Translations under genes and position numbers: made by a program
Source of the DNA: Rhizobium tibeticum
Lineage (GTDB): Bacteria; Pseudomonadota; Alphaproteobacteria; Rhizobiales; Rhizobiaceae
Direction of reading: 5' to 3'
Assembly (NCBI RefSeq): GCF_900110205.1
Contig: NZ_FOCV01000024.1
Coordinates: forward strand, 1 to 64,000
Length of the DNA stretch: 64,000 bases
Notes under the pieces: generated by a model
Told to the model about the DNA's origin: nothing
Database searches by the model: none
Seen by the model: only the letters and a program-made list of their open reading frames with translations
Shown here: piece by piece, positions 1-64,000 of the stretch
How the letters are laid out: each line of letters begins with the position of its first letter
How positions within the stretch are numbered: the first letter of the stretch is position 1

Positions 1-318
1 AAGCCCTTCAAGGATCAGGAGATTCTCGACGCGGTGGCGACGGCGATCGAGCGCGATGCAGTGCGCCGACGCCAGAATGCGCAGAGCCAAGCCGTGGCCT
101 CGCTAGCGGGAAGCCTGACACCGCGTGAGCGCGAAGTCATGGAGGCGGTGGTCAGGGGGCTGATGAACAAGCAGATCGCCTATGAGCTCGGCATCAGCGA
201 GGTCACGGTGAAACTGCACCGCGGCAATGTAATGCGGAAAATGGAAGTTCGCTCGGTGGCCGAGCTTGTCAGGAAGGCCGAAGTGCTGGGCGATGGCGGA
301 CGGGCACCTGTATCTTAG
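1..318 (+). CDS. FixJ/NarL-type response regulator, C-terminal part
   Basis: The reading frame is open from base 1, so the gene begins upstream of the window. The first residues ([12 protein letters not shown]) match the end of a receiver domain, where the conserved KPF lysine sits. They are followed by a linker and a LuxR-type helix-turn-helix from about [12 protein letters not shown] to [13 protein letters not shown]. This is the usual FixJ-family arrangement: phosphorylation of the receiver lets the HTH bind DNA. The phospho-acceptor Asp and the partner kinase lie outside the window. A 478-base gap separates it from the efflux genes, so co-regulation is not implied. The family call is firm; the specific regulon cannot be read from the sequence. 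Confidence 0.85.
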
Positions 319-796
319 AGCCGCCTGCCGCCTTCGTCTGATTTAGCGGTCTGCAATCAGCTACCCTCGCACAGAAGTGCGCCCCTTCCCGAGTCAATTA
401 GGCCGGCCGAGCGTTCGGGAGATGGCGCGATATCTCGGTGCTGGCCGGCCAGCACATACCTTTCGCGAGATCCGACTAGACCTGCGTATAGATGTGCGCA
501 CGCTCTTCCGGTCGTAGCCTCTGTTCGTCACGTTCACGACAGGAGGACACGATGTCCAGGTTCCCAAGGAAGCCAAACGTCCTCGTCCAGATATTGGACG
601 GTATCGGCAATTCAGTTTCGATCCGACTTAAGAGCACTATCGATGCGGCGTGCGCTGTCGGCGGTCTCTGGATGCAACCTCAGTATCTGCCCGTTCGCAT
701 TCGCAATGACGCCGAGCGGCGCGCCACCAACCGCGATCGGCCTCGCTGACGCACTCTTCACGCCGACGTTCAATCTTCCTCGTCCGGAGCCCGGAA
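319..796. other. Intergenic stretch with one possible tiny ORF
   Basis: No recognisable gene. An ORF at 552-749 (+, 65 residues, starting MSRFPRKPNVLV) has a strong Shine-Dalgarno AGGAGG at 541-546 with a 5-base spacer, which is the only argument for it. Its product resembles nothing I know and its C-terminal half is arginine-rich, as expected of chance translation. The stretch presumably also carries the promoter for the efflux genes, but I see no clear -35/-10 pair. Confidence 0.4.
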
Positions 797-1837
797 ATGA
801 CGACGATCCGCACGACTGCCGAATCTCGAAAGCATCGGCGACCCGCCTTGGCCGCCGCCACCGTGGTCCTCGTGGTTGCGGGCGTATCGGCAGCGTCGTT
901 CTGGGTTGCCGGGCCGACTGCCGCGGCGCCCACGGCAGTCGGCCCGGCAGTACCAGTGCAGGTCGCCCTGCCGTCAGTGCAAGAGGTGCCAGTCTACCTT
1001 GATGGTCTCGGCACCGTACAGGCAAACTATACGGTCAACATCACGCCCCGTGTCGATGGCGAGCTTGAGAGCGTCCAGTTCACGGAAGGACAGGAGGTCA
1101 AAAAGGGTGACCTTCTCGCCATCATTGATCCTCGTCCCTATCAGGCGGCCGCCGATCAGGCTGCTGCTAAGATCAAAGAGGACCAGGCTGATCTTGCCAA
1201 TGCGCAGTATCTGCTTGCCAAGGACGAAAAGCTCTCCCAGCAGCAGATCGTGACGCAGGAGGCCGTGGAGCAACAGCAAAGCCAGGTCGCAAGCGTCACG
1301 GCCCAGCTTGCCGAAGACCAGGCGGCCAAAGAGGCTGCGGATATCTCGCTATCCTATACCGAGATCAGGTCGCCGATTGATGGACGCACCGGTATCCGTC
1401 GGGTCGACATGGGAAATCAGGTTCACACCACAGACACCACCCCGATCGTGACGATCACGCAGACGCAACCGATCTCGGTGATGTCGACGCTTCGGGAAGA
1501 TGATCTGAGCGCCGTGCGGGATGCTATGAAGTCGGGTCCAGTGGAGGTCATCGCGCTGTCGATGGATCGATCCAGGACGCTCGCGACCGGCATGCTTTCC
1601 CTGATCGACAACGTGATCGACCAAAACAGCGGCACCATCCGCATTAAGTCCACTTTTGAGAACGGGGACGATGCGCTGTGGCCAGGACAGTTCGTGTTGC
1701 TGCGAGTCAAGCAGAAGACACTTCATCAGGCGATCACAATCCCGTCGTCGGCACTGCAGCGCGGCGCGGATGGCTTCTTCGTGTACGTTGTCGACGGCAA
1801 CGGCAACGCTGCCTTTCGCAAGGTTACGCCCGGGTGA
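797..1837 (+). CDS. RND efflux periplasmic adaptor (membrane fusion protein), C-terminus frameshifted
   Basis: This is the periplasmic adaptor that couples an RND pump to an outer-membrane channel. An N-terminal membrane anchor lies at about residues 17-38. It is followed by a lipoyl/barrel-sandwich half with the typical VDGELESVQFTEGQEVKKG stretch, a long alpha-helical hairpin rich in Gln/Ala (about 110-170) and a beta-barrel region. The frame stops at 1837 after KVTPG. The adjacent +1 frame then reads VTGNEQVVTAGQYRLDAG to a stop at 1938, which is the expected membrane-proximal C-terminus of MdtA-like adaptors. The intact gene therefore ran 797-1938, and a short non-triplet deletion around 1828-1836 has broken it. 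The product lacks roughly its last 40-50 residues. The RND pump starts 4 bases after 1938, so this was an operon. Confidence 0.85.
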   Translation: MTTIRTTAESRKHRRPALAAATVVLVVAGVSAASFWVAGPTAAAPTAVGPAVPVQVALPSVQEVPVYLDGLGTVQANYTVNITPRVDGELESVQFTEGQEVKKGDLLAIIDPRPYQAAADQAAAKIKEDQADLANAQYLLAKDEKLSQQQIVTQEAVEQQQSQVASVTAQLAEDQAAKEAADISLSYTEIRSPIDGRTGIRRVDMGNQVHTTDTTPIVTITQTQPISVMSTLREDDLSAVRDAMKSGPVEVIALSMDRSRTLATGMLSLIDNVIDQNSGTIRIKSTFENGDDALWPGQFVLLRVKQKTLHQAITIPSSALQRGADGFFVYVVDGNGNAAFRKVTPG

Positions 1838-1942
1838 CCGGCAACGAGCAGGTTGTAACTGCCGGTCAGTATCGGCTCGATGCGGGCACGCATGTCTCCG
1901 TGCAGCAGTCTTCATCCAGCGCGACGCAGAAGGAGTAGGACG

Positions 1943-4900
1943 ATGTCCATCTCCTCTTGGTTCATTCAAAGACCGATCGCCACCTCTCTGCTGATGGCCG
2001 CGCTCTTTGCGATCGGCGTCGTCGCCTATCCTCTCCTGCCTGTTGCACCTTTGCCGCAGGTTGACTTCCCGACGATCCAGGTATCCACGCAGTTTCCGGG
2101 CGCCGATCCGGAGACGATGGCCTCGTCCGTCACCCAGCCTCTGGAGCGACAGTTCGGCCAGATTCCAGGCGTCACACAGATGACGTCGACGAGCACGCTC
2201 GGCAACAGCTCCATTACCCTCCAGTTCGATCTGTCGCGCAATGTCGACAGCGCCGCCCAGGACGTCCAGACGGCGATCAACGCCGCCGGCGGGCAGCTGC
2301 CCACGGGACTGCCGTCGCCGCCGACCTATCGCAAGGTCAATCCGGCCGACCCGCCCGTCATGGTACTGGCACTGACATCGGATACGCTGCCGCTCACCCA
2401 GGTCGACGATTATGCCGAGAGCGTTCTGGCCCAGCACATAAGCCAGCTCAGCGGCGTTTCGCAAGTCCTGATCCTCGGCCAGCAGAAGCCCGCCGTGCGC
2501 CTTCAGATTGACCCGCAAAAGATCGCAAATATGGGGTTGTCGCTCGAAGACATCAGGACCGCCGTTACCGGCCTCACAACGAACGCACCGAAAGGCAGCG
2601 TGCAGGGAGCCCAGCGCACCTACACGATCTACGATAACGACCAGTTGCTGAACGCTGTACCATGGAACGACGCGATCATCGCCTATCGGGACGGCGCGCC
2701 GGTGCGCATCAGCGATATTGGTCAGGCAATCGACGGACCGGAGAACACCCAGCTCGCCGCCTGGGCGAATGGCAAACCCGCGATCCTGCTGCCGATCTTC
2801 AAGCTGCCGGGCGCCAATGTCATAGACACAGTCGATCAGATCAAGGCGACGTTGCCGCAGCTTCAGGCGATCGCGCCTGCGGCCATTCACCTGTCCATCC
2901 TCTCTGACCGGACGGTGACGATCCGTGCCTCAGTATTCGACGTTGAAACCACGCTGACCATCACGATCGCGCTCGTCGTGATGGTCATCTTCATCTTCCT
3001 GCGCAATCTGTGGGCAACGGTCATTCCCAGCGTCACAGTGCCGCTGGCGCTGCTGGCAACCCTTGCTTTGATGTATGTCGCCGGCTTCAGCCTCGATAAC
3101 CTGTCTCTGATGGGGCTGAGCATTGCCGTCGGCTTCGTCGTCGACGATGCGATCGTTATGGTCGAAAACATTCATCGCCATATGGAGATGGGCAAGACGC
3201 CCAAGCAGGCGGCAATCGATGGTGCGCGCGAAATCGGCTTCACCATCATTTCGATCAGTATCTCGCTGGTCGCTGTCTTCATTCCGCTGCTCCTAATGGG
3301 TGGAATCGTCGGCAAGCTGTTCCGCGAGTTCGCCATCACCGTGTCGATGACGATCGGTATCTCCGCGCTCGTTTCCCTGACCATCACGCCGATGATGGCC
3401 GCCCGGTTCCTGAAGCCTGAGGCGGCGTCCGGCCATGGAAAACTCTATGGTGCATTCGAGCATGCATTCGACCTCCTTCTTGCCGGTTATCGCCGCACGC
3501 TGGACGTGGCGCTGCGCCACCACCGCCTGACGATGATTGCCTTCCTAGGCTCGCTGGCGGTCACCGGGCTCCTCTTCATCAACATTCCGAAGGGCTTTTT
3601 CCCGATCCAGGATACCGGTCTGATCACGGGCCTCCTCGAGGCCTCGCAGGACATCTCGTTTGCCGAAATGGCGCGCCTTCAGGTCGAAGCCGGCAATATC
3701 GTCGCCAGCGATCCCGGCGTGGCGTCTATCGCCATGGGGGTCGGTGGTGGCTCGGGCCAGACAGTCAACACCGGCCGCATGTTTGTCACGCTGAAGCCCA
3801 GAGACGAACGCGACGCCTCGGCCAGCGAGATCATCAACAGGCTGCGGCCGAAGCTGGCGCAGATGCAGGGCGCTCGGCTCTTCCTGCAGCCGTCCCAGGA
3901 CATTAATGTTGGCGGACGGAGCGCAGCCACGCAGTTCCAGTACACGCTGCAGGATGGCGACGCGCAGGAGCTGGACGACTGGGCAAACAGGCTGCTTGCC
4001 AGGTTCAAGACGTTGCCTGAGCTCACCGACGTTGCGACAGACCAGCAGAATGGCGGAGCGACCGTGACGCTCACGATCGACCGCGACCAGGCATCGCGCT
4101 TCGGCATCGCGCCGCAGACGATCGACAACACGCTCTACGACGCTTTCGGTCAGCGCCAGGTCACGCAGTATTTCACGGACCTGAACAGCTACCATGTCGT
4201 GCTTGAACTTGCTCCGGAGTTCCAGAATTCGCCGCTGGCGACCAACGGCCTCTACATCAAGTCGCCGCTGACTGGCGAACAGGTACCGCTCAATCAGCTG
4301 GTCAAGCAGACGACCGAGCCGACCGCGATTCTGGCCGTCAATCACCAGAGCCAGTTTGCCTCCGTCACGCTTTCCTTCAATCTCGCCAAAGGCGTGGCGC
4401 TCAGCCAGGCGGTGGCGGCCATCGGCCAGGCCGAAACGGATATGGGCACGCCGGCAACCCTGATCGGCAGCTTCCAGGGCAATGCCCAGGCCTATCAGAG
4501 CTCACTGGCGAGCGAGCCCCTGCTGGTGCTTGCCGCAATAGCCGTGATCTATCTGATCCTCGGCGTATTATACGAGAGCTATGTCCATCCGCTGACCATA
4601 TTGTCCACCCTTCCCTCGGCCGGTCTCGGCGCGCTGGCGATGCTTTGGCTGTTCGGCTTTGATTTTACCGTCATCGCCCTGATCGGCGTCATTCTCCTGA
4701 TCGGCATCGTGAAGAAGAACGGCATCATGATCGTCGACTTCGCCATTGCCGCCCAGCGCGAAGAGGGACTGTCGGCGGAGGATGCGATCCGGCAGGCCTG
4801 TCTCCTGCGCTTCCGCCCGATCATCATGACGACGTGTGCGGCCCTTCTTGCCGGTGTACCGCTGATGATCGGCCACGGCACCGGCTCGGAGCTTCGCCAG

Positions 4901-5053
4901 CCGCTCGGCTACGCGATGGTCGGCGGCCTGCTGATCAGCCAGGTCATGACGCTCTACACCACCCCCGTCGTCTACCTCTACCTCGAGAAGCTGAGTGAGT
5001 TCGTCGGCCGAAAACAAACTGAAATTTCTGGCACACAGGCTCGGGCAGAATAG
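1943..5053 (+). CDS. RND-family efflux pump, inner-membrane transporter (MdtB/MdtC/AcrB-like)
   Basis: A proton-driven export pump of the hydrophobe/amphiphile efflux type, 1036 residues, the usual family length. The start at 1943 is chosen because AAGGAG lies at 1930-1935 and the product begins MSISSWFIQRPIATSLL, the conserved first transmembrane helix; the frame is open further upstream but overlaps the adaptor gene. Two periplasmic loops and 12 membrane helices are evident. GFVVDDAIVMVENI in the fourth helix carries the paired aspartates of proton relay, and the GxxxKNGIMIVDF helix is present near the C-terminus. It is intact although its adaptor partner is damaged. Substrate cannot be deduced. 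The downstream cupin gene follows after 33 bases with its own ribosome-binding site. Confidence 0.93.
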   Translation: MSISSWFIQRPIATSLLMAALFAIGVVAYPLLPVAPLPQVDFPTIQVSTQFPGADPETMASSVTQPLERQFGQIPGVTQMTSTSTLGNSSITLQFDLSRNVDSAAQDVQTAINAAGGQLPTGLPSPPTYRKVNPADPPVMVLALTSDTLPLTQVDDYAESVLAQHISQLSGVSQVLILGQQKPAVRLQIDPQKIANMGLSLEDIRTAVTGLTTNAPKGSVQGAQRTYTIYDNDQLLNAVPWNDAIIAYRDGAPVRISDIGQAIDGPENTQLAAWANGKPAILLPIFKLPGANVIDTVDQIKATLPQLQAIAPAAIHLSILSDRTVTIRASVFDVETTLTITIALVVMVIFIFLRNLWATVIPSVTVPLALLATLALMYVAGFSLDNLSLMGLSIAVGFVVDDAIVMVENIHRHMEMGKTPKQAAIDGAREIGFTIISISISLVAVFIPLLLMGGIVGKLFREFAITVSMTIGISALVSLTITPMMAARFLKPEAASGHGKLYGAFEHAFDLLLAGYRRTLDVALRHHRLTMIAFLGSLAVTGLLFINIPKGFFPIQDTGLITGLLEASQDISFAEMARLQVEAGNIVASDPGVASIAMGVGGGSGQTVNTGRMFVTLKPRDERDASASEIINRLRPKLAQMQGARLFLQPSQDINVGGRSAATQFQYTLQDGDAQELDDWANRLLARFKTLPELTDVATDQQNGGATVTLTIDRDQASRFGIAPQTIDNTLYDAFGQRQVTQYFTDLNSYHVVLELAPEFQNSPLATNGLYIKSPLTGEQVPLNQLVKQTTEPTAILAVNHQSQFASVTLSFNLAKGVALSQAVAAIGQAETDMGTPATLIGSFQGNAQAYQSSLASEPLLVLAAIAVIYLILGVLYESYVHPLTILSTLPSAGLGALAMLWLFGFDFTVIALIGVILLIGIVKKNGIMIVDFAIAAQREEGLSAEDAIRQACLLRFRPIIMTTCAALLAGVPLMIGHGTGSELRQPLGYAMVGGLLISQVMTLYTTPVVYLYLEKLSEFVGRKQTEISGTQARAE

Positions 5054-5086
5054 CCCATTCCCGTCCAACTCAAAGGAGTCACAGCC

Positions 5087-6314
5087 ATGGAACCGCTATC
5101 AAGACGCACAGTCCTTGCCCTCGGAGCAATGGGAGGCACGGCGCTCGCGGCAGGTGCTGCCCACGCAGCCAGCTTTGGCAATCCCGATCAGCCAGCCGAG
5201 GGCGCTATCAATGCCAATCCGGCCGGCCTCTCGGATCCCGGCCCGAAAAACCCCGCCATCAACGAGCAGTTCCCGTCGTTCCAAAGCCCGCCGGCAACTG
5301 ATGTGGGTGACATGCAGCTATTCTGGGGATCGTTCAACAATGCTGCCAAGCGCATCCAGAATGGTGGCTGGGCGCGTCAGGTCACCAAGGCGGACTTTGC
5401 GATCTCGGACGCCGTCTCCGGCGTCAACATGCGCCTCGGTCCTGGTGGCATTCGCGAGATGCACTGGCATCGCGCAGCCGAGTGGGCGATCATGACGAAC
5501 GGGCGGTGCCGCGTCACGGTTCTCGATACCCTGGGACGCGCCTATGTGCAGGATGTCGAAGCTGGCGATCTCTGGTATTTTCCAGCGGGATTTCCGCATT
5601 CGCTGCAGGGGCTCGGACCTGATGGTTGCGAATTTGTCATCGTCTTCGACGAAGGCGATCAGTCCGAATATGGCACGCTGCTTTTGACCGACTGGCTGGC
5701 CCATACCTCGTCGGAGCTGCTGGCCAAGAATTTCGGCGTCCCGCAGGATACCTTCAAAAACATCCCGTTGCAGGATCTCTGGATCTTCCAGGGCAAGGAG
5801 CCCGGTCCGCTGTCGGCCGATCAGGAGGCCGTCGCCGGGGCCGGCCTGCCTCCCTATCCCTTTACCTACAAGCTGACGGCATCCGCACCACTGAAGCAGA
5901 ACGCATCCGGCACGATCCAGCTTGCCGACAGCAGTAGCTTCAAGGTTTCCAAGACCATTGCCGCCGCGATCGAGACCATCAAGCCTGGAGCTGTGCGCGA
6001 AATGCATTGGCATCCGAATGCCGACGAATGGCAGTACTGGATCAAGGGCGAAGGCCGCATGACGGTGTTCGATGCCGGCCCGCGCAGCCAGACCGCAGAC
6101 TTCCGGCCAGGCGACATCGGATACGTGAAGCGAAGCCAGGGCCATATTATCGAGAACACCGGAAGGACGGATCTGCAGCTCGTCGCAGTCTTCAAGGTCG
6201 CGGAATATCAGGAGGTTGGCCTGTCGTCCTGGCTCACGCGCGCAACACCTGAATGTCAGCCCTGCCGAGGTTACCAAATTTCCTGCCGATCAGCCGGGAA
6301 TCATGCCTCGCTGA
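5087..6314 (+). CDS. Tat-exported bicupin, oxalate decarboxylase family, frameshifted near the C-terminus
   Basis: Double-cupin manganese enzyme family that splits oxalate to formate and CO2. Start at 5087 is supported by AAAGGAG at 5072-5078. Residues 1-28 form a twin-arginine signal (SRRTVLALGA then AHAA). Cupin 1 has ligands H126, H128, E132, H171; cupin 2 has H307, H309, E314, H353. The active-site lid that reads SENS(T) in Bacillus OxdC is SEYGT here (193-197), keeping the Glu but changing neighbours, so decarboxylase versus oxidase activity is open. After SSWLT (about base 6238) the frame shifts: the expected tail HLNVSPAEVTKFPADQ is read in another frame and stops at 6314. Read without correction, the frame runs on to 6826 and falsely fuses with a downstream small gene. 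Function may survive because both cupins are intact. Confidence 0.8.
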
Positions 6315-6425
6315 ATTCGACCATTGCGGCGTCGGCAGGCGCCGCAACATCCGTATTAGGAGTCTTCGTAGAATCCAGCACCGTGAACGGCGTGCGTCTC
6401 ACGGTGGAGCGGCTGGCCGGGGGTC

Positions 6426-6459
6426 TTGACTTTCCCATTAATGAGAACAAAATAGGAAC
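6426..6459 (+). promoter_or_regulatory. LexA (SOS) box overlapping a promoter
   Basis: GAAC-AAAATAG-GAAC at 6445-6459 is an exact GAAC-N7-GAAC, the LexA site of alphaproteobacteria. A -35-like TTGACT lies at 6426-6431, and CAAAAT 16 bases later could serve as -10, so LexA would cover the -10 element. The first small ORF starts 17 bases downstream. The match is visible; regulation by DNA damage is inferred from the known motif. Confidence 0.7.
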
Positions 6460-6476
6460 AAACGATGGAGGTTCTC

Positions 6477-6644
6477 ATGACTCACACCGAGCAAGTCATT
6501 GCGAATGCTTTAGCAGCGGTCGCGGCCAGCCGAGCGGAGCGGGAACGCGACGCCGAACGCCGCAAGCGCGTTTTCGGAAAGATCGAGATCGGCCGCCCCT
6601 TGCCCGCACTGAAGGGCCAGCAACTAAGTCTGGATTTGCAATGA
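6477..6644 (+). CDS. Small SOS-box-linked protein, 55 residues
   Basis: ATG at 6477 follows GGAGG at 6468-6472; an alternative in-frame ATG lies at 6465. The product begins MTHTEQVIANALAAVAASRA, continues with a charged Arg/Glu helix and ends QLSLDLQ. I do not recognise a domain. The Ala-rich charged N-terminal half looks helical. Support for a real gene comes from its position directly behind the LexA box, the ribosome-binding site, and a 4-base ATGA overlap with the next small gene, which implies translational coupling. A DNA-damage-related role is inference from the box only. Confidence 0.55.
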   Translation: MTHTEQVIANALAAVAASRAERERDAERRKRVFGKIEIGRPLPALKGQQLSLDLQ

Positions 6645-6826
6645 CAAAGGAAGACGTCAATTTTGAAGTACAGGCCGCGCTGGCGTGGCACGACGATGAC
6701 GTTAATGCGACGATCGCTACCCTGCTCGAGGACATCCGCCATCTGCGTCAGCAGCTTGTCTTGACTGAAAGTGCCATGAGCCGTGGCATGACGCGCGGCT
6801 GGAAACCTATGCTCGAACGGAGATAG
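6641..6826 (+). CDS. Small SOS-operon protein, 61 residues
   Basis: Begins at ATG 6641 overlapping the preceding stop (ATGA). The product starts MTKEDVNFEVQAALAWHDDD and contains a helix of type ATIATLLEDIRHLRQQL followed by a Met/Arg-rich tail, suggesting a short, mostly helical acidic-to-basic protein. No catalytic motif is seen. Its frame is the same as the broken cupin gene upstream, so automatic calling can wrongly merge the two. Codon use looks genuinely coding (strong third-position GC). Function unknown; the shared LexA box suggests damage induction. Confidence 0.55.
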   Translation: MTKEDVNFEVQAALAWHDDDVNATIATLLEDIRHLRQQLVLTESAMSRGMTRGWKPMLERR

Positions 6827-6828
6827 AC

Positions 6829-6957
6829 ATGCGCCTCCGTCGGAGCATCGATCTGACGTCAGCTGCCAACCATGCCGTCAATCTGGAACACGAGACACTC
6901 GCATCGCTGCCGGAAATGTTTGTCCTTGCGGCCGTCTGCCCCCTCATGCCTGAATAG
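6829..6957 (+). CDS. Possible third small ORF of the SOS-box operon, 42 residues
   Basis: ATG two bases after the preceding stop; product begins MRLRRSIDLTSAANHAVNLE and ends CPLMPE. There is no recognisable domain and no independent ribosome-binding site, so it would depend on coupled translation. The tight spacing favours a real gene, the short length argues against. It should be treated as provisional. Confidence 0.3.
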   Translation: MRLRRSIDLTSAANHAVNLEHETLASLPEMFVLAAVCPLMPE

Positions 6958-8004
6958 CGCGCCAATCGATCGGTGGGAATTTGGCCGGCTGTTGGGAAAA
7001 CGCATGCCCGTTGCCAATATCGCCCAGAGATTGAAGTGTTCCTACTGCGGGAACCGCGCCGGCAATAGGTTCCCTTTGGGGAGGCTGCCGCGGGGCTGAC
7101 GGCGGCGCCGTGCATCCCCGTGCTTTCTGCGAGATCTTTCGTTCGTTCGGGACCGCGAGATAGGGCATGGGAACTAACGAGCGTTCTCGATCAACAGCAA
7201 TTTCGATGTTGCCATAAAGCCACTTGTATTGATGGCTCCGATCGCCAGAGGAGACCCTAGACATCGTATTTTCACGATAGTGCTACCTAGCGGTCTCATG
7301 CCGGTTGCCTGCCACCGGTACCGGCGTCCAAGCCACAAGCCTCGTCGATGAGTATACGCGCCATATCCTTTGCGCGCAGTGCAGCGTTGGCATGTTGCGA
7401 ACCTGCGCAGTGACGATGGCCCCTTCTTCAAGAGCGCTAGTTCCTCGGCAAGCTGTTCCGGATTGGCAGCGCCTGCCGCCTGGGCAAGCTGACGCAGATA
7501 GTCGACAATCATCGGCGTTTGGATTGCCTGCGACTTCGATAACCACAAGAGGCTCGTTTGCGACATCGCTGTCGGCTCGAACTCTGCCGTCGTCTTCATG
7601 GAATACACGCCAATCCCGGACGCGGTCTTCCCGACGCAGCTCGAAGAAAGCTATGCTGCGGAGGGAAGTCGCCGCCCTCTTCCTATCAGGCAGTCTTGTC
7701 CCATACCGGCGCGAGACCGTCTGGCGACATGATCCGGCTGCCGGCCTTCGCCAACTCGTGAATCGCGGCCATTTCAGATGTAGGCGCAAGGAGGGAAATG
7801 CCGACTTCCTAGGTTCCGGCGATATGACCCAGCGTCGTGCATGCCAGGTGGGCCGCGCCCCTAGATTCGGCACCTTTCGTCCGCGCGTCGGCATGCTCAC
7901 TCTCCGTTGACCTGCAGCCACTGGTACACGGCGCGATACAATCGTCGGCACGGCGAACCTACGACGGGGCTCGACGAGTTCTATATCTTGATTACGATGG
8001 GGAT
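6958..8004. other. Degenerate region with gene remnants
   Basis: No intact gene. On the minus strand, pieces of a TetR-family gene are scattered over three frames (listed separately). Further upstream on that strand (about 7640-7900) another frame reads EMAAIHELAKAGSRIMSPDG between stops, which looks like a protein remnant of a family I cannot name. The rest gives no support for coding on either strand. Confidence 0.5.
7296..7512 (-). pseudogene. TetR-family regulator, C-terminal remnant with two frameshifts
   Basis: Reading the minus strand, frame A gives IVDYLRQLAQAAGAANPEQL then AEELALL; a second frame gives EEGAIVTAQVRN; a third gives ANAALRAKDMARILIDEACG and ends in TGA at 7296-7298. 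Joined, these form the typical ligand-domain C-terminus of TetR regulators (the LLxEGAIVTAQV helix and the final MARxLIDEA helix). Two indels, near 7430 and 7400, separate the pieces. No N-terminal helix-turn-helix was found upstream, so the gene cannot make a working repressor. It may have been the regulator of a lost neighbour. Confidence 0.6.
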
Positions 8005-8560
8005 ATGCTGATGCAGACCAATCTTGTTGGATCTTCCGTACAGAAGAGCGCCGTCATCTCCGACTGCAGGTGCTACCGCTACGAGCTGCGCCGCATCTGG
8101 GATGCTCGAAAGCGCCTCCTGGTCGTCTGCATGCTCAATCCGTCCACCGCCGACGACGAGACCGACGATCCGACGCTGCGCGAACTGATTTATTTCGCAA
8201 AGCTCTGGGGCTATGGCGGTCTGAGCGTCGTCAACCTCAATGCCTTCCGCGCGTCGCACCCGAGTGAGATGATGGCGCAGACCGCGTGCGTCGGGCCGAA
8301 GAACCGCGAATTCATTGAGGCCGCATTCACCTTTGCCTGCCATCAGGGTACGCCGTTCCTCGTCGCGTGGGGCAACGGCGGCGACCACCTCGGCCGCGAC
8401 GAATGGTTCATTGCGCGTGCCCGTCTTCACGCCGTCAGCCTGATCTGCCTCGGCAAGAACAGGGACGGCTCGCCCAAGCACCCGATGTCACGTGGCCGAC
8501 ATCGCGTTCCGCGCGACCAGCAGCCCATCATGTTTCGCGATGCGCTACCCGGTTGCGTGA
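8005..8560 (+). CDS. DUF1643 family protein, probable one-base insertion near the 3' end
   Basis: The product from ATG 8005 contains the DUF1643 signature: RYELRRIWD, then VVCMLNPSTADDETDDPT, FAKLWGYGGLSVVNLNAFRA, VAWGNGGDH and CLGKNRDGSPKHPM. Function of the family is unknown. After HPM (base about 8488) the expected continuation YVADIAFR is found one frame over; skipping one base gives a stop at 8560 and a protein of about 184 residues, close to family length. Uncorrected, the frame runs to 8964 with a low-quality, family-unlike tail. ATG 8011 is an alternative start; the ribosome-binding site is weak. Confidence 0.65.
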
Positions 8561-9388
8561 CGGCATCAGAAACCGACATCCAGCGCCTTCGAAAGATGCG
8601 CCAAACGCACGGCGAAGCAAGCAGGACTGGTCCGTCTTCCGCAGTCGACTTTTATCGGACCAAGGCGATATCCGAAGGAGGCAAGCAAGCCGGCGCGGCG
8701 CTTGAGGTCTTGGAGAATGAACCAGATCCTCCGGAGGAGCTTCGGGTTACAGGGAGTTCTGTTGATGGCTTATCCCGTTCGCACAGGTGGACGCCTCTTA
8801 TAGTATATCGAGGGAGCGGGAATTCCTTTCCCAAATCGAAACAGTCGGGCCTCAGGCCGGAGAGGACGCAGAATCAACGAGGTTTGGATCAGGCCAGATT
8901 CGCCAACGTATGTCGCGTCAGCCCGTATCGGGTGCCGATTGGTCCACAGATGGTTGGGAGCTAGGTAGCACAGCAACGCCTCAGCGCAGCGGCAGCATTT
9001 GGCCGATATTGTTGATTTAGTCGCGGATTGAACGTGTCTGCCATGGTTGCGCTCTCCTCTCGAGGCAGTAACGAGAGTGAACCACGACGACCCAAGCCAG
9101 CAACCGCCGCCTAAATCAACAATATCAGCCCAGAGCGGCCGATTATCCAGAGTTGCCGTCAGAATACTCGGTTCACAACTATGGACTATTGTTTCGCAGT
9201 CGCGCATATTAACGATCTGAGGCAAAGTAAAAGTCGTCCGGCGCTGCATGTTTGATATGCGAAGCTGACGCTTGACTTCGTTCGGGGGCATTTCCGGGTG
9301 GGGTAAACATCGTGCGCATATCCGTTCTTTAGGCTACGGCCTAAGGCGCATTGCAGCCCGTTCCGGATGGCATCCGGGAGGGAAGAAC
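8561..9388. other. Intergenic stretch with a 16-bp inverted repeat
   Basis: Apart from the possible uncorrected tail of the DUF1643 frame (to 8964), I see no gene. The inverted repeat is listed separately. The last bases carry the ribosome-binding site of the molybdoenzyme gene. Confidence 0.5.
9005..9126. repeat. 16-bp perfect inverted repeat, 90-bp spacing
   Basis: GATATTGTTGATTTAG at 9005-9020 recurs as its exact reverse complement at 9111-9126, with weaker flanking similarity (GGC on the outside, CGGCGG/TCGCGG on the inside). The spacing is too long for a simple terminator hairpin. It could be the ends of a small non-autonomous mobile element or a duplicated end of a lost insertion sequence. 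No transposase is seen between the arms. Confidence 0.5.
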
Positions 9389-10543
9389 ATGCCTGATCTT
9401 CAACGCAGGGAATTTATCGTTCAAGGAAGTGCGGTTCTCGCCGCAATCGCGGGTCTTTACGCTTCGAGGGTCAGCGCTTTTCCGACGCAGACGGGCGAGA
9501 AGGTTATTCCGTGGCTCGATCAGCCGACGGAAAATCCTAATCCGGCCGTTATCCAGACGCAGCTCGTCTGGGAAGATTTGGATACCTTCATAACTCCAAA
9601 TGACAAGTTCTTCAGCATCGCGCATTTCGATCGACCGACGATTGACGAGAAAACGTGGTCCCTCGATATCGGTGGCCTGGTCAAGAAGCCGTTAAAATTG
9701 ACGCTTGCTGACATCAAGGCGCGACCGCGACAGGAGGTCGTTTTTACAGTGGAATGCTCGGGCAACCACGGTTTCCCATTTTTCACGGGCGGCATCGGCA
9801 ATGCCCGCTGGGCAGGCACGCCGCTTGCGCCGATTCTGCAGGAAGCCGGCGTCCTTGATAATGGCATCGAGGTTGTCTTCTTCGGTACCGACAGAGGCGA
9901 CGTCGAAATACGCGACATCAAGATGCAACAGAACTTCGCTCGTAGCATGTCGCTCGCCGATGCAATGAGCCCCGGCAATCTACTCTGCTATGAAATGAAC
10001 GGCGCGACCCTGCCGACGCCCAATGGTTTCCCGCTGCGGCTGATTGCTCCGGGCTGGTACGGCATCGCCAACGTCAAGTGGCTGAAGGCCATCGAGGTTC
10101 GCGACACCCGTTTTATGAGCCTGCTGATGGCCCGCGACTATGTCACCATCCGGGAGGAAGAGCACAACGGGGAGACAGTCTGGGCTGAGACTTCCGTCGG
10201 CCGAGCCCTGATAAAGTCCGCACCCGCCAAAGTCACCCGGACAGATTCAGGTTACCGCATTATCGGCGCGGCCTGGGGGGCACCGATTGACCGGGTCGAA
10301 GTACAAATCGATCAAACGCCATGGAAACCAGCGATCATTGATCACAGTGAGGAAGCCGAACACGCTTGGAAAATTTGGTCCTTGGATTGGGCAAATCCCT
10401 CTCCTGGAGAACACACTGTGACCTCACGCGCGATCAGTACCACTGGGCAGATTCAACCGGCAATGGACGATCCCTTGATCGCCAAAAAGCACACATACTG
10501 GGAAAGCAATGGCCAGGTGACACGCCGCATCCGCATCTCTTGA
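9389..10543 (+). CDS. Tat-exported sulfite oxidase-like molybdopterin oxidoreductase
   Basis: 384 residues from ATG 9389, preceded by the strong site GGGAGGGAAG; the frame is open further 5' but only this start gives a signal peptide. RREFI at 6-10 with a hydrophobic stretch to about residue 30 is a twin-arginine signal, so the folded enzyme goes to the periplasm. The oxidoreductase molybdopterin-binding domain covers about 60-250. C123 in VECSGN is the cysteine expected to ligate molybdenum. The C-terminal part (about 280-384) matches the Mo-cofactor dimerisation domain. Members oxidise sulfite or related sulfur compounds. No cytochrome partner gene lies beside it, so the electron acceptor and exact substrate are unknown. 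Confidence 0.85.
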   Translation: MPDLQRREFIVQGSAVLAAIAGLYASRVSAFPTQTGEKVIPWLDQPTENPNPAVIQTQLVWEDLDTFITPNDKFFSIAHFDRPTIDEKTWSLDIGGLVKKPLKLTLADIKARPRQEVVFTVECSGNHGFPFFTGGIGNARWAGTPLAPILQEAGVLDNGIEVVFFGTDRGDVEIRDIKMQQNFARSMSLADAMSPGNLLCYEMNGATLPTPNGFPLRLIAPGWYGIANVKWLKAIEVRDTRFMSLLMARDYVTIREEEHNGETVWAETSVGRALIKSAPAKVTRTDSGYRIIGAAWGAPIDRVEVQIDQTPWKPAIIDHSEEAEHAWKIWSLDWANPSPGEHTVTSRAISTTGQIQPAMDDPLIAKKHTYWESNGQVTRRIRIS

Positions 10544-10991
10544 GAACGTTGCTGCCACATACGTCGGGCTCATGGGGAGGCGTCACAGTCTTTTTTGCTG
10601 GCGCGATAGTGCCGTGTAACCCAAGACGGCTGTGGTCCTACGTTCGACCTGAGGCGTTGTCATTGCGTCCTCCGGTGACGCGGGCAGTCATCATGTTGCG
10701 CATCGTGCTCCGGAGTTCGGATGTTTTCCGTCGGGCTCCAGTTATCTTCGAGCCGATGGGGACATGGCGGAGATACCTTTGGCGACGTCTTCGGGAGTGA
10801 AGCTTGGCGGATGGACATATCGGCGGGTGCTTCGCTCCTCGCCTGGCTGAAGAGTCACAGCCCTCTCCGAAGGGATGGCCCTTATCTCCCCAGGCTTAGG
10901 AGCGCCCGTCGGAATGCCCTGTACGCCGCCACCTCGTCTTCAATGCGGCGAGCTAGCTGTCGAGGGTGCAGATAGCCTACCGGCGGAACTG
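10544..10991. other. Intergenic stretch, nothing recognised
   Basis: About 450 bases between the convergent molybdoenzyme gene and the small minus-strand gene. Open frames exist on the plus strand but lack recognisable products or ribosome-binding sites. No clear terminator hairpin with a T-run was found. Confidence 0.4.
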
Positions 10992-11228
10992 CTAGTGTAC
11001 CGATGCCGAAGTCGGGGCGTTTATCTTCGTCGAACAGATGCCGACATATGTTCCGATGAGAACGAACGCGATGTCTTCCGCTGTCTTGTATCCTTCGTTG
11101 TACAAGTCGATCGCCGCGGTGCGGAGGACGCGGGAGGCTCTATCGTCAGGTGGCGCTTCGTAGAAGCGGTACCAGGCCTGGACTGCTTCCGACATCAATC
11201 TGAATTCAGAATCCTGCTGTTTGGTCAT
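10992..11228 (-). CDS. Conserved-looking small protein, 78 residues
   Basis: Start chosen at 11228 because GGAGG precedes it on the minus strand (within 11232-11240) and the product starts MTKQQDSEFRLMSEAVQAWY; the upstream extension of the frame looks non-coding. The protein is mixed acidic/aromatic with predicted helices (QAWYRFYEAPPDD, then VLRTAAIDLYNEGYKTAEDI) and a C-terminal hydrophobic segment AFVLIGTYVGIC too short for a confident membrane span. I believe similar small proteins occur in rhizobia but cannot verify this here. Function unknown. Confidence 0.6.
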   Translation of the reverse strand: MTKQQDSEFRLMSEAVQAWYRFYEAPPDDRASRVLRTAAIDLYNEGYKTAEDIAFVLIGTYVGICSTKINAPTSASVH

Positions 11229-11464
11229 AGATGCCTCCGTCCAGAGAAATCTAGAAACTACGACTGCGGCGTCAACGTGGCCAGTCGAACATTGGTCCCG
11301 TCGCCCCAACTACAACGGCGTAGCCCGCGCACCTAGCGGATGAATGCCTAGAAATTGTACGGTCACGAGCACCGCCAAAGGAGGGATATCGTGAAGCGTC
11401 ATGGCTTCCCCCCTTAACCTGCTGTATGGTATCGGTTAATCATCGCGGTGCCGCGAGGAGCGAT

Positions 11465-13675
11465 ATGGAGCGTCGTCTTGCTGCAATTCTGATCGCTGAC
11501 GTCGCTGGATACAGCCGTCTAAGCCAGATCGACGAAGAGGCAACTCGCCATTACTTTCAAGCGGATCTGAACGAGGTCATTCTCCCCAAGATCGCTGAGC
11601 ATCACGGCCGTTTGGTCAAGACGATGGGTGACGGGCTTCTCGTCGAATTTCATAGTGTAGTCAACGCGCTGCAGTGCGCTACGGAAATACAGCGCGAGAA
11701 GGCATTGCGGAATGCCTCCGTTGACGTAGCGAGCCGGCTTGAGTTTCGTATCGGTGTCAATCTTGGTGACGTTATTGTCGAAGGCGAAGACATTCACGGG
11801 GATGGGGTCAATATCGCCGATCGTATGCAGACGCTGGCAGAGCCGGGCGGCATTGCAATTTCCGGCACGACATATGATCAGGTAAAATCGAAAGTGAACG
11901 TCGGTTATGCCTCGCTCGGGAAACAGAAGGTCCGAAGCATCGCGGAACCTATACGCGTATATCGGGTTGTGTGCGATCCGAGTGTTGTTCGCTCACAATC
12001 CCGTCGGTTAAGACTTTCGCCGCGCGGCCTCGCCGCCATAGCTGTCGTCTTACTGATCGTCTCCGGCGCTGCGGTCTATCGGTGGCAGCTATGGGATTTC
12101 GACAAGGCGCCGAAAGTCGTCGAACGCTTCGCCTATCCCCTTCCCGAAAAACCGTCAGTGGCAGTCTTGCCGTTTATAAATGTCAGCGGCGATTCGGAGC
12201 AAGATCACCTAGCAGAAGGCTTGACGGACGACCTGATTACCGAACTGTCCAAGGTATCAGGTCTCTTTGTCATTGCCAGACACTCGGTATTCGCCATGAA
12301 AAGCGGCGCAGCCAAAATACAAGACGTGGCGGCTGAATTGGGGGTGCACTATGTGCTCGAAGGCACGCTGCAGCGGGCCGGATCGAGGTTGCGCATCAAT
12401 GTCAAACTCATCGACGCGCTGACCGGGCTTTCCATGTGGGCCGAGCGCTATGACCGTCAGTTTGCCGATCTGTTCGCGGTTCAGGACGACGTGACCGGCA
12501 AGATCATATCCGCGCTTGAGGTGCAACTCAGCGAGGGGGAGCGCAGTCAGATCGAGCGGATCCCTAGCGATAATCTTGAAGCCTATGACTATTATATGAG
12601 AGCAGAACACGAAGGATTAATTTACGGCGACGTGGACACCTATCGTCGAACGCTGTCGTACTACCAGAAGGCGATCGGTCTCGATCCCAATTTTGCTGAT
12701 GCGCATGCGGGGATCGCGCGCGTGGCAGTCGACGTCTGGCGGAACGACTACAATTTTCTATGGTCGGCAGCGGTTGCACGCAAAATCGCTTATGACGCGG
12801 CTGGGCAAGCGCTCAAGCTGGACCCCGACAATGCGCGCGCTCACACCGTTCTTGCGCTTCTTCAATTTGTCGACGGAAGGCAAGCGGAAGCGCGCGAGTC
12901 CGCGGATCGGGCCGTCGAGGCGCAACCAAATAGCGCGGAGGCCGCAGGTAACCTGGCGTTGATTCTTGCCCATACGGGAAACCACGATGAGGCCGTCGCG
13001 GAAATAGAAAGGGCGTTGCGACTCGATCCGTCACCATCTGCGAGCTTTCGGTTGCTGGCAGGCATTGTGTTCTACACCGCGCGGGACAATAGTCGCGCAA
13101 TCCCGCTGATAGAGGCCGCGAGTAACGCCCTGCCTAACGCGGAGGCGGGACAGGAATACCTTACGGCGGCCTATAGCTTTGAGGGAGATCGAGTTCGCAC
13201 TGGTCAGGCGAAGGCAAGGCTTCTGGCGCAGTTCCCCGAAAGCAATCTGACGTACTACAGTTATCTTTACGACTATTGGCGCACGGATGACCTGACGCAT
13301 CACCTCGCAGGTCTGCGATCGGCAGGTCTTCCAGAGTGGCCCTTCGGATTCGTGGGCGAGCAGGCAGATCAGGTCGACGGCGACGGGCTGCGTGCCCTCA
13401 TCAGCGATAAGACCTGGCTCGGAAAGCACAAGAACGGAACGGCTTTTGTCCAGTTCTTCGACAAGGCGGGTAATACGGCATATCGGAGCGCCAATACGAA
13501 CATTACCGGAACCGTAGAGGTGCAGGGAAACAGGCTTTGCGAGAGATTTAGCGGATACTTTCTGGATCGCATGGTCTGCGGAAGCATCTACAGAAACCGG
13601 GACGCAGGACATGCTGGCTCGCAGTATGTCCACGTCACCCCGCAGGCGCTGAAATTCTTCTCACCCGCGCCGTGA
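11465..13675 (+). CDS. Class III adenylate/guanylate cyclase with TolB-like and TPR domains
   Basis: 736 residues. ATG 11465 is preferred over 11426 because the family starts MERRLAAILIADVAGYSRL and GAGGA lies just upstream. Residues 1-165 form a class III cyclase domain: D12 in ADVAGYSRL is a metal ligand and GDGLLVEF the central hairpin. A single membrane span lies at about 187-207, so the cyclase is cytoplasmic and the rest periplasmic. Residues about 225-360 resemble the TolB/FlgO-like module (VAVLPFINVSGD, then LAEGLTDDLITELS). TPR-type helical repeats follow at about 390-560 (AIGLDPNFADAHAGIARV). The architecture is common and expanded in rhizobia. Output is presumed cyclic AMP; the sensed signal is unknown. 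It converges with the YHS gene with only 3 bases between stop codons. Confidence 0.85.
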   Translation: MERRLAAILIADVAGYSRLSQIDEEATRHYFQADLNEVILPKIAEHHGRLVKTMGDGLLVEFHSVVNALQCATEIQREKALRNASVDVASRLEFRIGVNLGDVIVEGEDIHGDGVNIADRMQTLAEPGGIAISGTTYDQVKSKVNVGYASLGKQKVRSIAEPIRVYRVVCDPSVVRSQSRRLRLSPRGLAAIAVVLLIVSGAAVYRWQLWDFDKAPKVVERFAYPLPEKPSVAVLPFINVSGDSEQDHLAEGLTDDLITELSKVSGLFVIARHSVFAMKSGAAKIQDVAAELGVHYVLEGTLQRAGSRLRINVKLIDALTGLSMWAERYDRQFADLFAVQDDVTGKIISALEVQLSEGERSQIERIPSDNLEAYDYYMRAEHEGLIYGDVDTYRRTLSYYQKAIGLDPNFADAHAGIARVAVDVWRNDYNFLWSAAVARKIAYDAAGQALKLDPDNARAHTVLALLQFVDGRQAEARESADRAVEAQPNSAEAAGNLALILAHTGNHDEAVAEIERALRLDPSPSASFRLLAGIVFYTARDNSRAIPLIEAASNALPNAEAGQEYLTAAYSFEGDRVRTGQAKARLLAQFPESNLTYYSYLYDYWRTDDLTHHLAGLRSAGLPEWPFGFVGEQADQVDGDGLRALISDKTWLGKHKNGTAFVQFFDKAGNTAYRSANTNITGTVEVQGNRLCERFSGYFLDRMVCGSIYRNRDAGHAGSQYVHVTPQALKFFSPAP

Positions 13676-13678
13676 TTC

Positions 13679-14194
13679 TCATTCGGCCGGCATGTGTTGC
13701 CAATCCTTTTTCATTTTATCGGAGATCAGCGTGCTTTGAACCTCCGACCAGTGCTTCTGGGAATCGACAACCTTGGTCGGCTTTTTCTCGAAACCATCGG
13801 CAGCGCCAGGATCGTAGCTAAGATAGAGCTTCCCGTCGATTATCCGCCACGCCTGGGGATCGATGTTGGTCGTAACCGTGCCGAACGAGACGCCGTCTGC
13901 GCAATAGCCGCCATACTGAGGGGCATACTTGCCCGGATCGGCGATAAAGAGATCGCGATTCTTGGCACTTGCGAAATGCCACTCTGCGCCCAACCACTGA
14001 TGCGCGTAGGCGGGCGATCCCTCTATGGCCTTGTTATCGGTAAAGTACGCCACCGGATCATAACCCTTGATTGCGACGTCTCCGAAATATCCCGTATTCA
14101 CAGTATCTTCGGCCATCACTTGAGGAGCAATGGCGAATGCGATTGCGACGCCGGCGATAATGGAGGCAAACCCTGCGTTCCGTCGATATGACAT
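13679..14194 (-). CDS. Exported YHS-domain protein
   Basis: 171 residues with a cleavable signal peptide (AGVAIAFAIAPQVMAE, about 12-28). The mature part carries a YHS domain: GYDPVAYFTDNKAIEG, HQWLGAEWHFAS, then YAPQYGGYCADGVSFG. YHS modules are small, often metal-associated folds found beside copper- or heavy-metal-handling proteins; the role of this secreted version is not established. It lies 33 bases downstream of the ankyrin gene on the same strand, so both are probably one transcript of periplasmic proteins. No terminator is visible in the 3-base gap to the convergent cyclase gene. Confidence 0.8.
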   Translation of the reverse strand: MSYRRNAGFASIIAGVAIAFAIAPQVMAEDTVNTGYFGDVAIKGYDPVAYFTDNKAIEGSPAYAHQWLGAEWHFASAKNRDLFIADPGKYAPQYGGYCADGVSFGTVTTNIDPQAWRIIDGKLYLSYDPGAADGFEKKPTKVVDSQKHWSEVQSTLISDKMKKDWQHMPAE

Positions 14195-14227
14195 GATCTT
14201 TCCTTTCTTGTGTGGCAGCAGGCAGCC

Positions 14228-14818
14228 CTATTTCCGTTTGGTGCATTCGGCGTAAAGCCAGTCGCCCACCAGATCGGCTTGCTGACACACGGCGCCCGCC
14301 TTCAACAACAACCCGGCCACATCCCAGTGGGAGCGCCACCCGGCTTGCGTCAGCGGCGTATAGCCGTTGCGTTCCTTCGCTTCGATGTCGGCCTTGCTTG
14401 CCAGTAAGAAGGCGACGACATCTGCGTGACCTTCTTCGGCCGCGGCGTGCAGCGGCGACATGTGGTAGAAGTTCTTTTCGTCATTGACCCGCGCACCCTT
14501 CGACACTAGGACCTCGACAATATCGAGATGGCCACCGTAGGCTGCGGCATGCAACGCGGTTAATCCGCCTTTATTTCGAATATTTACGTCGCCGCCTTTT
14601 TCGACCAGAAGCACGACGACATCTTTGTGGCCACTAAGAGCGGCGATGATCAACGGCGGCTCGCCGGCTTCATTTGGTTCGCCAATGTCTGCACGCTGGT
14701 CTATCGCTTGCTTTGCGCGCTCAATATCTCCATCTTTGGCCGCGTCATGGAGCGTCCCGGCCCACGCAAACGAGATGCCGAAAAAAAATCCCAGACAGGC
14801 TGTGCTGACAAACCTCAT
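14228..14818 (-). CDS. Periplasmic ankyrin-repeat protein
   Basis: 196 residues: signal peptide (ACLGFFFGISFAWAG, about 7-21) followed by four to five ankyrin repeats, each with the LHxAAxxGHxDVVxLLLxxGADV pattern (for example GLTALHAAAYGGHLDIVEVL and SPLHAAAEEGHADVVAFLLA). Ankyrin stacks bind proteins rather than catalyse. A pair of cysteines near the C-terminus (in AVCQQAD and YAECTK) could form a disulfide in the periplasm. It is transcribed together with the exported YHS protein, which suggests that the two act together outside the cytoplasm; partner and process are unknown. Confidence 0.82.
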   Translation of the reverse strand: MRFVSTACLGFFFGISFAWAGTLHDAAKDGDIERAKQAIDQRADIGEPNEAGEPPLIIAALSGHKDVVVLLVEKGGDVNIRNKGGLTALHAAAYGGHLDIVEVLVSKGARVNDEKNFYHMSPLHAAAEEGHADVVAFLLASKADIEAKERNGYTPLTQAGWRSHWDVAGLLLKAGAVCQQADLVGDWLYAECTKRK

Positions 14819-14998
14819 CGCATGCCCCGGCGCGTAAGGACGGCCCTCATCGGCGCGAAAGAGTATTTAAGCTATCACGAATACACGCGCTTAATCAAGA
14901 CGAGGTGGGGAGCGCGGACCCAGGATGCTTGGGCTGCTGCGCAACGCACCGAAGGAGCTGACTGGCCTGCCCGCAGGCAGTCTACAGCACAAAGAAGA

Positions 14999-16009
14999 TC
15001 AGCCTGCTGTTCCCGGTGCGGAAGGCGGCCGTTTCAGCATCGACTGCTGCCGCACGATCGCCTCTGCCAAACCTTTCGAGGCGACCTTGAATGGTTCCCA
15101 CTGACTTGGAAAGGACGCAACCATGAGATCGGTGATCGGCGTCCCGTCCGGCTCCGTACCGCTAGCGCGAAGAATGATGTCCTTGCCTTCATCAGAGCCA
15201 TCTTCCACACGAAGTTCGTAGCCATTGGCAAAGGCTGCGCGAAGTCCTTGCGCATTCACTTGTCCTGAGATGCCGGATCCGATGAGGTTGTTCCACACAG
15301 ACCGCAACTGGCGCTCTTCGGACAACGCCCCCGCGAAGATGATTTCCCGGAGCTCGAGTGAAAGTCCTCGAGGATCACGAGTGAGGGCGGCTCGACCGGC
15401 CGCCGTCAAATGGACGTGCCTGTCTTCCTCGCGTTCGTCGAAGCTGATAAAGCCCTTCTCTTGCAAGATGTTGAACAGCGACCAGTTGACGGCTCCCGGA
15501 CCGAAGCGCTTGCCTTGCTCGCCATAGACCTGCTCCAGAGCGAAAAGCATGGGACCGGGAAGGTGGAACGTCGTATTGATGAGCTTGATCGCTTCCTGGA
15601 TCGTCTTGCGTGAAGGTAGTGCATGGCAGCCGATGTGCGCCATATAGCTCCGACGATAGAAGACAACAAATTCTGCCGGATCGACCCTGTTGACCAGCGC
15701 ATGGGCATTCAGCGACCACTGATCGGCAGAGAGCCCTGTCGTCTTGAAGAATTCGTCGGCAATTCTGTGTTGCATATCCGCCTTGTAGTGACGGGCGGCC
15801 GCCAACGCCTTTCGAGATGTCTCAAACGTTCCCTCCATGGGCGCGTCATTCAAATAGATGCGCCAGTGCCCTTCAGTGGGACGGACCGAACAATGCGGTC
15901 CAGTTGCATCCAGGCGTTCGTCGAGCGTTCGCGCAACTATACCGAGTTGGTGCGTCTCATGGGCGGCTTTCGGTGACAATTCGGCCTCGCGTTTAAATGA
16001 CTCACTCAT
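14999..16009 (-). CDS. Unrecognised 336-residue protein
   Basis: Starts MSESFKREAELSPKAAHETHQ at ATG 16009. No family recognised. The protein is soluble and mixed alpha/beta, with no signal peptide. Its middle contains a helix-rich segment ending in EEDRHVHLTAAGRAALTRDP, which has the look of the wing of a winged-helix or MarR-like DNA-binding fold (VNWSLFNILQEKGFIS just before it fits the preceding helix). The C-terminal 80 residues (about GYELRVEDGSDEGKDIIL to SLQ-like tail) look beta-rich. A regulatory role is therefore possible but only an inference. It stands alone between non-coding gaps of 180 and 265 bases. Confidence 0.6.
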   Translation of the reverse strand: MSESFKREAELSPKAAHETHQLGIVARTLDERLDATGPHCSVRPTEGHWRIYLNDAPMEGTFETSRKALAAARHYKADMQHRIADEFFKTTGLSADQWSLNAHALVNRVDPAEFVVFYRRSYMAHIGCHALPSRKTIQEAIKLINTTFHLPGPMLFALEQVYGEQGKRFGPGAVNWSLFNILQEKGFISFDEREEDRHVHLTAAGRAALTRDPRGLSLELREIIFAGALSEERQLRSVWNNLIGSGISGQVNAQGLRAAFANGYELRVEDGSDEGKDIILRASGTEPDGTPITDLMVASFPSQWEPFKVASKGLAEAIVRQQSMLKRPPSAPGTAG

Positions 16010-16274
16010 GCGGTGCTTACATCATAGGCCGTTCGGCGATCAAAGCTCTTCAAACTCTTCTTCAACGTGAAGCCAATTGAAGCGCTCAACCGGGCGTCCG
16101 CCAGCGAATTCAAAAACGGAATAGGCTCATCGGCTCGGGGCGATGAAGTCGCAATATTTAGCACGTTGCAATTCACAGGCAGACTCCCCATATCTGTGGC
16201 ATCGGCAGCATCTGAAACGGGCGCTGCCGGGTGCGGACGTCAACAGCGTTCCAGCCCCAACAAAGGAGGACAAG

Positions 16275-16424
16275 ATGTCTTCCGCCTCCACCAGTATCTA
16301 CCCGAAGAATAATCTGATGCGAGCCGCCGCGCGGTTTCGCTATGTGGACCTTCTGATCAAATCGACACCGGCAATCAGTGTGGCGTTCATTGTTTATGTC
16401 ACGTTCAAGGGCGTCCTCTGGTAG
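16275..16424 (+). CDS. Small membrane protein, 49 residues
   Basis: ATG 16275 sits behind a near-perfect AAAGGAGG at 16262-16269. The product has a polar N-terminus (MSSASTSIYPKNNLMRAAAR) and one hydrophobic helix at its end (AISVAFIVYVTFKGVLW), so it is a single-span, probably N-in inner-membrane protein. No known family. It is too short for routine gene calling, but the quality of its ribosome-binding site makes it convincing. Confidence 0.55.
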   Translation: MSSASTSIYPKNNLMRAAARFRYVDLLIKSTPAISVAFIVYVTFKGVLW

Positions 16425-16517
16425 GAGTAGCTATTTTGAGATTGGCCTACACGCATCAGCCTCGGTTGGTGCCATCGCTGCCGGACAGCATAAAAGCCCC
16501 TTGCGAGAGTCACCCAT

Positions 16518-16790
16518 ATGGAACGTACGACAGAAACTGAAATAACTTTCGCCCATCCCTTCGTTCTCAGTTCGTTAATGGTTCCCCTCGAAGCGGGAAC
16601 GTATCGGCTGGTTATTGATGAGGAAGCGATCGAAGGCCTATCGTTCTCCGCCTTCAGGAGAACCAACACCCAACTTGAGATACCCGCGATTGCAACACGC
16701 GTTGGCACCAGGCAGCGCCTGCGAGTGTCGCCACAGGAACTTGAAGCGGCCCAGGCGAAGGATGCAAGTGCCAATGATCAACCGCGCTAA
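16518..16790 (+). CDS. Small hypothetical protein, 90 residues
   Basis: Starts MERTTETEITFAHPFVLSSL. The first 60 residues alternate hydrophobic and polar residues as in a beta-rich fold (GTYRLVIDEEAIEGLSF and FRRTNTQLEIPAI), followed by a short charged helix (SPQELEAAQAKDA). The phrase on gaining a value from PLEAGTYRLVIDEE resembles small rhizobial proteins of unknown function. No domain or neighbour gives a role. There is no strong ribosome-binding site. Confidence 0.55.
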   Translation: MERTTETEITFAHPFVLSSLMVPLEAGTYRLVIDEEAIEGLSFSAFRRTNTQLEIPAIATRVGTRQRLRVSPQELEAAQAKDASANDQPR

Positions 16791-17053
16791 CCCCCGGCGA
16801 TCTCGCACAGCACGCGATTCACGATAGCGGGATCTTTTCCCAACAGAGCCCGAACACCGAAAAGATCGATCGTCCTGAAGTGGGCGGATTTCAAAATAGC
16901 AGCTCTGCCAGAAGCACGCACTTCATCGCTGCGTCACGGACACAGCCTCTAACGTGAATGTCGGTCGACCTTGCCTGAGCGAAGTGTAGTTAAGCCTGTT
17001 GCCAGTACCAAAACAGCCATGAAAATGAACCCCATAAAACTAGGAAGCCATCT

Positions 17054-17269
17054 ATGAATGAACCCATGAGCAAAAGCCGCGAACGCGCGGAAGCGGCATT
17101 CGGATTGACGCAGACACAATTTCTCTCCCGCACGCAAGAGAGCTCGAAAATCGACCCGGTCGTGACAGCCAGGAATGAGAAGACCGCTCGGCTGAGGGCG
17201 ATGCGCCTTCAACAAGAGGCGAATACGGCGATCGAGACACCATCCCGCGCGAGCCCGATCAACGACTAA
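17054..17269 (+). CDS. Small charged protein, 71 residues
   Basis: Begins MNEPMSKSRERAEAAFGLTQ; two Met codons (1 and 5) could start it. The whole protein is predicted helical and highly charged, with a conserved-looking core QFLSRTQESSKIDPVVTARN and EKTARLRAMRLQQEA. I believe proteins of this pattern recur in Rhizobium genomes, but I cannot name a function. Base composition is typical of coding sequence here. Confidence 0.5.
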   Translation: MNEPMSKSRERAEAAFGLTQTQFLSRTQESSKIDPVVTARNEKTARLRAMRLQQEANTAIETPSRASPIND

Positions 17270-17751
17270 AGACCTAAACGTCAAAGAAGCGGTTTGCTGC
17301 GATGTGACGTCTTAGCGTCGAGGCAACGACGCAAGTAGTTGGTCAGCGGGCGGTATTGCGCGAGCCGGCAAAACAGCTGGACATTGAACGGTCCCGATCC
17401 TGTCTGCGCCGTTTGGAATGCTGATTGGCGACCTTCCGAAATGCACGAACGCGATCAGGACCGATCACACCGAGCATTAATGATCTCTGCGGACGGGGTG
17501 AGGCAGTCACCGCCCCGGCGATGATATCCTGCAAGGGTTGGCAGCGTTTTAAACGAGAGACTTGACTTTCGGTTGTATTTTGCCGAAAACTCACGCGATC
17601 AATCCGAGAATATCGTCGAGCTCGACGCCTTTCAAAATCTCGCAAGAGCAGGCTCGACGACGTGCGAATTAGCGGCCTCGACCCAGCGGCTGGCCGTCAC
17701 ACCAGTATAATATTCTCGTGCAGACCAACCTATGTCTTGTCCGGGGGCCTA
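17270..17751. other. Intergenic stretch, nothing recognised
   Basis: No gene, hairpin terminator or repeat that I can support. It must hold the promoter for the tyrosinase-like/protease-nuclease pair, but no SOS, EcfG or sigma-54 type element was found. Confidence 0.4.
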
Positions 17752-18738
17752 ATGGCAATTCGGGTTTTGCCTTCACAGATCATCGAGATGCTTGCCTCGA
17801 GACGTCACCGCCTGCGCCATTTTCTATGGCATGCCGTGCGCGGTGCCTGGAACAATCCTCAGCTTACCGATGAGGTCAAAGCCTTCATCAGGGACAAGGG
17901 TTGGGCCCCACCCAATGACCGGGTGCCTCTAGATGCCGAGAGAAAGCTCATCCTGGACAATCATTCTGGGGAGGACTTCCTCTATATGCATCGGCAGATG
18001 ATCAAGGAAGTCGGTGAACTCCTCGAGCAGTTGGGAGAGCAGCCGCTCACATCCTGGCGCTCCATCCCAAAGCCGGGTGAACACCCCGACTTTGCGCTTC
18101 CTCCGGCCTGGACCTATAACGACCCCTCGGAGAGCGCTGCGACGAACGCGGCTATGACTGCAAGGCTTCAGCGCGTCAAATCAGACGCTTACTTTCGCGA
18201 CACGATCGCGACATGGGAGTCATTTTATACGAACCCCGCCAACCTCGCGCAGCTGTCGCTCGGAGCGTTGGGTAATCTGCTCGAAATGACCATTCATAAC
18301 AATCTGCATATGCGCTGGGCCAGCGTGCCGATCGGCTACATGCCTTCGCCCAACTTCGAGGACACACGCGACATCGATCCCAAATGGGACGCGGCCAGTT
18401 ACGACTATTTAGGCGACACCTATTCGAGCCACGTCAATCCGATCTTCTGGTACCTGCATGGATGGGTAAATTCCTGCATCGACCGTTGGGCCACGGCCAA
18501 TAGAGTGAGCGAAATTGCCTGGATAGGAACCTGGACCGGCAAGCTCGAAGACGGCTGGACGCACGGCGCACCAGAAGCCCTCACTGCTTCAGTCCGTCGC
18601 GAAGCGATGGGCGGACGCGGGCACGGTCATGCCGGGCACGAACAGGACGACGAAGACATCCGCGAGATGGAAGCGATCGTGCGAAAACTCGGTTCCTGCA
18701 AGGTCGTACGCAACTTCTACGACGTTCTGCGCGATTAG
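17752..18738 (+). CDS. Tyrosinase-like (type 3 copper) protein
   Basis: 328 residues from ATG 17752 (the frame is open upstream, but this start has the purine-rich CCGGGGG before it and begins MAIRVLPSQI). Histidines fall in a type 3 copper pattern. HSGEDFLYMHRQM (H71, H80) could form site A. IHNNLHMRW (H182, H186) and HVNPIFWYLHGW (H227, H236) followed by DRW match the HxxxH and (D/N)PIFWxxH...DRxW features of site B in tyrosinases. A His-rich tail GRGHGHAGH (about 289-296) could load metal. No signal peptide. Enzymes of this fold oxidise phenols, but substrate cannot be inferred. It lies 54 bases upstream of the protease-nuclease fusion on the same strand, so the two are probably one operon. 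Confidence 0.6.
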   Translation: MAIRVLPSQIIEMLASRRHRLRHFLWHAVRGAWNNPQLTDEVKAFIRDKGWAPPNDRVPLDAERKLILDNHSGEDFLYMHRQMIKEVGELLEQLGEQPLTSWRSIPKPGEHPDFALPPAWTYNDPSESAATNAAMTARLQRVKSDAYFRDTIATWESFYTNPANLAQLSLGALGNLLEMTIHNNLHMRWASVPIGYMPSPNFEDTRDIDPKWDAASYDYLGDTYSSHVNPIFWYLHGWVNSCIDRWATANRVSEIAWIGTWTGKLEDGWTHGAPEALTASVRREAMGGRGHGHAGHEQDDEDIREMEAIVRKLGSCKVVRNFYDVLRD

Positions 18739-18792
18739 GAGTGATCTTGGCGGAACGCCATATCAACTGAAACACCCACTGGGAGACAAATC

Positions 18793-20691
18793 ATGGCACG
18801 CAAGGCGACGCGCGGAACACGGCAATCCACCGGTGGAATTTCCGAAGAGGCATTGCGCCGGCATATTCGTGCCAAAGGCGCCGATTATCTGCAGGACCCG
18901 AACGTCACATCCGTGGGCATCGGACTGAAGAATGGAGACGGTCCAATCTGCCTGCAGTTCACGGTGGGCACGAAGGGTGACTCCGCAATCGAGGCACTTG
19001 GGAGCCGCCGCATTCCGGAAGCAATCGAGGTCGAGGGCGAGATGGTCCCGACCGATGTCCTGCAGCGCGACTATCGCCCTTCCTTCGAAATCGTTGCGGA
19101 GGAACAGGTTGATCTGCGCCGAAAGAGGATCGACCCGATCCGGCCGGGCGTCAGCATCGCTCATCCCTCCGAGACCGCCGGCACGCTCGGCCTGATCGTC
19201 TTCGACCGCACGACAGGTGCGCCTTGTGTCCTCTCCAACTGGCACGTCCTCAATGGCAACGCCGGAAAGGTTGGCGACACGATCGTGCAGCCGGGCCCCT
19301 ACGACGACAACAACGTTGCGCTCAATGTCGCAGGCAGCCTTCTGCGCAGCCATCTCGGCGCGGCCGGTGACTGCGCGCTTGCAAGGATCAGCCAACGTGG
19401 CTACGACCGCTCGGTCTATGAGCTCGACGTCGTACCGACCCGAATGGCGCGCGTTGCACTTGGCGACAAAGTGATCAAATCGGGACGTACGACGGCGATC
19501 ACGAGAGGCATCGTGCGCCGCGTCGACGTCATGGCGAAGATCGACTATGGGATTCCGGCTGGGGAGCAGGCGATCGGCTGCTTCGAAATCGGTCCCGATC
19601 CCCAGAACCTTCCCGCAGACGGAGAAATAAGCAAAGGCGGGGATTCCGGGTCCGCTTGGCTCATCTTCGACAGGGGCAAGGCGACCGACATATTTGCGGG
19701 CCTTCACTTCGCCGGTGAAACCGACAGGACGAGCGACGAGCACGCCCTCGCCTGCTATCCAGGCTCCGTTCAGAAGAAGCTCGACTTCGTCCTCGAGCCG
19801 AAGGGCGCGGCAACTGATGCGAGCGCCGGGATGGAAGTCGTTGTTCCCCGTAGTGGTTACGATGCGAGCTTCCTTGGAACAGCCGTTCCCGAGCCCGACC
19901 TGTCTACGGCCCAGAAGCGTGATGCCGTCAATTTCGAGCGCGCTCAGACGATCCCATACACGCATTTTTCGGTCTGCCTCAGCGCAAAACGCCGCATGGC
20001 GCGCTATGTCGCCTGGAACATCGACGGATCCCGGTTGGTGGCACTTCCGCGACGCGGATTTTCCGTCGACCCCAGGATCGAGGCCAAGTATCAGTTAGGC
20101 GACGATCTCTACGTCGATAACCGCGTCGACCGGGGCCATATCGCCCGGCGGGCGGATGTCTGCTGGGGACCGGTACCGGAGGCAGATCAAGCCAACCGCG
20201 ATTCATTCTACTTCACCAACATTGCTCCCCAGCACGAACGCTTCAATCAGTCCTCTCGAAAAGGGCTTTGGGGTGAACTGGAGAACCTCGTTTTCGATCA
20301 GGCCGACCTCAAGGACTTCAAGCTGTCGGTATTCGGGGGTCCAGTTTTCGGAAGCGAGGACATCGAGTATCGTAACGCACTGATCCCGCGCTCTTTCTGG
20401 AAGATGATCGCCTACCGCGGCAAGGACGACAGTTTGCGTTGCGCCGCATTCGTCCTTTCTCAGGAGAAACTTCTGGACGATCTTGAAAGATTGGATCTCG
20501 ATCCGTTCCGCATCTACCAGGTGTCGCTGCCGGAGCTCGCCAGGAAGACCGAGCTCAATTTCGATGCGCTTTCGACGGCTGACATCATCAGTCACCCGGA
20601 ACTCGTAACACGGCCGGTCGGCCCGGAATCCCTGGTCGACACGACCAAGCCCGTGACCGAGATCCGCTCACAGCGAGACATCCGCCTTTGA
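18793..20691 (+). CDS. Trypsin-like serine protease fused to DRGH (NucA-type) nuclease
   Basis: 632 residues. Residues 1-115 are an N-terminal region of unknown fold. Residues about 120-335 form a chymotrypsin-like protease with triad H151 (SNWHVL), D193 (GDCAL) and S285 (GDSGSA). Residues about 385-600 match the DNA/RNA non-specific endonuclease fold: DRGH at 447-450 with catalytic H450, then NIAPQ and FNQ with the metal-site asparagines, and GLWGELE. All catalytic residues of both halves are present. There is no signal peptide, so the protein would be cytoplasmic unless a dedicated secretion route is used. Fusion of a protease with a non-specific nuclease is typical of conflict or regulated-toxicity proteins; that role is inference. 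The tyrosinase-like gene immediately upstream is a likely partner. Confidence 0.8.
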   Translation: MARKATRGTRQSTGGISEEALRRHIRAKGADYLQDPNVTSVGIGLKNGDGPICLQFTVGTKGDSAIEALGSRRIPEAIEVEGEMVPTDVLQRDYRPSFEIVAEEQVDLRRKRIDPIRPGVSIAHPSETAGTLGLIVFDRTTGAPCVLSNWHVLNGNAGKVGDTIVQPGPYDDNNVALNVAGSLLRSHLGAAGDCALARISQRGYDRSVYELDVVPTRMARVALGDKVIKSGRTTAITRGIVRRVDVMAKIDYGIPAGEQAIGCFEIGPDPQNLPADGEISKGGDSGSAWLIFDRGKATDIFAGLHFAGETDRTSDEHALACYPGSVQKKLDFVLEPKGAATDASAGMEVVVPRSGYDASFLGTAVPEPDLSTAQKRDAVNFERAQTIPYTHFSVCLSAKRRMARYVAWNIDGSRLVALPRRGFSVDPRIEAKYQLGDDLYVDNRVDRGHIARRADVCWGPVPEADQANRDSFYFTNIAPQHERFNQSSRKGLWGELENLVFDQADLKDFKLSVFGGPVFGSEDIEYRNALIPRSFWKMIAYRGKDDSLRCAAFVLSQEKLLDDLERLDLDPFRIYQVSLPELARKTELNFDALSTADIISHPELVTRPVGPESLVDTTKPVTEIRSQRDIRL

Positions 20692-20860
20692 TGACCGCCC
20701 CTTGGCACAAGGGACGAAACCAACTTGCGGGGACAACTTACGTCTTTGCAATCATAAGAAACGCGGCGGCGCTCCCAGAACCGTCAATTTCGGGCCATTG
20801 GATCGAGAGCGCCGTAAAGGATCTCGAAATCACCGCTAGCTGTCGGGCGACGAATGACGC

Positions 20861-23068
20861 CTAAACCTTCCATCGCAGGAAAACCGTCGCAAGCGGCGGG
20901 AGCGTGAGCGGGATCGAGAACTCCTTGGCATGCGTCTGCTGGGGTTCAGCCCATGCTTCGATCTGGCCGAAATCGGCTCCTCCATAGACAGCGGCATCAG
21001 TGTTGAGCATCACCTCCCAGCGGCCTCCCGCCGGCACCCCAACGCGGTAATCCTTCCTTGGCACCGGCGTGAGATTGGACATGATCAGGACATGCGAGGA
21101 GCGGTCGTGCGCACTGCGAAGCATACCATAGACCGAATTTTCCACATCATCCGCAACCACCCATTCGAAGCCCGTGGAATCCAGGTCGCCGAACTGCAAT
21201 GCGGGCTCTCGCGTGTAGAGACTGTTCAGGTCGCGGATCAGGCGCTGCACGCCCGCATGATCCGGCCGGTCGAGCAGATCCCAATGTACGGAGCCGTCAT
21301 GGCTCCATTCGCTCTCTTGGGCGATTTCGCCGCCCATGAACAGCAGCTTCTTGCCCGGATGCCCCCACATGAAGCCGTAGTAGGCGCGTAGGTTGGCGAG
21401 CTTCTGCCAGTGGTCGCCCGGCATCTTGCCGAAGAGCGAGCCTTTGCCGTGCACCACCTCGTCATGGGAGAGTGGCAGGATGAAGCGTTCGGAATAGGCG
21501 TAGATCATGCCGAAGGTCATCGCCGAGTGGTGATATTTGCGATAGACCGGATCGTCCTGCATGTAATGCAGCGTGTCGTGCATCCACCCCATGTTCCACT
21601 TGAAATCGAAACCGAGGCCACCCTCCTCCAGTCTCTTCGAGACGCCGGGCCAGGCGGTCGACTCTTCCGCGACCGTGAAGGCGTGGGGGCAGCGGTGATG
21701 GATGATGCCGTTCAGGTGTTTCAAGAATTCGACTGCCTCGAAGTTCTCGCGGCCGCCGTACTCGTTGGGTATCCACTCGCCCTCGTTGCGGCTGTAGTCG
21801 CGGTAGAGCATTGAGGCGACCGCGTCGACGCGCAGCCCATCCACGTGGTAGTGCTCCACCCATTCGAGTGCGCTGGCAATCAGGAAACCTTTCACCTCGT
21901 TGCGGCCGAGATTGTAGATCAAAGTGTTCCAGTCCTTGTGAAACCCCTCCCGCAAGTCTTCGTGTTCATAAAGTGCGGTCCCGTCGAAGCGGGCGAGCCC
22001 CCAGATATCGGTGGGGAAATGGGCTGGCACCCAATCGAGAATGATTCCGATGCCTGCGGCATGGCAGCGGTCCACGAAATAGGCGAAATCGTCTGGCGTG
22101 CCATGTCGACCGGTCGGCGCGAAGAGGCCAAGCGGCTGATAGCCCCAGGAGCCGCCGAATGGATGTTCCATGATCGGCAGCAGTTCGATATGCGTGAAGC
22201 CGAGGTCTCGGGCATAAGGAACCAGCCGTTGGCTAAGTTCAACCCAATCGAGCGCCCGGTTTTCCTCCTCGGTGATCCTGAGCCAGGACCCAAGGTGCAC
22301 CTCGTAGATCGAGATAGCACCGTCGAGAGCTCGGTCCGTACGGCGCGCGCGCATCCAATCCTCGTCGCTCCAGCGGAAAGGTTTCGAGGAGGCGACGATC
22401 GAGGCCGTCGAGGGTGCGGCTTCACTGGCACGGGCAACCGGGTCTGCCTTTTGCGGCAGGAGATTGCCATGAGCGTCTATCAGTTCGAACTTATAGCGCT
22501 CGCCATGCGTGAGGCGGGGGATGAAAAGCTCCCACACGCCTGCCTGGGGCCTCAGCCGCATCGGATGGCGTCTTCCATCCCATGAATTGAAGTCGCCGAT
22601 AACGGACACGCGCTGGGCATTCGGTGCCCATACGGCAAAACGCACGCCATGGACGCCATCAATTTCCATTGGAATGGCACCGAGTGTGCGGCCGAGATCA
22701 TAGTGGGTCCCCTGAGCGATCAGATGCAGGTCAAGGTCGCCGAGCAGCAGGCCGAGCGCGTAGGGATCCTCGGTCTCCTGCATGGCATCGGGCCAGTTGA
22801 TGCGAAGGAGGTACCTGGTCGGGCTGGCGATCGCCCCAGCAAAGAGCCCGCCCGCATGTATCGTTTCCAGCCGCGTCAGCACGCGATTGGTGCCAACCTC
22901 CACCACATCCACGGAAATCGCAGCCGGCAACAGGGCTCTTATGACGGTAAGATCGCCGTACTGATGAGGTCCAAGAATTGAAAAGGGGTCGCCGTGGCGG
23001 CCCTCGACGAGATCCTGAAGAGCCTCTTGGACGGTGCCAATCATCAGGTCTGCGCGCTCGTGTCTCAT
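20861..23068 (-). CDS. glgB: 1,4-alpha-glucan branching enzyme
   Basis: 735 residues, GH13 branching enzyme that adds alpha-1,6 branches to the glucan made by GlgE. Start 23068 overlaps the preceding stop as ATGA; an upstream in-frame extension is discarded. An N-terminal carbohydrate-binding module ([20 protein letters not shown]) precedes the catalytic barrel. Predicted nucleophile D at about residue 414 ([10 protein letters not shown]), acid/base E at about 467 (TVAEEST) and stabiliser D at about 535 (LSHDEVVHG). The characteristic beta-sandwich follows to LRWKV. It is the last gene of the glgE operon. Confidence 0.96.
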
Positions 23069-26000
23069 GCGACGTTCTCCAACAGCCTGGATGCGATGGC
23101 CGACAAACCGGCAACCGGTAGGGCTAGCCAATTGGGACGGTTATGGGCCTCATAGGCGATCTCATAGGCCGCCTTCTCCAACAGGAACAGATCGACGATG
23201 CGACCGCGCGAATGTGCCGGAATTCTGAGGTCTCGTGCGTTGTCGATTGCATCGAAATAGGCTTGGAGGAATGCTGCTTCGGCCATTTCGATAAAGCGTG
23301 CCACGAGCGCCGCATTCCTCTCGCTGTCCACCTGGCTCACGACGTCCATGTCAAGATCTGCCGACGCCGCCATGTAGCTGAGCGATCTCAGGAGCCCTGC
23401 GACGTCTCGCAGCGGATTGGTCTTGGCGCAACGTTGGGCCAGATCTCGGGTGGGCTCGCCCTCAAAGTCGATGATGTAGGCATCACCCTCCGAGACCAGG
23501 ATCTGGCCAAGATGAAAGTCGCCGTGATTGCGGATCATGAGGGTACCAGCTGCAGCCTTGGCAAGATGGCTGGCTGCTTTCAACAGGTCCTCGCGTTCTT
23601 CGATGAGCGGGCCGACCTGTTGAGCGACAGCCGGAGCCAGGCTGTCACGGGTTTCCTCGAGAATGGCGAGGCTGGCCTTGATTTGTTCCTTGACGGCGTT
23701 TCCCAGTGCTTCGGCATCCGCGTTGGACATCCTGACCGGTTTGAAAGCCTCATCATCGGTTGGCTGCGCCAGCGCCGCATGCAATTCGCCGAGGCGTTTG
23801 CCGGCTGCGGCAACAAAGTCGACGAGCGGCTTGAAATGCTCGTCCATCGTTTCCTCGTCAACGCCGGTAACCAGTATCTCATCGATCGAGCGGCGAAGAT
23901 TGCTGAGCATCCAGTCCCAGCCATCGCCTTGATTGCGAATGGCCGCTTGCACGATGATGAACGTGTACCTGCTGCCATCCGGGGCAATGCGCGCGACTTC
24001 GCCGAGCAGCTGCGCCGTATTTTTGTACCCAACTTTGGTGAGGTGACGGGTCATTTCCACCTCGGGATGGGTGCCTGGGAAGATATGGCGGATGAGCTTT
24101 ACCATCGCCATGTCACCGATGATCAGGGAACTGTTGGATTGCTCGGCTGAGATCCACCGCACCGGCATGTCGTCGGTGACGTGGATGCAGTCCAGCTGCT
24201 CGGTCCCGAGGAATTCCAGTCTGCCGGTGCGGCCGGAGATGACTGCATGTTCGCAGAGCCCGCGGACGACGCCGCGTGCGAGACCCTCCATCGCAAAACC
24301 GTCGGTTAAAAACCCCACGCGGCGGCTTTGACGGAGGCGGGCAAAGGCAAGTTGCTGCGCAAGCGCAGTCGGCTGGCTGTCGTCCCACGAAACCGCGAGC
24401 GGCAGGAGATACGTGTCGATGTGTCCGTCGAGTTCTACCTCCAGTTCTCCCAAGAGAAGATTGCCGGCGAAAGGAAGTGGCGTCGCTGCAACAAGGCAGG
24501 CACGCCTTAACGACTCGCCCTTTCCGCCGAACCAGCGCCGCTTGGCGAGATAGCCCGGCAGCACCTCGTTCGAGAGGGTCCGCGAAAGCGGTGGCTCGTC
24601 CACCAATTCCTGCAGATTGCGTCGCACCACCATGGTCACCATGTCCTGCAACTGCTCCGGAGGCTCGGTGCGCCAGGTAGGGCCATCTGCGTCCTGAGCG
24701 AGCTTGAACCAGAAGAACCCGTATGGCGGAAGCGTGAGCAGGTAGGTGAGCTGACCAATTGGCGGGAAAGGAGACATGCCCGTCAGCTCAATCGGCACAC
24801 GGCCGTCGAACTGCGCGAGATCGAGTTCGACCGCCTGCGGCAGCCGGGAAAGGTTGCCGACACAAAGGATCGTCTCGTTATCGTATTCACGCAAGTATGC
24901 CAGGATCTTGCGGTTTCCAGGCGCCAGGAACCTCAAGGTGCCGCGTCCGAAGGCCATGTGCCTGTTGCGCAAGGCGAGCATGTGTCGCGTCCAGTTGAAC
25001 AACGAGTGCGCGTCGGCTGCTTGCGCCTCGACGTTCACGGCCTCGTAGCCGTAAAGAGGATCCATGATCGGCGGCAGCACGAGCCGTGCCGGGTCGGCTC
25101 TGGAGAAACCGCCGTTGCGGTCCGGAGACCACTGCATCGGCGTGCGCACACCATCGCGGTCGCCAAGATAGATATTGTCGCCCATTCCGATCTCGTCGCC
25201 ATAATAGATCACTGGTGTACCTGGCATGGAGAGCAACAGGGCGTTCATCAATTCGACGCGGCGGCGGTCGCGCTCCATGAGCGGTGAAAGACGGCGCCGG
25301 ATGCCGAGATTAATGCGGGCGCGGCGGTCGGCGGCATAGATGTTCCAGAGATAGTCGCGCTCTTCATCAGTCACCATTTCGAGCGTCAGCTCGTCATGAT
25401 TGCGAAGAAAGATTGCCCACTGGCAATTCTCCGGGATTTCCGGCGTCTGCCGCATGATGTCGGTGATAGGGAAGCGATCTTCCTTGGCGATCGCCATATA
25501 CATGCGCGGCATCAGCGGGAAGTGGAATGCCATATGGCACTCGTCGCCGTCCCCGAAGTATTCGCGCGTATCCTCCGGCCACTGATTGGCTTCGGCAAGC
25601 AGCATCTTGCCTGGATGTGTCGCATCGAGAGCGGACCGGATCTTCTTCAGGATCGCATGCGTCTCCGGAAGATTCTCGTTGATCGTGCCTTCTCTCTCGA
25701 CGAGATAAGGGATGGCATCGAGCCGGAAGCCATCGATGCCGGTTTCAAGCCAGAACCGCATCACGCCCAAAAGTTCCTCCAAGACCAGCGGATTATCGAA
25801 ATTGAGGTCGGGCTGGTGGGAGTAGAACCGGTGCCAATAGTACGCGCCAGCCACCGCGTCCCAAGTCCAGTTGGACTTCTCAGTGTCGAGAAAGATGATG
25901 CGCGTTTCCGGGAATTTCTGATCCGTATCCGACCAGACATAGAACTCCCGCTCCGGAGAGCCAGGAGGTGCCAAGCGGGCTCGCTGGAACCATGGGTGCT

Positions 26001-26373
26001 GGTCGGACGTGTGATTGATGACGAGCTCGATGATCACGCGAAGACCGCGTTTGTGTGCCGCTTCGACGAAGGCTTTGAATTCTTCCGTCGTGCCGTAGTC
26101 CGAGCTGATATTGGTGTAGTCGGCGATATCATATCCGTCGTCACGACGTGGCGAAGGGAAAAACGGCAGCAGCCAGATCGTATTGGCACCCAGCGCTTCA
26201 ATGTGATCGAGCTTTTGGCGCAAGCCCGTGAAGTCGCCAATACCATCGCCATTGGCATCGAAGAACGATTTGATATGAAGTTGGTAGATGACCGCGTCTT
26301 TGTACCACAGGGGATCTGGCTCCGGCGTGTCTGTCTGAGTGACTGGGCCATGGCTTACGGTCATCGTGTCCAT
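23065..26373 (-). CDS. treS: Trehalose synthase fused to maltokinase (TreS-Mak)
   Basis: 1102 residues. Start at 26373 ([11 protein letters not shown]) is supported by AAGGGAGG on the minus strand within the 14-base gap after glgE. Residues 1-560: GH13 trehalose synthase isomerising trehalose and maltose, with nucleophile D about 218 ([10 protein letters not shown]), acid/base E about 260 (LLAEANQW) and D about 326 (RNHDEL). Residues about 600-1102: maltokinase, which phosphorylates maltose with [14 protein letters not shown] and IIDFEGEP are the catalytic and metal motifs of the aminoglycoside-phosphotransferase-like fold. The fusion channels trehalose to maltose-1-phosphate, the donor for GlgE. 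It overlaps glgB by 4 bases. Confidence 0.95.
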
Positions 26374-26387
26374 TTCGTTTTCCTCCC

Positions 26388-29300
26388 TTATCTCACGCGC
26401 CAGATTGCGAACGGCGGGCCTGCATGCGGATCGAGCCGAATGCGCTGGATCTTGCCGGTCCATGTGAATCTCCAGCCGGTGATCAAGTCCTCGAGGTCAA
26501 GCGCGCCGTCGTCCGGCAGGTTCCATGACCAGAGTGGAATTTCCACATCCGCTTCCTGTGCCTTGTATGGATCGAGGTTGACGGCAATCAGCAGAGCGTT
26601 CTCACGGCTCGTGCTTGCCTTCTCATAGAACATGATGTTGTCGTTCCAGGCTGTGAGAAGCTGAAGGCCGAGATGCGAATGCAGAGCCGGGTTCTCCTTT
26701 CGGATCCGGTTGAGCATGGCAATCTCGGATTTGATGTTACCCGGCCGGTCGTAGTCCCAGGCGCGAATCTCGTACTTTTCCGAGTCGGCATATTCCTTGC
26801 GCTTGGCGTCGGGCCGGCCTTCGCAAAGCTCAAAACCATTATAGACGCCCCAAAGTCCCGACAGCGTCGCGGCGAGCGCAGCACGGACCAGATAAGCGGG
26901 GCGCGGCGCGTTCTGCAGGAAATCAGGGTTGATGTCGTGCGTGTTGACAAAAAAATGGGGCCGGAAGAATTCCTTCGGTTCTTGCGTGGTGATCTCGCGC
27001 ATGTACTGCTCGAGCTCCCACTTGGCGTTGCGCCATGTAAAATAGGTGTATGACTGTGAAAAGCCTATCTTGGCGAGCCGATACATGACCTTCGGCTTCG
27101 TGAAGGCCTCCGATAGGAAGACGACCTCCGGATGCCGCAAGCGGATATCGGCGATTAGCCATTCCCAGAACGGAAAAGGTTTGGTGTGCGGATTGTCGAC
27201 GCGGAAGAGCTTGACACCGTTGTCGACCCATTTTTGTACGATGTCGCGCAATTCGATCCATAGTGCGGGGATCGCGTCATGGGCGTAGAAATCGACGTTG
27301 ACGATGTCCTCGTATTTCTTCGGCGGATTTTCCGCATAGCGAATCGTGCCATCCGGCCGCCAGTCGAACCAGCCTGGATGTTGGCTCAACCAGGGATGGT
27401 CTGGCGAGCACTGGATTGCCAGGTCGAGCGCGATTTCGAGACCGTGGTCGCCAGCCGCGTCGATCAACCGACGGAAATCGTCGAACGTGCCGAGCTCGGG
27501 ATGGATCGCGTCGTGGCCGCCGGCTTCCGAGCCGATCCCATAGGGGCTGCCGGGATCTGCTGGCGCGGCCTGGAGGCTGTTGTTCTTGCCTTTGCGGTTC
27601 GTCTTGCCGATCGGATGGATGGGCGTGAAGTAGAGCACGTCAAAGCCCATCGCGCGGATGGCTGGCAGGCGTTTGATGACATCGTCAAACGTGCCGTGCC
27701 GATTCGGATCGCCGCTCTGGGAGCGTGGAAAAATCTGGTACCAGCTCGCAAACGCAGCGGCGGCGCGTTCCGCATCGAGCGGGATGGCCTGCGAGCGAAC
27801 CCGATACGGACGGCGATCCGCCTTAGTCATTAGTTCGGCGGTCTCGGCGGCGAGCAGGATTTCGATCCGCTGGGGATCCTGCACCTCGGTCAGCCTGTCG
27901 AAGACTGTCCGCAGCCGGTTTTTGATCGGACCGGACGAATAGTCGAGCGCATCGAGAACGTGGTTGATGCCCTCCTGGATTTCCAGGCGCAGATCGAGCC
28001 GCGCCTCGTGCTTCTTGCTGAACTCGTAGCGGAAGATGGCGAATGGATTGCGCCAGCCTTCGACCAAAAACTCATGCCGCCCCATGCGCTTCGGCGTGAA
28101 TTCCGCCCGCCAGCGATCGTTTTCGATCAACTGCATGGGGACCTCGTTCCAGTTGACCTCGTCGGCCGGTCGCCAAAGCAGGGCCGCCGACAGGGGATCA
28201 TGGCCATCGCCGAAAATATCTGCCTCGACTTTCACCGTCTCTCCGACGATGCGTTTGACGACGAAACGCCCCTGATCGACCGCCGGCGTGATGTTCTCAA
28301 CAGCCAGCCTTGCAGAGGCTGCGGCGTCCTCGACACGAGGTACCGGGACCGCACCAACGATCGGAACTGATGATGTTCCTTCGAAGAGACGCAGTTCACC
28401 CGGCCTCAATTTAAGCTGAGCGGTAAAGGTTTCGTCGTCCGCATCGAGAGCCTCTAGCGGCAGAAAAGCGGAGGCCGCCTCGCGGACCGCGTTAAATGGC
28501 GCATGCGCCACCCGCCGCAGGTCGCGATTGAGGACGACGACGCGTGCCTTCTGCGATGTGCGGATGTCCTCCTGCTCGGTCTGCATCAAGGCGACCGTCG
28601 GCGTCTGACTGGCGAAAACCAACCTGAGCGGCTGCCGGGCGAAGCCGGCTGCGGTCTTATTGGTTCTCGCGCTCACAGAGCGAATGTCTCCTGAGAGGTC
28701 GAAGGAGCCGACCTCACGAAGTCCGGGCAAGCCTGTTGCGTCGCCATGCATCGGATCGAGGGGCGTTGCCACACCGTATTCGAAGCCCATGGGGATCATC
28801 AGGCCACTGGCAAATGTGGAAGCCAGTTTCAGCGCTCGGACAGCCTTGCGCTGCAGAACCTCGCAACTGTCGGTGCCGTTGGCGATGCGCTTTGCGAACG
28901 GCGCTTCCGGGAAGGTAATCTGATATCCGATCTGCCGCTGGATCTGGTATTCGTCCATGATCCAGCGGTCCTCAAGGTTCCACCATGCAAGCGAGGAGAA
29001 GCTGCCGTCGAATCCGGTTCCTTCAAGTGCGTTGCGGTCTTCGAAGGCGCTCCCTGGCGTCCAGGCAAGAAAGGTCGTTTGCGGAGCCGATTTCCGGGTC
29101 GAGACGATAAGGTCGTACCATGTTTCCGGCGCCATGCGCCCGATCCCCAAGCAGCGGAAGCCTGCGATGCCGAGGCCGGCAAGCCAAATCATGCGGTTGC
29201 GCCAATCCTCGACGTGCTTGGCTTCGCTGATGAAATCGATGCGCCGGCTGCTGCTTTCATGCGGTGCCATTCGCGGATCGGCAGGAATTGACCCCGCAGC

Positions 29301-29642
29301 ACTGTCATCGAGGGCTACCCGGTCGACGACGAGGTCGAGCATCAGCTTGATGTCTTTTTCTCGAGCCGCCTGGACCAATGCCTTGAGCCCATCCTCGACG
29401 GATTGACCCAGTCCCAGTTCAGCGTCAAGCCGGTCGAAATTCCTGATGACAAAGACACTGGCATTATGGCCGCGTTCGAAAACGGGGGCAGTGAGTACCG
29501 TGTCGAGACCAAGATCCTTGACATGCGCGAAGACCTCTCTCCAGGCATCGAACCCCTTCAGCATCAAGGGATGCACGTAATAAATCTGCGGTGGCGGCCG
29601 CAAGAGGGAGCGTCGGGAATCGAACTGGGAGCGCGTGTCCAT
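26388..29642 (-). CDS. glgE: Maltosyltransferase GlgE with N-terminal amylase-like extension
   Basis: 1084 residues. GlgE extends alpha-glucan with maltosyl units from maltose-1-phosphate. The GlgE part occupies about residues 430-1084: nucleophile D about 815 (KLFRVDNPHTKP), acid/base E about 845 (FLSEAFTKP) and NTHDINPDFL. The preceding about 430 residues form a second GH13-like barrel (IYYVHPLMLKGFDAW, LDLVVDRVALDD, GIAGFRCLG). At the position where active enzymes have GxRxD it reads GFRCLG, so it is probably catalytically dead. Such extended GlgE proteins occur in proteobacteria; the extension may bind glucan or scaffold. First gene of the operon, directly behind a candidate EcfG promoter. 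Confidence 0.93.
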   Translation of the reverse strand: MDTRSQFDSRRSLLRPPPQIYYVHPLMLKGFDAWREVFAHVKDLGLDTVLTAPVFERGHNASVFVIRNFDRLDAELGLGQSVEDGLKALVQAAREKDIKLMLDLVVDRVALDDSAAGSIPADPRMAPHESSSRRIDFISEAKHVEDWRNRMIWLAGLGIAGFRCLGIGRMAPETWYDLIVSTRKSAPQTTFLAWTPGSAFEDRNALEGTGFDGSFSSLAWWNLEDRWIMDEYQIQRQIGYQITFPEAPFAKRIANGTDSCEVLQRKAVRALKLASTFASGLMIPMGFEYGVATPLDPMHGDATGLPGLREVGSFDLSGDIRSVSARTNKTAAGFARQPLRLVFASQTPTVALMQTEQEDIRTSQKARVVVLNRDLRRVAHAPFNAVREAASAFLPLEALDADDETFTAQLKLRPGELRLFEGTSSVPIVGAVPVPRVEDAAASARLAVENITPAVDQGRFVVKRIVGETVKVEADIFGDGHDPLSAALLWRPADEVNWNEVPMQLIENDRWRAEFTPKRMGRHEFLVEGWRNPFAIFRYEFSKKHEARLDLRLEIQEGINHVLDALDYSSGPIKNRLRTVFDRLTEVQDPQRIEILLAAETAELMTKADRRPYRVRSQAIPLDAERAAAAFASWYQIFPRSQSGDPNRHGTFDDVIKRLPAIRAMGFDVLYFTPIHPIGKTNRKGKNNSLQAAPADPGSPYGIGSEAGGHDAIHPELGTFDDFRRLIDAAGDHGLEIALDLAIQCSPDHPWLSQHPGWFDWRPDGTIRYAENPPKKYEDIVNVDFYAHDAIPALWIELRDIVQKWVDNGVKLFRVDNPHTKPFPFWEWLIADIRLRHPEVVFLSEAFTKPKVMYRLAKIGFSQSYTYFTWRNAKWELEQYMREITTQEPKEFFRPHFFVNTHDINPDFLQNAPRPAYLVRAALAATLSGLWGVYNGFELCEGRPDAKRKEYADSEKYEIRAWDYDRPGNIKSEIAMLNRIRKENPALHSHLGLQLLTAWNDNIMFYEKASTSRENALLIAVNLDPYKAQEADVEIPLWSWNLPDDGALDLEDLITGWRFTWTGKIQRIRLDPHAGPPFAIWRVR

Positions 29643-29674
29643 GGGGTAATGCCTTGCCGCAATGTTTTGGGTCT

Positions 29675-29700
29675 AACGGAAGGTCACCGGAACTTGTTCC
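29675..29700 (-). promoter_or_regulatory. Candidate EcfG/RpoE2 general-stress promoter for glgE
   Basis: On the minus strand GGAAC (29700-29696) is followed after 17 bases by CGTT (29678-29675), i.e. GGAAC-N19-TT, matching the alphaproteobacterial general stress sigma factor consensus (GGAAC-N18/19-TT in Sinorhizobium). The predicted start of transcription lies about 25 bases before the glgE ATG. The -35 also lies inside the palindrome CGGAACTTGTTCCG (29688-29701), which could be an operator. Confidence 0.6.
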
Positions 29701-29910
29701 GATTTTTTCGAGCCTCTCCTGCTATCAGAGGTGAATTTTTGGTCGCGAAGACGTCGACGCGTTGAAGCATTTCAAGCGATAGCGCGCGTTCACTAAATTG
29801 GATTTGCGCGCATCGAGATCTTCGGGTTTCAGAGGTCTTGAAAGGATTCAGGACACCGGCACAACAGGCCCATGCTTTGTTGCCGGGCTACAGTCGGACC
29901 CGTTGCTGTG

Positions 29911-30888
29911 CTAATGACGGCTGCTCGTCAACGGCCAATGTCGCCGTGCCGACTCGACCACGCGCCTTTTCGTGCGAGACCGTTTCGGCAGCTCGAACTC
30001 GTCTGCTTCGACGGCGGCGCCAAGGCGCTCGGCAAGCGCATGCGCATCGACCGGTGCGCGAACCTTCACGTCATTGTCGAAATAGACATAGACGTCGCGA
30101 CCGTTTTTAGATCGCGGCGGCGGCAGCGTTACGCACTCGGCATTGGCGGGCTCCTTCCCATGCGCCCATGCATCAATGCGCTTCGCCCAGATATCCAGTG
30201 CCTCGTCGTCATAACCGCTGACGTAAAGCTCCTTGGAGCCGTGCAGGCGGCAATAGACGAAGTCGGCGGTTACATCCATCAGCCGCGGCCATTCGACGGT
30301 ATCCGCGCAAACGAGGGCGACACCATGCTCCCTGAGGAGCTCGATAAAGGCCTTATCGCGGAAACTGTCGTGGCGGATCTCCAGCGCGTGGCGCAAGGGC
30401 TGCTTGGCCTCGCTTTTCAGCCAGGCCCGCCCGTCGAGCCTGGTGTCGTGGTGCTTGGCGAAGTCTGCAGCTTTTTCCGTGTCTTTTGGAAGAATCGCGA
30501 GGAAGGACGCAAAAAGATCCACATCAAATTTGAGGTTCGGCGGAAACTGCCAGAGGATCGGTCCGAGCTTCGGCCCCAGTCGCAACAGACCGGAGGCGAA
30601 GAAATTGGCAAGCGGCGTTTCGCTCTGCCTCAGCCGCAGCATGTGTGTGATGTAGCGTGAGCCTTTAACCGAGAAGACGAAATCGTCAGGAACCTCCTCA
30701 CGCCAGTGTGCGAAGGCCTCGGGTGTCTGCAAACCATAGAAGGTTCCGTTGATCTCTATCGAGGAGAAGTGGCGCGAGGCATAGGCCAATTCCTGCTTTT
30801 GCGGCAGTCCTGTCGGATAGAAGACGCCGCGCCAGGGCGCATAGGTCCAGCCTGATAGGCCGATGCGGGTGGTACCGGTGTTTTTCAT
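29911..30888 (-). CDS. DUF72 (YecE-like) protein
   Basis: 325 residues with the DUF72 TIM-barrel signature: IGLSGWTYAPWRGVFYP at the N-terminus, FSSIEINGTFYGLQ, FVFSVKGSRYITHMLRL, LWQFPPNLKFD, ALEIRHDSF, YCRLHGSKELY and VYVYFDNDV. The catalytic role of this family is not established. The C-terminus is Arg-rich and variable. Ribosome-binding site is weak. It follows the glg operon's promoter region on the same strand but is separated by the glgE promoter, so it is a separate unit; no functional link to the glucan genes is implied. Confidence 0.88.
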   Translation of the reverse strand: MKNTGTTRIGLSGWTYAPWRGVFYPTGLPQKQELAYASRHFSSIEINGTFYGLQTPEAFAHWREEVPDDFVFSVKGSRYITHMLRLRQSETPLANFFASGLLRLGPKLGPILWQFPPNLKFDVDLFASFLAILPKDTEKAADFAKHHDTRLDGRAWLKSEAKQPLRHALEIRHDSFRDKAFIELLREHGVALVCADTVEWPRLMDVTADFVYCRLHGSKELYVSGYDDEALDIWAKRIDAWAHGKEPANAECVTLPPPRSKNGRDVYVYFDNDVKVRAPVDAHALAERLGAAVEADEFELPKRSRTKRRVVESARRHWPLTSSRH

Positions 30889-31074
30889 GCCGAAGGAACC
30901 GAAGGGAGGCTGACTTTGTTCCGCACCAATCCGGGCTTGCGAGGATAACCTTGCCTACAGCGAGGTCACCCCAGGTAGAAAGAAGGCTTCTCAAGCGGTC
31001 GGGCCCGGCGTTCCGGGATTCAGCGTGAACGCAACCTGCAGGCTCCTCTGCGCGTCTCAGGCCGCGCCATAGAA

Positions 31075-31092
31075 ACACTAATGCATTAGTGT
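31075..31092. promoter_or_regulatory. Perfect 18-bp palindromic operator
   Basis: ACACTAATGCATTAGTGT reads the same on both strands. It lies 63 bases upstream of the dehydratase ATG at 31155, the position of a repressor site. The core CACTAATG(C/T)ATTAGT occurs again at 63560-63574 in front of the peptide-type ABC importer. Palindrome length and AT-rich centre fit a dimeric GntR-, MarR- or TetR-type regulator; which one is unknown. Confidence 0.65.
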
Positions 31093-31154
31093 ATTGAAAT
31101 CGAACCTTGCCGGTGCTAATACGGTCGCGACGAAACCCAAGTCGGAATGTGTCC

Positions 31155-32885
31155 ATGCCCAAAAATGCAGATCAGCTCCGTAGCGCTCGATGGTTCGCAC
31201 CAGATGATCTACGCTCCTCCGGCCATCGCTCCCGCCTGATGCAGATGGGGTATGACGCGAAGGATTGGGGCAGGAAACCGATCATTGCCATCCTGAATAC
31301 GTGGTCGGATCTCAATCCCTGCCATGCGCACTTCAAGCACCGCGTTGAGGACGTGAAACGCGGCGTATTGCAGGCAGGCGGCTTTCCGGTGGAGCTGCCG
31401 GTGCAGTCTCTATCTGAGAGTGCGCTGAAGCCCACGACGATGCTCTATCGCAACTTTCTCGCCATGGAGACGGAAGAGCTTCTTCGCGGTCATCCCATCG
31501 ATGGCGCCGTGCTGATGGGCGGCTGTGATAAGACCACGCCTGCCCTGGTCATGGGCGCGATCAGCGCCGGTTTTCCGATGATCTTCCTGCCGGCCGGGCC
31601 AATGTTGCGCGGCAATTATAAGGGCGAATATCTCGGCTCCGGCTCGGACGCATGGAAATATTGGGATGAACGCCGCGCCGGCAACATCACTGAAGATCAA
31701 TGGACCGGCGTCGAGGAGGGGATTGCACGCTCCTACGGTCACTGCATGACCTTCGGCACCGCTAGCACCATGACGGCGATCGCCGAATCCCTCGGCTTGA
31801 CGCTACCGGGCGCAAGCTCGATCCCCGCAGCCGATGCCAACCATATCCGCATGAGTGCGCGCGTCGGTCGGCGCATCGTCGAGATGGTCTTCGAGGATCT
31901 GACGCCGGACAAGATCATCACTGAGAAATCGGTTGAGAATGCCACGACGATCGCGATGGCGACGGGCTGTTCCACCAATGCAGTGGTGCACCTGATCGCG
32001 ATGGCGCGCCGCGCCGGCGTGCCCTTGACCCTTGATGACCTGGACAAGGCCGGCCGTACGACGCCGGTCATCGCCAATATCCGACCCTCCGGCAAGCAAT
32101 ATCTGATGGAGGATTTCTACTATGCCGGGGGGCTGAGGGCTCTGATGGCGGAAATGAAGGAACGCCTGCATCTCGATGCAATGACGGTAAGCGGCTTTCC
32201 GCTCGGCGAAACTCTCGAGGGTGCGGTGGTCTACAACGCGGATGTCATCCGACCGCTGTCGGACCCAATCTACCACGAGGGTTCGCTTGCCGTCCTCAAG
32301 GGCAATCTCGCACCCGACGGCTGTGTGATGAAGCCATCCGCCTGCGAAGAACGGCTGCGTGTCCACGAAGGCCCTGCACTCGTCTTCGACAGTTATCCCG
32401 AGATGAAGGCGGCGATCGACGACGATGATCTCGAGGTGACCGCAAATCACGTCCTGATCCTTCGCAATGCCGGACCGAAGGGTGGTCCCGGCATGCCGGA
32501 ATGGGGAATGCTGCCGATCCCGAAGAAGATCCTGAAGCAGGGCTATCGCGACATGCTGCGCATTTCCGACGCCCGCATGAGCGGCACGAGCTATGGTGCC
32601 TGCATCCTGCACGTGGCGCCCGAATCCCATATAGGCGGGCCGCTTGCGCTGGTGCGCACCGGCGATATCATCCGCGTCGACGTTCCGAACCGCTCCATCG
32701 ACATGCTGGTGGACGAGGAGACGCTGGCAAAGCGGCGCGCCGAATGGATAGTGCCGGCCGACAAATATGAACGCGGCTATGGCTGGATGTTCTCAAAGCA
32801 CATCAAACAGGCGAATGACGGCTGCGATTTCGATTTCCTCGAGAAGGATTTCGGTGCAGCCGCCGGCGAGCCCGATATTTTTTGA
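31155..32885 (+). CDS. IlvD/Edd-family dehydratase, sugar-acid type
   Basis: 576 residues. Start 31155 (MPKNADQLRSARWF) chosen by family N-terminus; the frame is open 48 bases further. Iron-sulfur dehydratases of this family remove water from dihydroxy acids to give 2-keto products. Expected cluster ligands: C56 (DLNPCHAHF), C124 (GGCDKTTP) and C197 (SYGHCMTFGTAST). The wording RSSGHRSRLMQMGYD at the N-terminus and a length of about 575 resemble the sugar-acid branch (arabinonate/xylonate dehydratases) rather than IlvD of branched-chain synthesis. Genes for an RraA-like protein and a hydroxyacid dehydrogenase follow within 30 and 9 bases, forming a catabolic operon under the 18-bp palindrome. 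Confidence 0.88.
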   Translation: MPKNADQLRSARWFAPDDLRSSGHRSRLMQMGYDAKDWGRKPIIAILNTWSDLNPCHAHFKHRVEDVKRGVLQAGGFPVELPVQSLSESALKPTTMLYRNFLAMETEELLRGHPIDGAVLMGGCDKTTPALVMGAISAGFPMIFLPAGPMLRGNYKGEYLGSGSDAWKYWDERRAGNITEDQWTGVEEGIARSYGHCMTFGTASTMTAIAESLGLTLPGASSIPAADANHIRMSARVGRRIVEMVFEDLTPDKIITEKSVENATTIAMATGCSTNAVVHLIAMARRAGVPLTLDDLDKAGRTTPVIANIRPSGKQYLMEDFYYAGGLRALMAEMKERLHLDAMTVSGFPLGETLEGAVVYNADVIRPLSDPIYHEGSLAVLKGNLAPDGCVMKPSACEERLRVHEGPALVFDSYPEMKAAIDDDDLEVTANHVLILRNAGPKGGPGMPEWGMLPIPKKILKQGYRDMLRISDARMSGTSYGACILHVAPESHIGGPLALVRTGDIIRVDVPNRSIDMLVDEETLAKRRAEWIVPADKYERGYGWMFSKHIKQANDGCDFDFLEKDFGAAAGEPDIF

Positions 32886-32914
32886 CTGCCGCTATTTTCA
32901 GGATTGGAGGAACC

Positions 32915-33640
32915 ATGACGAACTACGTTCTCTCGGACGCGACGCGCAAGAAATACGAGGGCGTGAGCTGCGCCACGCTCTGTACCGCCCTCTTCAAGCG
33001 CGGGTTACGCAACCAGTTCATCCAGGATGTCCATCCCGTCCTGCCGAAGGCGAAGAACATGGTCGGCCAGGCGTTCACACTCCGCTACATCCCGGCGCGC
33101 GAGGACCTCAACCAGCTCACTGTGTTCCAGAATCCCGCACATCCGCAGCGCGCCGCCGTCGAACAGTGCCCGCCCGGCTTTGTCATGGTCATGGACAGCC
33201 GCAAGGATCCCCGCGCCGCTTCGGCTGGTTCGATCCTCGTGTCGCGGCTGATGATACGCGGTGTTGCAGGTGTCGTTACCGATGGCGGCTTCCGCGACAG
33301 TCCCGAGATTGGTGACCTCGACATCCCGGCCTATCACAACCGTCCTTCCGCGCCGACCAACCTCACGCTGCACCAGGCGCTGGACATCAACGTGCCGATC
33401 GGCTGCGGCGATGTCGCGGTCTGGCCGGGAGACGTCGTGGTCGGCGACCGCGAGGGCGTCATCATCGTTCCTGCCCATCTCGCCGAGGACATCGCCGACG
33501 AGGCAGTCGAGATGACCGCCTTCGAGGATTTCGTCACCGAAGAAGTGCGGAAGGGTCGGTCGATCATCGGCCTCTATCCGGCGACCCACGAAGAGACGAA
33601 GGCCGATTTCGCCAGGTGGCGACAGGCCAACGGACGATAG
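32915..33640 (+). CDS. RraA-family protein (probable keto-acid aldolase/lyase)
   Basis: 241 residues from ATG 32915, with GGAGG 6 bases before. Contains the RraA/HMG-aldolase fold: GQAFTLRYIP, VTDGGFRDSPEI with the Arg-Asp pair that binds substrate and metal in 4-hydroxy-4-methyl-2-oxoglutarate aldolase, and PGDVVVGDREGVIIVPA. Members beside sugar-acid catabolic genes are often misnamed ribonuclease regulators; here an aldolase or decarboxylase acting on the dehydratase product is more likely. Second gene of the operon, 29 bases after the dehydratase and 9 before the dehydrogenase. Confidence 0.85.
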   Translation: MTNYVLSDATRKKYEGVSCATLCTALFKRGLRNQFIQDVHPVLPKAKNMVGQAFTLRYIPAREDLNQLTVFQNPAHPQRAAVEQCPPGFVMVMDSRKDPRAASAGSILVSRLMIRGVAGVVTDGGFRDSPEIGDLDIPAYHNRPSAPTNLTLHQALDINVPIGCGDVAVWPGDVVVGDREGVIIVPAHLAEDIADEAVEMTAFEDFVTEEVRKGRSIIGLYPATHEETKADFARWRQANGR

Positions 33641-33649
33641 GCGGTCTCC

Positions 33650-34570
33650 ATGTTCAAGCACATCACCATCCTTCAGGCAGCCGAGCTGCCCGAGAAAACG
33701 GATCGCGAGTTGAAGGAAGCCTTCACCGTCATCGGCCTGCCGAAAGGCGAGGCGGAAGCCGCCGGGGTTCTGGCCGAACACGGCGCCGCCATCAGGGGCA
33801 TGGCCGTCCGCCATGCGCATATCGACGCCGGCATGCTGGAGAAGCTGCCGGCACTGGAGATCATCTCCAGCTACAGCGCCGGTCTCGACGGCATCGACAT
33901 TGAGGCGGCGGCGAGCCGCGGCGTTTCCATCCACAACACTTCGAAGATCCTGGCGCAAGACGTGGCGGACCTCGCCGTCGCGCTGAGCATATCGGCGACG
34001 CGCGGGCTGATGCGCGGCCACGATTTCGTGCGCGACGGACACTGGGGCCAGCACAGCTTCCCGCTCGGCCGCTCCCTGCGCTCGCTAAACACCGGCATCG
34101 TCGGCCTCGGGCATATCGGCTCGGCGATCGCGGCGAGGATGGAGGTCATGGGCGCGCCCGTTGCCTATTTCGGGCCGCGCAGGAAGCCTGTCGACCATCT
34201 CTATTTCGGCAGCATCGACGACCTTGCCGAATGGGCCGATCTCTTGATCGTCACCTGTCCAGCAAGCCCCGAAACCACCGGCCTGATCGGCCCGTCCGTG
34301 CTTGAAAAGCTTGGGCCGCACGGCTTCCTCGTCAACATCTCGCGCGGCACGATCGTCAATGAGTCGGCCCTCATCGCTGCATTAGCGACAGGCGGCATCG
34401 CTGGCGCGGCGCTCGACGTCTTCGAGAAGGAGCCGGTCGTGCCCGATGCGCTGCGGAACGATCCGCGGGTCGTGCTGTCGCCGCATATGGGTAGCGGCAC
34501 CCAGGAGACGCGCCAGCAGATGGGCGACCGGCTGGTCGAGGCGTTGGTCACGCATTTCAGCGCAGGTTAG
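33650..34570 (+). CDS. D-isomer-specific 2-hydroxyacid dehydrogenase
   Basis: 306 residues. NAD(P)-dependent oxidoreductase interconverting 2-hydroxy and 2-keto acids. Rossmann motif GIVGLGHIGSAIA at about 149-161; catalytic R232 (NISRGTIVNE), E261 (FEKEP) and H279 (SPHMGSGT) are all present. PRRKP after the second strand suggests NADP preference. As the third gene of the operon it probably reduces or oxidises a keto/hydroxy acid arising from the dehydratase-aldolase steps, in the manner of glyoxylate/hydroxypyruvate reductases. It is followed by a hairpin terminator. Confidence 0.9.
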   Translation: MFKHITILQAAELPEKTDRELKEAFTVIGLPKGEAEAAGVLAEHGAAIRGMAVRHAHIDAGMLEKLPALEIISSYSAGLDGIDIEAAASRGVSIHNTSKILAQDVADLAVALSISATRGLMRGHDFVRDGHWGQHSFPLGRSLRSLNTGIVGLGHIGSAIAARMEVMGAPVAYFGPRRKPVDHLYFGSIDDLAEWADLLIVTCPASPETTGLIGPSVLEKLGPHGFLVNISRGTIVNESALIAALATGGIAGAALDVFEKEPVVPDALRNDPRVVLSPHMGSGTQETRQQMGDRLVEALVTHFSAG

Positions 34571-34591
34571 ACACGGTGTCCGACGACAGAG

Positions 34592-34616
34592 GCCGCGTCA
34601 GCTGCGCGGCATTTTC
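34592..34616 (+). terminator. Probable intrinsic terminator of the dehydratase operon
   Basis: Stem GCCGCG (34592-34597) / CGCGGC (34605-34610) with a 7-base loop, followed by ATTTTCATT. It lies 22 bases after the stop codon of the 2-hydroxyacid dehydrogenase gene. The T-run is short, so efficiency is uncertain. Confidence 0.55.
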
Positions 34617-34793
34617 ATTCCCAGGGCGGCCGACCTTCCCTGTGCAACAGGACGAGGATGACAGCGAGGACGAGGCTGCCGATGATGACATCCACCGGCC
34701 CCCTGCAGCGCCATGAGTAGCAAGGTGATGATCGACGGTGTCGCGTCCAACGAAACAATGCCCTAGGCAAGATTAACTGGACAAACCCGTAGG

Positions 34794-34819
34794 TTTCCAG
34801 GCGTTTCGACGCCTGGAAA
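34794..34819. other. 11-bp hairpin with TTCG tetraloop
   Basis: TTTCCAGGCGT (34794-34804) pairs perfectly with ACGCCTGGAAA (34809-34819) around TTCG, an exceptionally stable RNA hairpin. No T-run follows on either strand, so it is not a standard terminator. It lies about 80 bases upstream of the patatin fragment, near a rearrangement junction. The adjoining minus-strand frame (34615-34700, ending IIGSLVLAVILVLLHREGRP) may be the remnant of a small membrane protein. Confidence 0.55.
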
Positions 34820-34899
34820 TGCCTTACAGAAAAATGGTGAAACAAACGGAATAGTTGGACTCAGCTTTCCTGCTACCACCAAATTTTGCGGAAGAGATA

Positions 34900-35060
34900 A
34901 TGATCAATGCCAGCCTGGCTCCCAATGCGCAGCCGTACCGAGTGCTTTGCGTTGATGGCGGCGGCATGCGTGGAATCTACACTGCGGCGTTCCTCGACCG
35001 TCTTCTGCATCAATACGCAGTCATCAGAGGGGTGGAAGCCCTCGACCTCGGCAAGGGGGT
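34900..35060 (+). pseudogene. Patatin-like phospholipase, 5' fragment
   Basis: ATG 34900 follows GGAAGAG. The 53 residues read QPYRVLCVDGGGMRGIYTAA then FLDRLLHQYAVIRGVEALDLGKG, the patatin N-terminus with the oxyanion loop DGGGMRG. The nucleophile motif GTSTG, which should come next, is missing: homology stops at about 35059, where glgX sequence begins. The product of this frame continues as nonsense to 35217. Patatins with this VLCVDGGGMRGIYTA start include effectors of cyclic-nucleotide antiphage (CBASS) systems, but no cyclase or accessory gene remains here. Confidence 0.65.
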
Positions 35061-35646
35061 GATGACGAAGCCATCGTCGCCGTCAGGGATAGACAGAAGC
35101 GCGACTTCCTCGCGACGCTGTTCCTCTCACACGGCACCCCGATGCTGCTTGCCGGCGACGAATTCGGCCGCAGCCAGATGGGCAACAACAACGGCTACTG
35201 CCAGGACAGCGAGCTGAGCTGGGTGGATTGGGACGACCTTCCGGAAAGCGCGGAAGAGCTTCGCACCTTCACCAAGCGACTGATCACCCTCCGCCAGGAG
35301 CACTCGATCCTCAGGCGCGAAAACTGGCGCGATGGCATGACGATCACCTGGTATAATCCGGGCGGCGGCGAGCCGACCGAAGAGCAATGGGCCGACGCCG
35401 GCAGCACCACGATCGGCCTGCCGATTTCTCGCGACCACGACGACGAGGAAGCCTGGGACGACGTCCTCATCCTCTTCAACCCGCACAACGGAACCCGTCC
35501 CGTTCGTTCTCCCGGAAGCGGAGAAAGGCTGGACGGTCGTGTTGACCACCGCCGATCCCGGCGCTGGCTAGAAGAGGCTCGAAGCCTTAGATTACGATAT
35601 GGTGAGACGCAGCCTCGTGCTGCTTCGCGCGGGCTCTCACCGATGA
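35061..35646 (+). pseudogene. glgX: Glycogen debranching enzyme, 3' fragment, frameshifted
   Basis: From 35061 frame 3 reads DDEAIVAVRDRQKRDFLATL, then FLSHGTPMLLAGDEFGRSQM, GNNNGYCQDSELSWV and WRDGMTITWYNPGGGE, clearly the last third of GlgX-type isoamylase. The N-terminal two thirds with the catalytic Asp and Glu are gone. Near 35495 the frame shifts (continuing PFVLPEAEKGWTVVLTTADP), reaches an in-frame TAG at about 35569 and resumes in a third frame (LEALDYDMVRRSLVLLRAGS) to TGA at 35646. It is joined to the patatin fragment without a gap. An intact debranching gene must lie elsewhere if the glucan made by the glgE operon is to be degraded. Confidence 0.8.
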
Positions 35647-35662
35647 GCATGGAGGCGAAGGG

Positions 35663-35956
35663 ATGATCCGGACAATAACAGCAGCAGGTGTGATGGCGGC
35701 GCTTGTCGCAAGCTGCACAGTCGTTTCGAGCTCCTATACGTCAGAGGGTTACGCACCCATTCCCGGCAGCATCACCTACGGCGGCCAGCCTCGAACGAAG
35801 CTCACGAGATCTCCGATCGGCTCTTCGTTCCCGCATACGTTCACGGATCAGACAGGACGCACGGTCGAGGAGATTTATGTCATCCAGCCAGACAGGACGT
35901 TGCGCATCGTCGAGCGACACTATCGGCCATTTTTGGCCTGGGACAGGGACCAGTAA
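35663..35956 (+). CDS. Small lipoprotein, 97 residues
   Basis: ATG 35663 behind GGAGGCGAAGGG. Signal peptide TITAAGVMAALVASC ends in a lipobox (LVASC, Cys18), so the mature protein is lipid-anchored. The remainder (YTSEGYAPIPGSITYGGQPR, then TDQTGRTVEEIYVIQPDRTL and IVERHYRPFLAWD) is polar and beta-like, without a known domain. It appears intact although it abuts the glgX remnant. Confidence 0.65.
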   Translation: MIRTITAAGVMAALVASCTVVSSSYTSEGYAPIPGSITYGGQPRTKLTRSPIGSSFPHTFTDQTGRTVEEIYVIQPDRTLRIVERHYRPFLAWDRDQ

Positions 35957-36146
35957 AGCCGGCCCGGTCGGAGACATGCGATGCCCGGAACGTTCACATC
36001 CATCTTTCTGCAGGCCTTCGACCTTGAAGGCGTTCGATGCCCGCGCGGTTGCAAGCGAGGAAGAAGCCATTGATCAAGCGGTAGACCTCGCCCAGCGGCA
36101 CGCCGGCGTGCAGAAACTCGGGAAAGTCGACCGCTGCGTCTTCCCA

Positions 36147-37154
36147 TTAGACCGAAAGGCATTCATCCTTTATCCGCAGCGTCACAAGGACGCCGCTTTT
36201 TGTCCAGTCGTAGGCGATGGCACCCCCCAGATGACCGGTGACGGTCCGGTGTAGCAGCTTGCTGCCATAGCCTTCCGACACCTGAGGTGGTTGGACCTCG
36301 GGTCCACCCTGTTCCGTCCAGACGATTTCCACTTCGCCTTCTAAGGTCGTCCCGGAGACGTCCAGCGTGCCGGCCACGTCCGAGAGCGCGCCGTACTTAA
36401 GTGAGTTCGTCGCCAACTCGTGAATCACCAAAGCCAAACTTGTCGCCGACTTTTCTCCCACACCCATACGTGGAACCGCAACACGGATGCGACCAGCAAA
36501 GGCGCCGGTCGCGTCGTACGGCGCAAGCAGCACGGCGAACAGATCTCCAAGAAGGGCCGCGCTGCCCTGCCCGCCCGGAAGTGGCCGAACGAGATCATGG
36601 GCACGACCGAGCGCGGTCAGACGCTGGGTCAGTTGCTGCACCATTTCTTCCTTTGTCCCGGCAGCGCGTGCGGTTATTGCAGTCAGCCCCGAAGCAAGCG
36701 CGAGAAGGTTCTTGACGCGGTGGCTCATCTCACCAGCGAGAAGCTCATGACCTTCCTCCGCCTGCTTGCGCCCGGTTACGTCAAGGAAGATGCCCATTGT
36801 CCTTCGCGCGACCACGTCTCCGGCGCTGCCTTCGCCCCGAGCGGAGACCCATCGGACGTTGGAGGCGTCCGTCAGGATTCGGAAGTCGATCTCATAGGGC
36901 CCGTTGACGGCTCTCGTCGCCACGAATGCGGCCCTGACCCTATCCCGGTCGGCTGGATGGATTTTCGCCGACAGGTCCTCGAAGGTGAGCGCCCTGTCGC
37001 TCGACACGTTCCAAAGCTCATATGCCTTGGCATCCATGATGAAGGTGTCATCGTCAACATTCCAGGTCCAAAGCGCTACGCCTGCCGCCTTGATCGCGTT
37101 GCGTAGTTCGGCGGGAGTCCATTCGTACTGACTGGTCGGGCCCTGGCTTTTCAT
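36147..37154 (-). CDS. PAS-HWE sensor histidine kinase
   Basis: 335 residues from ATG 37154 (MKSQGPTSQYEW); the long upstream extension of the frame is not convincing. Residues about 14-130 form a PAS/PAC sensor of the PAS_3 type (ALWTWNVDDDTFIMD, then IHPADRDRVRAAF). Residues about 140-335 are an HWE kinase: phospho-acceptor H145 in MSHRVKNLLAL, the N-box HELATNSLKYGAL and the WxE motif VWTEQGG that names the family. No membrane span, so it senses a cytoplasmic signal, possibly via a flavin or other PAS ligand. HWE kinases commonly feed the general stress response; a matching EcfG promoter precedes this gene. A lone receiver gene lies 560 bases upstream on the same strand. Confidence 0.88.
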   Translation of the reverse strand: MKSQGPTSQYEWTPAELRNAIKAAGVALWTWNVDDDTFIMDAKAYELWNVSSDRALTFEDLSAKIHPADRDRVRAAFVATRAVNGPYEIDFRILTDASNVRWVSARGEGSAGDVVARRTMGIFLDVTGRKQAEEGHELLAGEMSHRVKNLLALASGLTAITARAAGTKEEMVQQLTQRLTALGRAHDLVRPLPGGQGSAALLGDLFAVLLAPYDATGAFAGRIRVAVPRMGVGEKSATSLALVIHELATNSLKYGALSDVAGTLDVSGTTLEGEVEIVWTEQGGPEVQPPQVSEGYGSKLLHRTVTGHLGGAIAYDWTKSGVLVTLRIKDECLSV

Positions 37155-37713
37155 CGAAAGTCTTCCGCTAGAGGTGAATAGAGGGCTTTGTAGAGCTGCA
37201 GGGGATTGCGCCCTCACTAACTTCGAACGCTTCCCGAAGTTCCCAAGGCATGAGTTTATCTGAGGGGCGCTAAGCTTCCGAATACGCCGTGCAGAGGCAT
37301 ATTTCTGGACGCTTGCGCCCTTCAAGATGAGAATTGCGTTGTCCATGGTCGCCACTGCTTGCTGTTCGCTCCAGCCCAGCTTTCCTATAGGGCTACGCTT
37401 TGAGAATTTAACCGCACATCCCTGTGATAACTCTGGGCACATCTGCCTGGCCGATGTGTTAGGTGGGTGGCCGAAGCAGGAACCCGCGATCCGCGTCCGA
37501 TCACAAGACAGGACGAAGTACGATGCCCATTCGCGAGAGGAAGACGCACGCGGCGAGGATAACATTCATGGACATTGCTCCCAGCTTCAGCGCAGAAAGT
37601 GTATGCCGCCCTGTCGCAGGTCAATATCCGTTATGGGTCATTCGCGACCGGGGTGCCAGCGCAGCTTTAACGGACCTAAAGCTCTGCGCCCGGATACTGA
37701 GCAAGCTGATACC
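37155..37713. other. Intergenic stretch with the kinase promoter
   Basis: Contains the candidate EcfG promoter at 37219-37243 and nothing else that I recognise. Open frames on both strands here lack ribosome-binding sites and plausible products. Confidence 0.45.
37219..37243 (-). promoter_or_regulatory. Candidate EcfG/RpoE2 promoter for the HWE kinase
   Basis: Minus strand GGAAC (37243-37239), 18 bases, then TT (37220-37219); the base before TT is G, giving the usual GTT. This exactly fits GGAAC-N18-TT. It lies 65 bases upstream of the chosen kinase start. Confidence 0.6.
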
Positions 37714-38067
37714 TTAAGGTTCGCTCGGTCCGTTAGGAAAGTGGTCCCGCAATGCTTCAAGAATGGTCTCTGCGGAAAACGGTTTCTGTATGAAGGCCGC
37801 ATTTCTCGGGAGCTCGCCCTCTTTTGGCGTTCTCGCTCCGGATGCGACGACCACTTCTATGTGAGGCCACCGCTCGGCGACCTTCCTGGCCAGTTCAAAG
37901 CCGTCAAGATCGCCGCCTGTCTGCACGTCCGTGAAGAGTAGCTGCAGCGAGCTGTATTTTTCGAGAAACGTAAAACCTTCGTCGGCCATGGCGGCCTCTA
38001 CGACATGATATCCGGCATCGGAAATGATGTCGGCGGTATCCACCCGTATCAGTGGTTCGTCATCCAC
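37714..38067 (-). CDS. Stand-alone response regulator receiver
   Basis: 117 residues as translated from GTG 38067. Receiver domain: acidic pair DDEP at the start, phospho-acceptor Asp in LLFTDVQTGGDLDG, switch Ser in VVVASGA and Lys in FIQKPF. No output domain, so it acts by protein contact, as in FixJ-like or CheY-like adaptors of HWE kinases. Oddity: the first beta strand continues upstream in frame as ESIALV before the GTG, with GGGGAA ahead, but no ATG, GTG or TTG exists there. The authentic start codon may be mutated, or the domain starts unusually short. Confidence 0.78.
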   Translation of the reverse strand: MDDEPLIRVDTADIISDAGYHVVEAAMADEGFTFLEKYSSLQLLFTDVQTGGDLDGFELARKVAERWPHIEVVVASGARTPKEGELPRNAAFIQKPFSAETILEALRDHFPNGPSEP

Positions 38068-38442
38068 GACGAGTGCGATGGATTCCCCGATATCGTCGAG
38101 TTTCGTTTATCCATGCTCGGTAACATCGCCCGTGACGTAATTTCGAAAATAACCGAGAGAGCGGTGAGATTGTGGAAATCACGATGACGCCGAAGGTCCT
38201 CTCCTGCCGGTGAAAGGGACCGAAGAGTCGGACCGCCGCCTCAAAGGGATACGATTATCGAGACAACGGGGAGGCGCCGATCGATCAGCCCCTTGAAGAA
38301 TCAGAATGACGATCGAGCCATCTCTATCCAAGCATTCCTGGTTGGTGGAGTGACGATAGCACCTGTGACGCCCTCGGAATCCCTATGCCTCTGCAAACGC
38401 CTGGTCATTTTCGAGGTTTATGTTGAGGCAGCCCTTGTAAAA
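38068..38442. other. Intergenic stretch, nothing recognised
   Basis: Divergent region between the receiver gene and the ribbon-helix-helix gene. No GGAAC-type promoter, hairpin or coding signal was found apart from the CATCC repeats at its right edge. Confidence 0.4.
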
Positions 38443-38477
38443 CATCCTATACCATCCAATTAACATCCATGTGGATG
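38443..38477 (+). promoter_or_regulatory. Helically phased CATCC repeats, probable RHH operator
   Basis: CATCC occurs at 38443-38447, 38453-38457 and 38464-38468 (spacing 10 and 11), and its inverse GGATG at 38473-38477. CATCCA-TG-TGGATG (38464-38477) is a near palindrome. Arrays of short sites on one helix face are how ribbon-helix-helix dimers bind; the RHH gene starts 9 bases later, so autoregulation is likely. Confidence 0.55.
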
Positions 38478-38485
38478 GTAAATGC

Positions 38486-38905
38486 ATGACTGACAACGTT
38501 TACAAGCTTCGCGACAAAAACAGCGAGTCGGAAAAAATCACGATTAATCTCGGCTATGTCGATCTAGGTCGTATCGACCTTCTCGTGCAGGAAGGCTTCT
38601 ATTCCAATCGCAGCGATTTCATACGAACAGCGATCAGAAATCAGCTCGCCAGCGAGGGTGAGGCGGTCAAACAGTCAGTCATCAGGCAAACGCTGGAACT
38701 CGGCCTACTCGACTACAGCAAGTCCGATCTGGAAGCCGTGAAGGCCGCAGGAGAAAAGCTCGAGATCAAGGTACTTGGACTGGCCCGCATTGCCCCGGAT
38801 GTCACACCTGACCTCGCCTTGGCAACAATCGAATCTATCACCGTGCTCGGCGCGCTTCAGGCGAGTGCGGAACTGAAATCGGCATTGGCCGAACGTATTC
38901 GCTAG
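38486..38905 (+). CDS. Ribbon-helix-helix (CopG/ParD-like) regulator
   Basis: 139 residues from ATG 38486 (MTDNVYKLRDKN). The ribbon-helix-helix is EKITINLGYVDLGRIDLLV followed by GFYSNRSDFIRTAIRNQL, in which the first beta strand contacts DNA. The C-terminal 80 residues are helical (LLDYSKSDLEAVKAAGEKLE, then SITVLGALQASAELKSALAE) and may form a ligand or partner interface. It is longer than typical antitoxins and no toxin gene is adjacent. The esterase gene follows after 28 bases on the same strand and is probably co-transcribed, so this protein may regulate esterase expression via the phased CATCC sites. Confidence 0.75.
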   Translation: MTDNVYKLRDKNSESEKITINLGYVDLGRIDLLVQEGFYSNRSDFIRTAIRNQLASEGEAVKQSVIRQTLELGLLDYSKSDLEAVKAAGEKLEIKVLGLARIAPDVTPDLALATIESITVLGALQASAELKSALAERIR

Positions 38906-38933
38906 GCCTGTAGCCCACCAACGAGGACATTCC

Positions 38934-40220
38934 ATGAACGATGATTTCTTCATTGCCGTGAGGCGGGCGACGTCCTTGACGCGAACCTCGAATATTACCG
39001 AGGCAACCCGCGTGATCCAGGATGCACTTGCTGGCCGTCCCGCCTCCGGCGCTCGTGCCTCAACAGAACCCGACATCGCGGACACTCCGCGGGTGCATCA
39101 TTCGAAACCTTTTCAGATAGATCCCAACGCCGAAATTATCGAGCCGGACACACAGCAAGCGACCGGAGCCATGGAGCGGCATGACGGTCTTGGATCCGAT
39201 CGATTCCGAAAGCCCCTCGGCGAGACACTGCGCATCTTGCGCGAAGGACGGGCGGCCTCTGGCGCATTCGCCTCAATGCCGGGCATAGACCTGCCCGGAC
39301 TGGCAAAACATGGCCCCTCTCCTGCCGTGCCACCTGGAGCGCAATTTCTGACGCGATCCTATACCTGCGCGGCCGGCATCCGAAGCTACAAACTCTACGT
39401 ACCGGCATCCGCGCTGGACCGGCCACGTGGACTGGTCGTCATGCTCCACGGCTGCAAACAAAACCCCGACGACTTTGCCACAGGGACTGGCATGAACGCC
39501 GTTGCTGAGGTGCATGGCCTCCTCGTTGCCTATCCCCACCAGACAGCATCGGACAACACCTCATGCTGCTGGAACTGGTTCAGGACTGCTGATCAGAAGC
39601 GCGATGCTGGGGAACCCTCAATTATCGCAGGAATTACCGCGGAGATCATGGCGGAATTCGACCTCGATCGAAACCGGGTTTTTGTTGCGGGCCTGTCGGC
39701 AGGCGGCGCGATGGCCGCGGTTATGAGAGAGACGTATCCTGATCTCTACGGCGCTGTAGGCATTCATTCCGGACTAGCCTATGCTTCGGCAAGCGACGTC
39801 ATGTCGGCTTTCTCCGTCATGCGAGGCGACGCATGTCTCATATCTCAACCGAAACCCCGTTACCGCTCCAAACCCGAGGTTCGCACGATCGTGTTTCATG
39901 GAGGCGCGGACCGCACGGTCAATCCTTCTAATGCTGAGCGGATAGTCGCGGCCGCCATTCCGCCAGAGCCCAACTCCACAACTCAAACCCACACCGGCCG
40001 CTCCGCCGGTAAGCGCGCCTATACGAGGAAAATTGTTACAAACGCGCAGCGGCTGCCGGCGCTGGAATATTGGTTGGTTGAGGGCGCGGGCCATGCCTGG
40101 TCCGGCGGTGATGCCGGCGGATCGTACACAGACCAGGACGGGCCAGACGCAACAAATGAGATGGTGCGCTTTTTCCTCGAACCCAGCAACGCTTCGCAGG
40201 AAAATGTGGCCGCTAAGTAG
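38934..40220 (+). CDS. PHB depolymerase-family esterase
   Basis: 428 residues. Residues 1-130 are a low-complexity polar N-terminal region. The alpha/beta hydrolase domain starts near SYTCAAGIRSYKLYVP, has the oxyanion sequence MLHGCKQNPDDFA, nucleophile S255 (GLSAGGAM), D326 (HGGADRTV) and H387 (GAGHAWSGG). This is the esterase_phb family, which includes intracellular and extracellular poly(3-hydroxybutyrate) depolymerases and feruloyl/acetyl xylan esterases. There is no signal peptide, so cytoplasmic polyester granules are the more likely substrate, but this is inference. Co-directional with the RHH regulator. Confidence 0.85.
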   Translation: MNDDFFIAVRRATSLTRTSNITEATRVIQDALAGRPASGARASTEPDIADTPRVHHSKPFQIDPNAEIIEPDTQQATGAMERHDGLGSDRFRKPLGETLRILREGRAASGAFASMPGIDLPGLAKHGPSPAVPPGAQFLTRSYTCAAGIRSYKLYVPASALDRPRGLVVMLHGCKQNPDDFATGTGMNAVAEVHGLLVAYPHQTASDNTSCCWNWFRTADQKRDAGEPSIIAGITAEIMAEFDLDRNRVFVAGLSAGGAMAAVMRETYPDLYGAVGIHSGLAYASASDVMSAFSVMRGDACLISQPKPRYRSKPEVRTIVFHGGADRTVNPSNAERIVAAAIPPEPNSTTQTHTGRSAGKRAYTRKIVTNAQRLPALEYWLVEGAGHAWSGGDAGGSYTDQDGPDATNEMVRFFLEPSNASQENVAAK

Positions 40221-40766
40221 CTCGGACTAGCGGTGCGCGAGCCTCCGGTGGTTCCGCTTGACGATGGTATGAGTTCCCCCACGGAAGACATCGGATCGAC
40301 GCCATGTCAGTGCCGTTATTGCGATCAGGTGCTGAGACTATTCAACCGTAGCGTCTTGCAATGTCTGACGCAAAGGGTCTGTGGAGGCACCACTGGGGCC
40401 GCTGTATGCCATCCTCTTGCAGCACCCCCCTCAACGAGTGGCAGGTTTTCGGAACAACAATAGCATCGCTCGACGGCCGATGTGGGGCGCAAAGCGGAAA
40501 TCGTAGTTGCCTAAGCGCCTGAATCTGCAAGTCTCCGTGGAGCGAGGCTCGAGACCTGCACCTGGGATCATTGCGTGGAGGCGGAAATTATTTCCGCTCG
40601 CGGCAGCTCCTGCGCCAGAAAGTGATATTCGGCGGACCTCGGCGGCTGGATCCCGGCTGCCGGATCGAGAAGCGGATACCCCACGGCGAAATTCGACTCC
40701 CTATTTTTTGCGTAGACGTCGGCGATACCTCAGGAGGTTCGCGGCCCGCCGAGGGTAATCAATAGG
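40221..40766. other. Intergenic stretch, nothing recognised
   Basis: About 550 bases between two convergent units. No gene, T-rich hairpin or repeat that I can support. Confidence 0.4.
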
Positions 40767-41516
40767 CTAACTTCGGTTCTCCAAGCGGTTTGTTTTGCGC
40801 CACTCTTCGTATTCTCCGCGGGCATCGTCATGCAGCGGATAATAGCGCTGCAACGACCCGCCCTCCATAAGCTTCACTCGCGAGAACTCCTCCCAATCGT
40901 GATGCTTTTGCGACTCTTCGATTACCTTCGAGGCCATTGCGACTGGAAGCACCACCACCCCGTCGTCGTCGGCGACGATGATGTCGCCGGGGATTACCGT
41001 GACACCGCCGCAGGCAATCGGAACGTTGACGGCATTGGGATAGATGCTGGTTTGCACATGGTAGTTGGGCGTCCAGCCGCGCAGCCATAGGGGGAGATCT
41101 AGCTTCTCGACATTGGGCCGATCGCGCATGCACCCGTCGATTACGATGCCAGCGCCGCCTCTGCCTTTGAAATACGTCGACATCATATCGCCGAAGACGC
41201 CCGAGCTCATGTCGCCTCGCGCGTCGACCACGACTACATCGCCCTCTTGCGCGTGATAGAGCACGTGCCGGTGCAACTGCGTCTCCGGATCGGCATATTC
41301 TCCCTCGGTGAAGAGGTCCGGCCGCTGCGGCATGAACTGGAGCGTCAGCGCCGGCCCGACGATCGACTTCCCGCGGTTCTGCGGCACGGGACCGACCATG
41401 TGCGGATTGCGGAAGCCCATGTGGCCAAGCGTGCCGGCAACCGTCGCGGCGCCGATTTCCTTCAGTGCGTCGATCAGGTCTTTGGGCGGTCGCGTAATGT
41501 CGGGAGTATGCGTCAT
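40767..41516 (-). CDS. RraA-family protein (second copy, probable lyase/aldolase)
   Basis: 249 residues from ATG 41516 preceded by GGAG. RraA/HMG-aldolase fold: IGAATVAGTLGHMGFRNPHM, GPALTLQFMPQRPD, IDGCMRDRPNVEKLDLPLW with the Arg-Asp pair, and IPGDIIVADDDGVVVLPVA. It differs clearly from the copy at 32915, so this is not a recent duplication. Last gene of the importer operon, 21 bases after the dehydratase gene; it probably acts on the 2-keto-3-deoxy acid that the dehydratase makes. The literal name ribonuclease regulator should not be used. Confidence 0.85.
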   Translation of the reverse strand: MTHTPDITRPPKDLIDALKEIGAATVAGTLGHMGFRNPHMVGPVPQNRGKSIVGPALTLQFMPQRPDLFTEGEYADPETQLHRHVLYHAQEGDVVVVDARGDMSSGVFGDMMSTYFKGRGGAGIVIDGCMRDRPNVEKLDLPLWLRGWTPNYHVQTSIYPNAVNVPIACGGVTVIPGDIIVADDDGVVVLPVAMASKVIEESQKHHDWEEFSRVKLMEGGSLQRYYPLHDDARGEYEEWRKTNRLENRS

Positions 41517-41537
41517 TTTAGACTCCGGTGGATGAAA

Positions 41538-42701
41538 CTACCAGTTCGTGACAGAACCGTCGCGGCGCTTCAGGTGAGGCGCCTCCCAGAAACGAAAGCT
41601 CTCCGCCTTGACCGCCTCTTCGTTGACCTCGACGCCGAGCCCCGGCAGATCGCTGACCGGATAGTCGGGGCCGTCGAGCCGTGGTTGCACGGGGAAGAAG
41701 TCGGAATTGTCGAAGCCCAGCCTTGTTTCGGGCGCCCTGGTCTCGAGCCAAGCGAAATTCGGCACCGCTGCGGCGAGATGGATGGTCGCGGCCGTGCAGA
41801 CTGGGCCAAGGGGATTGTGCGGCATCAGGTCCACATAGTGCGCCTCGCTCCAGCCAGCGACCTTCATCGCTTCAGTGAGCCCGCCAACATTGCAAACATC
41901 GAGCCGGTTGAACTGATGGATGCCGCGCTCGATGTAGGGCAGGAACTGCCACTTGCTGGCAAATTCCTCGCCGATGGCGAACGGGATGTCGGTCATCGTG
42001 CGCAGGGATTCGTAGGCCTCCGGTGTCTCGTCTCGTATCGGCTCCTCGAGGAAATCAAGCGCGCCACGGCCGAGTTTGTTGCTGAAGCTCGCCGCTTCTG
42101 CCACCGACAGCCGATGGTGATAGTCGACGCCGAGGACGACGTCGTCGCCCAGCACCTCGCGCGCCTTGTTTAGCATAGTTGCGGTAGCGCCGATCGACTC
42201 GCGCGGCTCGAAAATGTCCTTGCTGTTTTGCCCGATGGGGAAGAAGCGGATCGCCTGCCACCCTTGTGCGCGTAGTTCGCGGGCTCGTTCGATGGCGCCA
42301 TCGCCCTCGGCCTCGTCACCGGTCGAGGCGAAGGTAGGAATGCGGTCGCGCTGCTTGCCGCCCAGCAGTTCGTAGGCCGGCACCCCCAGCGCCTTGCCCT
42401 TGATGTCGTGAAGGGCAATGTCGATGGCGGAAATCGCCGCCTGCAGAACGCGCCCGCCTTCGAAGTATTGGCTGCGATAAACTTCTTGCCAGATCCGACC
42501 AATCTGCATCGGGTCGCGGCCGATGAGAAACTCGCGATAGTGCTCGATCGCGCCGACTACGGCCTTCTCGCGACCGCTCAAGCCGCTCTCGCCCCAGCCG
42601 AAGATGCCGTTGTCGGTCTCGACCTTGACCAGCATCTGGTTGCGCGTTCCTACCCATACTGGATAGGGCTTGATCGCCGTGATTTTAAGCTTCGCAGTCA
42701 T
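41538..42701 (-). CDS. Enolase-superfamily dehydratase, galactonate dehydratase-like
   Basis: 387 residues. Mandelate-racemase/muconate-lactonising N-terminal domain (about 1-125) and a TIM barrel. Metal ligands are the Asp of GVDYHHRLS, the Glu of FLEEPI and the Glu of AIGEEF. The DxHxR pattern and the late His of MPHNPLGP, together with WLETR, are typical of acid-sugar dehydratases such as D-galactonate dehydratase. It should convert an aldonate to the 2-keto-3-deoxy acid. It lies between the ABC ATPase gene (33 bases) and the RraA-like gene (21 bases), so it is part of the uptake operon. Confidence 0.87.
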   Translation of the reverse strand: MTAKLKITAIKPYPVWVGTRNQMLVKVETDNGIFGWGESGLSGREKAVVGAIEHYREFLIGRDPMQIGRIWQEVYRSQYFEGGRVLQAAISAIDIALHDIKGKALGVPAYELLGGKQRDRIPTFASTGDEAEGDGAIERARELRAQGWQAIRFFPIGQNSKDIFEPRESIGATATMLNKAREVLGDDVVLGVDYHHRLSVAEAASFSNKLGRGALDFLEEPIRDETPEAYESLRTMTDIPFAIGEEFASKWQFLPYIERGIHQFNRLDVCNVGGLTEAMKVAGWSEAHYVDLMPHNPLGPVCTAATIHLAAAVPNFAWLETRAPETRLGFDNSDFFPVQPRLDGPDYPVSDLPGLGVEVNEEAVKAESFRFWEAPHLKRRDGSVTNW

Positions 42702-42734
42702 CCACGCCCTCGTTTCCCACGCATCCGCTTGGTC

Positions 42735-43832
42735 TCAGTTGGCCTTGAGGGCCATTTCTGTTTCGCCGTCGAACAGATGCATCCGCTCCTGATCGAACTC
42801 GAGCCAAATCTGTTCGTCGGGCGCGACGGCAATGGTCGGCGGGACGCTGACATTGACGATGGCGCCGGACAGGAACGCCTGTACGAAAGTGACGTCTCCG
42901 GTCGGCTCCACCGTGTAGGCCTTGGCAGGGACGCTTCCTGGCATCGCACTCTTATGCAGCTTGATCGTCGAGTGACGTGCGCCGAGCACGACTTTCTTGG
43001 TTGTCGCCCTCGCGACCTTCTGGGCGTTGTGTGGCGAGAGCTCGAGGCACCAACCATCCGCGCTGGTCAACACAGTGTTGCCGCTTGCCGTTGACGCCTC
43101 CAGCGGAACAAGGCTCATCGCCGGGCTGCCGACGAAGCTGGCGACGAACATGTTCACCGGATGGGCAAAGACCTGCGCCGGTGAATCGTATTGCTGCAGG
43201 TAGCCGCCGTTCATCACCGCCATCCTGTCGGCCATGGTTACCGCTTCGAGCTGGTCGTGCGTCACGTAGATGATCGTCGCCTTGAGGTCCTGGTGGAAAC
43301 GCTTGATCTCCGACCGCATCTGCACGCGCAGCTTTGCGTCGAGGTTGGAGAGTGGTTCATCCATCAGGAATACCGCCGGATCGCGAACGAGGGCGCGGCC
43401 CAGCGCCACGCGCTGCTGTTGCCCGCCCGAAAGTTCGCGTGGCTTGCGCTCGAGCAGCTGCGTCATGTCGAGCACTCGCGCTGCTTCCTTGACCTTTTTG
43501 TCGATCTCGTCCCTTGGCAGTTTGCGCATCTGCAGCGGGAACGCGAGATTTTTGTAGACCGATTTCTGCGGATAGAGCGCGTAGTTCTGGAACACCATTG
43601 CGATGTCCCGGTCCTTGGGGTCGAGGTCGTTGACCACCCTGTCGCCGATGACGATGTCGCCAGATGTGATGGGGATGAGCCCCGCCACAAGATTGAGTGT
43701 GGTTGTCTTGCCGCAGCCTGAAGGGCCGACGAGCGCAACGAATTCGCCGTCGTTGACCGTCAGCGAAACGTTGTTGACAGCTTTGAAGCTGCCATAGGTC
43801 TTGACCAGATCTTTGAGGACCACGTGGGCCAC
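42735..43832 (-). CDS. Sugar ABC transporter ATPase (MalK/UgpC-like)
   Basis: 365 residues. The GTG at 43832 is chosen: AGGGGAG lies 6 bases before and the product begins with the family sequence AHVVLKDLVKTYGSFKAV; the frame stays open far upstream inside the permease gene, which is not coding. Walker A GPSGCGKTT, signature LSGGQQQRVALGRAL, Walker B VFLMDEPLSNLD and switch His in YVTHDQ are complete. The C-terminal about 130 residues are the TOBE/MalK regulatory domain. It energises the importer formed by the two permeases and the binding protein upstream. Start is 11 bases after the permease stop. Confidence 0.93.
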   Translation of the reverse strand: MAHVVLKDLVKTYGSFKAVNNVSLTVNDGEFVALVGPSGCGKTTTLNLVAGLIPITSGDIVIGDRVVNDLDPKDRDIAMVFQNYALYPQKSVYKNLAFPLQMRKLPRDEIDKKVKEAARVLDMTQLLERKPRELSGGQQQRVALGRALVRDPAVFLMDEPLSNLDAKLRVQMRSEIKRFHQDLKATIIYVTHDQLEAVTMADRMAVMNGGYLQQYDSPAQVFAHPVNMFVASFVGSPAMSLVPLEASTASGNTVLTSADGWCLELSPHNAQKVARATTKKVVLGARHSTIKLHKSAMPGSVPAKAYTVEPTGDVTFVQAFLSGAIVNVSVPPTIAVAPDEQIWLEFDQERMHLFDGETEMALKAN

Positions 43833-43843
43833 CGGCAACTCCC

Positions 43844-44734
43844 CTAGTGCTTGACTGCGCCTTCCGTAAGGGCGCGTACGAAGTATCGTTGCAGGATGAG
43901 GAACAGGACCACGACGGGCACGCTCATCATGAAGCTGGCCGCCATCAGGCCCGGAAAGTCCGTTGTATTTTCCGAGAAGAAGCGCTGGATGCCGACCGGC
44001 AGTGTCAACTGCTCGTTCTTGGAGAGGAAGGTGTAGGCGTAGATGTACTCGTTCCACGCGCCAATGAAGGAATAGATCGCCGTGGCGATGATTCCTGGCG
44101 CCGAGAGCGGCATCACGATCAGGACAAAGGCCTGGAACCGCGTTGCCCCGTCGATGCGCGCTGCCTGCTCGAGTTGCACCGGGATGTTGTCGTAGAAGCC
44201 CTTGAGGAGCCAGATTGCCAGCGGCAGGCCGAATGTGAGGTAGGTGAGGATGAGCGACCCATGCGTGTTCACCAGGCCGATCGCGCGCATCAGGATGAAG
44301 AGCGGCACGAGAAAGATCACTGCCGGGAACATGTTGCGAAGCAAGACGGCGAAGAACAGAAAGTTCCGGCCCGGGAAGGTGAAGCGCGAAAACGCGTAGG
44401 CCGCAGGAACTGCCACGATCACCGAAAGGATGGTCGTGGCGGTGGAGACGAAAAGGCTGTTCCAGAAGAAGCGCAGGAAGTCCTGACCGACGCTGTTTTG
44501 CGGATCGAGCAGCTTCTGGTAGCTGGCAAGGGTCGGTTGGTCCGGCCACCATTGCGGCGGGAATTGCATGGCCGCGAAGCCGGACTTGATCGAGGTGATC
44601 AGCATCCAGATCATCGGTAATGCGGTGTAGAGCAGCATGAACACAAGGAAGATGCGTCCGCCCCACCGCCATCCATCGATGCGCATACGGCGACGCGCCT
44701 GGCCTCGACGAGCAGTCTCGGCAATCGTGCTCAT
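43844..44734 (-). CDS. Sugar ABC transporter permease (MalG-like)
   Basis: 296 residues, six membrane helices (from IFLVFMLLYTALPMIW to VPVVVLFLILQRYFV). The cytoplasmic EAA loop EQAARIDGATRFQAF, which docks on the ATPase, is present and the C-terminus is short, both typical of the MalG/CUT1 type. The start overlaps the preceding permease stop by 4 bases (ATGA), implying coupled translation and 1:1 stoichiometry. Confidence 0.93.
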   Translation of the reverse strand: MSTIAETARRGQARRRMRIDGWRWGGRIFLVFMLLYTALPMIWMLITSIKSGFAAMQFPPQWWPDQPTLASYQKLLDPQNSVGQDFLRFFWNSLFVSTATTILSVIVAVPAAYAFSRFTFPGRNFLFFAVLLRNMFPAVIFLVPLFILMRAIGLVNTHGSLILTYLTFGLPLAIWLLKGFYDNIPVQLEQAARIDGATRFQAFVLIVMPLSAPGIIATAIYSFIGAWNEYIYAYTFLSKNEQLTLPVGIQRFFSENTTDFPGLMAASFMMSVPVVVLFLILQRYFVRALTEGAVKH

Positions 44735-45690
44735 GCGCTCCCGTCCTTCTGCTCGTTGCCGCTCAGCGCACGGACGTAGAAGTAGCCGAGCGACATCAGG
44801 ATCAGGAACAGCAGCACCGAATAGGCCGATGCCACCCCCCAGCGCTGCCGGCCGAAGGCGAGTTCATAAATGTGGGTGATCCAGATATGCGATGCGTTCG
44901 ACGGCCCGCCGCCGGTCATGATCCAGGGGATGATGAAAGAATTGAAGTTGGCCACTGCCAGCAGAAGGATCGTCACCGTCGAGACGTTTCTCAAGTGCGG
45001 AAAGGTGACGTGCCAGAACCGCTGCCATGCATTGGCTCCGTCGACTTTTGCGGCGCGCAGCAACTGGTCGGGGACCGTCTGCAGGCCAGCCATCATCATG
45101 ATCATGGCAAACGGAAACTCTCGCCAGATATTGACGACGATCAGCGAGGGCAGCACTGTGCTGACGCTGTCGATGAAATTCGGCGGCCGGTCGGCCAATC
45201 CGAGACCGACCAGCACCGCGCCAACGATCCCAAAGTCCGAATGGTAGATCCACTTCCAGATATAGGACGCGGCGACCGCGCTGATGACCCAGGGAATGAT
45301 CAGGACGGCGCGCAGGATGCCACGGCCGACAAATTCACGATGGAGCGCCAGCGCGCTGGCAAACCCCAGAACAAATGCGATGAAAGTCGATCCCAGTGTC
45401 CAGATAAGAGTGTTCGAGGTGACCTTCCAGAACACCGGACTTGTGAGGATGGCGATGTAGTTGTCGAGGCCGATGAAAATCTTGTCCCGGAGCTGCAGGC
45501 CAGGTGGCGTATTAAAGAACGACAGCTCGATCGTGTAGTAGATAGGGTAGGCTATGACGATGAGCATCACGGCGATCGCAGGAAGCACGTACGCGTAGTC
45601 AGCGCGGTGCTCCCAAATCTTTCGCAGCACGCCGGACCTACCGGGTTGCAGTCTTCGGCGAGTCTCGGCCTTCCCAGTCAAGATCGTCAC
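44731..45690 (-). CDS. Sugar ABC transporter permease (MalF-like)
   Basis: 319 residues with six membrane helices, starting after a basic N-terminus (AETRRRLQPGRSGV) at YVLPAIAVMLIVIAYPIYYT. EAA loop is LLRAAKVDGANAWQRF. It is the MalF-type partner of the following permease. A stem-loop separates it from the binding-protein gene upstream, which would let the binding protein be made in excess. Confidence 0.92.
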   Translation of the reverse strand: MTILTGKAETRRRLQPGRSGVLRKIWEHRADYAYVLPAIAVMLIVIAYPIYYTIELSFFNTPPGLQLRDKIFIGLDNYIAILTSPVFWKVTSNTLIWTLGSTFIAFVLGFASALALHREFVGRGILRAVLIIPWVISAVAASYIWKWIYHSDFGIVGAVLVGLGLADRPPNFIDSVSTVLPSLIVVNIWREFPFAMIMMMAGLQTVPDQLLRAAKVDGANAWQRFWHVTFPHLRNVSTVTILLLAVANFNSFIIPWIMTGGGPSNASHIWITHIYELAFGRQRWGVASAYSVLLFLILMSLGYFYVRALSGNEQKDGSA

Positions 45691-45719
45691 TGTGCCGTGC
45701 CCTTATTCTTCGGAACAAA

Positions 45720-45744
45720 CCGGCTGCAATCGAGGTGCAGCCGG
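45720..45744 (-). terminator. Intercistronic stem-loop after the sugar-binding-protein gene
   Basis: Perfect 9-bp stem CCGGCTGCA (45720-45728) / TGCAGCCGG (45736-45744), 7-base loop, 20 bases downstream of the binding-protein stop. On the minus strand it is followed by a weakly T-containing sequence (CCGGTTTGTTCC), so it is more likely an RNA stabiliser or attenuator than a full terminator. Confidence 0.6.
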
Positions 45745-45763
45745 TCAGATCGTCAGGCTTGGA

Positions 45764-47242
45764 CTAGAGTCCGCCATCCGTCAGGTCTTTTACCTTCTTG
45801 GCCGCGTCGTCCGCTGCTTGGTCGACGGTCATGGCTCCGGTCAGGGCATTCTGCAGCATGTCCGGGACGATAATGTTCATGATCTCGGGGGACTGTGGCA
45901 GCGCCGGGAACGGGATGCCGTAGGGCAGCATCGAGGTCGTGACATCAAGGAACTTGATGTTATCCAGACGTTCCTTCATCCATTTGGTCTTGAAGCCGTT
46001 AAGGTTTCCGGGGTTCGAGCCGGCATAGGCCATCTTCAGTGACCATTCGGGGCTCGTCCACATGCAGATGATAGCCTTTGCAGCCGGCTCGTCTACCTTG
46101 CCGGCCTCGACATATTCGGGCTTCAGGATGTGAATATTGGAGCCGCCAAACACGACGGCACGCTTGCCGTCGGGGCCAGTCGGAATCAGGCCGTAGCGCA
46201 TGTTGTCGATGACGGTCTGCGCCTTGTCCTTGTCGGTATCCGTCGCCTTTTTCTGCAGGTCGAGCATGACGTTGTAGTCGGACGGGTGCGAGATCATCAT
46301 GCCGAGCTGGCCAGCGAGGAAGAGGGGCTGGTTGTCGGCTTGCTGGTTGGTGAGCGCCGAAACCGGAACCGACTTGTCGCGAACATACATATCGTAGGAG
46401 GCTTGCAATGCCGCCTTGCTCTGCGGGCTATTGAGCTCGACCTTCTTATAGGTCGGGTTGGCGGTAGCCTCGTCGAAGACGCCGCCGCCATAGGCCCACA
46501 GCTGCGGCATGAAGCGGTACGGCGTATTGCCGGCATTCTTGCGAGCCACGAGGCCGTAACCGGCAATGCCGAGCTTGTCGTGGATCTGCTTGGAATACTT
46601 GACGACGTCGTCCCAGGTTGCCGGAGCCTTCTCCGGATCGAGGCCTGCACGCTTGAAGATGTCGGCGTTCCAGATGAACGCCATCGTCTCGTTGTTGGTT
46701 GGAATGCCGTAGGTCACCCCCTCCCAGGTCACGGCCTTCATTGCGCCGGGCCAGAAATCCTCGGTCGAATACCCTACATCCTCGGGTTTGAGCGGCTCCA
46801 AATAGCCCTTTGACGCGAACTCGGTGCCCCCCAGGATTTGCAGGCGGACCGCCATGGGCGCTGCATTGCCAAGGAGCGCGGTCCGGAACTTATCCAGCAG
46901 GTCGTTATAGGTGAGGGCTTGTTCCTCAAGCTGGATGTTTGGATAGGTTTTGCGGAAGGTCTCGAAGAACTCCTTATAGTACTCTCGCAGGAGGTCGGGG
47001 TCTCCCTCGAAGACGCCCTGATACCAGAAAGTCAGTCGCCCCTTGTAGTCGAGCGGGGTGACCTTGGCGCAATCGCCCGCCGTGTCAAAATCCTGGGTGC
47101 CGGCAATGGAGCGCACATATTGCGGCGACCACTTGCTCACGTCGACCGGCGCACCCAGCGCAGACGCGGACATCAACGATACCATCAAAGCAGTGGAGAC
47201 AGTGCCGCGCAGGACGGCACCTCCGAGTGAAATCCTCGTCAT
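45764..47242 (-). CDS. Sugar ABC transporter substrate-binding protein (family 1)
   Basis: 492 residues, large for the family. Signal peptide about 1-30 (STALMVSLMSASALGA). Mature protein has the family-1 solute-binding pattern: RLTFWYQGVFEGDPDLLREY, LTYNDLLDKFRTALLG, then YGIPTNNETMAFIWNADIFK and GLIPTGPDGKRAVVFGGSNI. The ligand is presumably an aldonic/uronic acid or an oligosaccharide containing it, judged from the dehydratase genes on both sides; that is inference. First gene of a six-gene operon (binding protein, two permeases, ATPase, dehydratase, RraA-like), divergent from the gntR gene. Confidence 0.9.
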   Translation of the reverse strand: MTRISLGGAVLRGTVSTALMVSLMSASALGAPVDVSKWSPQYVRSIAGTQDFDTAGDCAKVTPLDYKGRLTFWYQGVFEGDPDLLREYYKEFFETFRKTYPNIQLEEQALTYNDLLDKFRTALLGNAAPMAVRLQILGGTEFASKGYLEPLKPEDVGYSTEDFWPGAMKAVTWEGVTYGIPTNNETMAFIWNADIFKRAGLDPEKAPATWDDVVKYSKQIHDKLGIAGYGLVARKNAGNTPYRFMPQLWAYGGGVFDEATANPTYKKVELNSPQSKAALQASYDMYVRDKSVPVSALTNQQADNQPLFLAGQLGMMISHPSDYNVMLDLQKKATDTDKDKAQTVIDNMRYGLIPTGPDGKRAVVFGGSNIHILKPEYVEAGKVDEPAAKAIICMWTSPEWSLKMAYAGSNPGNLNGFKTKWMKERLDNIKFLDVTTSMLPYGIPFPALPQSPEIMNIIVPDMLQNALTGAMTVDQAADDAAKKVKDLTDGGL

Positions 47243-47343
47243 AGGTATCCTCCAGGTTCTCTCCCATGCCGCTCTGCCTCAAGGCGAGCGGTCTTTGCTC
47301 GTCGGCCGCAGGACGTTTTTCAGCCAATGTATCCCTTCGAGCT

Positions 47344-47399
47344 AATCATACGTTTTCAGATCGTTGATTGCCTGTCAACCAGAGAAATCGTACATTGTT
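47344..47399. promoter_or_regulatory. Candidate GntR operators in the divergent promoter region
   Basis: Two near-identical direct copies, AATCATACGTT (47344-47354) and AATCGTACATT (47386-47396), flank GTTGA-N7-TCAAC (47363-47379), a 17-bp inverted repeat. FadR-type GntR regulators bind short palindromes with TNGTNNACNA-like cores; the TCGTACA sequence comes close. The region drives both the importer operon and gntR. Proposed only as candidates. Confidence 0.4.
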
Positions 47400-47452
47400 T
47401 GCAGAGGCCTCACGTGATATCTGAGCCATGTGTGTATTGATTGGAGACAGTC

Positions 47453-48163
47453 TTGGCCGATACAAGCGATTTTAAAGCAGAGCCACCCGAAGGGATCGAC
47501 GCTATCGGGGCCTCCAGCGAGGGCGCCTCGCTTTATCAACTGATCAGGGAAGACATCATCGAAGGGCGCCTCGCTGCCAACGAACGGCTTGTGGTCACCG
47601 ATCTCGCCCGGCGCCACGGCACCTCGACCAACCCCGTGCGCGAGGCTCTGCAACTGTTGCGCGGGGAGGGCTTTGTCACCCTTGTTCCCAACCGCGGAGC
47701 GCGCGTCCGGCCCATAGACCAGGATTTTGTTCGGGACATCTACGAGATAGGAGTCTTGATCGAGCCGGCCCTGACGCGATGGTTCGTGAATATGGCCACC
47801 GCCGAGGACATTGCTGAACTCGAACGCATCCAAGACCTGATTGAGGTGAACGACTTCGCCGACACGTTCAGGCACAGCGAGCTGGACACCGCCTTTCACA
47901 CCGTAATGTACCAAAGGCACTACAATCGCCATGCCGCCGAGCTTTGGTGGAAGCATCGCGAGGTGCTGCGAGCCGTGAGCCGGCGTTTCAACTTCACGCT
48001 CGCCCGGCGTGCCGCGATCCTTAGCGAGCATCGCGAGCTCATCGCGCATGTAAAAGCGGGAAATGCGAACGAGGCAGGCGAACTCATTGCACGCCATGTC
48101 GAGGGCTCCGGCCGACACATCCTCGAACACATGCGTGCGCGTAACGCTGCTCGGGCAGGATAG
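47453..48163 (+). CDS. GntR-family regulator, FCD (FadR) subfamily
   Basis: 236 residues from TTG 47453, preferred because GGAG lies at 47443-47446; an in-frame TTG at 47441 lacks a site. Winged helix-turn-helix at about 28-95 (LYQLIREDIIEGRLAANERL, NPVREALQLLRGEGFV, LVPNRGARV). FCD ligand domain follows, with metal/ligand-binding positions expected in DTAFHTVMYQRHYN, SEHRELI and ARHVEGS. FCD regulators respond to small organic acids such as sugar acids and usually repress until ligand is bound. It sits between the divergent importer operon and the three-dehydratase arm and probably controls both. Confidence 0.88.
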   Translation: MADTSDFKAEPPEGIDAIGASSEGASLYQLIREDIIEGRLAANERLVVTDLARRHGTSTNPVREALQLLRGEGFVTLVPNRGARVRPIDQDFVRDIYEIGVLIEPALTRWFVNMATAEDIAELERIQDLIEVNDFADTFRHSELDTAFHTVMYQRHYNRHAAELWWKHREVLRAVSRRFNFTLARRAAILSEHRELIAHVKAGNANEAGELIARHVEGSGRHILEHMRARNAARAG

Positions 48164-48217
48164 AATACACGGCCTGGAATATCGTTATCCCAACCACTTC
48201 AGATAAAGGCAGTTGAG

Positions 48218-49384
48218 ATGAAAATCACCAGCATTCGGCCGTGGCTGATCAAGTCCGATGCGTCTTATTGGGGAGAGTATCTGTTCGTCGAAGTGACGAC
48301 CGACGAGGGGGTGAGCGGCTGGGGAGAGATCACCACCACGACAAGGCTCGCCAATCGCACCCTCTGCACGATCCTGCGGCAGATCGGTGCCGCTGTGACG
48401 GGAGAGGACCCGGCGCGTATTGAGTATCTGTGGCACAAGATATTCCGCAGCTTCACCTATATGGGCAGTCGCGGCGCCGCAGTCGAATGCGTGAGCGCCA
48501 TCGACATAGCCCTCTGGGACATCCGAGGCAAAGTCCTTGCTAAGCCGATTTACGAGCTCTTGGGTGGACCGGTACGCGATGAAATCGCGCTCTACACCCA
48601 CCCCAACCAAGCCAAATTTACCAGCAAGGAGGCTGTGGTCCGCGAAATTCGAGACATCGTCGAGTCCGGCCACACTGCGTTCAAGTTCGATCCTTTCCCC
48701 CACCAAGGCCGCATCGCCGATGGACAGCCTCGCGAACAGCGGGACGGCTACCTAGATGGCAGCATGACCCGCAAGGATGAGCGCGAAGCCGCCGAACTCA
48801 CGGCTCTGATCCGCGAAACGGCGGGCTCTGATGTCGACATCCTCATCGATGCGCATGGCCGCTTCGACGTTCCCACCGCCATTCGCCTTTGTCGGAGCCT
48901 CGAGGAAGCTGGTCAGATCGACTGGTTCGAGGAGCCCTGTCCACCGGAGAGCCTCAACGCTCTCAGACAGGTCCGTGAGAAGGTCAGCGCCGCTATCTCG
49001 TGGGGCGAGCGCGGACACACGAAGTGGGATTTCGTGCCGGTGCTCGAAAATAAGCTTGCCGACTACATCATGCCGGACGTCACCTGGACTGGCGGCATTA
49101 CCGAACTCAAGAAGATTTCTGCCCTATGCGAAGCCTACTACATCCCGGTCTCGCCGCATGACGCCGCAGGGCCGATCAACGTGGTTGCGGGAGCGCAGGT
49201 GATGATGACCGTTCCTAACTTCTACAAACTCGAAACGTCGGAGTGGAACCTGGGCAAATACGATCACCTCATCGACAGACCACTCGATGTTTCGAATGGC
49301 AGCCTCAAGCTTACATCCAAGCCTGGTCTCGGCGTTGAAATGAACCGCGACTACCTTCAAAACCACGAGATAGAGCTGGACTAG
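48218..49384 (+). CDS. Enolase-superfamily sugar-acid dehydratase (DAHGR type)
   Basis: 388 residues. MR/MLE N-terminal domain (GVSGWGEITTTTRLANRTL, AIDIALWDIRGKV) and barrel. Metal ligands: Asp in ILIDAHGRFDV, Glu in WFEEPCPPE and Glu in ISWGERGH; late catalytic His in SPHDAAGP. The DxHGR motif is shared with gluconate/galactonate/mannonate-type dehydratases. First gene of the plus-strand arm, 54 bases after gntR. Substrate stereochemistry cannot be predicted from sequence by eye. Confidence 0.85.
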   Translation: MKITSIRPWLIKSDASYWGEYLFVEVTTDEGVSGWGEITTTTRLANRTLCTILRQIGAAVTGEDPARIEYLWHKIFRSFTYMGSRGAAVECVSAIDIALWDIRGKVLAKPIYELLGGPVRDEIALYTHPNQAKFTSKEAVVREIRDIVESGHTAFKFDPFPHQGRIADGQPREQRDGYLDGSMTRKDEREAAELTALIRETAGSDVDILIDAHGRFDVPTAIRLCRSLEEAGQIDWFEEPCPPESLNALRQVREKVSAAISWGERGHTKWDFVPVLENKLADYIMPDVTWTGGITELKKISALCEAYYIPVSPHDAAGPINVVAGAQVMMTVPNFYKLETSEWNLGKYDHLIDRPLDVSNGSLKLTSKPGLGVEMNRDYLQNHEIELD

Positions 49385-49448
49385 CAACGCTCGACGCCGC
49401 CCCAGCGTGCGCGGCGACGAGCCCGGTCGACCAAAACGAGGATAAATC

Positions 49449-50810
49449 ATGCCAGGGGCAGATGGAGCCGACGAGGCGCTCAATCGAGTGAACACGCATT
49501 CCAAGCCGTCCGACCTTCGCATCACCGACATGCGGGTAGCCGAAATTGTCGGCGCGCCGTTCACCTCAGCGCTACTCAAGATTTACACCAACCAAGGCAT
49601 CGTCGGGCTTGGCGAGGTGCGCGACGGCGCCAGCGCCACCTACGCGCTGATGCTGAAAAGCCGGTTGCTTGGCGAGAACCCTTGCAACATCGACCGCCTG
49701 TTTCGCCGGATCAAGCAGTTCGGCGGGCACGGCCGGCAAGGCGGCGGCGTATCGGCGGTCGAAATCGCGCTGTGGGATCTTGCCGGCAAGGCCTATGGCG
49801 TCCCCATCTACCAGATGCTCGGCGGCCGGTTTCGGGAGAAGGTGCGCATCTACTGCGACACCGACGCCACCGTGCCGAGCGGCACCGAGACCGGCAAGCG
49901 CCTCAAGCAGCGCATGGAGCTCGGCTTCACCTTCCTCAAGATGGATCTGGGGCTGATGCAGATCGCGGATGTGCCCGGTGCGGTCGTGTCTCCTGCCGGC
50001 TCACTTGAAGGGTACCGCGACCACCCCGGTCGCGGCGCGGTGAAGACCATTGAAGAGCGGCGCGTCCGCAACGCTGTGTACGATTTGCATAACGTCCCGC
50101 ACCCTTTTACCGGCCTCCACTTTTCCGACAAGGGCCTCGATTTCCTTGAGCAATACATTGCCGAGGTTCGTGAGGTCATCGGCATGGATGTTCCGCTCGC
50201 CATCGATCACATCGGCCACATCTCAGTGCAGAACGGCATTCGCCTTGCCAGGCGAATTGAAAAATACGTGCCAGCCTGGCTCGAGGACGTGATCCCATGG
50301 CAGTACACCGAGCAATACCGACAACTGCAGGACGCCACCACGGTGCCGATCTGCACTGGCGAGGATATATACCTCAAGGAGGGCTTCGAGCCTCTGCTCA
50401 ACAGCGGCGGCGTCTCCGTTATCCACCCGGACCTGCTCACCAGTGGGGGCATGCTCGAGACCAAGAAGATCGGCGACATGGCGCAGGACCATGGTGTCGC
50501 CATGGCCATCCACATGGCAGAAAGTCCAATCGCCGCAATGGCCGCCGCACATGTCGCGACGGCGACCGAAAATTTCATGGCGCTCGAATACCATTCCGCC
50601 GATGTCGACTGGTGGGACGATATCGTCACCGGCCTTCCCAAGCCGCTGGTGAAGGACGGCTTCATCACTGTTCCGGACAAGCCGGGCCTAGGGATTGACG
50701 ACGTCGTCGACGAGGTGATCTCGCAGCATCTGCAGCCGGGTGTCACCGGCATTTGGCAGCCTACGGATCACTGGGACGATGAGTATTCCTGGGATCGCAC
50801 CTGGAGCTGA
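49449..50810 (+). CDS. Enolase-superfamily enzyme, 453 residues
   Basis: A longer member with an N-terminal leader ([15 protein letters not shown]) before the MR/MLE domain ([20 protein letters not shown]). Asp in [11 protein letters not shown], Glu in [10 protein letters not shown] and Glu in ICTGEDIYL are the probable metal ligands. The region where a PH motif usually lies reads [11 protein letters not shown], with a His but different surroundings, so the late catalytic base may differ from its neighbours. An insertion between about 165 and 205 ([20 protein letters not shown]) is absent from small members. Dehydratase or epimerase activity on an acid sugar is likely. It precedes the next enolase-family gene by 17 bases. 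Confidence 0.83.
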
Positions 50811-50827
50811 GGCGGAAAGGAACGAAG

Positions 50828-52027
50828 ATGAAGATCACCGATCTCCGCTGCGCCGTTATCGGCAAACACCCGATCGTCCGCATCGTAACGGACGAGGGCC
50901 TCTATGGCTTGGGCGAAGTCGAATTCACCAAGTCCTACCTCAAGCCCTGGGTGCTGCATTTCCGCGAGGCGCTGGTCGGCGAGGATCCGACCGACGTCGA
51001 GAGAGTAATGCTGAAGATCCGCCAACGCGGCTCTTTCAAGCCGTACGGCGCGGCGGTGAGCGCTATTGAGCATGCGCTGTGGGATATTGCTGGCAAGGCC
51101 GCGGGCATGCCCGCCTATAAGCTGCTCGGCGGCAAGGTGCGGGACAAGGTGCGCGTCTACAACGGCTCGATTCGCCAGAAACGCACGGGCGACCGGCCGG
51201 AGGATTACGCCGCTGACGTCAAATGGATGATGGAGCAGCCGCAGAACTTCTTCATGGTCAAGCAAGGAATCTCGTTCCACTCCAACATGAAGGACACCAT
51301 CGAGGGCTTCCACTATGGCGTGACGCAGAAGAAGGCCGGCTATCACGGTGCCATGGATCAGGGCGTGATCAGCGAGCGCGGTTTCAATCACATGCTCGAC
51401 TGCGTGATCGCGATGAAGGAAGTGCTGGGCGACAAAGTCAGCCTGGCGCTCGACTGCGGCCCGGGCTGGATGCTGCCCGATGCGATTAAGTTCGCTCGCG
51501 CGGTTGAGAAGTACAATTTGATGTGGCTCGAGGACATGCTGACTGGCGACTACGTGCCGTGGGTCAATCCGCAGGCCTATCGGGAACTGACAACCTCCAC
51601 CTCGACGCCAATCCACACTGGTGAGCAGATCTACCTGCGGCACAATTTCAAGGAACTGATCGAGACGCAGGCGGTGCGCGTCATCGGCCCCGATCCAGCC
51701 GATGTTGGCGGCATTGCCGAGCTCAAATGGGTCGCCGAGCACGCCTACATGCACTCGATCCTGATGGCACCGCACGGCACTGCTAACGGCCTGCTGGGCC
51801 TCGGCGCGTTGATCAATGTCTGCGCCACCTTGCCTGCAAATTACATCGCGTTCGAATATCCGAGTGCCTCCGACCCCTGGTGGGAGGATTTGGTAATCGG
51901 CTTGCCGCCGCAGATCGTGAAGGAAAGCATGGTGGACCTCCTGGAAGCGCCGGGGCTGGGCCTCGATATCGACGCCGAAGCTGCCAGGAGATATCTCAGG
52001 GAAGAGGATGTGGGCTTCTTCGACTGA
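50828..52027 (+). CDS. Enolase-superfamily enzyme, 399 residues
   Basis: MR/MLE N-terminal domain (VRIVTDEGLYGLGEVEF, AIEHALWDIAGKAAG) and barrel. Metal ligands: Asp in LALDCGPGWML, Glu in WLEDMLTGDYV and Glu in IHTGEQIYL; late His in MAPHGTANG. The pattern WLED(M/V)...W and TGE(D/Q)IYL is shared with the preceding gene, so the two belong to one subgroup and may act on related substrates or as partner subunits. Last gene of the plus arm. The shared insertion around RQKRTGDRPEDYAADVKWM is long for the superfamily. Substrate unknown. Confidence 0.83.
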   Translation: MKITDLRCAVIGKHPIVRIVTDEGLYGLGEVEFTKSYLKPWVLHFREALVGEDPTDVERVMLKIRQRGSFKPYGAAVSAIEHALWDIAGKAAGMPAYKLLGGKVRDKVRVYNGSIRQKRTGDRPEDYAADVKWMMEQPQNFFMVKQGISFHSNMKDTIEGFHYGVTQKKAGYHGAMDQGVISERGFNHMLDCVIAMKEVLGDKVSLALDCGPGWMLPDAIKFARAVEKYNLMWLEDMLTGDYVPWVNPQAYRELTTSTSTPIHTGEQIYLRHNFKELIETQAVRVIGPDPADVGGIAELKWVAEHAYMHSILMAPHGTANGLLGLGALINVCATLPANYIAFEYPSASDPWWEDLVIGLPPQIVKESMVDLLEAPGLGLDIDAEAARRYLREEDVGFFD

Positions 52028-52167
52028 ACTCTCTCCACCTGCATGATGTGAATCGTCCACGCAAATTACTGTCCGGAATGACACGCTTGGGGTCATGCAC
52101 CATACAAGCGGGAAGTCTCCTGCTTATCGTAAAGGTTTTTGTGGCCTCCCTTTAGAGCGTTTTGCAT

Positions 52168-52380
52168 TTAGGTTGGCATATATACTGCGTTCTGGATGTA
52201 GTTTGCGCATTCGGATGGCCCGATTGCATTGATCGTTTCGGCCAGCGCTTCGTGGGCGGCGTGTTCGGATCGGGCCACAGCCGTTCTCATGGCGTGCTTG
52301 ATCTTGGAGAACAACTGCTCGATGGGGGTGAGATCGGGGCTATAGGGCGGCAGGAATATCGTCCGCGCTCCCGCTCCTCT
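52168..52380 (-). mobile_element. IS630-family transposase, C-terminal fragment
   Basis: Minus strand reads RTIFLPPYSPDLTPIEQLFS then KIKHAMRTAVARSEHAAHEA and ALAETINAIGPSECANYIQN, ending MPT-stop at 52168. PPYSPDLTPIE contains the third acidic residue of the IS630 DDE triad. About 71 residues remain; the catalytic domain's first part is missing and the sequence joins an unrelated minus-strand gene at about 52381. It is therefore a relic marking a past insertion or deletion. Confidence 0.85.
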
Positions 52381-52383
52381 CGA

Positions 52384-52797
52384 TCACGATGCCCGCGAGA
52401 AAGCCCTCAGCCCCGCCAGAACGCCTCTTCTTCCTTCCAAAGCGCACGGCTCCTCTTCATCGGGGTAACCCGCCACCAGGAAGTCTTCGGCCTCGAGATA
52501 GGCCTCTGCTTCGGGTCGAAGTTCGACCTTGAGAACGTGCACGGCAACGTCTTCGGAATATTCCTTGATCGGCTCGGCGTAGGAGTAGGTCGCCCAAGGG
52601 AAGAGCCTGGTCATGACGTCATGCAGACTGTTTGCCCGAAGATGATAGTCGATCCGGATATCCGGCTCGTCCCTCTCCCTTGGCCAATATAGATCTGGTG
52701 GAACTAATGGTTCTGGCCAGTCCGGCGGCGCGTCAGGTTACGGTAGCGGATCTGGCAGCATGTCCGGTAGCGGCTCCGGCACTTCGACCTCCGGCAT
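52384..52797 (-). pseudogene. Unrecognised protein with an in-frame stop, truncated at the IS630 relic
   Basis: From ATG 52797 the frame reads MPEVEVPEPLPDMLPDPLP, then meets TAA at 52740-52738, and continues open as PDWPEPLVPPDLYWPRERDE, IRIDYHLRANSLHDVMTRLF, YSEDVAVHVLKVELRPEAEA and DFLVAGYPDEEEP to a stop at 52384. The long conserved-looking stretch after the stop suggests a real gene broken by one nonsense codon. Translation could restart at ATG 52614 (76 residues). The Pro/Asp-rich leader resembles low-complexity linkers. The last about 20 residues look foreign and coincide with the IS630 junction. No function recognised. Confidence 0.45.
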
Positions 52798-53306
52798 CGA
52801 GCACCGAGAAAGACAAGGACTCCCAGGGCAGGCTCAACGAAGACACCCCCGGTCAATTCTGCGGGGTCTTTGTGGCGTTCCTCCAAGCGGGCACATCACG
52901 CTGGGGCGCCTTTCACGAGCTAGAATGAGGGAGCTTTGAAGCTGAAGCGTTCGAGTGATTTCAAATTTCCAGATTGATGACAAAGATCAGAGATTTCGCG
53001 ACCGCCTACATCGAACGCATATCCGCGTAATTGAGGGCCCTCGACCTCCTCCGAGTTGGACACCATGTGGCGGAGTCGATCGCCTAGACGGCAGCAGGCC
53101 TCTCACTGTCTTTCTCCGGATTCGATTGCGGTCAGGGCACAACGTCGGTCGCCCTAGTCGCAGCAAACTTTGCGGACATCCCCAGCGTCACCGTTGAATC
53201 CTTCGCGATCAGGCCACGAGGTTTCGGGCCATTCGACACGTCCTTTGCATCCTGCTCAGCATCGGTGTCGCTCAAGTTGACCGCTAGCAAAGCGAAAATA
53301 CTCCTT
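52798..53306. other. Intergenic stretch, nothing recognised
   Basis: No coding signal on either strand. Its right end carries the stress-type promoter listed next. Confidence 0.4.
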
Positions 53307-53331
53307 GGAACATTCGGATGAAGCGGGAGTT
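53307..53331 (+). promoter_or_regulatory. Candidate EcfG/RpoE2 promoter for the membrane protein-DUF892 pair
   Basis: GGAAC at 53307-53311, 18 bases, TT at 53330-53331 with a preceding G (GTT). Fits GGAAC-N18-TT exactly. About 44 bases separate it from the ATG at 53375. DUF892 genes are well-known stress-regulated genes, which supports the assignment. Confidence 0.62.
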
Positions 53332-53374
53332 GGGACGCATTCACAGAACCCCGAAAGCTCTGGAGGCTTGTACA

Positions 53375-54298
53375 ATGTCCCAACCATCCATCTCCCGCCT
53401 GCCGGGCGATACTCCGTATGCGGTCAACCCGGTGGACCCCCGCATTACGGCCACTCTCAACAAGATATCATGGGGTGCGGTGTTTGCCGGCGTTGTTATC
53501 GCCCTCGCCGCACAGTTCCTGCTCAATCTTCTCGGCGTCGGAATTGGCGCTGCGGTCCTCGATCCCGCCACATCGGACAATCCTGCAGCCGCTAGTTTCT
53601 CCATCATCGGCGGCCTCTGGTTCGTCGTTTCCGGCATCGTCGCCTCGTTTATCGGCGCATATGCTGCAAGCCGGCTGTCGGGCCGTCCCAGCAGGTCCAC
53701 AGGCGGTTTCCACGGCATCACTTCCTGGGCCGTCACCACGCTGGTCATTCTCTACCTCCTGACGACCTCGGTTGGCGCACTCGTCGGCGGCGCGTTCAGC
53801 GGCCTTTCGAGCGTGGTCGGCGGCGTCGGCAAGACTGCAGCAACCGCAGCGACCACCGCGGCGCCTTCGATTGCCGCGGCAACCGATCCGATGGCCGATA
53901 TCGAACGGCAAATCCGCGGGGCCAGCGGTGGCTCCGACCCGCAAGCCCTGCAAACGGCGGCAGTGACGGCGATGAAAGCCGTAGCAACGGGCGACCAGAG
54001 CAAAGTCGAGGACGCCAAGGCACGGGCCGCCGACGCTCTAGCGAAAGCTCAGAATATCCCTGTCGACCAGGCCCGTGCGAAGGTCGATGAATACGAAGCC
54101 AACTACAGGGCATCCATCGATCAGGCAAAGCAACAGGCTTTGGAGGCGGCACAGACCACGACGGACGTCGTTTCCAGCGGCGCTCTGCTCGGATTCCTCG
54201 CACTCGTTCTCGGCCTGATTGCAGCATGGTTCGGCGGTGTAGCTGGCACGAAGCCAGGCCCAATCCTTGAAGAATATACACGCGACCGAAACCCATAA
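53375..54298 (+). CDS. Membrane protein with a coiled alanine-rich middle domain
   Basis: 307 residues from ATG 53375, preceded by TGGAGG; an upstream in-frame ATG lies inside the candidate promoter and is rejected. Three N-terminal membrane helices (WGAVFAGVVIALAAQFLLNL, SIIGGLWFVVSGIVASFIG, AVTTLVILYLLTTSVGALVG), then about 110 residues rich in Ala/Gln/Lys (TAVTAMKAVATGDQSKVEDA and so on) likely forming a coiled helix outside the membrane, and a final helix LLGFLALVLGLIAAWFGG. No known enzyme motif. It is followed after 22 bases by a DUF892 gene and shares its stress-type promoter, so a role in envelope stress is plausible but inferred. Confidence 0.78.
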   Translation: MSQPSISRLPGDTPYAVNPVDPRITATLNKISWGAVFAGVVIALAAQFLLNLLGVGIGAAVLDPATSDNPAAASFSIIGGLWFVVSGIVASFIGAYAASRLSGRPSRSTGGFHGITSWAVTTLVILYLLTTSVGALVGGAFSGLSSVVGGVGKTAATAATTAAPSIAAATDPMADIERQIRGASGGSDPQALQTAAVTAMKAVATGDQSKVEDAKARAADALAKAQNIPVDQARAKVDEYEANYRASIDQAKQQALEAAQTTTDVVSSGALLGFLALVLGLIAAWFGGVAGTKPGPILEEYTRDRNP

Positions 54299-54320
54299 TC
54301 TCAACACGAGGAACACGAAC

Positions 54321-54812
54321 ATGGCAGAACCTAAAAACCTCAGTGATCTCCTTTATGAGACCCTCATGGACATCTACTTCGCAGAAAAGCAGATACTGGC
54401 CGCCCTGCCCAAGATGGCGGAAGCCGCACAATCACCTGATCTCAAGGAGGCATTCGAAACACATCGCGGCCAGACCGAAGATCACGTAACGCGCCTCGAA
54501 CGGGCCTTCGAACTGATGGGCAAGCCTGCGCAGCCGAAGACCTGTAATGCCATCCTCGGCATCATCGAGGAAGGCAAGGAAGTCATGGAGGCGTTCAAGG
54601 GTACGGCAGCCCTCGATCCGGGCCTGCTCGCCGCTGCGCAGGCTGTGGAACATTACGAGATCAGCCGCTACGGAACGATGGTCACCTGGGCCGAGACGCT
54701 CGGTTTAGATGACGTAGCTGACCTCCTCGCGGAGACTCTTGACGAAGAGGAAACGACAGACGAACGGCTTACCGCGATCGCCAAAGCGACCGTCAACGCG
54801 CGGGCCGCCTGA
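54321..54812 (+). CDS. DUF892 (YciF-like) ferritin-like stress protein
   Basis: 163 residues from ATG 54321; GAGGA precedes it. Four-helix ferritin-like fold: LSDLLYETLMDIYFAEKQIL (with the di-iron Glu), KEAFETHRGQTEDHVTRLE with a Glu/His pair, AQAVEHYEISRYGTMVTWAE with another ExxH-like set, and DVADLLAETLDEEETTDE. The Glu and His ligands expected for a di-iron site are therefore present. YciF-like proteins accumulate in osmotic, oxidative or desiccation stress; mechanism unknown. Second gene behind the candidate EcfG promoter. Confidence 0.9.
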   Translation: MAEPKNLSDLLYETLMDIYFAEKQILAALPKMAEAAQSPDLKEAFETHRGQTEDHVTRLERAFELMGKPAQPKTCNAILGIIEEGKEVMEAFKGTAALDPGLLAAAQAVEHYEISRYGTMVTWAETLGLDDVADLLAETLDEEETTDERLTAIAKATVNARAA

Positions 54813-55505
54813 ATCCGGGCAACGTTTCGCGAGCGAGACGTATGAACATGCGAGGTACATCGGGTTGGTCGTCCTAGCGGCCAACCTGCAACTGGCGACC
54901 TAATGCACCCCCTGAGAGGCTCACCTTGTGCGTGCCCGACGGCGCAGGATTATCATCACTTCCGTTGCGGGATAGGCCGAGATCTGTCCCGTCGTATTGT
55001 TGCCTCGATCCGCTCGACCTTTCCTTCCCTTGGCCGGCTTCACGACCCAGACCGTCTCTCCCCGAGCGTATATCGACCGTGGATTGAGCGCTTCACGAGG
55101 TCGCTATCCATCTGGAGACGCTCGGAAAGCTCTCTGTAACGCTGGCTGTCTGACAGCGTCACTAGGTCAGCTTTCCGACGAGTTCTGCATAGTCAGAAAA
55201 GGTGAACTTCCTTCCACGCTGGGTTAAAATTGGCTTCCTAACTCGCCGACAGTCATCTCAAAAGCGGCACACCGCGGTTCCGAGTAGCTCCGGGCCAGAA
55301 ACGGGCAACCGCGTTCACAACTACCACGACAGTGCCACACGCGGAAAGCGTACCTGAAACTGCTCGACGGTCGGCGGGTCGTAGGGAATGGCGCTTCGGC
55401 GCCGGGTGCGCCGTCGTCTGCCTCGTTACTGTCATCGATTATCAAAAGCTAAACGCGGAACTGAGACTTTCAGTTCTACGAGCTCCGGGTCCGAAGCCGA
55501 AGGGC
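54813..55505. other. Intergenic stretch, nothing recognised
   Basis: About 690 bases. A minus-strand frame contains SERLQMDSDLVKRSIHGRYT and another WVVKPAKGRKG, but neither is continuous or recognisable, so at most they are decayed fragments. No promoter or terminator signature seen. Confidence 0.4.
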
Positions 55506-55826
55506 CTAGTGCACGTCACGCGTGGGAGGACGCGCATTTGCGTGGAAGCTCTCCGAGAGCTTCACCAGCAAGATTTCGAATTCAGAGACAAGCGTCGCAA
55601 ACTCGATATCATCGAGAGCGCCGATATCGACGATCGCCATGGCTGTGCTGGCGATGACGCGATCGAGGCCGTCGAGATTAATGCTCGAATTGCCGTCGGC
55701 GGCTTCGTCACGAGCGGCGTCGAGCGCCTCAATGATCTTGGAGACGAGGCGGCGACGATCGTCCGGCGAAAGGCGCGAAAGAGCCCGCCGGGCTTGCCGG
55801 ATTTCGGAAAGCATTTCGGCCGGCAT
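55506..55826 (-). CDS. Small helical protein, 106 residues
   Basis: Start at 55826 (MPAEMLSEIRQARRAL) supported by GGGAGG on the minus strand just before it. The protein is almost wholly helical: RRALSRLSPDDRRRLVSKII, EALDAARDEA, and a C-terminal acidic helix DDIEFATLVSEFEILLVKLS. No family recognised. Isolated between non-coding gaps. Strong third-codon GC supports coding. Confidence 0.55.
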   Translation of the reverse strand: MPAEMLSEIRQARRALSRLSPDDRRRLVSKIIEALDAARDEAADGNSSINLDGLDRVIASTAMAIVDIGALDDIEFATLVSEFEILLVKLSESFHANARPPTRDVH

Positions 55827-56140
55827 CGACCCCTCCCGATCACTGCTGGTTCGACATAACACAACTTTTCGGAAACGCAACCGGGCAGCGATCCCATGGC
55901 AAAGATCGAGCCAGAGGATCGAACCCTAGTGGCGTACTGAAACCGGATCGAATTCTCATGTCAGGGTGGGAAGCTGCGAAAAGTGCTGCGAGTCTGACGG
56001 CAAGCAATGAGACAATCAACGCAGGTGACGCCTGAGCTGATCGCCTGTGCTGCGTTTTCGATGCGCCCGTTCGGAAATCGGCGGGTTCACCGAAAATTTC
56101 GAGGCCACGCAACATACTGCAGCGGCGGCGAAGCTTTAGG

Positions 56141-57091
56141 TCAGGGCATGATCCCGGATCGGCTCGCTGGCTCGTTCTTGGAGTGCGCGCGAGGTTCGCG
56201 CCACATCGTGAATAGTCCTGCACCTACCACGATTGTTGCGCCGAGCAACATGTTCCAACTCAGCGTTTCGCCGAAGAATGCCACCGCGATGACCGCACCG
56301 ACTACGAGCTGCAAGTAGGTCAAGGGCTGAACATCCGATGCCTGAAGCGAGTCGTAGGCGCGGATCAAGGAATAATGGCTAACCGCGCCACATAGTCCCA
56401 GCGCAGCTACGAACGGCCAGTCCGCCTGGGCAATTGGCGTCCAATAGAAGGGACCTATCAGGGAGATCGCGATCGCCCCTCCGACAGCCGTATAGAACAA
56501 GCTGGTAAAGGCCTGATCTTGGCGACTAACAGCCCTGGTAGCGATGCTGTAGGTGGCGAACATAAAAGCACATGTCAGCGGCAGCAGGAGATACGCGCTG
56601 AATTGGCTGCCCGTCGGATTGATGATCAGAAGCACGCCGAGTAGTCCCGCCAGTACCGCTAACCACCTCCTCCAACCGACGTGCTCGCCGAGAAACGGTA
56701 TCGACAGCACCGTGACGATGAGGGGCGACGCCTGGAAGATGGCCTGGGTGATCGCAAGTCCCGTGTGAGCCAGTCCGTAGACGAAAATCGCGATCTCGGC
56801 GACCAGCAAGACGCCGCGCATGATCTGCAGGGCTGGATGCTTCGTCGTCGCCACTCCTCGAAGCCCGCCGGGTCGCCGGGATGAGAGCAGAATTACGAAC
56901 GCCGCGAAAACCCAATAACGGATCATCGTGATGAAAATGGGCGAGTATCGCTCGCCGAGGTATTTGGAGAAACCGTCCTGGACCGCGAAGATGAACACCG
57001 CCAGCAGCGTGAACGCATATCCGCTGACCTTTTTGCTGTCCTTGAAGATCGCCCTGCCCTCCGCTTTTACGTCGCGAGAAGCCCCACGCAT
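56141..57091 (-). CDS. EamA/DMT-family membrane transporter
   Basis: 316 residues with ten membrane helices and two EamA halves. The first begins SGYAFTLLAVFIFAVQDGFS, the second after about residue 150 (LLLPLTCAFMFATYSIATRA). Typical features include HTGLAITQAIFQASPLIVTV at the end of the first half and SYSLIRAYD-like plus TYLQLVVGAVIAVAFFGETL in the second. Members export metabolites or amino acids. No ribosome-binding site is obvious before ATG 57091. No neighbour suggests a substrate. Confidence 0.88.
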   Translation of the reverse strand: MRGASRDVKAEGRAIFKDSKKVSGYAFTLLAVFIFAVQDGFSKYLGERYSPIFITMIRYWVFAAFVILLSSRRPGGLRGVATTKHPALQIMRGVLLVAEIAIFVYGLAHTGLAITQAIFQASPLIVTVLSIPFLGEHVGWRRWLAVLAGLLGVLLIINPTGSQFSAYLLLPLTCAFMFATYSIATRAVSRQDQAFTSLFYTAVGGAIAISLIGPFYWTPIAQADWPFVAALGLCGAVSHYSLIRAYDSLQASDVQPLTYLQLVVGAVIAVAFFGETLSWNMLLGATIVVGAGLFTMWREPRAHSKNEPASRSGIMP

Positions 57092-57492
57092 TGAGGAGGC
57101 CTAGTCGAGGGCACGGACTAGCTCAAGCCCATAAGTGCCCGCTGTGGTACCCTAGGCATATTTCTTCGCGAGCGAACTTGGGTCGTTGAGCGAAACGGAC
57201 AGGCTCGTGGCGTTTCCTTTTGTCAGCGACTTTCCTCCGTTGTCCGTAGTTGGATCGCAGAGCCGGAAAGTTCGGTAATTTGGGTGAATGGGAACAAACG
57301 CGCCAGCGCCCGAGCTATTGGCCGAGAAATTTCTGTGCCCTACGGCGCAACAGCATAGTTTAAGGAATGTTAACGGCCGCACTGGGCTACACCCTCAAAA
57401 ACGACTGCCGCGCTTCCCATCCCCCTATGGTGGAATTGAATTTCTACTCCAAAGCATTGTCTATTAGCTGTTCATCATTCGGGGAAAGAAAG
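57092..57492. other. Intergenic stretch, nothing recognised
   Basis: Divergent promoter region for the EamA gene and the zinc-ribbon gene. A GGAAC at 57287-57291 lacks a TT at the right distance, so it is not a stress promoter. Confidence 0.4.
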
Positions 57493-57738
57493 ATGAGCTG
57501 GGTGATCGGGAAGTGTCCCATCTGTCTGGGAAATTGCGGCGAAGCATTACCAAAGGTGGGTGATCAAAGGGAGATTAGCTGCACAGCGTGCGGACGATAC
57601 CGAATTACCGAAACTGCGGAAAGCCGCCTCGAGAGAGATCCGCTACCAGCGCGGAAGGCAGTTCTTAGGCGGGCGGTCGAACTTGCAACAGCGAGCTCAG
57701 AGGTGCCCTTGATCAGCGTATCTCGCATAGAGACTTAG
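57493..57738 (+). CDS. Small zinc-ribbon protein, 81 residues
   Basis: ATG 57493 behind GGGGAAAGAAAG. Two cysteine pairs, CPIC near the N-terminus (VIGKCPICLGNCGE) and CTAC (ISCTACGRYRITE) about 20 residues later, form a zinc ribbon. The rest is a basic-acidic helix (ERDPLPARKAVLRRAVELAT). Zinc ribbons of this size usually bind nucleic acid or protein partners. No further function can be read. Confidence 0.6.
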   Translation: MSWVIGKCPICLGNCGEALPKVGDQREISCTACGRYRITETAESRLERDPLPARKAVLRRAVELATASSEVPLISVSRIET

Positions 57739-57839
57739 AAATTTGCGGTCTTATGTAGATCCTATGAGGAGGTGGATAGCGGCCGGCACTGTGGCAGGGT
57801 GAGGTTGCTAACCACAAACACCCTACCTTGGAGGCAAGC

Positions 57840-58037
57840 ATGCCCGTTGCAGCTCACCGATCCGAAGGGCCGGCCGCTATCCGGACTGATCTTGGCGCAA
57901 TCTTCGTCTCGTTGGAATTCAGTCAATATAAATGGCTCATCACGTCGCTGTCGCCGGGGGGTGGCGAGAAGATGTCTAAGCACGCGGTGGCGGCCGGCGA
58001 CGTCGCCGGGATGCTGGGGCGTTTTGCTGAATCCTGA
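57840..58037 (+). mobile_element. IS110-family transposase, N-terminal fragment
   Basis: Starts MPVAAHRSEGPAAIRTDLGA behind TTGGAGG. FVSLEFSQYKWLITSLSPGG then GEKMSKHAVAAGDVAGMLGR is the N-terminal RuvC-like (DEDD) region of IS110-group transposases, though the usual catalytic Asp has become Glu in SLE, as in many members. Homology breaks off after RFAES with a stop at 58037, so more than 80% of the transposase is missing. Upstream bases 57780-57839 are probably the left end of the element. Confidence 0.75.
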
Positions 58038-58215
58038 CGACAGTTCTGTGTTGACCCCCCTCATATAAGCGAATGCCACCATGGCTGCAGTCGAGCATCG
58101 CGTCGGGTCAACGATGAATTTACCACCGCACCGCCGCCTGAATGACCGCGGCGCTACGTTCTACCGGCGGATCGACCTTCCGAGCTAGTCTTTGATAAGT
58201 GTCATCGCGAGTTTC

Positions 58216-58243
58216 TACCCGGCCTTCGCGCCGGGTATTTTTT
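58216..58243 (+). terminator. Strong intrinsic terminator without an upstream gene
   Basis: TACCCGGC (58216-58223) / GCCGGGTA (58230-58237) with loop CTTCGC and then TTTTTT (58238-58243): a textbook plus-strand terminator. The nearest plus-strand gene upstream is the broken IS110 fragment, so it may be left over from a deleted gene, or it ends readthrough from the zinc-ribbon gene. Confidence 0.75.
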
Positions 58244-58384
58244 GCCCGGATTTCGGGGTCTTGATGGATTCTGGGAAAAATGATTGGAGGGAAAATCAAC
58301 GTTTGTTGACTGTGCCTGGGCAATGTTTGGCTGGACGTGACAGACGGACATGAATAGGGCACGTGCCCCGGCAAGGCTGTCGCC

Positions 58385-60028
58385 TCATGCCGCGTCGACG
58401 GCATTTTGCCACTTCGGTTTCGGTGTCGCGTTGATGAGCTGTCGCGTATAGTCGTGCTGCGGATTGCGGAAGATCTCCTCCGTCATCGCATGCTCGACAA
58501 TCTCACCGTTCTTCATGACGATGATGCGATCGGCGAAATGGCGCACGATCGGCAGGTCGTGGGTGATGAAGATATAGGCAAGCCCAAGCCGATCGCGCAG
58601 GTCGGCGAGAAGATTGATGACCTGCAGCTGGACCGATACGTCGAGCGCCGAGACAGCCTCATCGCAGACAACGAGCTCCGGCTCGCAGGCAAGAGCGCGC
58701 GCAATAGCGATGCGCTGCCGCTGGCCCCCTGAGAACTGGTGCGGATAACGCGCCGCATGCTCTGGCTTTAGCCCGACGAGCCCCAGCAGTTCGACCACGC
58801 GGTCGCGCCATCGCGCCTTGTCGAGGATATCCTTATGGATCCGCCAGGGTTCCGAAACGATCTCGAACACGGTCATGCGGGGATTCATCGAGCTATAGGG
58901 ATCCTGGAACACCATCTGCACCTTGCGGCGGAAGGAGAGCAACGCATTGCCATCCATCTTCAGAATGTCGCGGCCATGAAACAGCGCCTCCCCATTCGAG
59001 GCATCGTTCAGCCGCAGCAGGACGCGCGCCACCGTCGATTTGCCGGAGCCACTTTCACCGACGATGCCGATCGTCTCGCCGGGCGCGACGTCGAAGCTCA
59101 GATTCTTGACGGCGTGAAGCTGCACGGGCGCCGAGAATATGCCTGACGAGAGCGTGTAGAACTTGTCGAGGCTTTTGACTTCGAGAATGGGTTTGCCGAC
59201 CGGCTTGCCGGCCTGCCGCCGCGGCGCGTCCTGATCGCCATGCGGCAGGGCGTTGATCAACGTCCTGGTATAGCTGTGCTTGGGGTTTTCGAAGACGGCG
59301 CGCGCCTCCCCCTCCTCGACGATGCGGCCAGAATTCATGACGATTACCCGGTCCGCCATGCTGGCGGCGACTTCGAGATCGTGGGTGATCATGATGATCG
59401 CCAGGCCATCTTCGGCCTGCAGTTTCTTCAGGAGGTCGAGGATCTGTGCCTGCACGCTGACGTCGAGCGCCGTCGTCGGCTCGTCGGCGATCAGGATCTC
59501 TGGCCTCAGCGCGATCGCCATGCCGATCATGATGCGCTGGCGCTGCCCCCCGGAAAACTGGTGCGGGTACTGGTCGATCCGCTTTTCCGGTTCGGGAATG
59601 CCGACGCGGCGCAGGATGTCGATCGCCCTTTCGCGCGCCTGCGCGCCCGTCGCGACGCCGTGGGCGCTGAAGACCTCGGCGAGCTGCCAGCCGATCGTGT
59701 AGACGGGGTTGAGGTATGACAGCGGATCTTGGAAGATCATCGCGATCTTCCTTCCATTGAGATCGCGGCGCGCTTCCTCGCTCATCCCTTCAAGATCGCG
59801 ACCGCGATACGTGACGGAACCGGCGCAGATATCGCCCGGCGGAGTATCGATGAGCCCCATGATGGCGCTGGCGCTTACCGACTTGCCGGAGCCCGATTCG
59901 CCGAGAATGACCAGCGTCTCGCCGGCATCGACGTGGAAGCTGACGCCGTTCGTCGCGCGGAAGGCGCCGCCAAACGACAGGAAGTCGACGGTCAGGTCCT
60001 TGACCTCAAGCAGATGCGTGCCGGTCAT
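58385..60028 (-). CDS. Dipeptide/oligopeptide-type ABC transporter, fused double ATPase
   Basis: 547 residues from ATG 60028 (MTGTHLLEVKDLTVDF), which has AGGAGAAA before it and overlaps the permease stop by 4 bases; the upstream open frame is rejected. Two complete ATPase domains in one chain, equivalent to DppD plus DppF. Each has Walker A GESGSGKS, signature FSGGQRQR and Walker B (ILIADEPTTALD; LVVCDEAVSALD). Note DEA instead of DEP in the second. Insertion loops typical of peptide/nickel transporters are present. It powers the importer formed by the two permeases and the family 5 binding protein. Confidence 0.93.
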   Translation of the reverse strand: MTGTHLLEVKDLTVDFLSFGGAFRATNGVSFHVDAGETLVILGESGSGKSVSASAIMGLIDTPPGDICAGSVTYRGRDLEGMSEEARRDLNGRKIAMIFQDPLSYLNPVYTIGWQLAEVFSAHGVATGAQARERAIDILRRVGIPEPEKRIDQYPHQFSGGQRQRIMIGMAIALRPEILIADEPTTALDVSVQAQILDLLKKLQAEDGLAIIMITHDLEVAASMADRVIVMNSGRIVEEGEARAVFENPKHSYTRTLINALPHGDQDAPRRQAGKPVGKPILEVKSLDKFYTLSSGIFSAPVQLHAVKNLSFDVAPGETIGIVGESGSGKSTVARVLLRLNDASNGEALFHGRDILKMDGNALLSFRRKVQMVFQDPYSSMNPRMTVFEIVSEPWRIHKDILDKARWRDRVVELLGLVGLKPEHAARYPHQFSGGQRQRIAIARALACEPELVVCDEAVSALDVSVQLQVINLLADLRDRLGLAYIFITHDLPIVRHFADRIIVMKNGEIVEHAMTEEIFRNPQHDYTRQLINATPKPKWQNAVDAA

Positions 60029-60969
60029 GTGCGTTTCTCCTGAAGTCTCTTCTTCGAGCGGGCGAGCTCGATTCGCCAGCGCTGCTGCGGATCGGCATAT
60101 GTTCGCCACCAGCTCGAAAGGATATTGAGCGAAAGCGTGGTTAACAGGATCGCAAGGCCGGGCCAGAAGGCGATCCACCAAGCGGTCGAGAGATAGCCGC
60201 GCCCGGTTGCGACCATGGCACCCCAGGTGAACTGCGGTGCCTGGATGCCGAGGCCAAGGAAACTTAACGCGGATTCCGCCAAAACCACCGTCGCGAAGTC
60301 GATGGCGCCGATGGTGACGAGCGTCGGTACGACGATCGGCGCGATATGCCGGAAGAGAATGCGGCTGTGGCTGGCACCGAGCGCCATGGCGGCACTGACG
60401 AACATGCGCTCGCGCACCTCCAGCACCTCTGCGCGCGTCGTCCTCAGATAGATCGGTACGCGGGTGATGGCGAGAACGATAACGAGGTTGGTGATCGATG
60501 GCCCGAGGCTGAAGAGCACGATCAACGCAAGCAGCAGCGACGGGAAGCTCATGACGATATCGGCGCCGCGCAGGATGATCGCGCTGGCGATGCCGCGGGA
60601 ATAGCCGGCGACCAGCCCGAGCAGGCCGCCAATGACGATTGAGCAGAGGACCGCGCAGAAGGCGATGCCAAGAGTGTTTTGCGCACCGACGACGAGGCGC
60701 GCGAGCAGGCTACGACCGAGGGTATCGGCGCCGAGCACATAGGCCCAGCCTTGCGAGAAGCTGAAGGGCGCCATATTGCGAGCGCGGAAATTCGGCTTGT
60801 CGATGAGGTCGCCCATCAACCACGGTCCGAGCACGGCGCAGAAGATCACGACGACAAGGAAGATCACCGCGGCAAGCGCCAGGCGGTCGCGTGAAATCAG
60901 ACGAAGGATGTGGAACCGTCCGATATCGTGCCGCTTCTCGACGGTCGTTGTCATGGCCGACATACTCAT
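60025..60969 (-). CDS. Dipeptide/oligopeptide-type ABC permease (DppC-like)
   Basis: 314 residues. N-terminal helix LALAAVIFLVVVIFCAVLGP followed by LGADTLGRSLLARLVVGAQN, the DppC hallmark, then five further helices. The EAA loop is RMFVSAAMALGASHSRI. Overlaps both neighbours by 4 bases, giving a tightly coupled operon. Works as heterodimer with the DppB-like permease. Confidence 0.93.
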   Translation of the reverse strand: MSMSAMTTTVEKRHDIGRFHILRLISRDRLALAAVIFLVVVIFCAVLGPWLMGDLIDKPNFRARNMAPFSFSQGWAYVLGADTLGRSLLARLVVGAQNTLGIAFCAVLCSIVIGGLLGLVAGYSRGIASAIILRGADIVMSFPSLLLALIVLFSLGPSITNLVIVLAITRVPIYLRTTRAEVLEVRERMFVSAAMALGASHSRILFRHIAPIVVPTLVTIGAIDFATVVLAESALSFLGLGIQAPQFTWGAMVATGRGYLSTAWWIAFWPGLAILLTTLSLNILSSWWRTYADPQQRWRIELARSKKRLQEKRT

Positions 60970-61889
60970 CTCGTTTGAAACCTTATGCGAGGATCGAAGC
61001 GGGCGTAGATCAGGTCGATCGCGATATTAAGGACGAAGATCGCCACGGCGGTGACCAGCACCGTCGCCTGAATGAGCGCGAAATCGCGACGCACGATCGC
61101 GTCAATCATCAGCTTGCCGATACCCGGCCAGCCGAAGATGGATTCGACGACGACGGCGCCGTTGACGAGGCTTGCGGCCAAGTCACCCGCAACAGTGATG
61201 ACCGGCAGCAGCGAGTTGCGCAGCGCATGCTTGAAGATGATCTGCGAACGCTTGACGCCCTTGGCCCTTGCCGTTTTGACGTAGGCGGAGCTTAGCGCGC
61301 TGATCATCGTGCCGCGCACCACCTGCACCAGCAGGCCGAAAGGACGGAGCGTCAGCACGAAGATCGGCATGATCCAATGAAGCGGTGTTCCCGTGCCTGA
61401 TGTCGGCAGCCAGCCGAGGCCGACGGCGAAGATAAGGATCGCGACGATTGCGATCCAGAAATCGGGAGCGCTGGCGCCAGCCAGTGAGGCGGTGCTGGCC
61501 AGCGTATCGAAGAGACTGCTCGGTCGCGCCGCCGCCAGCGAGCCGACGACGATCGCAAGACAGAGGGAAAGGCCGATCGCGATAACCGCCAGCTTCAGCG
61601 TCTGGGGAAAGGCTTCGAGCGCCACTTCCACAGCCGGCTGATTGCGGCTCATCGCCTCGCCGAAATCGAGCCTTGTGAGTTCCAGCAGATATCGGCCGAA
61701 TTGGACGATCAGCGGGTCGTTGAAGCCGTGCGTCTCCGAAAAGGCCTGGCGCTGGGCCTCCGAGGAGTCGAGCGGCAGATAGAGATAGGCCGGATCCCCC
61801 GTTAGCCTCGAAAGGAAGAACACGAGGATCAGCAGGCCGATCACTGCAATGAGGCTCTGGGCCGAGCGTCTGAGAATGAAGCCGAACAC
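60966..61889 (-). CDS. Dipeptide/oligopeptide-type ABC permease (DppB-like)
   Basis: 307 residues from GTG 61889 (VFGFILRRSAQSLIAVIGLL), chosen because GAGGAAGG precedes it and DppB-type proteins start at this point; the open frame further upstream runs through the intercistronic hairpin and is rejected. Typical sequences: VFFLSRLTGDPAYLYLPLD, YLLELTRLDFGEAMSRN, EAA loop AYVKTARAKGVKRSQIIFKH and the C-terminal FGWPGIGKLMIDAIVRRDF. Six helices. First permease after the binding-protein gene. Confidence 0.93.
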   Translation of the reverse strand: MFGFILRRSAQSLIAVIGLLILVFFLSRLTGDPAYLYLPLDSSEAQRQAFSETHGFNDPLIVQFGRYLLELTRLDFGEAMSRNQPAVEVALEAFPQTLKLAVIAIGLSLCLAIVVGSLAAARPSSLFDTLASTASLAGASAPDFWIAIVAILIFAVGLGWLPTSGTGTPLHWIMPIFVLTLRPFGLLVQVVRGTMISALSSAYVKTARAKGVKRSQIIFKHALRNSLLPVITVAGDLAASLVNGAVVVESIFGWPGIGKLMIDAIVRRDFALIQATVLVTAVAIFVLNIAIDLIYARFDPRIRFQTR

Positions 61890-61920
61890 CGCGTTTCCTT
61901 CCTCTGGAATGAAATGATAG

Positions 61921-61945
61921 GGGCGCGGCGAAACCCGCCACGCCC
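61921..61945 (-). terminator. Intercistronic stem-loop after the peptide-type binding-protein gene
   Basis: GGGCGCGGCG (61921-61930) pairs with CGCCACGCCC (61936-61945) around AAACC; as minus-strand RNA all ten pairs form, one as G-U. It lies 9 bases past the binding-protein stop and has no T-run, so it more likely protects the upstream mRNA than ends transcription. The sugar importer has the same arrangement. Confidence 0.6.
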
Positions 61946-61953
61946 TGTCGAGG

Positions 61954-63462
61954 TCAGTTCTTGAAGTGGATTTCCCTAAGCGCGATCTCGCTGTTCGTTT
62001 TAAGATCGGGTTTCCAGTCGAGGCGCGGCCCGACACGGACATAACCGATCATATGATACATCGGTACGTCGGCGACGATCTCGTCGTGGACCTTGCCGAA
62101 TACGCTCTGGAAGAGCTTTTCACGATCATCGCCGGTCGCGGCCATCGCCTTCTTGAGTCTGGCGTCAAGATCCTTGTCGGCGACCGTCGAATACTGGCCG
62201 TCGCTCAGATACATGACGGGTGCCGTGAAGCCGGCATCGCCCGTATTGTTGTCATGCTGCTGCTGGAACAGTGTCGGGCCGCGGCCTTGCGGGAACGGCT
62301 TGTCGAGGTAACGGACCCAGTCGGCGGCCTCAAGTTGGCGGATCGAGACATTGAGGCCGATCTCTTGCCACATCGAGCGCATCGCTTCGAGGCTTTCCGA
62401 GGAGTTCGGGAAGAAGCCGTTTCGGCCAATGAGCACGATCTCCTTGTCGACGGGAGCGCCGGCCGCCTTCGCCTCTTCGACCAGCTTCTTCGCCTCATCG
62501 GGATTGTAGGTCCAGGCGTTGATGTCGGGATTGTGGCCGCGCACGCCCGGTACGACCATCTGCGAGGCACGCAGTACGTCCTTGCCGAACAGCGCCTCGC
62601 CCATACCATCCCAGTCGATGGCCATGTTGAGTGCCTTGCGGATGCGCACGTCGTCCAGCGGCGGAATCTGCGCATCGATGCGCATGCGCGTCGTTTCGGA
62701 ATTGAGGTATGCGAAATCGGTCTGCGGATTGGTGGCGTCCTGTACTGCGATCGACGGGGTGAGGTCCGCCTCGGCCGATTCGATCATCGCGGCGCGGATT
62801 GCCGACTCGTTGCGCCACACATAGGTGGCGCGCGTCACGTCCGGCTTGGCGCCCCAATAGCCGTCATCGCGTTTCAGCACGATCTCCTCGGTCGATGCGC
62901 TTTCAACGACATAGGGACCGGTCCCGACTGGCTTGTTGCTTTCCTTGTCAAAGGGCATGTTCGGCGAGACGATCTGCACCGTGCCAAGCAATGTCGGCAT
63001 GATTGGAACCGGGCTGTCGGAGACGATCTCGACGGTCTGCGCATCGACGGCCTTGGGCGTCAGCTTGACGTCGCCGAACTTCGAGCGGCTGTCGCACGTG
63101 AGTTTCGGATTCATGAGACGGTTGATGGACTTGACGACGGCGTCGGCATTGAATTCGGCACCGTCCTGGAACTTGACGCCGCTCTTCAGGTGGACACGCC
63201 ACGTCAGATCGTTGACCTGTTCCCACTTCTCGGCGAGCCAGGGTGCGACCGTTCCCTTTTCAGGCTCGATGACGATCAGCGTCTCCGTGATGTTAGAATT
63301 GATGATGCGACCGATGTCTGAGCGAATCGAACGGCAGGGATCGAGGTTTGCCGGCTGCTCCGGCAGCACGATCTTGACCTCGCCCTCAACTGCATACGCC
63401 ACACCGGAAAGCAGAACTGCGCAAAGCAGCGTTGCTGCGCCGGTGGAATAACGAATGGTCAT
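61954..63462 (-). CDS. ABC transporter substrate-binding protein, family 5 (peptide/opine/nickel type)
   Basis: 502 residues; GAGGAGAGA precedes ATG 63462. Signal peptide about 1-24 (ATLLCAVLLSGVAYA). Family 5 features: NLDPCRSIRSDIGRIINSNI, ETLIVIEPEKGTVAPWLAEK, VHLKSGVKFQDGAEFNADAV, PVGTGPYVVES and RKALNMAIDWDGM. The family binds di/oligopeptides, opines, nickel or glycosides; the ligand cannot be told. Its promoter carries the palindrome shared with the 31 kb dehydratase operon, hinting that the ligand is related to that pathway. Confidence 0.92.
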   Translation of the reverse strand: MTIRYSTGAATLLCAVLLSGVAYAVEGEVKIVLPEQPANLDPCRSIRSDIGRIINSNITETLIVIEPEKGTVAPWLAEKWEQVNDLTWRVHLKSGVKFQDGAEFNADAVVKSINRLMNPKLTCDSRSKFGDVKLTPKAVDAQTVEIVSDSPVPIMPTLLGTVQIVSPNMPFDKESNKPVGTGPYVVESASTEEIVLKRDDGYWGAKPDVTRATYVWRNESAIRAAMIESAEADLTPSIAVQDATNPQTDFAYLNSETTRMRIDAQIPPLDDVRIRKALNMAIDWDGMGEALFGKDVLRASQMVVPGVRGHNPDINAWTYNPDEAKKLVEEAKAAGAPVDKEIVLIGRNGFFPNSSESLEAMRSMWQEIGLNVSIRQLEAADWVRYLDKPFPQGRGPTLFQQQHDNNTGDAGFTAPVMYLSDGQYSTVADKDLDARLKKAMAATGDDREKLFQSVFGKVHDEIVADVPMYHMIGYVRVGPRLDWKPDLKTNSEIALREIHFKN

Positions 63463-63559
63463 TGTCTCTCCTCTTCAACAAAAAACCAAAATTCCTTTGT
63501 GCGACAGACCGCTGATTTGCGGTCCGCAACGATCCCCCATCGCGCTCTACGCACTAGAG

Positions 63560-63574
63560 CACTAATGTATTAGT
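63560..63574. promoter_or_regulatory. Second copy of the shared palindromic operator
   Basis: CACTAATGTATTAGT matches 14 of 15 bases of the palindrome core at 31076-31090. It sits about 98 bases upstream of the binding-protein start, i.e. in the promoter of the minus-strand importer operon. Confidence 0.6.
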
Positions 63575-64000
63575 CGACGACTGCAGGACTGTCAACTTAG
63601 CGATGCTCGGCAACGACAACGTTTTGGCGCGGCAGCGTGCACCTTCTCGAACTCCAGGAACGGGCAGTCGAGTTCCTCTCCCTTTGGCTGCGGGTCCAGG
63701 CTTGTTAAGGGCAGATTGCGATGCCGCAGCAGGCCGATGTAGACGACCCCGACATATTGCTCGTAAGTTGCCGCTTACCGATCTGATCGCGGCATTTCAC
63801 CCTTGCCCCTTGCAACCCAAGTCCCTTCCGACGGCAGCAAGAACCGACGTTAAGATAGGCATCGGTTGCCGCGTCCGGCCGCGCCATTGCGTATTTTGAC
63901 GAAGTGCACTGGCTTTTCCGCAACAAGCCGTTGGACCTCATCAGGATGTGGGGTTGTCTCTTCAGGGATCTAGTCGGCATGGCTCGACGGCCGTGTTTCT
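63575..64000. other. Window end, nothing firmly recognised
   Basis: A minus-strand frame reads YEQYVGVVYIGLLRHRNLPL then TSLDPQPKGEELDCPFLEFE up to about 63602, which looks protein-like but has no start codon and no family I recognise; it may be a gene fragment. The remaining open frames are unconvincing. Confidence 0.4.

Follow-up and report, generated by a model that had tools for sequence, protein, structure and literature searches.

A predicted conflict system in which a NucA nuclease is combined with a trypsin-like peptidase, either fused to it or encoded in the same operon, was described as System 3 by Kaur et al. 2020 (PMC7159879), who placed it mostly in Alphaproteobacteria. In the portion of that paper dealing with System 3, a proteolytic cascade is proposed to deploy NucA as the probable route of its activation, and a subset of the systems is described with further proteases or a STAND NTPase in the operon, EAD1 being present in a subset. 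System 3 was named NucA-trypsin in a 2021 paper. Activation of gated pro-nucleases by trypsin-like proteases in antiphage systems was demonstrated by experiment in Tuck et al. 2025 (PMC12799240), which treats the nuclease–protease pairs of Hachiman, AVAST, Lamassu, DRT, and canu. According to its account of Hachiman, AVAST, and canu, disordered insertions gate pro-nucleases of the metallo-beta-lactamase type until a partner protease opens them; as far as the main text of that paper is concerned, neither NucA nor EndoG appears.

The window analysed here, a stretch of 64,000 nucleotides from Rhizobium tibeticum, encodes a protease and a nuclease in a single chain. An earlier note on this DNA had guessed at an effector of a suicide or conflict system that it did not recognise; the guess matches the published System 3/NucA-trypsin class, and the description as unrecognised is not supported. 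The protein is probably a conflict effector. The reading preferred here, to which we assign a probability of about 0.5, is that of a one-gene cytoplasmic protease-gated NucA effector of the NucA-trypsin conflict kind, with a NAL1-like protease in place of the usual Trypsin_2.

Architecture and Active Sites of the Fusion Protein

The gene occupies positions 18793..20691 of the forward strand, on which all features given below also lie. It starts with ATG, preceded at a short distance by GGGAGA, and encodes 632 amino acids that join a serine protease, NAL1-like by predicted fold, to an Endonuclease_NS (NucA/EndoG) nuclease. The chain opens with a disordered, mostly basic tail (residues 1–17, 18793..18843; pLDDT below 50 for residues 1–14), which in the 114 homologues parsed has a median length of 20 amino acids and a net positive charge in 87%. 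This tail is followed by an N-terminal domain that aligns with the N-terminal part of NAL1 in fold comparison (residues 18–110, 18844..19122) and by a chymotrypsin-fold protease domain delimited from the AlphaFold2 model and the alignment (residues 111–335, 19123..19797). A disordered, fast-evolving linker (residues 336–352, 19798..19848; pLDDT below 50 at 339–349, rate judged from dN) leads to the nuclease module (residues 353–607, 19849..20613), which begins with the motif R-x-G-Y-x-x-x-F-L. The protein closes with a conserved C-terminal tail (20614..20688), whose final residues are D629-I-R-L632.

The codons of the protease triad are located at 19243-19245 (H151), 19369-19371 (D193), and 19645-19647 (S285), and DRGH is encoded at 20128-20139. 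The earlier note had numbered the histidine of this motif 450, a position occupied by Ile; the residue is H449 (20137-20139). Its claim that a protease and a non-specific nuclease are fused with both active sites intact is borne out by the alignment A4, in which H151, D193, S285, D446, G448, H449, N476, N485, and E497 do not vary in any of the 43 rows, the window protein included, and R447 is kept in 42 of 43. The profile search of each half that had been suggested succeeded for the nuclease, assigned to Pfam Endonuclease_NS over residues 383–591 (E 2.8e-41), but not for the protease, for which no Pfam family, Trypsin_2 included, rose above its cut-off. NCBIfam and PADLOC profiles gave no match to the gene product at E<=1.

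In the AlphaFold2 model, the protease half adopts a chymotrypsin-type fold and the linker is the least confident internal part. With a pTM of 0.55, the model gives only a tentative placement of the two halves relative to each other and a tentative orientation of the protease site towards the linker. The residue six positions before S285, which we take to be the counterpart, in trypsin numbering, of the Asp of trypsin, is I279; therefore, a preference for Arg or Lys is not implied, and the term trypsin-like, as used in the earlier note, is valid for the fold of the protease but not for its specificity. 

Export signals were sought with a crude measure, namely a 12-residue segment of mean Kyte–Doolittle hydropathy above 1.8 within the first 45 residues. 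By this measure, none of the 118 homologues longer than 560 amino acids carries a signal peptide such as that of secreted non-specific nucleases, in agreement with what had been noted for the window protein, while 20.7% of the 1074 open reading frames of at least 150 amino acids in the 77 gene-bearing loci are positive. A 19-residue segment above 1.6 anywhere in the chain occurs in three of the 118 homologues. Homologues that are consistently secreted housekeeping hydrolases, the finding that had been named as counter-evidence, were not seen.

The Protease Half and NAL1

Structures of NAL1, whose fold is familiar as that of a plant developmental regulator, align with residues 11–339 of the model, whereas other proteases align only from about residue 114, and this pattern recurs when the protease half is modelled alone. 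Its predicted fold thus includes the N-terminal domain of NAL1, and on this basis the protease half is NAL1-like, after rice NARROW LEAF 1. At the level of sequence profiles, Pfam Nal1_C reaches 13.8 bits in the window half, below its cut-off of 26.1, and weak matches are found in 8 of 13 family members (best E 4.1e-4); a stand-alone relative found with this profile (L110) passes the cut-off at 27.0 bits. NAL1 was not matched in the PDB by sequence profile. The link to NAL1 is one of structure and of intermediates.

Relatives of the Nuclease Module

Matches on plasmids, nine of which were opened, align mostly over the nuclease only. Trypsin_2 and Endonuclease_NS are recognised together by Pfam in L119, L120, L123, L125, and L126; the order is reversed in L122, with a Trypsin on the opposite side of the nuclease; NucA is split from the protease in Polaromonas (L121), in a gene row of trypsin/AAA, AAA, and NucA; and L124 is a lone NucA. 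L008 and L009 also encode Trypsin_2–NucA proteins, L009 beside an S8 protease, a second trypsin, and an AAA gene. The protein encoded at 7131-9107 of L009, within this gene row, lacks the nuclease DRGH and is possibly a pseudo-enzyme.

The genome of the window holds a second protease–nuclease fusion, of Trypsin_2 and Endonuclease_NS (L002, 768 amino acids; contig C115, L116 4384-6819). A search seeded with it returned 408 proteins, nearly all of which, among those listed, combine Trypsin_2 with Endonuclease_NS. Downstream of this gene, at 7734-10818 of L116, three open reading frames look transposition-like by eye. A third NucA-type gene of the same genome lies at the end of contig C117 (L117), where a trypsin frame of 516 amino acids is accompanied by a nuclease piece in another frame, an arrangement for which decay and assembly error are both possible.

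Several traits are common to the window family and the Trypsin_2-linked nucleases. The R-x-G-Y-x-x-x-F-L start motif, although not strict in every row, is also found in the Trypsin_2–NucA fusions, the Polaromonas NucA, and the lone NucA, and DRGHxxRRxDxxWG is common to the window family and the Trypsin_2–NucA proteins. Moreover, a tail of the form [DE][IVLM]x[ILVFM] stands at the very C-terminus of 103 of 117 window-type and 76 of 111 Trypsin_2-type proteins, compared with 1.5% and 1.8%, respectively, of shuffled tails. A looser form is present in 66 of the 77 copies and in 14 of 1109 other open reading frames of the same loci. The strict motif is found in just 20 of 77, because actinobacterial copies finish in W or carry additional residues, their D-I-Q-W often being followed by at least one more. 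A tail common to operon partners was considered and rejected, the strict motif being present in none of 114 same-strand neighbours. Conserved in NucA fusions of both protease classes, this tail is a lead on how such nucleases are restrained or recognised.

A tree of 46 nuclease modules, built with no secreted-nuclease outgroup and containing long branches for L122 and L009, places the 20 NAL1-type rows together with a Paracoccus protein in one clade (100/100), among the Trypsin_2–NucA nucleases. Within this tree, the Hymenobacter and Acidobacteria rows fall inside Actinomycetota and Sodalis inside Alphaproteobacteria. This topology fits a single exchange of the protease followed by transfer, and sequence relationships indicate that the gene has moved between phyla. 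The Paracoccus protein (L007 7560-8879), which falls inside the NAL1 clade, carries a nuclease module of 54% identity behind a different N-terminus of 147 residues and lacks a protease; it keeps the C-terminal tail and a loop discussed next.

The loop at residues 485–490 (NQSSRK, 20245..20262) lies near the nuclease active site, has a low pLDDT, and is four residues longer than in the Serratia and Anabaena nucleases. Its role as a hallmark gate is weakened, since the insertion is missing from each of nine further NucA proteins that were inspected, whether linked to a protease or alone, and is retained in the Paracoccus protein, which lacks a protease; thus, it is a weak candidate for a gate.

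Genomic Neighbourhood

A leaderless PvdP-like tyrosinase (17752..18738; PvdP E 9.5e-35), with an earlier in-frame start at 17662, is encoded 54 nt upstream of the fusion gene, and glgB follows downstream on the opposite strand. The tyrosinase and the fusion stand side by side again in L004, L010, and two more Rhizobium plasmids, but this tyrosinase was found in one of 247 genomes of the family, that of the window itself. It is probably an operon partner, though solely within this lineage. Matches H49–H52, unannotated and in four other Rhizobium replicons, cover only residues 1–39 or 1–32 of the tyrosinase at 90–92% identity. Across the window, L132, L133, L134, and L010 (1879-3363), PvdP-like leaderless tyrosinases repeatedly adjoin proteases or LodA-like oxidases, namely S8, CAP, and matrixin genes in Paenibacillus, LodA/GoxA in Mesorhizobium, and M12 and S8 in Sinorhizobium.

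No constant operon partner emerged across the 77 loci. Twelve of the 77 loci, or 11 of 75 once two near-duplicates are removed, encode a hydrolase or tyrosinase no more than 300 nt away on the strand of the fusion: tyrosinase (the window, L004, L010), patatin (L011/L091), matrixin (L034, L037), amidase (L027, L028), a P-domain protein (L060), papain (L080), and S41 (L083). An astacin lies 475 nt from the fusion in L081, and LodA-like genes occur in L054 and, 6.6 kb from the fusion, in L010. The hydrolase and tyrosinase partners have no strong hydrophobic N-terminus by the crude measure. The remaining loci show ordinary or no close partners (ABC, HMGL, DUF429, transporters, chemotaxis). These counts rest on 77 loci because the crude gene caller failed in nine family loci, missing the gene in L018, L029, L056, L067, L069, L070, L084, and L087 and calling it partially in L023; L091 and L092 appear to repeat the genes of L011 and L012.

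Defence islands around the homologues, for which the earlier note had proposed a survey, are not evident: PADLOC matches among 127 neighbouring proteins are few and scattered, each of 25 of the 51 matching models being found in one or two members. On a linear plasmid of Streptomyces canus (L102), the fusion is located between a patatin-like gene and a cluster of baseplate-like, LysM, and AHH genes, of which Pfam recognises little.

Distribution and Selection

The protein has 1536 homologues at E<=1e-5, and most of the 120 listed among them are near 630 amino acids in length; the final protein search scored the 7996 candidates with most words in common. Full-length fusions occur sporadically in Alpha- and Gammaproteobacteria, Actinomycetota, Bacteroidota, Chloroflexi, and Acidobacteria, and Sodalis, Brenneria, and Pantoea are among the homologues listed. 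In a scan of species genomes, the best 80 of 164 relatives belong to Alphaproteobacteria, Actinomycetota, Hymenobacter, Chloroflexi, and Acidobacteria. Within the genus of the window, the full gene is present in 3 of 100 genomes and any match in 11 of 100. The fusion is essentially absent from the viral and phage collections searched, and a phage or viral origin was rejected, IMG/VR yielding one distant match to the protease only and phage records one nuclease match at 27%.

Both halves are under strong purifying selection, as judged from coding sequences, and their joint is free to vary. The dN/dS of the protease is 0.058 against R. leguminosarum (L010) and 0.053 against R. anhuiense (L011), and that of the nuclease 0.025 and 0.030, respectively. 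The dN of the linker (residues 336–352) reaches 0.74 and 0.72 in these comparisons, compared with 0.06 in the flanking domains. In alignment A4, no residue of the linker is conspicuous as a conserved cleavage position. The number of homologues and the strong selection on both halves show that the gene is not a product of chance.

Proposed Function and Alternative Explanations

The one-chain protease-gated effector proposed above is supported by the intact active sites, the variable and disordered linker, the lack of a detectable export signal, the sporadic occurrence of the gene, and a nuclease module common to protease-linked NucA proteins. The full chain would hold the nuclease inactive until a signal of infection or stress switches the protease on, perhaps through assembly of the kind reported elsewhere. 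A cut at the linker or a loop, made in cis or in trans, would then free the nuclease, which would degrade DNA and RNA and thereby kill or arrest the cell. Self-cleavage that releases the nuclease, as the earlier note envisaged, is possible. The proteolytic release of a pro-nuclease has been demonstrated by experiment for the other nuclease–protease pairs of Tuck et al. 2025. Against this reading, no sensor gene such as STAND or EAD was recognised beside the fusion in the window, no constant partner exists across the 77 loci, PADLOC matches among the 127 neighbours are few, and the loop is a weak candidate gate. A more daring and rather improbable extension would regard the protein as a one-chain suicide switch of NAL1-type protease and DNase/RNase with the tail D-I-x-L/W as a latch or recognition peptide, which in some lineages would also activate co-encoded leaderless proenzymes such as tyrosinase, in the style of a prophenoloxidase cascade.

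The main rival, which we regard as unlikely though deserving serious attention, is a leaderless enzyme acting outside the cell after lysis or through a non-classical route, alongside loosely assembled groups of hydrolases and oxidases that likewise have no leader (tyrosinase, LodA-like oxidase, patatin, matrixin/astacin, amidase, papain, S41). It stays alive because such genes adjoin about 11 of 75 copies; the astacin and LodA-like neighbours, the company kept by tyrosinase relatives elsewhere, and the partners' own want of a strong hydrophobic N-terminus point the same way, but most loci have ordinary or no close partners, an export signal is lacking, and the nuclease is related to intracellular conflict nucleases. 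Secretion by a type I system, with which an acidic-hydrophobic C-terminus is associated, was set aside, as the tail is kept in Actinomycetota and the protein has no RTX repeats. Injection into other cells by a contractile or type VI system, which the setting of the S. canus plasmid copy suggested, appears very improbable. The injection marker Pvc16_N is present in 17 of the 49 family-bearing genomes searched, a survey covering gene-bearing genomes only; it has no match in the genome of the window, where the controls were silent too, or in 11 alphaproteobacterial genomes (G100–G110), and no immunity gene or delivery domain was recognised. Cargo of an injection system was thus rejected as a general role.

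Two further explanations dispense with gated killing, and we give little credence to either. A housekeeping or maintenance enzyme, whose protease acts on other proteins and whose nuclease acts on damaged nucleic acid with no role in conflict, would agree with the presence of EndoG and EXOG among the closest solved nucleases, one PDB entry of which bears EXOG as a DNA-repair enzyme in its title; nevertheless, an occurrence in 3 of 100 genomes of the genus together with a spread across phyla is atypical of a housekeeping gene. Alternatively, the two halves could be independent, an unlinked inhibitor or low expression keeping the nuclease in check and the protease having targets of its own. The Paracoccus nuclease module without a protease and the linker without a standout cleavage residue would suit such independence, but most homologues listed retain the entire fusion, at lengths near 630 amino acids, and both halves are strongly selected. 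Should the preferred reading of a protease-gated NucA effector hold, nuclease immunity under protease control would occur within one polypeptide, the protease module would be exchangeable for one of NAL1-like fold, and the predicted NucA-trypsin class could be tested with two mutants of one gene.

Comparison with Known Systems

The window protein shares its nuclease fold and DRGH site with the Serratia nuclease, Anabaena NucA, EndoG, and EXOG. Unlike these, it has a protease partner in the chain and extra segments after DRGH and in the loop at residues 485–490, and it has no signal peptide. Compared with rice NAL1 (PDB 8PMI, 7Y77, 8HAU), it is 17% identical, bacterial, and fused to a nuclease. 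Our reading, if right, would suggest a bacterial reservoir for the NAL1 fold. No description of a NAL1–NucA protein was found in the literature, in a search limited to open-licence papers.

A serine protease combined with an indiscriminate nuclease, and control of the nuclease by proteolysis, here predicted, link the protein to the pairs of Tuck et al. 2025. As described there, however, those nucleases belong to the metallo-beta-lactamase type and come from a gene of their own, a sensor being joined to the protease, whereas the window protein combines a NucA-type nuclease with its protease in one chain. The protein resembles System 3 in that a NucA domain (E 2.8e-41) and a chymotrypsin-fold peptidase with an invariant triad stand in the same chain, the start motif, DRGHxxRRxDxxWG, and the C-terminal tail are held in common, and one Trypsin_2 fusion resides in the same genome. 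It differs from System 3 in that its protease is NAL1-like and escapes Trypsin_2, no STAND or further protease genes are recognised beside the gene in the window, the NAL1–NucA family is widespread in Actinomycetota, and no transmembrane segment is indicated by the hydrophobicity measure. The class itself is already in print, and what differs here is a NAL1-like protease within the single chain, usually without a constant partner.
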